37,840 bases of DNA from Gemmatimonadota bacterium (GTDB lineage: Bacteria; Gemmatimonadota; Gemmatimonadetes; Longimicrobiales; Gaopeijiaceae): NCBI GenBank assembly GCA_030827315.1, contig JAURER010000026.1, forward strand, positions 1 through 37,840, read 5' to 3'. Shown here piece after piece: positions 1 through 37,840 of this stretch (positions within the stretch are counted from its first letter, which is position 1; each line of letters starts with the position of its first letter). Below the pieces are notes generated by a model. That model saw nothing but the letters and a program-made list of their open reading frames with translations. It was not told the DNA's origin and made no database searches. The translations under genes and the position numbers were made by a program.

Positions 1-78
1 CAGCCGTGGAACGACCGGAGAACCGACCTCTACGGCGTCGTGTGGAAGAACCCGGACCACGGCGAGGAACGGACGTGA
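1..78 (+). CDS. C-terminal end of an unidentified protein (partial)
   Basis: Frame 1 is open from the window edge to a TGA at 76-78 and gives 25 residues rich in charged and aromatic amino acids (begins QPWNDRRTDLYGVVW). It lies on the same strand as the next gene and 53 bases ahead of it. It is too short to assign to a family. It could be the true tail of an upstream gene or a chance open frame. Confidence 0.3.
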   Translation, partial: QPWNDRRTDLYGVVWKNPDHGEERT

Positions 79-131
79 GGGGTCGGGGACCTATGGATTC
101 CTGCTTCACTTCTTCACTCTAGGCACGACCG

Positions 132-1319
132 ATAGACATCCTGATCTGGATCGGTTTCCTCATACTGATCCTGGGCCTGCTGGCCCTGGACCTGGGAGTC
201 CTCCGCCGCCAGGCCCACGAGCCGACGGTGCGCGAAGCCCTGGCCTGGAGTGCGTTCTGGATCGCGCTCTCCATCGCCTTTGCCGCCGTGGTGTACTTCC
301 TGTACGAGAACAACTGGATCGGCGTGGGACTCGCCTTTCCGGTCGACGTCTCGGGCAGGGCCGCCGCACTCGAGTTCCTGGCCGGCTACGTGCTCGAGAA
401 ATCGCTGAGCCTCGACAACATCTTCGTCATCGCGCTCATCTTCTCGCACTTCCGGGTTCCGCTCGCCCACCAGCACCGGGTGCTCTTCTGGGGCGTGCTC
501 GGCGCCCTCATCATGCGTGGTGTAATGATCGGGGTGGGCGCCACGCTGCTCGAAACGTTCGGGTGGATGACGTACGTTTTCGGCGGACTGCTCCTGGTGA
601 CCGCCATGCGCATGATGGTGGTGCACCACGACGACCTCGAGCCGGACCGGGGTCTCGCGGTCCGGATGCTCTCCCGCCTCATGCCGGTCACCCACGAGCT
701 GCGTGGTGAGAAGTTCTTCGTGATCGAGAACGGCGTGCGGTACGCGACGCCCCTCTTCACCGTCCTGCTCATGGTGGAGACAACGGACCTGCTGTTCGCG
801 GTCGACTCCATTCCGGCGGTCTTCGCCGTGACCGCGGACCCGTTCATCGTGTACACGTCGAACGTCTTCGCCATTCTCGGCCTTCGCAGCCTGTATTTCG
901 CCCTCGCGCCGCTGTTGCAGTACTTCCGCTACCTGCGCCCGAGCCTGGTGCTCATCCTGGCGTTCGTCGGGGTGAAGATGCTCCTCGGTCACCAGGTGCA
1001 CATCCCGATTTCGGCCTCGTTAACGGTGATCGGAGGGATTCTCGTGACCGGAGTGCTGGCCTCGGTCGTCGTGCCGACGAAACCCTCTCGTCCGCTCCGC
1101 TCTCCGGTGCAAGGCGACATGAAGCGGCTGCTGCGTCTCTCCCGGCGGATCGCCGAGCGCACGGTGGTCCTGGTGGTCGGGGGGACCATCGTCGCTTTCG
1201 GGACGATCGCGCTCGTAATTCCGGCGTTCGGGAGCGTGGTGATCACCGTCGGGATTTCCGTTCTCGCGACCCAGTTCATGTGGGCCAGACGCCTGCTCGC
1301 CAAGGCGCGGCACAAGTGA
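132..1319 (+). CDS. TerC/Alx-family integral membrane protein
   Basis: This is a polytopic inner-membrane protein of the TerC family, whose members are linked to metal-ion (Mn2+) efflux or to tellurite resistance. Family hallmarks are visible: EKSLSLDNIFVIALIFSHF near the N-terminal third, QHRVLFWGVLGALIMR, and the acidic membrane motif TTDLLFAVDSIPAVFAVT, with a helical C-terminal half. Homology clearly extends upstream of the first canonical start (GTG 228). Codons from 132 encode DILIWIGFLILILGLLALDL, the expected first transmembrane helix. The frame is closed by TAG at 120-122, and between it and 228 there is no ATG, GTG or TTG, only ATA 132, ATC 138/144 and CTG 141. The coordinate given is the homology limit, not a proven start. 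The substrate is not readable from sequence. Confidence 0.85.
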   Translation: MDILIWIGFLILILGLLALDLGVLRRQAHEPTVREALAWSAFWIALSIAFAAVVYFLYENNWIGVGLAFPVDVSGRAAALEFLAGYVLEKSLSLDNIFVIALIFSHFRVPLAHQHRVLFWGVLGALIMRGVMIGVGATLLETFGWMTYVFGGLLLVTAMRMMVVHHDDLEPDRGLAVRMLSRLMPVTHELRGEKFFVIENGVRYATPLFTVLLMVETTDLLFAVDSIPAVFAVTADPFIVYTSNVFAILGLRSLYFALAPLLQYFRYLRPSLVLILAFVGVKMLLGHQVHIPISASLTVIGGILVTGVLASVVVPTKPSRPLRSPVQGDMKRLLRLSRRIAERTVVLVVGGTIVAFGTIALVIPAFGSVVITVGISVLATQFMWARRLLAKARHK

Positions 1320-1337
1320 CGCCCCGGGCACTTGTGC
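1310..1337 (+). terminator. Hairpin overlapping the terC-like stop codon
   Basis: There is a perfect 9-bp inverted repeat (GCACAAGTG / CACTTGTGC) with a 10-nt loop. It spans the stop codon of the TerC-like gene. No T-run follows, so it is either a weak intrinsic terminator or a 3'-end-stabilising structure separating this gene from the operon that starts at 1395. Confidence 0.5.
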
Positions 1338-1394
1338 GTCTTCGGGGAGTCGATATCGTTCTGCCCAATTCCCGTGTAACCGAGTAACGCTCCG

Positions 1395-2762
1395 ATGTCT
1401 TTCCAGGCGATCGACCCCGCTTCCGGCGAGAGGATCGCCGACGTACCGACGGCGACCCACGACCAGGTCCTCGCGGCTCTGGAGGGTTGCAGCGCGGCGC
1501 AGCGGCCCTGGGCGCTGCGGCCGGTCCCCGAGCGCTGCGTGCCCGTGCGCCGGCTCGGAGTGCTCCTCCGAGAGCGCCGTGACGAGCTCGCTCTGCTCAT
1601 GGCGTCGGAAATGGGCAAGCCGGTCGGTCAGGGCGCCGCCGAGGCCGAAAAGTGCGCCTGGGTGTGCGACTACTACGCCGACCACGCCGAGCGCTTCCTC
1701 GCTCCGGTACCCGCGGAGACCGACGCCTCCCGCAGCTACTGGACGTATCGCCCGCTCGGCATCGTGCTCGGCATCATGCCGTGGAACTTTCCGCTCTGGC
1801 AGGTCGTCCGGTACGCCGTGCCCGCGATGGTGGCGGGAAACGGCGCGCTCCTGAAGCACGCGCCGAGCGTGCCCGGCTGTGCCCGGGCGCTCCACGACCT
1901 GTTCCGCGACGCCGGATTCCCGGAGGGACTCTTCGCGAACGTCTTCGCGGATCTGGAGACCACGGGCGCGCTGATCGACCATCCGCTCGTGCGGGCGGTG
2001 AGTCTCACCGGCAGCGTCCGGGCCGGGCGGTCCGTCGCGGAACGCGCCGGACGCAACCTGAAGAAGTGCGTGCTCGAGCTCGGGGGGAGCGATCCCTCGG
2101 TCGTCCTGGAGGATGCCGACCTGGAGCTGGCCGTCGCGAGCTGCGCGCAGGGCCGGTTCTTGAATGCCGGGCAGAGCTGCATCGCGGCCAAGCGGTTCGT
2201 GGTGGTCGACGAGGTGCGCGAGGAATTCGAGGCGCGCATGAGCGAACGGGTCGGGTCGATCGTCATGGGCGAGCCATCCAATCCGTCCACGGAAATCGGC
2301 CCGATGGCGCGCGTCGACCTGCGCGATCAGCTCCACGACCAGGTCCTGCGCACCGTCGAAGCCGGTGCGCGCCTCGTGCAGGGCGGCACGATCCCCGACC
2401 GGCCGGGCGCGTGGTACCCGGCGACGCTGCTCGCGGACGTCGGGCCGGGCATGGCCGCCTACGCCGAGGAGCTGTTCGGTCCGGTTGCCGTGATCTTGCC
2501 CGCCAGGGACGAGCGCGACGCGGTCCGCATCGCGAACGACACGTCGTTCGGCCTCGGCGCCTCCGTCTACACCCGCGACGACGAGCGGGGCGAGCGCATC
2601 GCGGCCGAAATGTTCGAGGCCGGAAACTGTTTCGTGAACGGGATCGTGAAATCCGATCCGAGACTCCCGTTCGGGGGCGTCAAGGACAGCGGCTACGGCC
2701 GCGAGCTGTCTCCGATGGGGATCCTGGAATTCACGAACGCAAAGACCGTCTGGGTCCGCTGA
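1395..2762 (+). CDS. NAD(P)-dependent aldehyde dehydrogenase, succinate-semialdehyde (Sad/YneI) type
   Basis: This 455-aa cytosolic enzyme of the aldehyde dehydrogenase superfamily would oxidise succinate semialdehyde or a related omega-acid semialdehyde to the acid. The active-site set is intact: oxyanion Asn131 in GIMPWNFPLWQ, general base Glu228 in VLELGGSDPS and nucleophile Cys262 in NAGQSCIAAKRFVV. The closing motif PFGGVKDSGYGREL is present near the C-terminus. Its length and the NAGQSCIAAKRF signature fit the shorter YneI/Sad subgroup better than classical GabD. It is the first gene of a five-gene run, and gabT starts 17 bases after its stop, which supports the GABA-shunt assignment. 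No strong Shine-Dalgarno sequence precedes the ATG. Exact aldehyde specificity is inferred from the neighbour. Confidence 0.88.
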   Translation: MSFQAIDPASGERIADVPTATHDQVLAALEGCSAAQRPWALRPVPERCVPVRRLGVLLRERRDELALLMASEMGKPVGQGAAEAEKCAWVCDYYADHAERFLAPVPAETDASRSYWTYRPLGIVLGIMPWNFPLWQVVRYAVPAMVAGNGALLKHAPSVPGCARALHDLFRDAGFPEGLFANVFADLETTGALIDHPLVRAVSLTGSVRAGRSVAERAGRNLKKCVLELGGSDPSVVLEDADLELAVASCAQGRFLNAGQSCIAAKRFVVVDEVREEFEARMSERVGSIVMGEPSNPSTEIGPMARVDLRDQLHDQVLRTVEAGARLVQGGTIPDRPGAWYPATLLADVGPGMAAYAEELFGPVAVILPARDERDAVRIANDTSFGLGASVYTRDDERGERIAAEMFEAGNCFVNGIVKSDPRLPFGGVKDSGYGRELSPMGILEFTNAKTVWVR

Positions 2763-2779
2763 ATCCCCAATCGAATACG

Positions 2780-4117
2780 ATGAAGACCGAATCCTTGCTG
2801 GAGCGCCGCACCGCGGCGGTCCCCCGGGGGGCGTTCAATATCGCGCCCCTGTTCGCCGAGTCCGCTTCCGGATCGAAGATCCGCGACGTCGAGGGACGGG
2901 AGTTTCTGGACTTCTGCGGAGGCATCGGCGTGCTCAACGTCGGCCACTGCCACCCCGCAGTGGTCGCGGCCATCCAGGAGCAGGCCGCGAAACTCATCCA
3001 CAGCTGCTGGCACGTGGTGATGTACGAGCCGTACGTCCGCCTCGCGGAGCGGCTGAACGCCATCGTGCCGATGCCGGGTCCGAACAAGACCCTCTTTCTC
3101 AACAGCGGCGCCGAGGCGAATGAAAATGCGGTCAAGATCGCGCGGGCGTACACGAAGCGCACCGCGGTCGCCGTCTTCGAGCGGGGCTTTCACGGGCGCA
3201 CTCTCCTCACCCTCTCGATGACCGGGAAGGTGGACCCGTACCGGCGGGGCTTCGGGCCCTTCCTCCCCTCGGTCTTCCGCCTTCCGTACGAGCCCTTCTT
3301 CGCGCCGGCCGAAGCCGACTCGGCCACCGTCGCAGGCGAGGCGATGTCGGCGCTCGACCACCTCTTCTCGTATCAGACCGAGCCGGACCGTATCGCGTGC
3401 CTCGTGATCGAGCCCGTGCTCGGCGAGGGCGGATTCCTGCCGGTGCACCCGGCCGCCTTCCGCGTGCTGCGCGACGTGTGCACGGACCGCGGCATCCTCC
3501 TCGTTTCGGACGAGGTGCAGTCTGGCTTCGGGCGCTGCGGTGACTGGTTCGCCTGTCAGCGCTACGGCATCGTGCCGGACATGATCCTCATGGCGAAGTC
3601 GCTCGCCGCCGGCATGCCCCTGTCTGCGGTGACCGCCTCGGCCGAGATCATGGACGCGGCTCAGGTCGGCGGCCTCGGCGGCACGTATGGAGGCAACCCC
3701 GTCGCGCTGGCGGCCGCGCTTGCCGTGCTGGACGTGATGGAGCAGGAGCGGCTCGCCGAACGCGCGGAGGGCATCGGCGAGCGCGTCATGGAGCTGTTCG
3801 GACGGATGGCGGAGCGGAGTCCCTGCTTCGTGCGCCCTCGGGGCCTCGGCGCGATGCGTGGCATCGAGGTCGTCGATCCGTCGACGGGGGCACCCGACGC
3901 GGCACGGGCAGGCCGGCTGGTGACCGCGGCGCGGGAGCGTGGCCTGCTCATCATGACCGCGAGCGGGAACGTCATTCGAACGCTCATGCCCCTCACGATC
4001 TCCGATCAGGAGCTCGAGGCGGGTCTGCGGATGCTGGACGAGGCCGCGGCGTCCGTGGAAGAGTCCGAGGCCCCTGCGCGGGCGCCGGTCGAGGGTGCCG
4101 AGACGGTGTCGACGTGA
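2780..4117 (+). CDS. gabT: 4-aminobutyrate aminotransferase (class III PLP)
   Basis: This 445-aa aminotransferase would transfer the amino group of GABA (or 5-aminovalerate) to 2-oxoglutarate, giving succinate semialdehyde for the upstream dehydrogenase. It aligns by eye along its whole length with E. coli GabT: the start ERRTAAVPRG, DVEGREFLDFCGGIGVLN, the phosphate-binding NSGAEANENAVKIARAYTKR, Asp244 in DEVQSGFGR, PLP lysine Lys273 in MAKSLAAGMPLSAV, and GGTYGGNPVA. The ATG at 2780 matches the family N-terminus, although the frame is open far upstream as a shadow of the dehydrogenase gene. A short C-terminal tail of about 20 residues rich in Glu and Ala extends beyond the usual end. Its stop overlaps the start of the next gene by 4 bases, which indicates translational coupling. 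Confidence 0.88.
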   Translation: MKTESLLERRTAAVPRGAFNIAPLFAESASGSKIRDVEGREFLDFCGGIGVLNVGHCHPAVVAAIQEQAAKLIHSCWHVVMYEPYVRLAERLNAIVPMPGPNKTLFLNSGAEANENAVKIARAYTKRTAVAVFERGFHGRTLLTLSMTGKVDPYRRGFGPFLPSVFRLPYEPFFAPAEADSATVAGEAMSALDHLFSYQTEPDRIACLVIEPVLGEGGFLPVHPAAFRVLRDVCTDRGILLVSDEVQSGFGRCGDWFACQRYGIVPDMILMAKSLAAGMPLSAVTASAEIMDAAQVGGLGGTYGGNPVALAAALAVLDVMEQERLAERAEGIGERVMELFGRMAERSPCFVRPRGLGAMRGIEVVDPSTGAPDAARAGRLVTAARERGLLIMTASGNVIRTLMPLTISDQELEAGLRMLDEAAASVEESEAPARAPVEGAETVST

Positions 4118-4995
4118 GGCCGTTCGCCATCGCCGGGATGCAGCTCGAGGTGCGGCAGAACCTCGGATCGCTCGATGCGTTCGAGGAGAAGCTCGACAGG
4201 CTCGTCGCGAACTTCCCCTGGGTCCAGATGGTCCTGCTCTCCGAGCTCTGCCTGCGGGGGCAGAACCTGCAGTCCGCCGAGCCGATGCCCGGACCGACGG
4301 AGGCTGATCTGTGCCGCATGGCCGCGAAGCATGGCATCTGGTTCGTGCCGGGCTCGCTCTACGAGCAGGTCGGAGAGACGATCTACAACACGACGCCGGT
4401 CATCGATCCGGAGGGCCGGGTCGTGGGCAGGCACCGCAAGCTGTTCCCCTTCGTGCCCTATGAGACCGGCGTCACCGCCGGGTCGGAGCCTCTCGTCTTC
4501 GACGTGCCCGACGTCGGGCGCTTCGGTATCTCTATCTGTTACGACATGTGGTTTCCGGAGACGTCTCGCTGGCTCGTCTCGATGGGTGCCGAGGTGATTC
4601 TTCGTCCGGCGCTCACCGACACGATCGATCGGGAGATCGAGCTGGCGATGGTGCGGGCGACGGCGGCGCAGAATCAGTGTTTCGTCCTCGACGTGAATGG
4701 ACTCGGGGACGGGGGGGTCGGCCGCTCCATCTTCGTGGGCCCGGCCGGAGACGTTCTGTACGAGGCGAGCACGCATCCCGAAGACATCCCCATGGAAATC
4801 GACCTCGACCGGGTCACGCGAAGCCGCGAGATCGGGCTTCGTGGCCTCGGACAGCCGCTGAAGAGTTTCCGCGATCGCACATTCGACTTCCCGCAGTACG
4901 CTCCGGGGCATCGTTCGGAGGCGCTCGACGCCCTCGGGCCGCTGCGCAAGCCGCATCGCGGGAGCGCGGCCGGACTTCGCGGTGTTCGCCCATGA
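4114..4995 (+). CDS. Carbon-nitrogen hydrolase (nitrilase-superfamily amidase)
   Basis: This 293-aa cytosolic amidase of the nitrilase superfamily hydrolyses a C-N bond in an amide. The catalytic triad is readable: Glu44 in LLSELCLRG, Lys109 in GRHRKLFPF and Cys142 in ISICYDMWFPE. The length is typical, with a short polar tail after QYAPG. The start is GTG 4114, embedded in the gabT stop (GTGA), and its own stop overlaps the next ATG (ATGA), so it is coupled on both sides. Within a GabT/semialdehyde-dehydrogenase operon it would plausibly release an omega-amino acid or free an acyl group from an amide made by the operon's ATP-grasp enzyme, as PuuD does in the Puu pathway with an unrelated fold. 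It does not look like a canonical N-carbamoylputrescine amidase. The substrate is unknown. Confidence 0.85.
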   Translation: MRPFAIAGMQLEVRQNLGSLDAFEEKLDRLVANFPWVQMVLLSELCLRGQNLQSAEPMPGPTEADLCRMAAKHGIWFVPGSLYEQVGETIYNTTPVIDPEGRVVGRHRKLFPFVPYETGVTAGSEPLVFDVPDVGRFGISICYDMWFPETSRWLVSMGAEVILRPALTDTIDREIELAMVRATAAQNQCFVLDVNGLGDGGVGRSIFVGPAGDVLYEASTHPEDIPMEIDLDRVTRSREIGLRGLGQPLKSFRDRTFDFPQYAPGHRSEALDALGPLRKPHRGSAAGLRGVRP

Positions 4996-7709
4996 GCGAC
5001 ACCATCAAGGTCCGCCGACCCTCGTTGAGCGGCTACTACGCCGCGCGCCGCGAACGTACGGACGCGTGGCAACGGCTCAAGACGCTCGCCGACCAGTGGG
5101 AGGAGGAAGGCCGGTCCGCCAAGCTGGAACGCCAGATCCGCGAGGAACTCGAGGAGCTGGAGCGACTCGAGGCATACTTCGCCTATCCGGGCAAGGACGT
5201 CGTCGGGCGCCTCCGCGACTTCGACGCCCGGGGAGACCAGACGTCGTTCGCGCGGCTGGCACATTTCGTGGTGCGCATGCTCGTGAGTCACGCGTTCCGC
5301 ATGTATCTCGACGAGGACGAGACGAGCTCGTGGCCGGAGCCGCAGGGGGCGGCACCGCTTCCTGTTCACCCGGGGCTGGTGGAGGACGAGCGGCCGTACT
5401 TCGAGGTCCTCGTCGTCGACGACCTCACCACCGCCGAAGAGGATACCCTCATCGAGCGGCTCCGGGAGTTCCGCTCGGACGAGGACGACTTCGTCTACGA
5501 CATCGTCATCGTTCCGTCGTTCGAGGACGCGCTCATCGGGGTCCTCCTGAACTACCACGTGCAGAGCGTCGTGGTGCGCTACGGCTTTCCGCTCGAGTCG
5601 AAAAACCGGTTCACCGTGCTCGACCGGACGCTGGCGCAGTTCAACGCCTCGCGTCTCGAAGAGGCGGAGGTGGGCATCGCCCTGGGCAAGGCGATCCAGG
5701 CTCTGCGGCCCGAGCTGGACCTCTTTCTGGTCACGGACGCGCCGGTCGAAACGCTGGCCGGCAAGAGCGGTTCGACGTTCGCCCGCGTCTTCTTCCGCCA
5801 GGAGGACTATCGGGAGCTGCACGACTCGATCCTGAAGGGGATCGAGCGCCGCTTCGACACGCCCTTCTTCTCGGCGCTCAAGGACTACAGCCACAAGCCG
5901 ACGGGTGTCTTCCATGCGCTCCCGATCGCGCGCGGGAAGTCGGTTACGAAGTCGCACTGGATCCGCGAGATGGAGGACTTCTTCGGACCGGGCGCCTTCA
6001 TGTCGGAGACGTCCGCCACGACGGGTGGACTCGACTCGCTCCTGCACCCGCACGGTTCGCTGCGTGACGCGCAGGATGCCGCCGCGCGAGCGTTCGGTGC
6101 GGAGCGCACGTATTTCGTCACGAACGGCACCTCGGCGGCGAACAAGATCGTGCTCCAGGCCCTGGCCGGGCCGGGCGACATCGTGCTCGCCTCGCGCGAC
6201 TGTCACCAGTCGCACCACTACGGCATCGCGCTCACCGGGGCGCAGCCCGTCTACCTGAACCCCTACCCGCTGACGCCGTTCTCTTTCTACGGGGGCGTCC
6301 CGCTCTCGGAGATCAAGCGCGAGCTCCTGAACCTGCGTGCGGCCGGCAAGCTCGCTCGGGTGAAGGTGCTCCTCCTCACGAACTGCACCTTCGACGGGAT
6401 CGTCTACAACCCCGAGCGTGTGATGGAGGAGGTTCTGGCCATCCACCCGGACATCGCCTTCGTCTGGGACGAGGCGTGGTTCGCCTTCGGGTACTTCACG
6501 CCGATCACCCGGCGACGGGTGGCGATGGACGCCGCCCAGCAGCTACGACGGCGTCTGCAGAGTTCCGAATACCGAGAGAAGTACGCGAAGTGGCGCCAGG
6601 AATTCGACGCGAAGGAGGGCGAGGGCAAGTGGATGGACCGGCTGCGGCCGGATCCGGCCGCGGCCAAGGTGCGGGTCTATTCCACGCAGTCGACGCACAA
6701 GACCCTGACGAGCTTCCGGCAGGGGTCCATGATCCACGTGCGTGATCAGGAGTTCGAGCGCCGCGTCGCCGAGTCGTTCCAGCAGGCCTACCTGACGCAC
6801 ACGTCGACGTCGCCGTCCTACCCGATCCTGGCTTCGCTCGACATCGGTCGGCGCCAGGTGGAGCTGGAGGGATACGAGCTGGTCCAGGGGGCGATCGAGC
6901 AGGCGATGATCCTTCGCGAGCGCATCAACGGCCATGCGGGCATCGGGCGCTTCTTCCGTATGCTGTCGCCCGAGGACCTGATCCCCGCCGAATTCCGGCC
7001 CTCGGGCTTCCAGAGCTACAAGGCGGCACGAACGGACTGGAAGGGGATGGACCGGGCATGGGAGGAGGACGAGTTCTGTCTCGACCCCACGCGGCTTACC
7101 CTCTTCGTCGGCCGGACCGGCATCGAGGGTGACGCGTTCAAGAAGCGCCTCATGGACGACTACGACATCCAGGTCAACAAGACGAGCCGCAACACGCTCC
7201 TCTTCATGACGCACATCGGGACGTCGCGGGGTTCGGTCGCGTATCTGATCGACGTGCTCGCGCGGCTCTCCGACGAGCTGGCGGAAACCGCAGCCAACGA
7301 AAGCGAGCAGCGTGCCGAGCTCAGGCGTCGGCGGGTCGCGAACCTGGTGGAGAAGCTTCCCCCGCTGCCCGATTTCTCGTCGTTCCACGAGGCCTTCCGC
7401 ACGGACGCCGACCCGACCACGCGGGAGGGCAACCTCTTCCGGGCATTCCATCGCTCGAACGACCCCTCGCAGGTTCGGTACATGCCGCTGGACGCCGATC
7501 TGCGTGCGAAGCTCGCCGCGGGTGACACGCTCGTGTCGGCGTCGTTCGTCACACCGTACCCGCCGGGCTTCCCGGTGCTGGTGCCGGGGCAGACGCTCTC
7601 CGAGGAGATCGTGCACTACCTGTCGGCGGTGGACGTGAAGGAGATCCACGGATACGACCCGGAGCTGGGCCTCCGGCTGTTTACGGCAGAGGCTCTGGAG
7701 GGCCGATGA
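4992..7709 (+). CDS. Orn/Lys/Arg decarboxylase-like PLP enzyme, extended (905 aa)
   Basis: This is a large fold-type I PLP enzyme of the ornithine/lysine/arginine decarboxylase family. Residues about 1-125 form a charged helical N-terminal extension. Residues about 130-290 resemble the receiver-like wing domain (FEVLVVDDLTTAEEDTLIER). The major domain follows with SETSATTGGLDSLLHPHG, FGAERTYFVTNGTSAANKIV, the stacking histidine in SRDCHQSHHYG, cofactor Asp in VWDEAWFAFG, and PLP lysine Lys570 in STQSTHKTLTSFRQGSMIHV. The C-terminal region carries FVTPYPPGFPVLVPGQ, typical of the family's last domain. At 905 aa it is longer than the roughly 710-755 aa inducible decarboxylases. An insertion of about 60 residues lies between the Asp and Lys motifs (around RRVAMDAAQQLRRRLQSSEY). 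ATG 4992 overlaps the preceding stop; the open frame upstream is a shadow. The amino-acid substrate cannot be read. Confidence 0.85.
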   Translation: MSDTIKVRRPSLSGYYAARRERTDAWQRLKTLADQWEEEGRSAKLERQIREELEELERLEAYFAYPGKDVVGRLRDFDARGDQTSFARLAHFVVRMLVSHAFRMYLDEDETSSWPEPQGAAPLPVHPGLVEDERPYFEVLVVDDLTTAEEDTLIERLREFRSDEDDFVYDIVIVPSFEDALIGVLLNYHVQSVVVRYGFPLESKNRFTVLDRTLAQFNASRLEEAEVGIALGKAIQALRPELDLFLVTDAPVETLAGKSGSTFARVFFRQEDYRELHDSILKGIERRFDTPFFSALKDYSHKPTGVFHALPIARGKSVTKSHWIREMEDFFGPGAFMSETSATTGGLDSLLHPHGSLRDAQDAAARAFGAERTYFVTNGTSAANKIVLQALAGPGDIVLASRDCHQSHHYGIALTGAQPVYLNPYPLTPFSFYGGVPLSEIKRELLNLRAAGKLARVKVLLLTNCTFDGIVYNPERVMEEVLAIHPDIAFVWDEAWFAFGYFTPITRRRVAMDAAQQLRRRLQSSEYREKYAKWRQEFDAKEGEGKWMDRLRPDPAAAKVRVYSTQSTHKTLTSFRQGSMIHVRDQEFERRVAESFQQAYLTHTSTSPSYPILASLDIGRRQVELEGYELVQGAIEQAMILRERINGHAGIGRFFRMLSPEDLIPAEFRPSGFQSYKAARTDWKGMDRAWEEDEFCLDPTRLTLFVGRTGIEGDAFKKRLMDDYDIQVNKTSRNTLLFMTHIGTSRGSVAYLIDVLARLSDELAETAANESEQRAELRRRRVANLVEKLPPLPDFSSFHEAFRTDADPTTREGNLFRAFHRSNDPSQVRYMPLDADLRAKLAAGDTLVSASFVTPYPPGFPVLVPGQTLSEEIVHYLSAVDVKEIHGYDPELGLRLFTAEALEGR

Positions 7710-9109
7710 AGCAGATCCTGAGGGGCCTGTCCGAGATCCGCGGCTACTTCTTCCGCGACGAGACGCCGACCTGGTACATCTGCGCCACGCCGTACACGCT
7801 GCTGGGCATGGACGAGTGGGTGCGGGGTTTCCGCTTCGTCTCGTACGCGGACTGCTTCGACGGGCGGCACCCCCGGGTCTTCGTCCCTCCGCAGGACATC
7901 GACGAGACCTTTCCCTACGAGCTGCTCGAGGACATGAACAACGACCTGCTGCGGCGCGCGGACGTGCAGGCGCACATCCGGCGTTTCGGCCCCGGGCGAG
8001 CGCTGTTCATGATGTTCGACGACACCACGCGCGCGCTCGCGGCCGACCTCGACCTGGATCTGATTCTTCCCGAGGCGCACCTGCGGCGCATGGTCGACGA
8101 CAAGGTCGAGGCGACCCGCATCGGGGACCGGGCCGGCGTCCCCAGCGTGCCGAACGCGCTCGGTCGCGCCGGCAGCTGGAGCGAGTTGCAGGCGCTCGCG
8201 AAGGGGCTGGGCCCCGACCTCGTCGTGCAGACTCCGTTCGGCGACAGCGGTACCACCACGTTCTTCGTCTCGTCCGAGTCCGAATTCGACCGCTACGCGG
8301 GCGCGATCGTCGCCGAGCCCGAGATCAAGGTCATGAAGCGCATCCGACCCGTGCAGGCGGCCATCGAGGGGTGCGTCACGCGGCAGGGCACGATCGTGGG
8401 GCCGCTCATGACGGAGGTGATCGGCTTCGACGAGCTGACCCCGTTCCGTGGCGGGTGGGCAGGCAACGAGGCGACGACCGGCGCGTTCACCGACGCGCAG
8501 CGCCAGGCCGCGAGCAAGGGGACAGCCCGGTTCGGTGACGCGCTTCGTGCGCTCGGCTACCGCGGGTACTTCGAGATCGACTGGCTCATCGACCAGGACA
8601 CGGACGAGGTCTACCTGGGCGAGGTCAACCCGAGGCTGAGCGGGGCCAGCCCGCTCACCAACCTGGCGGCCTTCGCGCACGCCGACGCGCCGCTCTTCCT
8701 CTTCCATCTGCTGGAATACTCGGGCGTCGAATTCGAGCTCGACGTCGATCGTATGAACACGCGCTGGCGCGATCCCGACAACCTGGACGACTGGAGTCAG
8801 CTCATCCTCAAGCGGACCGAGGACTCGACGGTCCGTCTCACCGGGGCGCCTCAGAGCGGCGTCTGGCGTCTGGAGCATGACGGGAGCGCGACCTTTCTCT
8901 TCCCGCAGACGCACCGGCGCACCGTCGACGGCGAAGACCAGGCGTTCTTCCTCCGGATTCCGAGGGTGGGGGACCGGGTGAACTTCGCCGACGACCTCGG
9001 CATCCTCGTCTTCCGCGGGCGCACGATGACCGAGGACGGCGGGCTCACCGACCGGGCGAACGCGTGGGTCAATGCGATCCGCCGCCACTTCGAGGGGGAG
9101 CCGGTCTAG
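7706..9109 (+). CDS. ATP-grasp superfamily ligase (biotin-carboxylase-like fold)
   Basis: This 467-aa protein looks like an ATP-grasp carboxylate-amine ligase. Residues about 1-120 form an alpha/beta pre-ATP domain. The central part has the ATP-grasp features LVVQTPFGDSGTTTFFV (flexible P-loop-like segment), IKVMKRI (candidate ATP lysine) and YFEIDWLIDQDTDEVYLGEVNPRLSG, where the D-x-(n)-E-x-N pattern supplies Mg2+ ligands. The C-terminal 130 residues form an extra domain with no recognised relatives. The ATG overlaps the decarboxylase stop (ATGA), so the two are almost certainly co-translated and probably act on the same metabolite. The likely reaction is ATP-dependent acylation of an amine or amino acid. 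No biotinyl domain or carboxyltransferase lies nearby, so a true biotin carboxylase is unlikely. It is followed 3 bases later by a convergent gene. Confidence 0.75.
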   Translation: MKQILRGLSEIRGYFFRDETPTWYICATPYTLLGMDEWVRGFRFVSYADCFDGRHPRVFVPPQDIDETFPYELLEDMNNDLLRRADVQAHIRRFGPGRALFMMFDDTTRALAADLDLDLILPEAHLRRMVDDKVEATRIGDRAGVPSVPNALGRAGSWSELQALAKGLGPDLVVQTPFGDSGTTTFFVSSESEFDRYAGAIVAEPEIKVMKRIRPVQAAIEGCVTRQGTIVGPLMTEVIGFDELTPFRGGWAGNEATTGAFTDAQRQAASKGTARFGDALRALGYRGYFEIDWLIDQDTDEVYLGEVNPRLSGASPLTNLAAFAHADAPLFLFHLLEYSGVEFELDVDRMNTRWRDPDNLDDWSQLILKRTEDSTVRLTGAPQSGVWRLEHDGSATFLFPQTHRRTVDGEDQAFFLRIPRVGDRVNFADDLGILVFRGRTMTEDGGLTDRANAWVNAIRRHFEGEPV

Positions 9110-9112
9110 TCG

Positions 9113-10570
9113 TCAGGCCTCGATCGGCTCGAGCGCGGGCACGTCCGACGGTCTCAGGAGTGCGGGGACGACGTACGCGAGCGTCGCCGTCGCGAGCGAG
9201 GTCAGGTACGGGTAGGGCAGGTCGAGGAGGTAGGCGCCGACGACCCAGCTGCTCACACCCACGAGCAGGGCCGCCACCGCGCTCCGTGCGTCCCCGAAGC
9301 GAGTGAAGAGGCCGAACATGACGACCACGACGATCCCCGAGCTCCCGAACGCCGAAGCCTGCTCGACCAGCTCGTAGACGCGCTCCGCCCGAAACGCCAT
9401 GAGGTACGCCAGCACGCCGAACACGGCGACGAAGCTGCGCGCCACCAGCACTTTCTGCCGTTCGGTCAGGCCCGGGCGCACCTGCACCACGATGTTGTGC
9501 GATACGAGCCCGGCAGCCACCAGGAGCGCGCTGTCCACGGTCGACAGGATGGCGGAAACCAGCGCGCCGGAAAACATGACGGCCAGGAAGGTCGGCAGGT
9601 AGCGCTCGGCGAGGACCGGCAGGATCTGCTCGGACTCCGTGAGGCCCGGCACCAGCACCGACCCTATCAGCCCCATGACTACGGGCAGGAGGCCGATCAT
9701 CAGGTAGGCGCCGCCCGCGACGATCGTGGCGTTTCGGGCCACGGCGGCGGAGCGGGCTGCGATGATCCGCGCCACGACCTCGGCGGCCACGAGCGAGCCG
9801 ACCACGGGAATGGCCCAGTCCTCGACGATCGCGAGGACCGGCCGGGTTCCGTCGCCGAACGGGCGCAGCATATCCGGGTCGACCGTGGCCAGCACGGCGA
9901 AACCCTCCGCCCGGAAGATCGCCCAGAACATCGCCCCGAGTCCGAAGAGGAGTGCGATTCCCTGAACCATGTCCGTCCACGCGTCGGCCAGCAGCCCACC
10001 GAAGATCGTGTACGCGATCACGATGGCCGCGGCGAGCGTGACGGCGATCTCGAGCTCGAACCCGGACGCCGCGGAGAGCACCTGCCCGAAGGCGCGGATC
10101 TGCGCGGCCGCCCAGAAAAGCGACGTCGGCACCATCAGCACCACGGCGATGCGCTCGACGACGGGGTCGAAGCGAATGCGGAAGAGGTCGGCGAGCGTGG
10201 TGAGCTTCAGGCGCCAGAGCGGAATCGCCAGCAGGACCCCCGTGAGCACGATGCAGAGGCCATAGCCGAACGGGTCCGCCGAGCCGCCCGAGAGTCCCTC
10301 GCTGTAGACGGCTCCCGCGGCTGCGATGCACGTCTCCGCCCCGAACCAGGTCGCGAAGACCGTGAACGTGGCGAGCACGGGACCGAGCGACCGTCCGGCG
10401 ACGAGGTAGTCGTCCTCGGTCACGATCCGGCGCGACGCGACGATGCCGATCACGAGCTGGAGGACGACGTATCCGGCGATGCCGGCGAGCAGCGGTGTCA
10501 GCGCGTCACCTCGGGCTGAGAACTGGTGGGCTGAACCCCGGCGAAGCGGGGCGGGGGCGGGAAGGTCCAT
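9113..10570 (-). CDS. Sodium/solute symporter (SSS family)
   Basis: This inner-membrane Na+-coupled transporter of the SSS (SLC5-like) family has about 13 predicted helices. Recognisable segments are GYVVLQLVIGIVASRRI followed by DDYLVAGRSLG, TVFATWFGAETCIAAAG, the amphipathic LTTLADLFRIRFDPVVERI, and GALVSAILSTVDSALLVAA, the conserved Na2-site region. The frame can begin at ATG 10636, but that start overlaps the divergent FAH gene's well-supported start. ATG 10570 (485 aa) leaves room for a promoter, and the extra 22 residues are not family-like. Even 10570 has no clear Shine-Dalgarno, and helix 1 begins only about 25 residues further in. The substrate is unknown; family members carry organic acids, amino acids or sugars. 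The stop is 3 bases from that of the convergent ATP-grasp gene. Confidence 0.83.
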   Translation of the reverse strand: MDLPAPAPLRRGSAHQFSARGDALTPLLAGIAGYVVLQLVIGIVASRRIVTEDDYLVAGRSLGPVLATFTVFATWFGAETCIAAAGAVYSEGLSGGSADPFGYGLCIVLTGVLLAIPLWRLKLTTLADLFRIRFDPVVERIAVVLMVPTSLFWAAAQIRAFGQVLSAASGFELEIAVTLAAAIVIAYTIFGGLLADAWTDMVQGIALLFGLGAMFWAIFRAEGFAVLATVDPDMLRPFGDGTRPVLAIVEDWAIPVVGSLVAAEVVARIIAARSAAVARNATIVAGGAYLMIGLLPVVMGLIGSVLVPGLTESEQILPVLAERYLPTFLAVMFSGALVSAILSTVDSALLVAAGLVSHNIVVQVRPGLTERQKVLVARSFVAVFGVLAYLMAFRAERVYELVEQASAFGSSGIVVVVMFGLFTRFGDARSAVAALLVGVSSWVVGAYLLDLPYPYLTSLATATLAYVVPALLRPSDVPALEPIEA

Positions 10571-10634
10571 TCTGGCGCCGGGCGCCGGAACCGTGCAAGC
10601 TCCCTGCTGGCTCTGATCCTTCCGGAGGCTCGAC

Positions 10635-11462
10635 ATGAATCGCTCTACCGTACTGCCCGTGTGTCTCGCTCTGTGGGCGGTCGTCCTGCCGCTCGAGGCG
10701 CAGGAGATCCATCGCTATGTGCGCTATGAACAGGGAGGGGGGGTGCAGTGGGGGGAAGTCGTCGGCGAGGCGGTTCATGAGCTCACGTCCGCGCCCTACG
10801 CCGGTGGGACGCCCACGGGCCGCACGACCGCGCTGTCGAGCTTGACCCTCAGGGCGCCCGTGGAGCCGACGCAGATCTTCATGACCGCCTACAACTTCCG
10901 CAGTCACATCACCGGGGAGCCCGCAGAGTATCCGGGTCTCTTCCTCGTGCCGCCGTCGTCCATCATCGGGACGGGCCAGGACATCGTCCGTCCGCCCGAG
11001 TCGACGAATCTTCACTACGAAGCCGAGATGGTGGCGGTCGTTGGCAGGGAAGCGCGCAACGTGCCGCTCGGTGAGGCGCACGAGTACGTGTTCGGCGTCG
11101 CGGCCGGCAACGACGTCAGCGAGCGCGACTGGCAGCGAGACGACATCCAGTGGAGCCGGGCGAAGGGGAGCCGCACCTTCAACGTGGTCGGGCCGCATCT
11201 CGTGACCGGGCTCGACTACGCGGACCTCGAGATCGAGGGGCGACTCAACGGCGAGCGCGTCCAGGGGCAGAACACGTCGGACCTGATCTTTTCCATCGAC
11301 TACATGCTCCACTACATCTCGCAGTACTTCACGCTGCATCCCGGCGACCTGATCTGGACCGGGACGATGGGGTCGACCCGGGCCATGGAGCCCGGCGACA
11401 CGTATGAGGTGGAGGTGGAGGGCGTGGGCGTGATCCGCAACACGGTCGTGCAGGGCAGGTGA
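10635..11462 (+). CDS. Exported fumarylacetoacetate-hydrolase (FAH) fold enzyme
   Basis: This is a 275-aa FAH-superfamily protein. It has a short N-terminal linker domain, then the catalytic fold with IFMTAYNFRSH, the acidic metal ligands in NLHYEAEMVAVVGREARNV, Asp in GVAAGNDVSERDWQ, GPHLVTGLDYAD and the C-terminal PGDLIWTGTMGS. The family cleaves or hydrates beta-diketo acids and related aromatic-breakdown products, normally in the cytosol. Here the protein starts with a clear Sec signal peptide (MNRSTVLPVCLALWAVVLPLEAQ), so it should act in the periplasm. The start is well set: GGAGG lies at 10624-10628, 6 bases before ATG. A 64-base gap separates it from the divergent symporter, which may bring in its product or substrate. 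Specificity is unknown. Confidence 0.85.
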   Translation: MNRSTVLPVCLALWAVVLPLEAQEIHRYVRYEQGGGVQWGEVVGEAVHELTSAPYAGGTPTGRTTALSSLTLRAPVEPTQIFMTAYNFRSHITGEPAEYPGLFLVPPSSIIGTGQDIVRPPESTNLHYEAEMVAVVGREARNVPLGEAHEYVFGVAAGNDVSERDWQRDDIQWSRAKGSRTFNVVGPHLVTGLDYADLEIEGRLNGERVQGQNTSDLIFSIDYMLHYISQYFTLHPGDLIWTGTMGSTRAMEPGDTYEVEVEGVGVIRNTVVQGR

Positions 11463-11509
11463 GCGGCGCGCAGGTTGTCTCCGTGATTTCTTCGTTCCGG
11501 AGACGCGAC

Positions 11510-11640
11510 ATGCGACGACGTCGAATCTCAGGTGCCCCATGGCCGGCACCGGTCGCGGCCCTCGTGTTCCTGGCGCTTCCGGGCCTGCAGGGCTCATCGT
11601 CACGAACGACGCCCAGCGCTCGGTGACGATCAACCCGTAG
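11510..11640 (+). pseudogene. Remnant of a small secreted-protein gene
   Basis: An ATG at 11510, preceded by GGAG at 11499-11502, opens a 38-codon frame (MRRRRISGAPWPAPVAALVF...) that resembles a signal peptide and stops at 11624-11626. An overlapping frame through the end of the segment reads GLIVTNDAQRSVTINP to a TAG at 11638-11640 and looks like the tail of a beta-rich protein. Together they look like the two ends of a secreted protein whose middle was deleted with a frameshift. The upstream bases (TTCCGGAGACGCGACATG) closely resemble those of the FAH gene (TTCCGGAGGCTCGACATG). It could instead be a tiny real ORF or chance. Confidence 0.35.
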
Positions 11641-11649
11641 TTCTGCCTC

Positions 11650-12195
11650 CTACCGCCCGCTCAGCTCCGCCTTCGCGTCCTCGATCAGCTTCGCCCACTG
11701 ACCCTGCTCGGCCGGATCCCAGACTGCGAGCATCGTAGCGCGCGCCTCCTCCTCCGAGACGCCCTCGGAGAGCGTCCGGTACAGGTAGACGAAGGCCGAG
11801 GCGCGCATATTCGCGAAGCAGTGAACGTAGACCTTCTGGTCCCTGTACGCCTCCATGACGCCGAGGAACTTTCGGACGTCACCGACCTTCGGCTGCTGCC
11901 AGTCGACGGGAATATGCACGTACGAGAGCCCGCTCTGTGCCACGAGGAAGCCTTCCTGTCCGTTCCGCGCCTCGTCTGCGATGGCGAGGTTGATGACCAC
12001 CTCGTAGCCCTGCTCCGCGATGAGCGGAATCTGGTCGTACCCGATCTGGCCGGAGGATGCGAGACGGTCGGAGACGATCTGGAAGTTTCGGACGGTCTCG
12101 AGGGGCGGGGGGGCGGGGTCTTGGGCCGCGAGCGGCATGGCGGTGGCGGCGAGGAGGAGCGAAAGCGTGTAACGCGACGGGGGGCGGCAGATCAT
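11650..12195 (-). CDS. Secreted protein-tyrosine/dual-specificity phosphatase-like protein
   Basis: This 181-aa protein has a Sec signal peptide (SLLLAATAMPLAAQ, cleavage near residue 24). The fold is that of the small phosphatase-like family also found beside beta-lactamase-fold hydrolases (DUF442/TIGR01244-like). It has a strand-helix core with YEVVINLA and SYVHIPVDWQQP, and the P-loop VHCFANMRASAF with Cys126 and Arg131. The loop is Cx4R, one residue shorter than the classical HCx5R, as is usual in this subgroup (compare HCxSxNR). The expected glycine or serine inside the loop is replaced by Ala-Asn-Met. A candidate acid is Asp98 of PVDWQQP. It could dephosphorylate small molecules or sulfur species in the periplasm; the true substrate is unknown. 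It is convergent with the upstream remnant. Confidence 0.8.
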   Translation of the reverse strand: MICRPPSRYTLSLLLAATAMPLAAQDPAPPPLETVRNFQIVSDRLASSGQIGYDQIPLIAEQGYEVVINLAIADEARNGQEGFLVAQSGLSYVHIPVDWQQPKVGDVRKFLGVMEAYRDQKVYVHCFANMRASAFVYLYRTLSEGVSEEEARATMLAVWDPAEQGQWAKLIEDAKAELSGR

Positions 12196-12368
12196 GCGGG
12201 ACTCGTGCGTTTGGGATTGGCGGCGGTGAAGAGGGCCATCGGCGCAAAAGGAATAGGCCAGCGGCGGCCCAGGAGTTCCGGCCGCCGCCACCGGGTGGAC
12301 ACACCTCGTCCGAGCGCGCCAAGCCTCCCGGCGGAAGTCGACGCTCCGGGCGTGCGCCGAGGCGAGCC

Positions 12369-13553
12369 TCAGCGCTCGTCGGTCGCCCGGCCTCCGACCC
12401 GGAAGCGGTGCTTGCTCTGCCTCAGGATCTCCAGCACGCGCATCTTCACGCTCGGCGCCGGCAGCTGGGCCCAGTAGAGCTTCCGCGCGTCCGTGCTCAG
12501 CGACCGTTTGTAGCGGACCGAGCGCGGCTCGCCCCCGAGGAAGTCGTACTCGGCCAGACCGCGCTCGAGGCAGGCTTCGATCGACATGCAGTGCGAGACC
12601 AGGCCCGGCTTGAGCCGGGCGTCCTCCTCGTACCGGAAGCCCGACTGGAGGAAGTGCACGCGGCCCCGGCAGACGAGATGATACAGCATGCCGATGGTGT
12701 GGTCGCCTGCCCGGACCCGCGCGATCTCGATCTCTAGGTCGCCGCCGCCGTCGGTCCGCTCGGCGCGCCCGCGCTCGATCAGCCGCTCGTGGAATCTCCG
12801 GGCGTCGGGCCCGAAGGCGCCGCCCTCGCCCCGGGCTTGCCAGACCGCTTCGTGCAGGTCGACGAGGTCGGCCAGCCACTGCAGCGTCTGATCGGCGCCC
12901 TGCGCCACCTCGAGTACGAGGTCGCCGTACCGCCGGGCGTACAGGCGCATGCTGCGCCGGATCTGCGATCGGGTGTTGGAAGACAGCACGCCGAGGTAGC
13001 CGCCTCCGGCCGCCCTCACCCGCGCCAGGTCCACGTACGGCGACTCGCTTCGGACGGAGCCCGACGCGAGGCCCGGCCACCGGGATCGGAGCTCGTTGAA
13101 GAGCTCATCGCGCACGCCGTCCATCATGCATTCGTCCGTGCCGGTGTCGAGCAGAAGCTCGACGACATCGTCCAGCACGGCCGCTCTGTGCTCCGGACGT
13201 GTCAGAACGTCGTTGTGCTCGGGCATCACGGCGAAGCCGGGCGTGTTGAGATGCGTCCGGGTCACGCGAAACGGGCCGGCGCGCCCGACCTCGGGTGCGA
13301 GGACGAGACATCCGACCGGCTCGCCGCCCCCGTCTCTCCAGACGATGGCCCATGCCCCCGCGCGCACCCCGAAGCATTCCAGCCAGGTCTCGACCCACGA
13401 CGGGCTGAGGAACGCCGACGACTCGGACGTGGCGTCGAACAGGCCGCGCCATGCTGGACCAACCGAATCCCAGACGTCCCCGCCCATGGGGATCACGTCC
13501 CGGACCAGGCCGGAGCGCAGACGGGTCGATGGGGTGAGCGGGCTGTTCGGCAC
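12369..13553 (-). CDS. GNAT acetyltransferase, BioF2-like (CelD/FemAB-related)
   Basis: This 394-aa cytosolic protein has the double-GNAT layout of the BioF2-like/CelD family (Acetyltransf_6). The N-terminal half has DATSESSAFLSPSWVETWLE, the typical opening, and GGEPVGCLVLAP. The C-terminal half has SQIRRSMRLYARRYG, the DLHEAVWQARGEGGAF loop, GMLYHLVCRGRVHFLQSGF and EYDFLGGEPRSVRYKRSLS. Members act on cell-surface polysaccharide or lipid precursors. The start used is GTG 13553; ATG at about residue 23 (IPMGGDVWD) is an alternative. It is flanked by the phosphatase-like gene (173-base gap) and the cytochrome gene and has no obvious operon partner. The substrate is not inferable. Confidence 0.8.
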   Translation of the reverse strand: MPNSPLTPSTRLRSGLVRDVIPMGGDVWDSVGPAWRGLFDATSESSAFLSPSWVETWLECFGVRAGAWAIVWRDGGGEPVGCLVLAPEVGRAGPFRVTRTHLNTPGFAVMPEHNDVLTRPEHRAAVLDDVVELLLDTGTDECMMDGVRDELFNELRSRWPGLASGSVRSESPYVDLARVRAAGGGYLGVLSSNTRSQIRRSMRLYARRYGDLVLEVAQGADQTLQWLADLVDLHEAVWQARGEGGAFGPDARRFHERLIERGRAERTDGGGDLEIEIARVRAGDHTIGMLYHLVCRGRVHFLQSGFRYEEDARLKPGLVSHCMSIEACLERGLAEYDFLGGEPRSVRYKRSLSTDARKLYWAQLPAPSVKMRVLEILRQSKHRFRVGGRATDER

Positions 13554-13676
13554 GTGGGGCGGCGATGTGTCAGGTGACGATTCGGTCCGTACAACATGCC
13601 GGGGGCGGGAGCGGAATCCCAGTGCGGTGGCTGGCGGCGCTCGTACCCGCGCTGCACGACCACCCAGCTAGAAACA

Positions 13677-13706
13677 GGGGTCCGGAGCCGCATGGCCCCG
13701 GACCCC
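13677..13706 (-). terminator. Terminator of the cytochrome c gene
   Basis: There is a 9-bp perfect stem, GGGGTCCGG / CCGGACCCC on the plus strand, with a 12-nt loop. It lies 26 bases beyond the stop of the minus-strand cytochrome gene. Read on the minus strand, the hairpin is followed by the T-rich TGTTTCT. It has both elements of an intrinsic terminator. Confidence 0.65.
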
Positions 13707-13732
13707 CACCTGAGTATCGAACGCGCGGCAGC

Positions 13733-14140
13733 CTACTCCGGCTTGAACCCCTTTACGTGCTCGACGAGCTCGTGGATCTGGTCGTCGCTGTACATGGCGC
13801 CCCAGCCGACCATGAGAGGCGAGCGCCCGACGGCCGCGCCGCCCTCCTTGATCACCTTGAAGATGTGCTCGTCATCGCGGGTCTCCCAGAATGCGACGTC
13901 CGCGAAGCTGGCAGGGCGCGGATCAAGTGCCATGCCGGCGGGCCCGTCACCCATCCCGGTCGAGCCGTGGCAGGTGGAGCACACCGTATTGAAGGTCGCG
14001 GCCGCGTCGAACGCGGCCGGGGCGGGAGCCGCCGCCATGGGTTCAGCCGCCGGGGTGGTCGAAGGTGCATCCGCCGCGGGCTCGCTGCCACCGCAGGCCG
14101 CGAGCATCCCGGCCAGGGCAAATACCGAAAGTCGCTTCAT
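13733..14140 (-). CDS. Lipoprotein cytochrome c (single haem)
   Basis: This is a 135-aa envelope-anchored mono-haem c-type cytochrome. The N-terminus MKRLSVFALAGMLAACGG carries a lipobox with Cys16. Residues about 18-43 are a flexible Ala/Pro/Ser/Thr linker. The cytochrome fold follows, with haem motif CSTCH (Cys54, Cys57, His58), the GxGDGPAGMALDPRPASF segment seen in cbb3-CcoP-like and cytochrome c6-like domains, and a candidate distal Met in SPLMVGWGAMYSDDQI. The frame is open 23 codons further upstream, but only ATG 14140 gives the signal peptide. It probably carries electrons in the periplasm to a terminal oxidase or an extracytoplasmic reductase. No oxidase is encoded nearby. Confidence 0.88.
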   Translation of the reverse strand: MKRLSVFALAGMLAACGGSEPAADAPSTTPAAEPMAAAPAPAAFDAAATFNTVCSTCHGSTGMGDGPAGMALDPRPASFADVAFWETRDDEHIFKVIKEGGAAVGRSPLMVGWGAMYSDDQIHELVEHVKGFKPE

Positions 14141-14455
14141 GTCTAGTTCAGTCCGTTGATCGAGTCGTGCCACGTCCCCACCCATTCCCACAGGAAGAAA
14201 GATATTCAAGCGGGGGCGGCACCTGAACAGGTCGACGGGCGCCAGCCGCCCGACGCTGCCTCGATCACGAGCATGGCGACAGACCAGCGGTACGGCCGGC
14301 GCGCGTCGAAGGGGATGGTGTTGATGCGTGAAGAGTACGATCGAAGGCTGCGACCGGCACGGACGTCAGCGAGTTGGCGCGTCCCGCCGGCGCGCCACAA
14401 CTTCAGGAACGCGCCGGGGACCGGCCCTGGCGTCACTGCCACCGGAAACGTCGTC
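14141..14455 (+). other. Divergent intergenic region (315 bp) between cytochrome c and M81 genes
   Basis: This gap separates divergent genes and must hold both promoters, but I cannot pick convincing -35/-10 boxes. The frame of the downstream M81 gene is open back to 14156 with ATGs at 14273, 14312 and 14321. The encoded residues are arginine-rich and not family-like, and only the ATG at 14456 gives a signal peptide. No tRNA, repeat or strong hairpin is seen. Confidence 0.5.
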
Positions 14456-16021
14456 ATGCCTCCTTCGCATCTCCCCGCCCGCCGGCTGTCCGCCACGGTC
14501 CCCGCGTTCGGCCTCGCCTTCGCCCTGGCCCTGGCCGCGTGCTCCGGGCCGGCCAGCCCGGAGCCGCTCCGCATCGCGGTCGCCTCGTACCAGCACGAGA
14601 CGTGCACGTTCTGCCCCGGGGGCGACATCGGGATCGACGACTGGCAGCGCCACCTCGCCGGCGACGAGGTCCTGACCTCCGGCCCCTACGTGCGGGGCTT
14701 CGTGGCACAGGCAGAGGACTACGGCGACATGGAGCTCGTCGGTCTGCGCTCGCCCGTGGACGTCTTCGGGGGCTCCTCGCGGAGCTGGAACACGAAGGAG
14801 TCGTTCGACGTCTTCGTGGATGCGATGACCGAGGACCTGCGCGCCGCGATGCCCGTCGACGGCGTGTATCTGGCGCTCCACGGCGCTATGGCGGTCCGCG
14901 ACGTTCCGCGGCCCGAGGCGGAGATCGCGCGTCGCGTGCGGGAAGTCGTCGGACCCGACGTGCCGATCGCCGGGTCCTTCGACCTGCACGGCAACGAGGA
15001 CGAGGCATTCCTCGAGCACGCGGACTTCGCCTTCGTCACCAAGCGCTATCCCCACTACGACGCGGGCATCCAGGGCGCACGCGCGGCCCGCGCCATCCAT
15101 CGCGTGGCGCGAGGGACCTACAACCCGGTGAGCGCGACCCGCAAGCCTGGCATCATCACGGCGACCGTGCACCAGTGGACGGGGCAGTCGCCCTCCATGG
15201 ACATCATGGAGCGGGCGCGGCGCTGGGAGGCCCGGGAGCCGGACGTCTTCGTGAGCGTCTTCTACGGCTACCCTTGGTCGGACGTGCCCGACGTCGGCGC
15301 AACCGTGCACGTCATGACCAACGGAGACCAGGCCCTGGCCGACGAGATCGCCGACGACATGAACGACTTCATGTGGCGCGTGCGGGAGGACTTCGCCGTG
15401 GGATCGTACCCGCTGCCGGACGAGGCGGCGCGGATTGTCGCGCGCGCCGTCACCGCGGGCGAGACCCCGGTGGCGGTGGGCGACCACAGCGACCGGCCCG
15501 GAGACGCGACGCACATCCTGCGTGCGTTCGAGGCGGTGGGAATCGGAAGGACACTCCACGGTGCGATCAGCGACCCGACGGTTCTCGAGTCGCTGGCCGG
15601 CGCCGGAGCCGCGCCAGGCGATCCCTTCGACCAGGCCGTCGGTGGATTCACGCCGTCGGGCGGGACGCCGGTCCGGATCACGGGAACGCTCCTGTATCTC
15701 GGCCCTTGGCAGGGATACGAGACCGTGGCGGTGGTGGGCTACGGCGAGGGCAGCGCGGTTATCGTGGTGCCCGCCTACACGCAGATCACCGACCCGGAGG
15801 CCTTCCGGTTCGGCCCCCTGGATCCGGGAGACTTCGACGTCTTCGTGCTCAAGTCGCGCGTGCATTTCCGGCGCGGCTTCGACGAGACGGGTTTCGCGCG
15901 CACCATCGTCGTGGTGGAGGCGCCAGGTCCGTTCGTCGGCACGACGTACCTCGACGCGCTTCCATGGGAAAACGTGGATCTCTCCTTGCTCTATCCCTAC
16001 GGTACGCCGCCCGGGCGCTGA
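14456..16021 (+). CDS. Exported M81-family metallopeptidase-like lipoprotein (MlrC-like)
   Basis: This is a 521-aa protein of the M81/MlrC family; MlrC cleaves linearised microcystin, and relatives of unknown substrate are widespread. The N-terminus (ARRLSATVPAFGLAFALALAAC) is a signal peptide with lipobox Cys, so it should sit on the outside of a membrane, unlike typical cytosolic MlrC. Family motifs follow: RIAVASYQHETCTF, YLALHGAMAV, GSFDLHGNEDE (metal His), TKRYPHYDAGIQGARAARAI, and the second-domain GDHSDRPGDATHIL, which supplies further metal ligands. The final MlrC_C domain contains YTQITDPEAF and LKSRVHFRRGF. It is followed 3 bases later by the antiporter gene and is probably co-transcribed with it. 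Confidence 0.87.
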   Translation: MPPSHLPARRLSATVPAFGLAFALALAACSGPASPEPLRIAVASYQHETCTFCPGGDIGIDDWQRHLAGDEVLTSGPYVRGFVAQAEDYGDMELVGLRSPVDVFGGSSRSWNTKESFDVFVDAMTEDLRAAMPVDGVYLALHGAMAVRDVPRPEAEIARRVREVVGPDVPIAGSFDLHGNEDEAFLEHADFAFVTKRYPHYDAGIQGARAARAIHRVARGTYNPVSATRKPGIITATVHQWTGQSPSMDIMERARRWEAREPDVFVSVFYGYPWSDVPDVGATVHVMTNGDQALADEIADDMNDFMWRVREDFAVGSYPLPDEAARIVARAVTAGETPVAVGDHSDRPGDATHILRAFEAVGIGRTLHGAISDPTVLESLAGAGAAPGDPFDQAVGGFTPSGGTPVRITGTLLYLGPWQGYETVAVVGYGEGSAVIVVPAYTQITDPEAFRFGPLDPGDFDVFVLKSRVHFRRGFDETGFARTIVVVEAPGPFVGTTYLDALPWENVDLSLLYPYGTPPGR

Positions 16022-16024
16022 GCG

Positions 16025-16963
16025 TTGGTTCCTCTCTCCTTCCTGCTCTTCGGGCTCGCCGGCCTCTGGGCCGGCACGCTGCTCGCCGTGCGCGGCGCGG
16101 TGGGCCTGAGCGAGAGGTTCGGGCTGTCACACGGCTTCGTGGGGCTCGCCGTCCTCGCCATCGGGACGGACCTGCCGGAGCTGGTGGTCGCCGTGGGCGG
16201 GGGGATCAGGGAGATTCAGGGGGTCGACGCGTCTGGGATGATCACGGGCGCGGCGGTGGGCAGCGCCATCGTGCAGGGGAGCCTCGTGCTCGGGATCGCC
16301 GGACTCTTTGGGTACCTGCCCTCCGGGCCGAGGATGGTTCGGCGAGACGGGGTCGCGCTCGTGCTCGCGCTCGCGCTCGCCGCGGCGCTCTGGTTCGACG
16401 GGTCGGTGAGCCGGGTCGATGGCGCGGTGATGCTGCTGGCCTACGGCCTGTACTTCGGCACGCTGTACCGTACCGAACAGGTCGAGGAAGAGGTGTCCGA
16501 GCTGCCTCCGCCTGGACGCCTGAGCGCGACGCAGGCAACCGTGGCGGGGCTCGTGATCGTGGCCGGAAGCGCGCATCTGGTGCTCGAGGGCGGGCTCGCG
16601 CTCGCGGAACTCCTGCGCCTCGACCAGACGCTCCTGGCCGTGATCTTCGTGGGGGCCGGCACGAGCCTTCCGGAACTCGCCCTGTCGATCCGCGCCGTCA
16701 CCGAACGCCATGGCAGTCTCTCCGTCGGCAACGTCATCGGCAGCAACATTTTCGATCTTCTGGTGCCTGTCGGCGTCGGGGCCGCGCTGCACCCGCTGCG
16801 GGTCGATCGCGGGATCCTCGTCTTCGACCTGCCCGCTGCCGCGGCCGTGATCGCCGCGCTCCTCGTGTTCCTCGTGCGTCGCAAGGGGATTCAGCGTCAC
16901 GAGGCGTTCGCGCTGCTCGTTCTGTACGTGGCGTACGTCGCACTTCGCGTGGGCAGCGCCTGA
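16025..16963 (+). CDS. Sodium/calcium antiporter (CaCA family, YrbG-like)
   Basis: This 312-aa inner-membrane cation exchanger has about 10 helices in two inverted halves. The alpha-repeat signatures are visible: GLAVLAIGTDLPELVVAVGG in the first half and LAVIFVGAGTSLPELALSI with GNVIGSNIFDLLVPVG in the second. In the first repeat the usual G-T-S-L-P-E is G-T-D-L-P-E. The start is a TTG at 16025, 3 bases after the M81 stop; the hydrophobic helix begins at once, so little sequence can be missing. No separate Shine-Dalgarno is clear, so expression may depend on coupling to the peptidase gene. The ion is most likely Ca2+ against Na+, by family. Confidence 0.87.
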   Translation: MVPLSFLLFGLAGLWAGTLLAVRGAVGLSERFGLSHGFVGLAVLAIGTDLPELVVAVGGGIREIQGVDASGMITGAAVGSAIVQGSLVLGIAGLFGYLPSGPRMVRRDGVALVLALALAAALWFDGSVSRVDGAVMLLAYGLYFGTLYRTEQVEEEVSELPPPGRLSATQATVAGLVIVAGSAHLVLEGGLALAELLRLDQTLLAVIFVGAGTSLPELALSIRAVTERHGSLSVGNVIGSNIFDLLVPVGVGAALHPLRVDRGILVFDLPAAAAVIAALLVFLVRRKGIQRHEAFALLVLYVAYVALRVGSA

Positions 16964-17275
16964 CGATCAGGACGGGCCGGAGAGCGGGGCCATCGTGTGG
17001 CGCGGTTGGTCCCGGTTCGACATGACGCGGGCGCTGACGAACCCCGACGTGATGGCGAAGGCTATCGACCGGGCGATCGCGAAGATGTTCGAGGGATTCC
17101 GGAGCGGTGGAGTCGGACGGCCCGGCGCAGGGACCGGGGAGAATCCCCACAGGAGGCTTCCACCGCCTCCTGACACCCGCGCGGAGGCTGAGGTGCACAC
17201 CTTTCTCTACAGGCTCGTGCGGTCGGGGCGGCCGACCTGCGGGGAGTCTCGAGAAGGACTCAGGGAGGTGCAGCC
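16964..17275 (+). promoter_or_regulatory. Hairpin-rich leader upstream of the TonB gene (312 bp)
   Basis: This non-coding stretch contains three stem-loops in a row. AGGAGGC at 17151-17157 pairs with GCCTCCT at 17165-17171 around a 7-nt loop. GGTCGG at about 17221-17226 pairs with CCGACC at about 17232-17237. GAGTC at about 17244-17248 pairs with GACTC at about 17257-17261. They end just before a good Shine-Dalgarno (GGGAGGTG) ahead of ATG 17276. The first stem hides an AGGAGG sequence. Two overlapping open frames (94 aa plus, 77 aa minus) show no domain and are probably chance. It does not match a riboswitch class I can recognise. Confidence 0.4.
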
Positions 17276-17965
17276 ATGACCGCTCAGCATGCGGTGCCCC
17301 GCTACGACGACAGCGATTCTGCCAACAATCGTCTCAAGGGACGCTTCCGGGCGCTGTTCTGGAGCTCGATCATTGTCGCGACGACCGTCCATTTCGGCGC
17401 CTTCGTGTATTGGCCGGAGCTGACCGCGGAGGACTTCTCCGTCGAAGTGGAAGAGCTGATGGTGTTCGAGCTCCCTCCGGAGATCGAGGTGCCCCCGCCG
17501 CCCAAGGCCATTGCCAGACCGGCAACGCCCGTCATCGCGACCACCGAGGTTAACGAGGACATCACGATCGCCCCGACGACCTTCGCCACGAATCCGGTGG
17601 ACGCGCTGCCGCCGCCACCGCAGCTCGAGGAGAAGGTGGTCGCGATCGAGGACGCGCCACGCTTCACACCGTTTACCGTGGCACCCGAGATCCTGAATCG
17701 CGGTGAGATCATCACCGCACTGTCGCGCGCGTATCCCCCACTGCTGCGGGACGCGGGGATCGGCGGAGTCGTGAAGGTCTTCTTCTTCATCGACGACACC
17801 GGCGTGGTCCGCAGTACGCGTGTTCAGGAGACGTCCGGGTACGAGCAGCTGGATAACGCGGCGCTCGCCGTGGCGAGCCTCTACCGCTTTTCGCCCGCCC
17901 TCAACCGCGATGCCAAGGTCCCGGTGTGGGTCGCTTTTCCGGTCGAGTTCAAGGTGATCCGCTAG
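17276..17965 (+). CDS. TonB-family energy-transducer protein
   Basis: This 229-aa inner-membrane-anchored periplasmic protein would pass proton-motive-force energy to outer-membrane receptors or, in some relatives, serve as a periplasmic scaffold. It has a cytoplasmic N-tail, one transmembrane helix (FWSSIIVATTVHFGAFVYW, about residues 28-46), and a proline-rich spacer with FELPPEIEVPPPPKAIARP and DALPPPPQLEE. The C-terminal TonB domain includes AYPPLLRDAGIGGVVKVFFF, DDTGVVRSTRVQETSGYEQLD, and the closing RFSPALNRDAKVPVWVAFPV. No exbB/exbD or receptor gene is adjacent, so it is an orphan. Shine-Dalgarno GGGAGG supports the start. Confidence 0.87.
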   Translation: MTAQHAVPRYDDSDSANNRLKGRFRALFWSSIIVATTVHFGAFVYWPELTAEDFSVEVEELMVFELPPEIEVPPPPKAIARPATPVIATTEVNEDITIAPTTFATNPVDALPPPPQLEEKVVAIEDAPRFTPFTVAPEILNRGEIITALSRAYPPLLRDAGIGGVVKVFFFIDDTGVVRSTRVQETSGYEQLDNAALAVASLYRFSPALNRDAKVPVWVAFPVEFKVIR

Positions 17966-18125
17966 CGAGCAACGCGATTCGCCCCGGAGATCTTCGGCGA
18001 GCCGCTCGGGGTCTTCCCGGCGGCTCGTTCGCGTCCCATGTTGGCGACCTCGGGGCGAAGGGATGTCGGCTCCGCTTCGTGACCGGCCCGTCGCAGCGAT
18101 CCACGAACCTCAGGAGTGCAGACGC

Positions 18126-18596
18126 ATGTCGACCAGAACGTTCCTTTCGGGGATGGCAGCCCTCGTCGCAGTCGTGGCCATGGCGGCCGAGGCCCAGGCC
18201 CAGGATCCGGCGACGCGCTTCGGGCGCTGGCAGATGGACTCGGACAATCCTCCGCCTTTCATCAACATCATGACGTACGAGCCGTGGGGTGACGGCGGCA
18301 TGTCCATCAAGGTCGAGGCGACCAACGCGCGTGGCGAAGATTCGGCGTGGGGCTACAACACGCTGTTCGATGGCGAACTTCGCGAGGTGTGGGGGCAGGA
18401 GAACGCGGAGACCGCGGTCGAGTGGGTGGACGCCCGCACGACGCGCATATCCAATGCCCGCGGCGGCCGGGTCACCCAGGTGATCATCAATACGCTGTCC
18501 GAAGACGGGAACACGATCAGCAACGAGTACGTGCGCCTCGACGAGAACGGAAAGGTCACCGGCGTCAGCCACGCGGTATATCGCAGAATGCGCTAG
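18126..18596 (+). CDS. Small secreted protein of unknown function
   Basis: This 156-aa protein has a signal peptide (MSTRTFLSGMAALVAVVAMA, cleavage after AQA). The mature part is beta-rich, with repeated T/N-rich strands (MSIKVEATNARGEDSAWGY, TTRISNARGGRVTQVIINTL, KVTGVSHAVYRRM). It lacks cysteines, so no disulfides are expected. Similar small proteins with a KYDGKDYP-like or lipocalin-like strand pattern occur in many secretomes, but I recognise no family. The ATG at 18126 has AGGAG about 9 bases upstream and creates the signal peptide; a 21-residue upstream extension is not needed. It sits 161 bases after the TonB gene and 55 bases before the M42-like gene. Confidence 0.7.
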   Translation: MSTRTFLSGMAALVAVVAMAAEAQAQDPATRFGRWQMDSDNPPPFINIMTYEPWGDGGMSIKVEATNARGEDSAWGYNTLFDGELREVWGQENAETAVEWVDARTTRISNARGGRVTQVIINTLSEDGNTISNEYVRLDENGKVTGVSHAVYRRMR

Positions 18597-18651
18597 CCGC
18601 GTTGCCGGCGGCTCCCGGTCTGCCCCCGTTCGCCTGATCCCCCGGTTCACC

Positions 18652-20814
18652 ATGCGCCGCTCCCCGATCCATTCCTTCGCCGTCGCGTTCCTCGCGACGG
18701 TGCTCCTCGTCCCGTCCCCGTCCCTCGCCCAGTCCGGCCCGGATCTCGAGGCGATCGCGTCCTGGGTCGTTCCCGACGTTGTGACCGGCTACGAGACGCG
18801 CCTGGCGCCGGCCCTCGCGACCGGAATGCCAGGGTGGTCTGTGGACGCCTGGGGCAACCTGGTTCGCGTCGTGGGCTCGGGGTCGCCTCGACGGATCGTG
18901 GCCTGTGCGCTCGACCGGCCGGGGCTGTCGGCCAGCCAGATCACCGATGACGGGTACCTGCGCGTGCACCGGATCGGACGGGGCTCTCGCCACCCGCTTT
19001 GGGACCAGGCCTTCGAGGCGCAGCAGGTGCGCGTGCTCACCCCTGCGGGGCCCGTGGCGGGGGTCGTCGCCCGGAGCAACGGCCACTTCGCGCAGCAGCA
19101 TCGCCGAGAGACGGCGGTCGTCGGGGCCGACGATCTCTGGGTCGACGTTGGTGCCGCCTCCCGCGCGGACGTGGAGGCACTCGGCATCGGCCTTCTCGAC
19201 CCCATCGTGCGGCACCTTCCCGCCTGGGCGATCGCGGGGGCGGCTGCTGGCCCGGATGTCGGTCGACGCGCCGGGTGCGCGGCCGTGGCGTCGGTCGCCG
19301 AGTCCATGGCGGCCTCCGGGCGGAGCGGAGGCGGGGAGACGCACTTCGTGATGAGCGCGCAGGAGGGCTTCGGCTGGGTGGGCCTGTCTTCGTACGTCGC
19401 GCGCGGGGGCGCGTTCGACGCGCTGACGATCCTCGCGCCGGGTGCGGACGCCGCCGAGGCGGAGGTGCGACCCGCCGCGGCGTTCGGTCGGGCCGGAGAG
19501 GTGCTGCAGCGGGCCGGCCTCGCGTCGGCTCGGTGGGTGGCCCCCGAAGTCCGCTCCCCGGGCGCGCACATGGAGGTGATCGCCGGGCCCGAGGCCACGC
19601 GACTCCTTCACGAAGCCGCCGTCGCAGCCGGGCGCTCGGACGCGTCGGGCGTGCGCTGGATGGCCGCACCCGCGCGCGTACCCCTCGCCTCGGCTGCGAC
19701 TGGGGACGTTGCCCTCGCGGCGGCTGCGTCGATGCTGAAGGAGCTCGTCGAGCTGTACGGGGTGTCGGGGCACGAGTGGGCGGTGCGCAGGTACGTACTC
19801 GAGCACCTGCCGGCGTGGGCACGCGACCGAGCCGTCGTCGACGACATCGGCGACATCTGGGTCGCGGCGGGCCCGGATCGCGACACCACCGTCTTCATGG
19901 CGCACATGGACGAGGTGGGCTACGAGGTCGCGTCGATCGCCGCGGATGGAACGGTCACCCTCCGGCGTCAGGGCGGGGCGGTGTCTTCTGCGTGGGAGGG
20001 CCAGACCGCGCTTCTGCACTTCGATCCGGCGGGGGCACCGAGCACGCAGAATGCCGACGGGGCGGACACGTCGAGTCGGTGGAAGGACGAGTCGATGCGC
20101 GCGACCGCGCCGCGGGCTCCGTTGCGAGGTGTCTTCCTGACGCGCGACGACGCGGACCGAAAGGACCCGGGCGAGGACCGGGCATGGTTCGGGATGGACC
20201 GGGCCGCGATGGAGGCGGCCGGCGTGCGCCCCGGCCTCCAGGTGACGAGCTTGAAGGAGGGACTTCGACTGGGGCAGCACCGCTTCGTCGCGCGCGCCCT
20301 CGACGATCGGGCCGGCACGACCGCGCTCCTCATGGCCATCAACGGGATCGACCCCGACGCGCTGCCCGGCAAGGTCATCTTCGCCTGGTCCGTACACGAG
20401 GAGGGCGGGCTCACGGGTGCCGGCGCGATGGCCAGCCGCTTCGGGAGCACGACGCGGCGCATCTACTCGATCGACACCTTCGTGTCGTCCGACACGCCGC
20501 TCGAGTCGCCGCACTTCGCGTACGCGCCGCTCGGAAACGGGCCGGTTCTGCGCGCCACCGAGAACTCCGGGGTGTCGCCCGACGCGGAGCGTGCGCGGGT
20601 CCGCCGGGCCGCGCGCGATGCCGGCATCGAGCTTCAGATGGGCCTCACGCAGGGCGGCACGGACGGCACACAGTTCACCTTCTGGGGCGCCCCGAACCAG
20701 GGACTGTCATGGCCCGGCCGCTACAGCCACTCGCCCGGCGAGGTCCTCGACCTGCGAGACCTGGTGCGGCTGGGCGACCTCATCCGGGCGGTGGCGACGG
20801 CGGGCGAGCGCTGA
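18652..20814 (+). CDS. Exported double-domain M42-like aminopeptidase
   Basis: This is a 720-aa protein with a signal peptide (cleavage near SLAQ, residue 26). The C-terminal half (about residues 360-715) is a complete M42 glutamyl-aminopeptidase/endoglucanase-type domain. It starts at LYGVSGHEWAVRRYV and shows di-metal ligands His418 in AHMDEVG, Asp551 in ALDDRAGTT, catalytic/ligand Glu583-Glu584 in HEEGG and the late Asp in SIDTFVSSD. The N-terminal half (about 28-340) has the same layout, but the metal sites are lost: CALDRPG replaces AHMDEVG, GRRAGCAA replaces LDDRAGTT, and AQEGFGW replaces HEEGGL. It is therefore an internal duplication with a pseudo-enzymatic first copy. M42 enzymes are normally cytosolic, about 350-aa, self-assembling shells, so an exported fused dimer is unusual. 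Confidence 0.82.
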   Translation: MRRSPIHSFAVAFLATVLLVPSPSLAQSGPDLEAIASWVVPDVVTGYETRLAPALATGMPGWSVDAWGNLVRVVGSGSPRRIVACALDRPGLSASQITDDGYLRVHRIGRGSRHPLWDQAFEAQQVRVLTPAGPVAGVVARSNGHFAQQHRRETAVVGADDLWVDVGAASRADVEALGIGLLDPIVRHLPAWAIAGAAAGPDVGRRAGCAAVASVAESMAASGRSGGGETHFVMSAQEGFGWVGLSSYVARGGAFDALTILAPGADAAEAEVRPAAAFGRAGEVLQRAGLASARWVAPEVRSPGAHMEVIAGPEATRLLHEAAVAAGRSDASGVRWMAAPARVPLASAATGDVALAAAASMLKELVELYGVSGHEWAVRRYVLEHLPAWARDRAVVDDIGDIWVAAGPDRDTTVFMAHMDEVGYEVASIAADGTVTLRRQGGAVSSAWEGQTALLHFDPAGAPSTQNADGADTSSRWKDESMRATAPRAPLRGVFLTRDDADRKDPGEDRAWFGMDRAAMEAAGVRPGLQVTSLKEGLRLGQHRFVARALDDRAGTTALLMAINGIDPDALPGKVIFAWSVHEEGGLTGAGAMASRFGSTTRRIYSIDTFVSSDTPLESPHFAYAPLGNGPVLRATENSGVSPDAERARVRRAARDAGIELQMGLTQGGTDGTQFTFWGAPNQGLSWPGRYSHSPGEVLDLRDLVRLGDLIRAVATAGER

Positions 20815-20820
20815 CCTTCC

Positions 20821-20845
20821 CGCGGGCCTGACACCGCGGCCCGCG
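20821..20845 (+). terminator. Hairpin after the M42-like gene
   Basis: CGCGGGC at 20821-20827 pairs with GCCCGCG at 20839-20845 just beyond the stop, and a 16-base perfect palindrome (CGCGCCGCGCGGCGCG) lies at 20863-20878. No T-run follows either. The rest of the 202-bp gap to 21017 shows no clear promoter or other element. Confidence 0.4.
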
Positions 20846-21016
20846 CGGGGTGCCCGGAGGTTCGCGCCGCGCGGCGCGCACGGGGGCCGCCCGGGCCGGG
20901 TCACCTCCCTGCGTGCGGGCACCCGTCGTTCGATGTCGGTGCGGTCCCGCTCCCGCGCGGCGGACATTACCTTGTCCGGGTCCGAACCGCGTGCAGATCG
21001 TGTCCTCCGGCGGTAC

Positions 21017-22099
21017 ATGTTCAAGACCGGTTACATCCTGAACCCCAAGGCAGACCTAGTCTGGTTCCTGGGGCTCCCTTTCTTCGCCGTGGCGCTGGCC
21101 CTGGGTTTTCAGGCCTGGCTCCCGTACGTGGCGATCGCCTCCATCAACCTCTGGATCACGATCCCGCACCACTACGCCGGGTGGGTCCGCTCCTACGGCA
21201 TGCCCGACGTCTGGGACCGCTTCAAGGACCGTCTCATCATCGGGCCGGTGGCGATCGTGGGATTCACGGTCCTCGGTCTCCAGTTCGCTCCCATCACGCT
21301 GCTTCTGCTGGTGACCGCGTGGGACCACCAGCACAGCATCATGCAGCAGCACGGCCTCGCGCGGATCTACGACTTCAAGGCGGGCGCGGGCCTCAGGAAC
21401 ACTCGGCGCTACGACCTCGCGCTGCACTGCGTGCTCTACGCGTACATGTTCCTGAACGCTCCCATGTTCAGGTTCCTGTGGATCCGCGAGCTGCACCGGA
21501 TGCGCGTGCCCCTGTCCGTGGACTTCGTCAGCGGGCTCCTCGCCCTGAGTCAGGTGGTGCTCGTCGGCTACCTGATCGTCTACGGCTGGCACCTGGTCCA
21601 GACGTACCGGCAGGGCGCGGTCATCAATCCGTTGAAGTACGCGTTCATCGCCGCGAGCTACTTCCTGTGGTACTTCGTCGCCTGGCACACCAACTCGATT
21701 CTGCTCTACGCCGTGGCGCACCGCCTGATGCACGGCGTCCAGTACATGGTGATGGTGTACTCGTTCATGCTGAAGAGCCGGGCGAAGGGTACGTTCCGAG
21801 AGGGCTTCTGGACGAAGCTCACGGGACCGGGCAATCTCAAGTGGTTTCTGGCCGGTGGCGTCGTCTACGCGGTGGCGTTCCAGCTGGTCATCAACCGGCC
21901 GCTCGACGAGTTCGGCTTCGGAGTGGTCAACTTCGCTCCGTACCCGGCGATTCCGGAGTTCGGCATTCCGGCGCTCGACTACTCGAGCGGATACGCGCTG
22001 TTCTCCCAGATGATGATCTACGCCTACGGCCTGATGCACTACTATCTGGACTCGTTCATCTGGAAGGTCTCGGACAGACAGACCCAGTCCGGTCTCTGA
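21017..22099 (+). CDS. Polytopic membrane protein with clustered histidines, function unknown
   Basis: This is a 360-aa inner-membrane protein with about eight hydrophobic helices. I do not recognise its family. Histidines cluster next to helix ends in four motifs: ITIPHHYAGWVRSYG, TAWDHQHSIMQQHGLARIYD, VAWHTNSILLYAVAHRLMHG and YGLMHYYLDSFIWKVSD. The pattern recalls membrane di-iron or haem-binding enzymes (desaturase-like, Brp/Blh-like), though spacing does not match those families as I know them. The ATG at 21017 begins the hydrophobic protein directly (MFKTGYILNPKADLVWFLGL); the open frame upstream is a shadow of the M42 gene. The next gene starts 13 bases after the stop, so the two probably form a unit. 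Confidence 0.7.
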   Translation: MFKTGYILNPKADLVWFLGLPFFAVALALGFQAWLPYVAIASINLWITIPHHYAGWVRSYGMPDVWDRFKDRLIIGPVAIVGFTVLGLQFAPITLLLLVTAWDHQHSIMQQHGLARIYDFKAGAGLRNTRRYDLALHCVLYAYMFLNAPMFRFLWIRELHRMRVPLSVDFVSGLLALSQVVLVGYLIVYGWHLVQTYRQGAVINPLKYAFIAASYFLWYFVAWHTNSILLYAVAHRLMHGVQYMVMVYSFMLKSRAKGTFREGFWTKLTGPGNLKWFLAGGVVYAVAFQLVINRPLDEFGFGVVNFAPYPAIPEFGIPALDYSSGYALFSQMMIYAYGLMHYYLDSFIWKVSDRQTQSGL

Positions 22100-22112
22100 C
22101 CCGGTCCCGCTC

Positions 22113-22802
22113 ATGGCACTCGCGCCCGACGATGCTCCCTGGTACCGCCGCTTCCGGATGCTGCTCGGGATCTACGTGATCGCGATGGTCTTTGGAATGC
22201 GGGAGTTCGTGCTGGCCAGAAACCGCCCCGCCGTCGACCCCGAGACGGAGGAGTGGTCGCGCATGGCGGATGTGGTGGCCCGGATCAATCCGGGCGACGT
22301 CGATACCGACTACCTCCTCGCCCTCGAAGCGCTGAAAGCGGGCGACGTGGCGGGCTTCCGGCGCCATCTCGAGACGGCGCTGCTCGACAAGCACGCGAAG
22401 CACAACGACATCATTCTGCGGGCGTACGCCCAGCACCTCTTCACCACCAACGCCGACTACAGGCAGGTGAACGAGTGGCTCAACCGGTGGCGCATGAACC
22501 ACCCGGCCTCGGGCGAGGGTTTCGAGATCCCGCTCGGCTCGGGACCCTCGGGGCCCGCCGACGAGGTCGCGCTGCAACGGGAGTTCGACGCGGTCGACTG
22601 GCTGCTGCGCCACGAGCTGGTTCCGCCGTCGGGTGACGTGAGCCCCCAGTGGCGCGTCGTGGTGTACTTCCGGCCGGCCATGGAGATCGACATCCGTGAG
22701 GCGGTGGCCGCGGTTTCGATCCTCGCGCTGCCGCCAGCCCAGCGCGGGCAGTTCCGCGTGACGTGTCTGTCCCTGGAGAACTGCCAGCGCGTACCGCGCT
22801 GA
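22113..22802 (+). CDS. Membrane-anchored protein of unknown function, partner of the preceding gene
   Basis: This 229-aa protein has one N-terminal transmembrane helix (MLLGIYVIAMVFGMREFVLA). A soluble helical region follows whose repeating pattern (DTDYLLALEALKAGDVAGFRRHLETALL, then NDIILRAYAQHLFTTNADYRQVNEWLNRW) resembles degenerate TPR units. The last 60 residues are beta/alpha. No enzymatic motif is visible. Co-orientation and the 13-base gap suggest it works with the histidine-rich membrane protein upstream, for instance as an assembly or scaffold subunit. It ends at a strong hairpin. Confidence 0.65.
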   Translation: MALAPDDAPWYRRFRMLLGIYVIAMVFGMREFVLARNRPAVDPETEEWSRMADVVARINPGDVDTDYLLALEALKAGDVAGFRRHLETALLDKHAKHNDIILRAYAQHLFTTNADYRQVNEWLNRWRMNHPASGEGFEIPLGSGPSGPADEVALQREFDAVDWLLRHELVPPSGDVSPQWRVVVYFRPAMEIDIREAVAAVSILALPPAQRGQFRVTCLSLENCQRVPR

Positions 22803-22803
22803 C

Positions 22804-22837
22804 GGGCGCCGGCCTCCACGGAGGCAGGCCGGCGCCC
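22804..22837. terminator. Bidirectional terminator between convergent genes
   Basis: A perfect 12-bp stem (GGGCGCCGGCCT / AGGCCGGCGCCC) with a 10-nt loop lies in the 49-bp gap between two convergent genes. It can serve both strands. There is no T-run, as is common in GC-rich genomes. Confidence 0.65.
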
Positions 22838-22851
22838 CGGGTTCGCGGTGT

Positions 22852-24495
22852 TCAGCCGCCCACGAGCCGGGAGCTGAGCGTGGTGGGCGTCATGAGCTTG
22901 TAGATCGGCGCCAGCGGGGCCTCCGAGTCGCCGGCCGTGGGCCGGGGCACCCACGCGTCCATCCGGTTCCAGTACACGACGTTGTCCTGGGTCTCGACCT
23001 CGAGCATGTGGGCCGCAAGGCGGCCGAGGTACTGCGCGGTCGGAACGAGGTACGTGCCGACGGGGAAGTCCATGGTGCGGTCGACCACCTCGCCCACCTG
23101 GATGCGCGTGACCGCTACGTGGTTGTACTGCTCTTCGTGCTGGACGCCGGAGACGGTGTACGCCTGGACTTCCAGCGACGCGGGTGCGGTGAGCTGCTCC
23201 ACCGTGATCCCGTGTCGCCGTAACAGCGCCACGGCGTCCTCCGCGTCACGCGGCAGAAGGTAGGCCCACGGCCGATCACGGAGACGGGTCGCGACGGGCT
23301 TTTTCATCAGCCGGGCGCCCGTCACGTGCACGGTGTCGACGGGCGTGCCCGGCGGGTCGTTGAACCCTCCGCCCCGGACGAGCAGGTAGTCGACCGGTTC
23401 GTCTTCGGCCGCGTACTCCATCTCGACCGCGATCTGGCCGCGCGGCGCGGCACCCATGGCGACCGTCTCGGCTCGTGCCGCCTCCACCGTGCCGACCAGG
23501 TGGTCGTCGTTCGCTACCACCCACTCGAGAACCGCCAGGTAGCCGAGGTACCCTGCGCGCGCGCCCGTCTCGAGCGCCTGCTGGGGCGCCTCGAAGAGGA
23601 TCCCGACGCTGTTCACCATGCCGCCGTAGTTGCGCCCGATGCGCACCTCCGACCCCCCGGTGTTCCACTCCTGCTCGTCCCCGCGCTGGTAGTACCACGC
23701 GCTCATGCCCTCGCCCCCGAGCCGGGCGTCGATCGCCGGGAAGATCTCGTCGTCACAGATCAGTGTGAGCTCGATGGCGGCATCGTAGTGGCTCGTGCAC
23801 TGGTAGTTGAGGTTGTAGGGACGGGCGCCGCCGTTGTGGCCGTCGACGAAGAGGTGCGGGCGCCAGCGGCCGATGAGGTTCTGGACGTATCCCTGGATGG
23901 TCGGGTGCTCGAGTTTCACGTAGTCGCGGTTGAGGTCGATGCCCCACGCGTTGCCCCTCTGGCCTCCGGCGCTCGCCTCGAATCCGTCCGGGTTGATCTG
24001 CGGCGCCACGAGGACCGTTACCCGGTCGAGCAGCGCGTTGGCGGGCGTGCCGGGGGTGGCGAGGTCGCGCATGAGGATCATGAGCCCCTCGCGGAACGTA
24101 CGCTCTCCGCCGTGCACGTTCGCGGCGAGGAGGACGATCGGTCGGTCGAGCGCCATCGCCTCCCAGGGCTCGCTCACGAGCGGCTTGCTGAAGATCGCGT
24201 ACGGCAGCTGACGCCCCTGACGGGTCTCGCCGTAGACCCCCAGGCGCATGTCGGCGCTCATCGCTCGCAGCGCCTCGAGATACGACCACATCTCGGCGTG
24301 TCGCGTGTGCGCGCTGAAGCCGTTGGCTTCGGCGGCCGTCCGGGGGTACCCGTCCGCCACGGCTTCCCAGCGCACCTGAGCCTGTCCGGGTCGTGGGAGC
24401 ACGAGGCTCGCCACTGCGACGAGCGCGACGGGGAAGAGCGAGCGCCACGAGGGCAGGATCGGGGTCATGCGGTGCGAAACGGGTCTGGGCTTCAT
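22852..24495 (-). CDS. Secreted M14-family zinc carboxypeptidase
   Basis: This is a 547-aa exported peptidase. The signal peptide is SLFPVALVAVASLVLPRPGQAQ, ending near residue 40. The M14 zinc site is His128 and Glu131 in NVHGGERT, with the third ligand in the later DGHNGG segment. The substrate-carboxylate-binding motif is in GIDLNRDYVKLEHP, and a candidate catalytic Glu is in GILFEAPQQ. The C-terminal 200 residues are an extra domain (RPWAYLLPRDAEDAVALLRRH and GTYLVPTAQYLGRLAAHMLE), as in other large bacterial M14 proteins. It probably trims peptides in the periplasm. The frame is open to 24708, across the divergent qor start; ATG 24495 or ATG 24468 gives the signal peptide, and neither has a strong Shine-Dalgarno. 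Confidence 0.85.
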   Translation of the reverse strand: MKPRPVSHRMTPILPSWRSLFPVALVAVASLVLPRPGQAQVRWEAVADGYPRTAAEANGFSAHTRHAEMWSYLEALRAMSADMRLGVYGETRQGRQLPYAIFSKPLVSEPWEAMALDRPIVLLAANVHGGERTFREGLMILMRDLATPGTPANALLDRVTVLVAPQINPDGFEASAGGQRGNAWGIDLNRDYVKLEHPTIQGYVQNLIGRWRPHLFVDGHNGGARPYNLNYQCTSHYDAAIELTLICDDEIFPAIDARLGGEGMSAWYYQRGDEQEWNTGGSEVRIGRNYGGMVNSVGILFEAPQQALETGARAGYLGYLAVLEWVVANDDHLVGTVEAARAETVAMGAAPRGQIAVEMEYAAEDEPVDYLLVRGGGFNDPPGTPVDTVHVTGARLMKKPVATRLRDRPWAYLLPRDAEDAVALLRRHGITVEQLTAPASLEVQAYTVSGVQHEEQYNHVAVTRIQVGEVVDRTMDFPVGTYLVPTAQYLGRLAAHMLEVETQDNVVYWNRMDAWVPRPTAGDSEAPLAPIYKLMTPTTLSSRLVGG

Positions 24496-24580
24496 GGGGA
24501 GGTTCCGAGGAGGGGACGCGTCACGTTCGGCGGAAGATGCATAGATTCCGTCTTTCGACGGATTTGTACAGGAGCGTTCG

Positions 24581-25558
24581 ATGAAGGGTGCCATTGTCGT
24601 GAGCCGACCGGGCGGGCCGGAGGTGCTCGAATGGGTCGACCGGGACCCGGGTCTTCCCGGGGCCGGAGAGGTTCTGGTCCGGCACACGGCGGTCGGACTG
24701 AACTTCATCGATGTGTATCATCGTACAGGACTCTACCCGCAGCCGCTGCCCTTCACGCCCGGTGCGGAGGCGGCCGGCGTGGTCGAGGCCGTCGGCGAGG
24801 GTGTCGACGACCTGTCCGCGGGGGACCGCGTCGCCTACACGAGCAACGGCCCCATCGGATCGTACTGCGAAGCCCGTGTGCTCCCGCGCCGGCGCCTCGT
24901 CCGCTTGCCGGAGACGATCCCGGACGACGTCGCCGCCGCGGTGATGTTGAAGGGTGCGACCGTCGAGTACCTCGTGCGGCGAACGTACCCTGTCCAGGCC
25001 GGGGACAACGTACTGCTCACCGCCGCCGCGGGCGGCGTCGGGCTCATCGCCTGCCAGTGGCTCAGCGCCATCGGCGCCAACGTGATCGGGGCCGTGGGCT
25101 CGGAGGAGAAGGCCGATCTGGCTCGAGCGAACGGTTGCACGCACACGATCCTGTACCGCGACGAGAGCATCACCGATCGCGTCCGCGAGATCACCGACGG
25201 CGCCATGTGCCGTGTCGCCTACGACTCCGTGGGCGCCGCCACGTTCGAACCGTGCCTCGCCTCGCTCGCTCCGCGGGGCATGATGGTCACGTTCGGCAAC
25301 GCCTCCGGGCCGGTCCCGCCGATCGCGCCGCTCGCACTGGCCCAACAGGGCTCGGTCTTCCTCACGCGGCCCCGCCTCGCGGATTACTACGCCACGCCCC
25401 GGGAGACCGCCGACGGCATCGGTGCCCTCTTCGAAATGATCGCGAGCGGGGCGGTGAGCCCCCACATCGGCGCGCGTCACGCGCTGCGCGAGGTACAGGA
25501 GGCGCATCGGCATCTCGAGGCGAGGCAGACCGTCGGTTCGACGATCCTCGTCCCGTGA
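24581..25558 (+). CDS. qor: NADPH:quinone oxidoreductase (zinc-free MDR family)
   Basis: This 325-aa cytosolic medium-chain dehydrogenase/reductase lacks zinc ligands. It carries the quinone-oxidoreductase signatures VGLNFIDVYHRTGLYP, FTPGAEAAGVVEAVGEGV and VMLKGATVEYLVRRTYPV. The nucleotide-binding loop is LLTAAAGGVGLIACQWLSAI. It would transfer hydride from NADPH to quinones or enal/enone compounds. The start is firm: AGGAG at 24569-24573, 7 bases before ATG. It is divergent from the M14 gene with an 85-base gap that contains a small CGTC-TTTC-GACG stem. The length is typical of the family. Confidence 0.9.
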   Translation: MKGAIVVSRPGGPEVLEWVDRDPGLPGAGEVLVRHTAVGLNFIDVYHRTGLYPQPLPFTPGAEAAGVVEAVGEGVDDLSAGDRVAYTSNGPIGSYCEARVLPRRRLVRLPETIPDDVAAAVMLKGATVEYLVRRTYPVQAGDNVLLTAAAGGVGLIACQWLSAIGANVIGAVGSEEKADLARANGCTHTILYRDESITDRVREITDGAMCRVAYDSVGAATFEPCLASLAPRGMMVTFGNASGPVPPIAPLALAQQGSVFLTRPRLADYYATPRETADGIGALFEMIASGAVSPHIGARHALREVQEAHRHLEARQTVGSTILVP

Positions 25559-25788
25559 GACCGGGTGTCCGGGTGCTCGCGTCACGCAGCCGTCTCGTTC
25601 CCCGGTCCTCGAACCGGAGGCGTTCGGGGACGCCTGCGGTTGACACGTCGCCCGGTGGCGGGCCACTTGATCGTTCCGGCACCGCTCCGATGCGATCCGA
25701 TCGGTGGAAGGCCGGCCTGGCCCTCAGTAGCGGCGGAGTGTCCGACCGGACGAGGCGCGTTTTCGTACAGGAACCGAAGAGGAAGAAC

Positions 25789-27399
25789 ATGACGAAGCCG
25801 TGGCTCGTGGCGCTCGGGCTCGCACTCACGACCGCCTCCGTGGGAGAGGCGCAGACCTTCCCGACCGATGATCCGGTCATTCGGCGGATGTGGCAGGAGG
25901 GGATGGGAGAGGGCTCGCAGGCTTGGGAGCTCGCGCAGGCGCTCCTCGACTCGATCGGACCGAGGCTCACGGGCTCCCCCCAGTACGCCGCGGCGGGCGA
26001 CTGGCTCCTGTCGAAGTACGCCCAGTGGGGCATCGACGCCGAGAAGCAGGAGTACGGAACGTGGCGCGGGTGGGACCGCGGCACAACGCACGTGGACCTC
26101 GTCGAGCCACGCGTCCGGACGCTGAACGCGACGATGCTGGCGTGGAGCCCGGGGACCGAGGGTCCCGTGGAGGCCGAATTCGTCGCCCTTCCCGTCTTCT
26201 CCAGCGACGCGGACTTCGAGGCGTGGCTCCCTCGGGCGCGCGGCCGGATCGTGGGCGTGTCGTATGCCGAGCCCTCGTGCCGGGCGCCGGAATCGTGGGA
26301 GGCATTCGCGACGGAAGCGTCGTGGGCCAGCATGCAGCAGCAGCGTGCCCAGGGCCGGCTGGCGTGGGTCCGTTCGCTATCCGCGGCCCTCGGGCAGGGC
26401 GGCGGCGGAGCCGAGGGTCGCATGGCACGCCGTCTCGAAGAAGCCGGCGCGGTGGCGATCTTCTCCGCCCAGTGGTCGGACGGATGGGGCGCGGACAAGA
26501 TCTTCGACGCGGCGACGTCGGAGATCCCCAACGTGCACCTGAGCTGTGAGGACTACGGCCTCGTCATGCGGCTCTCCCAGAACGAGCAGTCACCGAAGGT
26601 CCGGCTCGACGCCCGCTCCGAGTTCCTCGGCGACGTCCCGGCGTTCAACGTCGTCGGGATGATCCGGGGCACCGAGCTGCCCGACGAGTACGTACTGCTC
26701 GGCGCGCACTTCGACTCGTGGGACGGCGCGTCGGGTGCCACGGACAACGGCACGGGCACGATCATGATGCTCGAGGCCATGCGCATTCTGAAGGCGGCAT
26801 ATCCCGACCCGCGGCGCACGATCGTGGTCGGGCACTGGAGTGCCGAGGAGCAGGGCCTCATCGGCTCGACGGCGTTCGCGGCGGACAACCCCGCGGTCAT
26901 CGACGGCATGCAGGCGGCCTTCAACCAGGACAATGGCACCTGGCGCGTCGACTACATCCGCATGATGGGCTTCACGGGAGCCGGGGAGCACTTCGCGCGC
27001 TGGTTCTCCGCCCTTCCCAGCGAGATCACGGACCACATCGAGCTGGACGTGCCGGGCATGCCGGAATCCGGGGGCAGCGACCATATGTCCTTCATCTGCA
27101 AGCCCGTCCCGGCCTTCCGTTTCCAGTCGAATTACCCGGACTACCGGCAGTACACGTGGCATACGGGCATCGACACGTTCGACAAGGTCGTCTTCGACGA
27201 TCTGCGCAACAACGCGACCCTCGCGGCGATGGTCGCGTACATGGCGTCCGAAGATCCGGACCGGGTCCCACGGGACACGCGCCTCCTGCCCGACACGCGC
27301 CCGCAGGGACCGCAGCGCACCACGCTGCGCAACCAGGCGTCAGCCGCGTTCGGCGCGTGGCCAGAGTGCCGTCCGCCCCGGCGCTCGTTCGGAGGCTGA
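25789..27399 (+). CDS. Secreted M28-family zinc aminopeptidase
   Basis: This 536-aa exported di-zinc peptidase has a signal peptide (MTKPWLVALGLALTTASVGEAQ). A PA-like insert occupies about residues 110-260 before the catalytic domain. The metal ligands are readable: His307 in GAHFDSWD, Asp319 in GATDNGTG, catalytic/ligand Glu353-Glu354 in SAEEQG, Asp381 in NQDNGTW and His458 in YTWHTGIDTFDKV. It probably removes N-terminal residues from peptides outside the cytoplasm. The start is ATG 25789 with GAGGA upstream; the same frame is open thousands of bases earlier only as an antisense shadow of the M14 gene. The 230-bp gap before it has no recognisable element. Confidence 0.88.
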   Translation: MTKPWLVALGLALTTASVGEAQTFPTDDPVIRRMWQEGMGEGSQAWELAQALLDSIGPRLTGSPQYAAAGDWLLSKYAQWGIDAEKQEYGTWRGWDRGTTHVDLVEPRVRTLNATMLAWSPGTEGPVEAEFVALPVFSSDADFEAWLPRARGRIVGVSYAEPSCRAPESWEAFATEASWASMQQQRAQGRLAWVRSLSAALGQGGGGAEGRMARRLEEAGAVAIFSAQWSDGWGADKIFDAATSEIPNVHLSCEDYGLVMRLSQNEQSPKVRLDARSEFLGDVPAFNVVGMIRGTELPDEYVLLGAHFDSWDGASGATDNGTGTIMMLEAMRILKAAYPDPRRTIVVGHWSAEEQGLIGSTAFAADNPAVIDGMQAAFNQDNGTWRVDYIRMMGFTGAGEHFARWFSALPSEITDHIELDVPGMPESGGSDHMSFICKPVPAFRFQSNYPDYRQYTWHTGIDTFDKVVFDDLRNNATLAAMVAYMASEDPDRVPRDTRLLPDTRPQGPQRTTLRNQASAAFGAWPECRPPRRSFGG

Positions 27400-27540
27400 C
27401 GGAGGGGTGACCGTTCGGGTCGGAAGACCCGGCGGGCCGAAGTGCGACGATGGGCGGACTAAAACGATGGCGGCGGTTCGTAACGCGATCTCTGCGTAGC
27501 GAGTCGTAGGGCCGCGGCGCGGGACGGCAACTCAGGCGAC

Positions 27541-27568
27541 GGACCCCGCGCGGCATGGAGCGGGGTCC
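27541..27568 (+). terminator. Hairpin between M28 and NosR-like genes
   Basis: There is a 9-bp perfect stem (GGACCCCGC / GCGGGGTCC) with a 10-nt loop. It lies 140 bases after the M28 stop and 38 bases before the next ATG. It could end M28 transcription or be a leader structure of the next gene. No T-run follows. The remainder of the 207-bp gap shows no clear gene. Confidence 0.4.
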
Positions 27569-27606
27569 GGATTGCCGTGGGCGCGGCAGACCCGTAACGT
27601 CGCGCC

Positions 27607-29799
27607 ATGCCGCATCTCTCCGCGCGCCTCCGGGCTCGAGCCGGGCGACTCTGCGTCGTCGCGGTCGCGCTCCTCGCTGCAGCGGGCGATGCGTCCGCGC
27701 AGCGTGTGCGAGGCGTTCCCGAGGCGCTATTCCGCGAAGTGATGCCGGAGGCCCAGCGCTTCGCCGGGGTGGACGGCGACCCGCCCGTGATCCGCGCCTA
27801 TCGGACGTCGAGCCAGGGGGCCGAAACCCTCTACGGGTACGTATTTCTTACGTCCGATCTCCCGCCGGAGCAGTTCGGCTACAGCGGCCCGATCGAGGCG
27901 CTCGTGGGCATGCGCCCCGACGGCACGCTCACCGGAATCCACGTGACCGACTACATGGAGTCGTACATGCGCAGCATGGGCGACTTCCTGAGCACCCCGG
28001 GCTTCCAGGAGCAGTTCGCGGGCAAGCACATCGGTGATCCCTTCCAGCTGTGGGGCGACATCGAGGGCATCTCTCGCGTCTCCATCAGCGTGCGTGCGCT
28101 TTCACGCGGTGTGCGCGACTCGGCGCGCCGGGTCGCGGCCGCGTACGGCGATGCGCCGGAATTCGAGGCCGGCGAAGCACTCGTCGACCCGGTCGGCCTT
28201 TCCTGGTTCGACCTCCGGCAGCGAGGCTTCGTGCGCCGGTTCGAGGTCACGGAGCCCGGCGAGGGCTCGGCCGGCATCGCGCTCGCATTCATCGAGAACG
28301 ACCGTCTCGGAGCGTACTACTTTGGAAGCCAGCTCTACGAGCGGGCCCAGGCATCGTCGGCGCGCCGGGGCGGTGCGGACAACCTTATGCTGTATGCCAT
28401 CGACGGCTCCCGGCTGAGGCTTTTCCGACAGCAGGGCTGGTCGATCGAGCAGGACGGGGACACGACGGCCGTGGATCCGCGCAACGTCATCTCGCTGGGT
28501 CTTCCGTCCGGAGGCATCGTTGCGGGCGAGGCCACGATGGTCGGAATCATGCTCGTCGATTCCGCGGTCGACGTCTCGCGACCGTTCACCTTCGTCTACG
28601 ACCTCGGCGCACTCGGCGTACACGCCCTCGAGTACAGGAGTCAGGAGGCCCGCCGCGCGATCGCGGAGGCGGAAGCTGCGGCGCAGGCCATGGCCATGGC
28701 CACCGAGGCTGCCCCCTTGGACGAGGCGCGCGCAGGGGAGGTCGAGGGCGGGCGCGTGGAGCCCGAGCGGGTCGGCGCGGGAGTGGAGCCGGCCGTGACC
28801 GACGACGAACCGGGAGCGGTTGAGCCGGAGGCTGCCGTCGCGTCCTCCACGGACGGCGCCCCCGGGGGCGGATCCACGGCGTACGCGGGCGGCGAGCCTC
28901 TCGAGCCCCTCGCCCTTCCCGACTTCGTGCTGACGCAGGACGAGACCCTCCTTCAGCGCACTCTCGCCGGCACCTCGTGGACCCGCGTCGGCCTCATGGC
29001 ACTCGTCCTCGCGCTCGCCGTCGCCGCGTTCTTCACCAAGATCGTCGCGCTGCGCTGGATCGCACTGACGGTGACGCTCCTGGTTCTCGGGTTCGGGGAC
29101 GGGGGATTCCTGTCGGTGTCCCACATCACCAGCGGCATCTGGGCGGGTGTCGGGGTCTACGCCCGGGATCTTCCCCTTCTGCTCATGGTGACGTTCACGC
29201 TCGTCACCACCCTGGTGTGGGGCCGCGTCTTCTGCGGGTTCCTCTGTCCGTTCGGGGCACTGCAGGACTTCATCGACCGTTTCGTGCCGCGAACGTGGAA
29301 GCGCCCGCTTCCGAGCCCGATCCACGATCGCGCCCGATGGGTGAAGTACGTGATCCTCGCGGTCATCGTCCTGCCGGCCCTCGCCGGGAGTCACGTGAGC
29401 CTCTACCAGTACTTCGAGCCGTTCGGCACCGTCTTCTTCCGGAGCCCGTCGTTGCTCCTCTGGACCATCGCGCTCGCCTTTCTCGGGGCTTCGGTCGTGG
29501 TTCCGCGCTTCTACTGCCGCTACGCCTGTCCGCTGGGAGCCGCGCTCGGTCTGCTCTCCTTGGTCTCGCTCCGCCGCATCGGGCGGGTGGAGCAGTGCAC
29601 CCTGTGCACCGTGTGCGAGCAGAAGTGCCCGACCGGCGCCATCCGGCGCGCCGAGATCGACTTTCCGGAGTGCGTGCGGTGCAACGTGTGCGAGGTCCAG
29701 CTCCGGGACCGCACGGGCACGTGCCGACACGACATGGAGACGATCCGGCCTCGACTGGTGCAGCTGACGGTCACGGCCGGAGCGGGGGGCGAGGCATGA
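27607..29799 (+). CDS. NosR/RnfG-like membrane flavoprotein with Fe-S clusters
   Basis: This is a 730-aa inner-membrane electron-transfer protein. It has a signal peptide (about 1-32) and then a periplasmic FMN-binding domain (about 40-180). The covalent-flavin motif usually written SGAT-x-S appears as S156-R157-V158-S159 in GISRVSISVRAL. Next come a second periplasmic region, an Ala/Glu/Val-rich linker (about 350-430) and about six helices. In and after the helices lie the NosR/NapH-type clusters RVFCGFLCPFGALQDF and FYCRYACPLGAALG, then ferredoxin-type CTLCTVCEQKCPTGAI and CVRCNVCEVQ. The layout would move electrons across the membrane to a periplasmic flavin. No nos genes are present, so the acceptor is different. 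The stop overlaps the ATG of apbE, the enzyme that attaches FMN. Confidence 0.87.
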   Translation: MPHLSARLRARAGRLCVVAVALLAAAGDASAQRVRGVPEALFREVMPEAQRFAGVDGDPPVIRAYRTSSQGAETLYGYVFLTSDLPPEQFGYSGPIEALVGMRPDGTLTGIHVTDYMESYMRSMGDFLSTPGFQEQFAGKHIGDPFQLWGDIEGISRVSISVRALSRGVRDSARRVAAAYGDAPEFEAGEALVDPVGLSWFDLRQRGFVRRFEVTEPGEGSAGIALAFIENDRLGAYYFGSQLYERAQASSARRGGADNLMLYAIDGSRLRLFRQQGWSIEQDGDTTAVDPRNVISLGLPSGGIVAGEATMVGIMLVDSAVDVSRPFTFVYDLGALGVHALEYRSQEARRAIAEAEAAAQAMAMATEAAPLDEARAGEVEGGRVEPERVGAGVEPAVTDDEPGAVEPEAAVASSTDGAPGGGSTAYAGGEPLEPLALPDFVLTQDETLLQRTLAGTSWTRVGLMALVLALAVAAFFTKIVALRWIALTVTLLVLGFGDGGFLSVSHITSGIWAGVGVYARDLPLLLMVTFTLVTTLVWGRVFCGFLCPFGALQDFIDRFVPRTWKRPLPSPIHDRARWVKYVILAVIVLPALAGSHVSLYQYFEPFGTVFFRSPSLLLWTIALAFLGASVVVPRFYCRYACPLGAALGLLSLVSLRRIGRVEQCTLCTVCEQKCPTGAIRRAEIDFPECVRCNVCEVQLRDRTGTCRHDMETIRPRLVQLTVTAGAGGEA

Positions 29800-30815
29800 C
29801 CCGCGGGTCGTCCGACCGCGGGGGTCGCGTGACACGCCGCGAGGCCCTGCGCATCACCGCCGTCACGGGCGTCGCGGTGGCGTTCGGGGGTGGCATCGCC
29901 ACCGCGCTCTGGCGCCAGCTGGGCCTGCATCGGGTCAGCGAGACACGTTCGCTCATGGGCACCATCGTCACGCTCACCGTCGTCCATCCCGAAGCCGGCG
30001 AGGCTCGGCGCATGATCGGCGCGGGCTTCGCGGAGATGCTCCGGCTCGAGTCGATCCTGAGCCGACATCGCCCGGACACGCCCGTGGCCACGCTCAACGT
30101 CACCGGGTCGTTGGAGCGACCTCCGGCGGAACTCGTGGCGGTCCTCGCGCACGCCCGGTCCGTCTCACGCGCCAGTGCAGGGGCGTTCGACGTGACCGTG
30201 CTTCCTCTGGTCCGCCTCTGGGAGGCGTCCTTCACGGCCACGGGCCGCCCGCCCTCGGACGACGCCATCGAGACGACGCGCCGCCTCGTCGGTTACCGCC
30301 GCCTCGACGTGAGCGACGACCGAATCGCCTTCGCGCAGGCCGGAATGGCCCTGTCGCTGGACGGGATCGCCAAGGGGTTCGTGGTGGACCGCGCGATCGA
30401 GACCCTCGTGGCGCGCGGCGCGGACCGGGTTCTCGTTGACGCCGGAGGGGACATGGCGACGGCAGGCGAGGGTTCGCTCCGAGAGCCGTGGAGCGTCGGG
30501 ATCCAGGACCCGCACCGCCCGGGCGAAGTCGTGGACGTGGTCCGCCTCGCGGGCGAATGCGTCGCGACTTCGGGTGACTACCAGCAGTCGTTCACGCGTG
30601 ACCGGCGGTATCACCACATCGTCGACCCCCGCACCGGGCGGTCTCCGGAGGCGCTGAGTTCGGCCAGCGTCGTGGCACCTTCGGCGATGCAGGCCGATGC
30701 GCTCTCCACCGCGGTGATGGTGCTCGGGCCGCACGCGGGCGCCGCGCTCCTCGAGTCGACGCCAGGCGTGGCGGGTGTCATCGTAGACAAGGTGGGACGG
30801 CGGATCCGCACCTGA
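29796..30815 (+). CDS. apbE: FAD:protein FMN transferase ApbE
   Basis: This 339-aa exported flavin transferase takes FMN from FAD and links it to Ser/Thr in FMN-binding domains. Its ATG overlaps the stop of the NosR-like gene (ATGA), so that protein is the obvious substrate. The N-terminus (TRREALRITAVTGVAVAFGG) has a twin-arginine-like start and a hydrophobic stretch, consistent with Tat or Sec export. Family motifs are intact: RSLMGTIVTLTV, SAGAFDVTVLPLVRLW, LSLDGIAKGFVVD, LVDAGGDMATAG, CVATSGDYQQ, YHHIVDPRTGRSP and the Mg2+-binding ADALSTAVMVLG. The length is normal. Confidence 0.92.
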   Translation: MTRGSSDRGGRVTRREALRITAVTGVAVAFGGGIATALWRQLGLHRVSETRSLMGTIVTLTVVHPEAGEARRMIGAGFAEMLRLESILSRHRPDTPVATLNVTGSLERPPAELVAVLAHARSVSRASAGAFDVTVLPLVRLWEASFTATGRPPSDDAIETTRRLVGYRRLDVSDDRIAFAQAGMALSLDGIAKGFVVDRAIETLVARGADRVLVDAGGDMATAGEGSLREPWSVGIQDPHRPGEVVDVVRLAGECVATSGDYQQSFTRDRRYHHIVDPRTGRSPEALSSASVVAPSAMQADALSTAVMVLGPHAGAALLESTPGVAGVIVDKVGRRIRT

Positions 30816-30975
30816 GATTGTCTGAGATGTTTGGCGTGACGGAATGGAATGCGTTCTTCTCCGAGATCGAGGCGGAAGAGCGCGCCCGGCAGCGTTGCCC
30901 GCGCGATTGCCGCCGACCCGGCTGACGGCATATTGCGGGTTCCGTTCCCGTCGGCGTCCGCGCCAGGAGTCCAAG

Positions 30976-33294
30976 ATGCACGCCCGCAGCCGATCCGCCC
31001 CCGCCCGCTCGTACCCCGTCCGCAACCGTCGCGCTCGTCGCGCACGATGTTCCGATAGCGCGCCTGCCCGCCGGCCGGTCGGCGTCACCCTGCTCGTCAC
31101 GGTCGTTCTCGGCCTTGCGTCGTCGTCGGCGTCCGCGCAGGTGGCCCGCTTCACGACGGAGCTGGCGCTGGACGTGCGCTCTCCGCAGATCGCGGACATG
31201 ACCGAAGACGGTGGGCGGCTGGCCGTGGTGGTGCGCACGCGTCGGGGACGCACGGACGTCGACCACCAGCGATTTGGCGACCCGACCTACGTCGCGCCCT
31301 CGCTCGCGACCGCGATGGTGATCGACGCGCGCACGGGCGCGCGCACGTGGCTGCACGAGGAGCCGACCCAGCTGGGCGACTTCGCCTGGTCGCCCGACGG
31401 ACGTCGGCTGGCATACCTGTACCACGACGGAGAGCGGTTCGGTCTGAGGGTGCACGACGCCGAGTCCGGTCGAACGCGAGACGTCGTCCTCCCCAGGGAG
31501 CGCCCTGTCGCCTCCTCGTCGCCGCTCGAGTGGACGCCCGATGGCCGCTCCATCCTGATGGCCGTCCGACCGGACGGGTGGGCCGAGCGCGCGAGCGCCG
31601 CCTTCCACGAGCTGACCGACGCGGCCGTCGTCGTGCAGGACTCCCGCAATGCCTTTCTGGCGTGGGACCGGGTCGACCTGATCGCCGACGAACAGGTCAC
31701 GGTGCTCGTGGATGTCGACAACGGTTCGTTGCGCGAACTGCTCACGGACGTCGTCCCGCAGAGCATCGGCTTCTCGCCCGACGGAGCGCGCATCACGTAT
31801 CAGACCGCGGTGCCCAGGAAGACGTCGTACACGCGACGCGACGGGACCGACTACGGCCTCTACACTCTCGACCTGGCCAGCGGGGGCGAGCCCGTGCAAC
31901 TCGTCGCGCCCTCGGAAGAGCGCGTCCGGGTCGTCTGGAACGACGCGCGCGACGCCTTCGCCTGGGCCGATGGGGGCGCCGTGCATGTCCGGGCGCTGGG
32001 AGAGGAGGAGGGACGTGACGTCACCGAGGGTCTGCGGACGATGCCCGGTGACACCGCGGACGTCGACTACGGCGTGGAGCGCTGGAGCCCTGACGGACGC
32101 GACCTCCTGCTCACCTCGTCGAAGGGGTGGCACGTGCTCCAGGTGCAGGCCGGCGATCTTCAGACGGTCCTCGCGCTGGAGGAGGACGAGGAGGCGCGGC
32201 CGAGCCGGAGCATCGAGCGGTGGAGCGCCGACGGCCGTTACCTCTACTTCTCCTACTCGGCCCGGGATCGCTGGGAGCGCGGGCTGAAGCGACTCGACAT
32301 CGGCAGTGGCGAAGTCGAGGACGTCGTGCTCGACGGCGGAGTGTATCGCGGATGGCGCATCACGGAAGACGGGTCGACCATCGCGTATACCATGTCGGAC
32401 GGCGATCGTCCCGAAGACGTGTGGGTGACCGGGGAGGGGTACTCGGCACCGGTCCGGCTCACCTCGCTGAACCCCGAGCTCGACGACGTCGCCCTCGCCA
32501 GGACCGAGCTCGTCGAGTACCTCGACGTCGACGGCAACACCCTGTACGGGATTCTCTACTACCCGGCCGACTACGAGCCCGGCCGCGCGTACCCGCTCGT
32601 GGCGGAGGTCTACGAAGAGTTCTTCGACAACGGCTTCAACGAGAACATGAACCTGATCACCGCCCAGGGGTGGCTCGGGTTCCGACCATCGGTCCGCTTC
32701 GAGGAAGGGTACCCAGGGGAAGCGTGGCTGAAGGCCGTCCCCAGTGCGATCAACAAGCTCATCGAGCGCGGGTTGGTGGACCCCGAGCGCGTCGGCGTGT
32801 ACGGGCAGAGCTACGGGGGATATGCGGTCAACCTGCTCATCACGCAGACCGACCGCTTTGCGGCGGCGGCCAACGTGTCGGGGAAGGTCAACATCATTTC
32901 GTTTCTCGGAGACTCGCCGAAGATCACGACCCGCAACTACGCGGCGGCCGAGGTCGGACAGGACCGCATCGGCGCGACGCTCTGGGAGCAGCCCCACAAG
33001 TACATCGCGCACTCGGCGGTGATGTTCGCCGATCGGATCGACACGCCCCTCCTCATGCTGTCGGGCGAGGGTGACTGGAACGTGCCGGCCACGAACCAGC
33101 GCGAGATGTACTACGCGCTCCGGCGGCTCGGGAAGGAGGTGGTCTGGGTCCACTACACGGCCGGCGGTCACGGGGCCGGACGCGCGAGCACGGTGGCCGA
33201 CTTCCACGATCACTGGCAGCGCATGTTCGACTGGTTCGCCGAGCACTTCGGCGAAGATCGGGCGACGACTTCGCCTCAGGACGGAAGCGACTGA
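30976..33294 (+). CDS. Secreted S9-family (prolyl oligopeptidase-type) serine peptidase
   Basis: This 772-aa exported peptidase starts with an Arg-rich n-region and signal peptide (VTLLVTVVLGLASSSASAQ). A beta-propeller of WD40-like units with recurring WSPDGR-type motifs (FAWSPDGRRLAYLYHDG, LEWTPDGRSILMAV) covers about residues 60-510. The alpha/beta-hydrolase domain carries Ser612 in VYGQSYGGYAVN, Asp700 in LSGEGDWNVP and His732 in AGGHGAGR, an intact triad. The closest types are S9 dipeptidyl/acylaminoacyl peptidases. The start is firm: AGGAG lies 7 bases before ATG 30976; the frame's 44 earlier codons are not protein-like. A 160-bp gap separates it from apbE. Confidence 0.9.
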   Translation: MHARSRSAPARSYPVRNRRARRARCSDSAPARRPVGVTLLVTVVLGLASSSASAQVARFTTELALDVRSPQIADMTEDGGRLAVVVRTRRGRTDVDHQRFGDPTYVAPSLATAMVIDARTGARTWLHEEPTQLGDFAWSPDGRRLAYLYHDGERFGLRVHDAESGRTRDVVLPRERPVASSSPLEWTPDGRSILMAVRPDGWAERASAAFHELTDAAVVVQDSRNAFLAWDRVDLIADEQVTVLVDVDNGSLRELLTDVVPQSIGFSPDGARITYQTAVPRKTSYTRRDGTDYGLYTLDLASGGEPVQLVAPSEERVRVVWNDARDAFAWADGGAVHVRALGEEEGRDVTEGLRTMPGDTADVDYGVERWSPDGRDLLLTSSKGWHVLQVQAGDLQTVLALEEDEEARPSRSIERWSADGRYLYFSYSARDRWERGLKRLDIGSGEVEDVVLDGGVYRGWRITEDGSTIAYTMSDGDRPEDVWVTGEGYSAPVRLTSLNPELDDVALARTELVEYLDVDGNTLYGILYYPADYEPGRAYPLVAEVYEEFFDNGFNENMNLITAQGWLGFRPSVRFEEGYPGEAWLKAVPSAINKLIERGLVDPERVGVYGQSYGGYAVNLLITQTDRFAAAANVSGKVNIISFLGDSPKITTRNYAAAEVGQDRIGATLWEQPHKYIAHSAVMFADRIDTPLLMLSGEGDWNVPATNQREMYYALRRLGKEVVWVHYTAGGHGAGRASTVADFHDHWQRMFDWFAEHFGEDRATTSPQDGSD

Positions 33295-33298
33295 CCGA

Positions 33299-33356
33299 GC
33301 CGGCCTGGCGCTGTCCGCGGGTGGGCGCCCCCGCCCGAGTCTGACGCCACGCCGGC
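33299..33356. terminator. Long stem-loop between convergent genes
   Basis: GCCGGCCTGGCG at 33299-33310 pairs with CGCCACGCCGGC at 33345-33356 (one mismatch-type bulge), and the loop holds a second GC-rich hairpin. It fills the 77-bp gap between the S9 gene and the convergent oxidoreductase gene. It is probably a shared terminator; there is no T-run. Confidence 0.45.
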
Positions 33357-33371
33357 CCGCGCCGCGCCGTC

Positions 33372-34793
33372 TCAGCGCATGCCGAACGTGTGCCGGAGCG
33401 CCGCGCGAGCGGCGTGGTACCCGGCCATCCCGTGCACGCCACCCCCTGGCGGCGTCGACGCCGAGCATACGTAGAGACCCGCGTGCGGGGTCTTCCACCC
33501 GCGCAGCGGCCAGCGGGCCGGGCCGAGCGTCTGCCCCAAGGTGAGCGCCCCCCCGTTCACGTCGCCTCCGATCAGATTGGGGTTCCAGGCTTCGAGCCGC
33601 GCCGGAGACCAGATGGCCCGATCGAGGATCCGGTCCCGGAATCCGGGCGCGAAGCGCTCGACCTGCGCCTCGATCCGCCCAGCCGCGTCGCCGTCCCATC
33701 CATTCGGCACGTGGCAGTACGCCCAGGCCGTGTGTCGGCCGGCGGGAGCGCGCGAGGGGTCGAAGAGGGTAGGCTGAGCGAGGATCACGAAGGGTCGCTC
33801 GTGCAGGCGTCCCCGCCACGGTCGACGTTCCGATGCCGTGATCTCGTCGAACGTGCCACCCAGATGGACCGTTCCCGCGCGCTCCACCTCCGGATCGGTC
33901 CAGGGGATGGGGCCGTCGAGCGCCCAGTCGATCTTGAACGCGCCCGGGCCCATGCGCCAGCGGGCGGCGCGGTGTCGCCAGGCCGCCGGGAGTGCCGGGG
34001 CCGTGATCTCCGCGACCTGGGGGTAGGTGAGCGCCAGGAGGACGGCCGAGGCCGGCGGGAGTTCGTCCAGGCTACGGATCCGTCGTCCCGTCTCGATGAC
34101 CCCACCCAGCGACGTGAAGTATCGAGCGAGGGCCTGCGTGATGCGCCCGGCGCCGCCCCTGGGCATCGGCCAGCCCACCGCGTGACCGGCGGCCATGAGC
34201 GTCACGCCGACCGCGGCAGTCATACGAAGGCCGAGCGGGGTACCCGCGTGCGCCGCATTGCCGGCAAGGAGGGCACGTGCCCCCACGTCGTGAAAGCGAC
34301 GTGCCACGGCCTGTGTCGAGCGAAGCGCTACGCCCGCGAAGCGCCCGAGGAGTAGCGGTGCGGAGGGCCAACGGAGCGGGTCGTTCAGCACGGCCCGCGT
34401 AAACGAGGGCCATCGTTCCACGAAGGGACCGAGCAGCGCCCGATAGGCCCCGGTGTCCGCGCCCAGACGCTCGGCCGTGCAGCCGAGGTCACGTTCGAGA
34501 AGAACGGCCGGCCGGTCTTCGAGGGGATGAGCGAGCGGTACGTCGGGATGGATCCAGTCGAGTCCGAACTCCGACAGAGGAAGGGAGGAGAAGAACGGTG
34601 AGGCGATGCCGAGTGGGTAAATGGCGGACCCGACGTCGTGCAGGAAGCCCGGCAGGGTCACCTCTTCGGTCCGGGCCGCACCTCCGACCGAGTCGTTCGC
34701 CTCGACGAGGAGAACCGAGAGCCCCGCTCGACCGAGCTCGATGGCGGCGGCGAGCCCGTTGGGTCCGGCGCCTACGACGACCGCGTCCGGCAT
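33372..34793 (-). CDS. FAD-dependent phytoene-desaturase-like oxidoreductase
   Basis: This 473-aa flavoprotein has an N-terminal Rossmann FAD motif (DAVVVGAGPNGLAAAIELGR, then LLVEANDSVGGAART). It also has a C-terminal dinucleotide-contact motif (GLYVCSASTPPGGGVHGMAGYHAA). The overall plan matches the CrtI/PYROXD2 superfamily, which includes carotenoid desaturases/isomerases and less-studied bacterial oxidoreductases. The closest resemblance is to the latter (STPPGGGVHGMAG). No carotenoid genes are nearby, so pigment synthesis is not implied. ATG 34793 starts directly before the FAD motif. It is followed upstream by the histidine phosphatase gene on the same strand with a 46-bp gap. Confidence 0.85.
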   Translation of the reverse strand: MPDAVVVGAGPNGLAAAIELGRAGLSVLLVEANDSVGGAARTEEVTLPGFLHDVGSAIYPLGIASPFFSSLPLSEFGLDWIHPDVPLAHPLEDRPAVLLERDLGCTAERLGADTGAYRALLGPFVERWPSFTRAVLNDPLRWPSAPLLLGRFAGVALRSTQAVARRFHDVGARALLAGNAAHAGTPLGLRMTAAVGVTLMAAGHAVGWPMPRGGAGRITQALARYFTSLGGVIETGRRIRSLDELPPASAVLLALTYPQVAEITAPALPAAWRHRAARWRMGPGAFKIDWALDGPIPWTDPEVERAGTVHLGGTFDEITASERRPWRGRLHERPFVILAQPTLFDPSRAPAGRHTAWAYCHVPNGWDGDAAGRIEAQVERFAPGFRDRILDRAIWSPARLEAWNPNLIGGDVNGGALTLGQTLGPARWPLRGWKTPHAGLYVCSASTPPGGGVHGMAGYHAARAALRHTFGMR

Positions 34794-34839
34794 ATCGGCT
34801 TCGGGAGGAAGACCGTCGTGAGCCGCGGCGCCGTGAGCG

Positions 34840-35355
34840 TCAGCCTTCGAACCGCTGGCCGAAGCGCACGAGCACGGTACTCACGCCGGCGGCGGTGATC
34901 GTCACGATGTAGAGCCGGTCGTACTCCATCTCGGCGATGGGCGTCCCCGGCTCACCCCCCAGCGACGCGACGAGCTCGGGCGTGGTATTGCTGTGCCCCA
35001 GCACCAGATGCCGGCCGGACGTGGCGTGGAGGCGCGTTGCGAACCCGGCGAGATCGCTCGGGTCGTACGTCGTCATGGCCAGCCCGGTCCGGTCCGCCGT
35101 GGGGCGTCCGGTCCCTCGCGTTCGCTTCAGGTCCGTCGTGTGGATGTGCGTGAGCGCAGCGTCGCGCAGCGTCTCCGCGAGAAGTGCAGCGCGCTGCCAC
35201 CCGGCTTCCGACAGTGGTGGGTCGTTGGTTCCGTCCTCGTGTCGCTCGGCGTGACGAACCAGGTAGACCACGGTCGCCTCGGTCTGCGCAGGCGCGGCTT
35301 CCGGTGCCGCCACCAGCGACGCGATGAGAAGGAGGGACAGCAGTGCGTGCTTCAT
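34840..35355 (-). CDS. Secreted histidine-phosphatase-family protein
   Basis: This 171-aa protein has a signal peptide (MKHALLSLLLIASLVAAPEA, cleavage near APAQ). It has the two-histidine phosphatase fold: nucleophile His in VYLVRHAERHEDG, the PPLSEAGWQRA segment, the TTDLKRTRGTGRPTA arginine loop, and the second His in HLVLGHSNTTPELV. The small size and VRHAE (rather than RHG) start fit the SixA-like/short branch. Being exported, it probably acts on a phospho-substrate in the periplasm. The specific substrate is unknown. It may be co-transcribed with the oxidoreductase gene downstream. Confidence 0.85.
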   Translation of the reverse strand: MKHALLSLLLIASLVAAPEAAPAQTEATVVYLVRHAERHEDGTNDPPLSEAGWQRAALLAETLRDAALTHIHTTDLKRTRGTGRPTADRTGLAMTTYDPSDLAGFATRLHATSGRHLVLGHSNTTPELVASLGGEPGTPIAEMEYDRLYIVTITAAGVSTVLVRFGQRFEG

Positions 35356-35380
35356 CGGATCCGATCCCGTCGTGTTGAGG

Positions 35381-36076
35381 TCATACGCTCCCGACGATAC
35401 CGAGGATGTCCGTGACGAGCCACCACACCGCCGCCGCCGTCACCGCCGTCGGGACCACCCAGCGGAGCCAGTGGATCAGCGCCCGGTCGGCGGCAGACGG
35501 GTCCGGGCCGGCGATCTCCTCGAGAAGCGTCGCCCGGTTCATGACCCAGCCGATGGTGACGACCGCGACCAGCGTGCCGAACGTCTGACCCCCGGAGCCG
35601 AACCTGAGATCCCGCGGAACGAAGATCCGGAGGTCGATCATCGGTGGGACGGCGAGCACGAGTGACCCCGCATCGACGGTCCAGACCGCGCGTCGTCGCG
35701 TCCATCCGAAGGTGTCGACGAATCCCGCGGGAAAGATGGCGAGGCCCGCAAGCAGGCCCGCCGTGGTGTCACCCAGCACCGTCCAGGCCGCGTCGTCGCG
35801 GATGTTGGCTTCCGCGCCGAGGTAGGATCCGTAGGTGACCATGAGCGTACCGCCGAGCCCGACGGAGAAAACGACCTTGCCCAGGGCCGCGATGGCGACG
35901 GACGGAGTGAGGTCCGACGGATGGAAGGGGAGGGGTCAGGATATGCCCGCGCCTGCGCCCGGCAGCGTTACGGACCTTGCGATCACGACGAGCAGGGTCA
36001 GGAACAGGATCGGTGTCGCGAAGACCGAAACTCGTTCGATTCCGCCGCGGACGCCGCGCATTGCCGCTTGGACTTG
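35381..36076 (-). pseudogene. Decayed sodium:neurotransmitter symporter (NSS/SNF) gene
   Basis: One reading frame on the minus strand carries unmistakable NSS segments: GVRGGIERVSVFATPILFLT (helix 5), VTLPGAGAGI, LTPSVAIAALGKVVFSVGLG and LMVTYGSYLGAEANI, then GWTRRRA to the C-terminal helices ending WWLVTDILGIVGSV. Three lesions are visible. The first half of the protein (helices 1-4) is missing upstream of about 36076, where rnpB begins. An in-frame TGA lies at 35936-35938, where a bulky residue is expected. The stretch normally found between IFPAGF and VDTFGWTRR, including the conserved T-S-x-x-x-x-x-E helix, is absent, an apparent in-frame deletion of very roughly 60 residues. A truncated frame of 153 codons (ATG 35842) remains open but would not make a transporter. 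Confidence 0.75.
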
Positions 36077-36109
36077 ATTGAGGTGTCGCTTGGCCGTGAT
36101 CTTCCGTGT

Positions 36110-36469
<360 letters not shown>

Positions 36470-36615
36470 CGTTCGACGGCGCCCATCGCGAGACCCGCGG
36501 TGGGCGCCGGCCTTTTTCTCGTCGCGGTGCTTGTGTGGTCCGCCCCTTCGCAGAGATTTGGACGACCGGAGGGACCCGCCCTTGCCGGCCCGCCCGACGC
36601 CCGCCAGGAGTTCTC

Positions 36616-37161
36616 GTGAAGGCATCCTTGATTCTCGTCATCGGTCTGGCGTTCACCTTTCTCACTCCGGGCGTCGCGGCCCAGCCGTGGCTCGAAGTGT
36701 CCGGGGAGGCCGGTCTCACCAAGGTGCACGTCCAGGACTGGCTCGGGGCGGGCACGTACGACGCCGACTACCTCAACTATGGCGCGAGCGTCGCCGCGCT
36801 CTTCGGAAGCCGGGCCTCTCGGGGGATCCAGGTGGGCGTGGAGGCTGGGCTGACCCATCTCATCACCTACTACGGATTCTACCCCGAGCTCAGGAGTGAT
36901 GATGTCAACGCGTGGCGAGTGCTCGGGCTAGTCCGGTACTGGCCCGGGGAGGCGAAGTGGTTTCTGGAGTTCGCCGCCGGGATCAACACGTACGGTTCGA
37001 CATCGGATCCCACGCTCGGCGGGGGTGTGGGAACGCTGTTCGACATCTCGGAGCGGTGGTCGGTCCTGGCCAAGGCCCGTGCGTCGCTCGTCTCCGACGG
37101 GCTGGCGCCCATCTTCCCGCTCCAGCTCCAGACCGGGCTGGCCTACCAGCTGGGCCGCTGA
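36616..37161 (+). CDS. Small outer-membrane beta-barrel-like protein
   Basis: This 181-aa protein begins with a signal peptide (VKASLILVIGLAFTFLTPGVAAQ). The mature part consists of alternating-hydrophobic strands ending in aromatics (WLEVSGEAGLTKVHVQDWL, GIQVGVEAGLTHLITYYGF, AWRVLGLVRYWPG, WFLEFAAGINTYG, LQLQTGLAYQLGR). This fits an eight-strand barrel of the OmpA/OmpW-like size class, with the last strand reaching the C-terminus. The start is GTG 36616 with AGGAG 5 bases upstream; an ATG at 36535 in the same frame gives no signal peptide. The function is unknown. It lies 146 bases after rnpB. Confidence 0.75.
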   Translation: MKASLILVIGLAFTFLTPGVAAQPWLEVSGEAGLTKVHVQDWLGAGTYDADYLNYGASVAALFGSRASRGIQVGVEAGLTHLITYYGFYPELRSDDVNAWRVLGLVRYWPGEAKWFLEFAAGINTYGSTSDPTLGGGVGTLFDISERWSVLAKARASLVSDGLAPIFPLQLQTGLAYQLGR

Positions 37162-37166
37162 CGAGG

Positions 37167-37184
37167 AGCCGCCACCTGGCGGCT
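37167..37184 (+). terminator. Hairpin after the barrel gene
   Basis: AGCCGCCA pairs with TGGCGGCT around a tight CC loop, starting 5 bases after the stop codon. It is a compact stem placed as expected for a terminator; TTGACC follows instead of a T-run. Confidence 0.55.
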
Positions 37185-37225
37185 TGACCGACCCGGGGGT
37201 TTCGCGATTTTCAACGTCTGTCCAA

Positions 37226-37299
37226 GCGCCCGTAGCTCAGGTGGATAGAGCGCATGCCTCCGGAGCATGAGGTCGCAGGTTCGAATCCTGCCGGGCGCA
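37226..37299 (+). tRNA. tRNA-Arg (anticodon CCG)
   Basis: It folds as a standard cloverleaf: acceptor GCGCCCG / CGGGCGC with discriminator A; D-arm GCTC / GAGC; anticodon arm CATGC / GCATG with loop CTCCGGA (anticodon CCG, reading CGG Arg codons); and T-arm GCAGG / CCTGC with loop TTCGAAT. The 3' CCA is not encoded. A strong terminator follows 2 bases later. The 3' end of this gene is repeated downstream (see the repeat entries). Confidence 0.95.
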
Positions 37300-37376
37300 T
37301 CAAGGCCGGGGCCCCTGGGGCCCCGGCCTTTGTCGCACCGAATGACTTCGAAGCTGCGATCTCATGAAGCACCGAG
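37283..37376 (+). repeat. Direct repeat, copy 1 (tRNA-Arg 3' end plus terminator)
   Basis: This 94-base segment begins inside the T-loop of tRNA-Arg. It covers the last 17 bases of the gene, the terminator and 46 further bases, ending GAAGCACCGAG. It recurs 188 bases downstream with a single substitution (T to C at 37360). Repeats starting within a tRNA 3' end are the usual form of integrase attachment sites, but a simple tandem duplication would look the same. Confidence 0.9.
37302..37330 (+). terminator. Terminator of tRNA-Arg
   Basis: A 12-bp perfect stem (AAGGCCGGGGCC / GGCCCCGGCCTT) closes a 5-nt loop and ends in TTTG. It is a good intrinsic terminator immediately downstream of the tRNA. 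Confidence 0.8.
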
Positions 37377-37470
37377 TTTACGCGCAGGTTCGACTCGAGC
37401 GGCCTGCGTGGGCCTCAAGGGCGAACCGGGATTCCGCGAGAGCAGCGAGGATCGCGCAGCGACCGCAGCT

Positions 37471-37564
37471 GAATCCTGCCGGGCGCATCAAGGCCGGGGC
37501 CCCTGGGGCCCCGGCCTTTGTCGCACCGAATGACTTCGAAGCTGCGACCTCATGAAGCACCGAG
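37471..37564 (+). repeat. Direct repeat, copy 2 (tRNA 3' fragment plus terminator)
   Basis: This is the second copy of the 94-base repeat, with one mismatch. It carries the 17-base tRNA-Arg 3' fragment without the rest of the tRNA, and a second intact terminator hairpin at 37490-37518. The 94 bases between copies include another T-arm-like stretch (GCGCAGGTTCGACTC at 37382-37396), suggesting more than one round of duplication or a degraded third copy. Confidence 0.88.
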
Positions 37565-37597
37565 CCGACGGCGCACCCCGTTAGTGCAGGTCCGTGG

Positions 37598-37840
37598 TCA
37601 GAACACAGCCATGACCGTGACGGACCATAGCTGCTCGTTGGACGTTCGGAGTCGCTCGCTCAGGATCCGCACCATGGCCGACAGCACCTTGTACGCCAGG
37701 TCGTTGTCGGCCTCCATGAGTTCGACGAACGCGGCACGCGTGATGCTGAGGAGGAGGAACCGGGAATCCACGATCGCGTCCGTGGAGCGGGGCTGTCCAT
37801 CGAAGAGCGACATCTATCCGAAGTAGGCTCCCTCCTTCAG
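37598..37840 (-). pseudogene. Cyclic-nucleotide-binding domain protein, interrupted by TAG (partial)
   Basis: The frame running in from the window end reads LKEGAYFG, then TAG at 37814-37816, then MSLFDGQPRSTDAIVDSRFL and LLSITRAAFVELMEADNDLA, and ends RLRTSNEQLWSVTVMAVF. This is the second half of a Crp/cNMP-binding beta-roll: the phosphate-binding cassette F-G-E-M-S-x-x-x-x-x-x-R-S-T and the following helices. The stop sits exactly where the near-invariant Glu (GAG) belongs, one base away from it. No helix-turn-helix follows, so the intact protein would have been a stand-alone or C-terminal cNMP domain. It is either a real nonsense mutation or a base error. Confidence 0.7.

Follow-up and report, generated by a model that had tools for sequence, protein, structure and literature searches.

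The closest described relatives of the gene pair analyzed here are the flavinylated NapH-like systems of Meheust et al. 2021 (PMC8238504), in which a Fer4_5 membrane protein with an N-terminal extracytosolic FMN domain is encoded beside apbE. Clusters with the alcohol oxidase ExaA are reported there, electron transport from an alcohol oxidase by way of a flavinylated NapH-like protein has been proposed, and the flavinylation motif is stated to be [S/T]GA[S/T]-like. The NosR protein of nitrous oxide reductase clusters has the same domain order, and RnfG and the related NqrC have a similar FMN domain fold. We found a pair of this kind in a window of 37,840 nucleotides, the whole stretch of DNA that was analyzed, from contig JAURER010000026.1 of a Gemmatimonadota bacterium (family Gaopeijiaceae; assembly GCA_030827315.1). 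The pair has the gene content that defines a NapH-like system (Fer4_5, PF12801, plus apbE or an FMN-binding gene), with PF12801 matched at 67.1 bits (cut-off 22) and ApbE adjacent. However, its cluster has no oxidoreductase partner and its attachment site lacks Gly-Ala. The protein class is already described, and the altered attachment site across the clade is a new variant of it. Our literature search found neither this clade-wide site change nor the genome-scale association of the subfamily with PQQ-type dehydrogenases in two phyla.

The two genes encode a NosR/NapH-like protein (P0001) and an ApbE flavin transferase (P0002) (Table 1). The stop of the first and the start of the second share ATGA (29796-29799), an overlap of 4 bp, which bears out the translational coupling reported in an earlier note on this DNA. 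P0001 matched Fer4_5 in two stretches (Pfam, E = 1.3e-18) and FMN_bind at E = 3.1e-4, with 21.8 bits barely below the cut-off of 22; in a genome-wide search its FMN_bind match reached 26.6 bits, above the cut-off. An AlphaFold2 model built from 53 sequences (mean pLDDT 81, pTM 0.69) was found to contain, in order, an N-terminal helix, the FMN domain, a beta-sandwich, a linker of low confidence (about residues 378-446), membrane helices, and the C-terminal region. In structure comparisons, the FMN domain matched RnfG structures with Z of 12.9-14.2, the next entry having only 6.6; the best match was 9eri_G (Z 14.2, model residues 35-182). We did not name the second extracytoplasmic domain, as DUF4426, FetP/P19, and adaptin ears tied at Z of about 5-6.6, which is too low. 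P0001 probably carries electrons via a covalently attached flavin, and P0002 is probably the enzyme that would attach the FMN.

Table 1 Features of the gene pair and of the window.
Feature	Position	Strand	Basis or remark
NosR/NapH-like FMN and iron-sulfur membrane protein P0001, 730 aa	27607..29799	+	Pfam, NosR model, structure model
P0001 signal peptide region, residues 1-32	27607..27702	+	ASA-Q cleavage-like site by eye; hydrophobic stretch 12-30
P0001 RnfG-like FMN_bind domain, residues 35-180	27709..28146	+	Structure match; Pfam 91-171
P0001 variant flavinylation motif S156-R157-V158-S159	28072..28083	+	Ser159 codon 28081-28083; sequence, alignments
P0001 second extracytoplasmic domain, residues 196-349, beta-sandwich, kinship uncertain	28192..28653	+	Structure model, best Z 6.6
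P0001 membrane core, residues 458-661, C543xxxC547P and C637xxxC641P	28978..29589	+	Pfam, alignment, model
P0001 C-terminal ferredoxin-type region, Cys 664, 667, 670, 674, 689, 692, 695, 706	29596..29724	+	Pfam, alignment
ApbE flavin transferase P0002, 339 aa, twin-arginine signal (RREAL at 14)	29796..30815	+	Pfam, solved homologues
Small cytochrome c lipoprotein (lipobox LAAC, CSTCH)	13736-14140	-	Opposite strand to flavin pair

P0001 is 32% identical to the NosR of Cupriavidus in the iron-sulfur core and 27% identical in the FMN domain, and it scored 120.6 bits against the NosR model, below the equivalog cut-off of 1000. Cupriavidus NosR has an SGAT site and is encoded beside nosZ, whereas P0001 has SRVS and belongs to a subfamily that is nearly exclusive with NosZ. 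The genome of the window gave no match to TIGR04246, the only NosZ model run. Among 96 genomes of the family, 52 encoded the NosR/NapH-like protein and 22 a NosZ above the TIGR04246 cut-off: one genome (G012) had both, 51 had the protein only, 21 NosZ only, and 23 neither. The near-exclusion had a Fisher p of 4e-8 (0.03 at the genus level); loci and genomes are related, so that these p values and the one given below overstate independence. Short NosZ matches below the cut-off in G001, G033, and G054, the first and last of which are carriers of the protein, were not counted. Because the protein and NosZ are nearly mutually exclusive, nitrous oxide is not the job of the protein, and a role as NosR in nitrous oxide respiration was rejected on this co-occurrence (1 of 52 carriers with NosZ). 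These results agree with the earlier note that the pair stands apart from a nos system, and the survey of homologues that it had called for did not find them always with nosZ. No separate RnfG or NqrC was recognized in the genome, the P0001 fusion being the only FMN_bind gene found there; RnfG and NqrC, by contrast, lack such a fusion to an iron-sulfur membrane core. The earlier remark that no Rnf genes are nearby held for the RnfG/NqrC subunit, which is what this search covered.

To compare loci, we scanned the contigs of genomes and retained the best 80 out of the 204 relatives, which together with the window gave 81 anchors. These best 80 came from Gemmatimonadota, Gammaproteobacteria MAGs, and one record labeled Chloroflexota. 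Taxonomic groups followed the record labels, and two loci were placed in neither group for the group and PQQ-distance counts: L056 (Gammaproteobacteria label, adjacent apbE) and L091 (Chloroflexota label). ApbE was adjacent in 27 of the 81 anchors according to gene calls and in two further ones (L041 and L058) according to a frame scan. Neither method found it in any of the 42 gammaproteobacterial loci, several of them truncated where a contig stops. This weighs against the account proposed below, although each of the 23 genomes searched from this group encodes an ApbE elsewhere. In total, ApbE was present in all 29 genomes searched (30 loci were given, of which L041 turned out to have an adjacent copy).

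The neighbor families within the surveyed 10 kb flanks included two clusters of PQQ-type propellers, a cytochrome c, a protein combining heme and Cu2_monoox_C, a family of 333 residues, a redoxin, a TonB receptor, and peptidases. The window pair itself was flanked by an M28 peptidase gene upstream and an S9 peptidase gene downstream, and its close relatives have in common an M28 gene and an amine-oxidase-like gene but no redox partner; on these grounds a dedicated operon at the window was rejected. The cytochrome c lipoprotein that the earlier note had named as a conceivable partner is indeed encoded in the window, but about 13.5 kb from the flavin pair and beyond the surveyed flanks, so that the survey speaks neither for nor against it. 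Elsewhere in the window (1652-9109), genes for a class III aminotransferase, a carbon-nitrogen hydrolase, an Orn/Lys/Arg decarboxylase, and an ATP-grasp protein lie in a row that looks polyamine-like. Two of the neighbor families may be described further. The family of about 333 residues (L077:11923-12921 (-), L038:15431-16597 (-), and 21 further members) gave no hit in Pfam. In gammaproteobacterial loci its gene is often the one after the NosR-like gene, oriented the other way, and it adjoins a PQQ-type gene in the Gemmatimonadota loci L038 and L039. The family represented by L083:7618-8982 (-), which combines one heme motif (CVACH) with a weak match of the copper monooxygenase C type, has members close to the NosR-like gene in 23 loci.

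The usual partners of the subfamily are most likely PQQ-type dehydrogenases. Of the 42 gammaproteobacterial loci, 26 have a PQQ-type gene no more than 10 kb away, where an assumed density of 25 per 3.2 Mb predicts about 5; among the 37 other loci (window included) the count is 8, where an assumed 12 per 3.2 Mb predicts about 2. Each of the 23 gammaproteobacterial carrier genomes searched had 12-38 PQQ matches. We also examined 95 genomes from the order of G099 (Pseudohongiella; Pseudomonadales per NCBI), where counts near 12, as in the family genomes, are to be read as at least 12. Three of the 95 carried the protein, with at least 12, at least 12, and at least 13 PQQ matches, and at least 12 were found in only 1 of the 92 others. 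In the family genomes, the median number of PQQ matches (counted at E 1e-20) was 8.5 in carriers versus 2 in non-carriers (genus-level p = 4e-4). Against the link, two of the 52 carriers (G028 and G068) had no match at this threshold, and some had just one or two. For the window itself, neither the 10 kb around the pair nor the nearest same-genus loci yielded a PQQ gene. Its genome contains five PQQ matches, and of the two that were inspected one is directly upstream of a cytochrome c' gene. The PQQ-type dehydrogenase genes of this genome include L115:8492-10672 and L114:445-2775. We infer a PQQ partner in this genome from the association seen in the subfamily. Two observations were made alongside. 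The gammaproteobacterial genomes G096-G118 show a striking expansion of PQQ-type dehydrogenases, 12 to 38 matches in about 2-4.5 Mb. On a contig of the window's genome that holds a PQQ-type gene, a further frame (L114:5564-7909 (-)) matched TPR and multiheme cytochrome c7/c554-like families.

We propose that the adjacent ApbE would link FMN to Ser159 through a phosphoester, even though Arg and Val occupy the positions where Gly and Ala are usual, and that the FMN domain, outside the cytoplasmic membrane, would exchange electrons with a periplasmic enzyme. Electrons from PQQ-type dehydrogenases would enter at the FMN domain and travel through the membrane core with its CxxxCP motifs and through the 4Fe-4S region, ending up in the quinone pool or the cytoplasm. 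The transfer through the core and the 4Fe-4S region is taken as following from the family, and the path and direction of the electrons are likewise a matter of inference, direction and partner being the weak points of the account. Taken as a whole, we consider the account to have about an even chance of being right. The earlier note had described a flavinyl electron line to an unknown acceptor; the line and its pairing with ApbE hold, but electron donors, the PQQ-type dehydrogenases, are likelier partners than such an acceptor.

The flavinylated conduit might instead run outwards, with a quinol or cytoplasmic donor reducing the FMN, which in turn would supply a reductase or redoxin of the periplasm. 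According to PMC8238504, flavinylated NapH-like proteins work in this direction in nitrous oxide and organohalide systems, and a redoxin gene was found near the NosR-like gene in 10 of 80 loci. However, no recognized respiratory reductase was found among the 20 neighbor-family representatives scanned (three of which had no Pfam match at all), and the strongest co-occurring enzymes are oxidizing ones, which makes outward flow unlikely. It is also somewhat improbable that the conduit serves a general periplasmic pool, such as soluble cytochrome c, and that the PQQ link merely reflects genomes rich in such enzymes. The lack of a dedicated redox neighbor at the window would fit a general pool, as would the contrasts within genera, where carriers in the mixed genera g5, g6, and g18 had no PQQ excess and those in g1 alone had slightly more. 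Against it, PQQ genes are near far above expectation in the gammaproteobacterial loci, and in 11 of the 26 PQQ-bearing ones the gene lies within 700 bp of the NosR-like gene.

The proposed flavin site departs from the usual one. Residues 153-159 of P0001 read E-G-I-S-R-V-S, and the exact ApbE-substrate consensus D-x-x-[ST]-G-A-[ST] (PMC12052999) was not found: three of its seven positions differ (Glu for Asp, Arg for Gly, Val for Ala), while the first Ser/Thr and the final Ser agree. The S-R-V-S-I-S noted earlier does begin at residue 156, so that Ser159 had been numbered correctly. An HMM profile alignment placed the motif upon TGAT of the RnfG 7zc6, and in the model a helix (159-180) starts at Ser159. 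We aligned the window with 52 of the 80 loci (53 rows), partial, frame-shifted, and closely similar rows having been dropped by judgment (L066 and L061 among them). Residue 159 was Thr in 42 rows and Ser in 11, hence Ser or Thr in all 53. Residue 157 was Arg in 36, Gly in 12, Gln in 4, and Ala in 1 (Arg or Gln in 40 of 53), and residue 158 was Ala in 37, Val in 15, and Ser in 1. SRAT was the most frequent quartet (23), followed by SRVS (8) and SGAT (6). Residue 156 was Ala in 5 of 53 rows; since it tolerates Ala, the attachment residue would be 159 rather than 156. D151 and the cluster cysteines were invariant except C667 (52 of 53, with one X). Over all 81 anchors, the 80 that are readable (L066 is frame-shifted) had Ser or Thr at 159, and at 157 Arg in 61, Gly in 14, Gln in 4, and Ala in 1; Arg157 occurred in 35 of 42 gammaproteobacterial rows and 26 of 38 other rows. 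A quick tree including Cupriavidus NosR required eight changes of state at residue 157. The altered motif is thus present as first described but is no oddity of one protein, being common to most relatives examined in two phyla. A point against attachment here is that, according to the review PMC12052999, G-to-A and A-to-V changes at the site lower the degree of flavinylation (about 50%), and Thr-to-Ser reduces it by 10 to 55%. Our literature search, with subscription papers largely outside it, found no report of an Arg-containing ApbE site or of a test of Arg there.

P0002 is a clear member of the ApbE family, with 260.1 bits against PF02424 (cut-off 25.6, E = 3.3e-77) and a best E of 9.8e-41 against solved FMN transferases. 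When aligned with the latter it has the conserved stretches MGT at 54, HHIVDP at 273, and ADALSTA at 300, whose catalytic roles are given in PMC12052999. Of the known kinds of ApbE substrate, which also include Flavodoxin_4 and FMN_red types, the search covered FMN_bind, DUF2271, and DUF3570. The window's genome (98% complete) has one recognizable FMN_bind gene, which is P0001, and one ApbE, and DUF2271 and DUF3570 are absent from it and from all 14 genomes of the genus; Ser159 is therefore the obvious target of the ApbE. Exactly one FMN_bind and one ApbE, side by side, were found in 5 of the 14 genus genomes (G000, the window's genome, with G041, G061, G086, and G220). G218 has one of each on the same contig, its FMN_bind frame of 270 residues being too short for a NosR/NapH-like protein; no match of either kind was found in G091, G219 (63% complete) matched ApbE but not FMN_bind, and the other six have more than one FMN_bind and/or more than one ApbE. 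From indirect evidence of this kind, we regard it as likely that FMN is attached to Ser159, the residue that the earlier note had put forward as a possible attachment point. A degenerate site, with the FMN domain not flavinylated and ApbE retained for another substrate, would explain why the published consensus is missed but is very improbable, because Ser or Thr at 159 in every aligned row speaks against a dead FMN site and no gene of the three other-substrate types searched accompanies P0001 in its genome.

We compared ApbEs with the sites they accompany, using 34 distinct, long enough sequences from 48 site/ApbE pairs. Among the 24 distinct ApbEs with a non-Gly site, 20 had Glu, Asp, or Gln at residue 49, versus 1 among the 10 with a Gly site; this position was chosen post hoc among all columns, and the tree yields only one independent starred pair. 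The covariation is suggestive and not significant on the tree. It is possible, though doubtful, that the ApbE of this clade has a shifted recognition rule, [ST]-[RQ]-[AV]-[ST] instead of [ST]-G-A-[ST], perhaps via residue 49, and that the basic residue beside the target hydroxyl then tunes attachment or flavin potential.

Flavinylation of Ser159 would mean that the rule now used to predict ApbE substrates is too narrow, and that searches for a Gly-Ala motif overlook a clade spanning two phyla. In that case the clade could be a source of a further natural specificity, a second one, for use in flavin tagging. It could also provide a testable flavin route from PQQ-type dehydrogenases to the membrane in uncultured Gemmatimonadota and Gammaproteobacteria.
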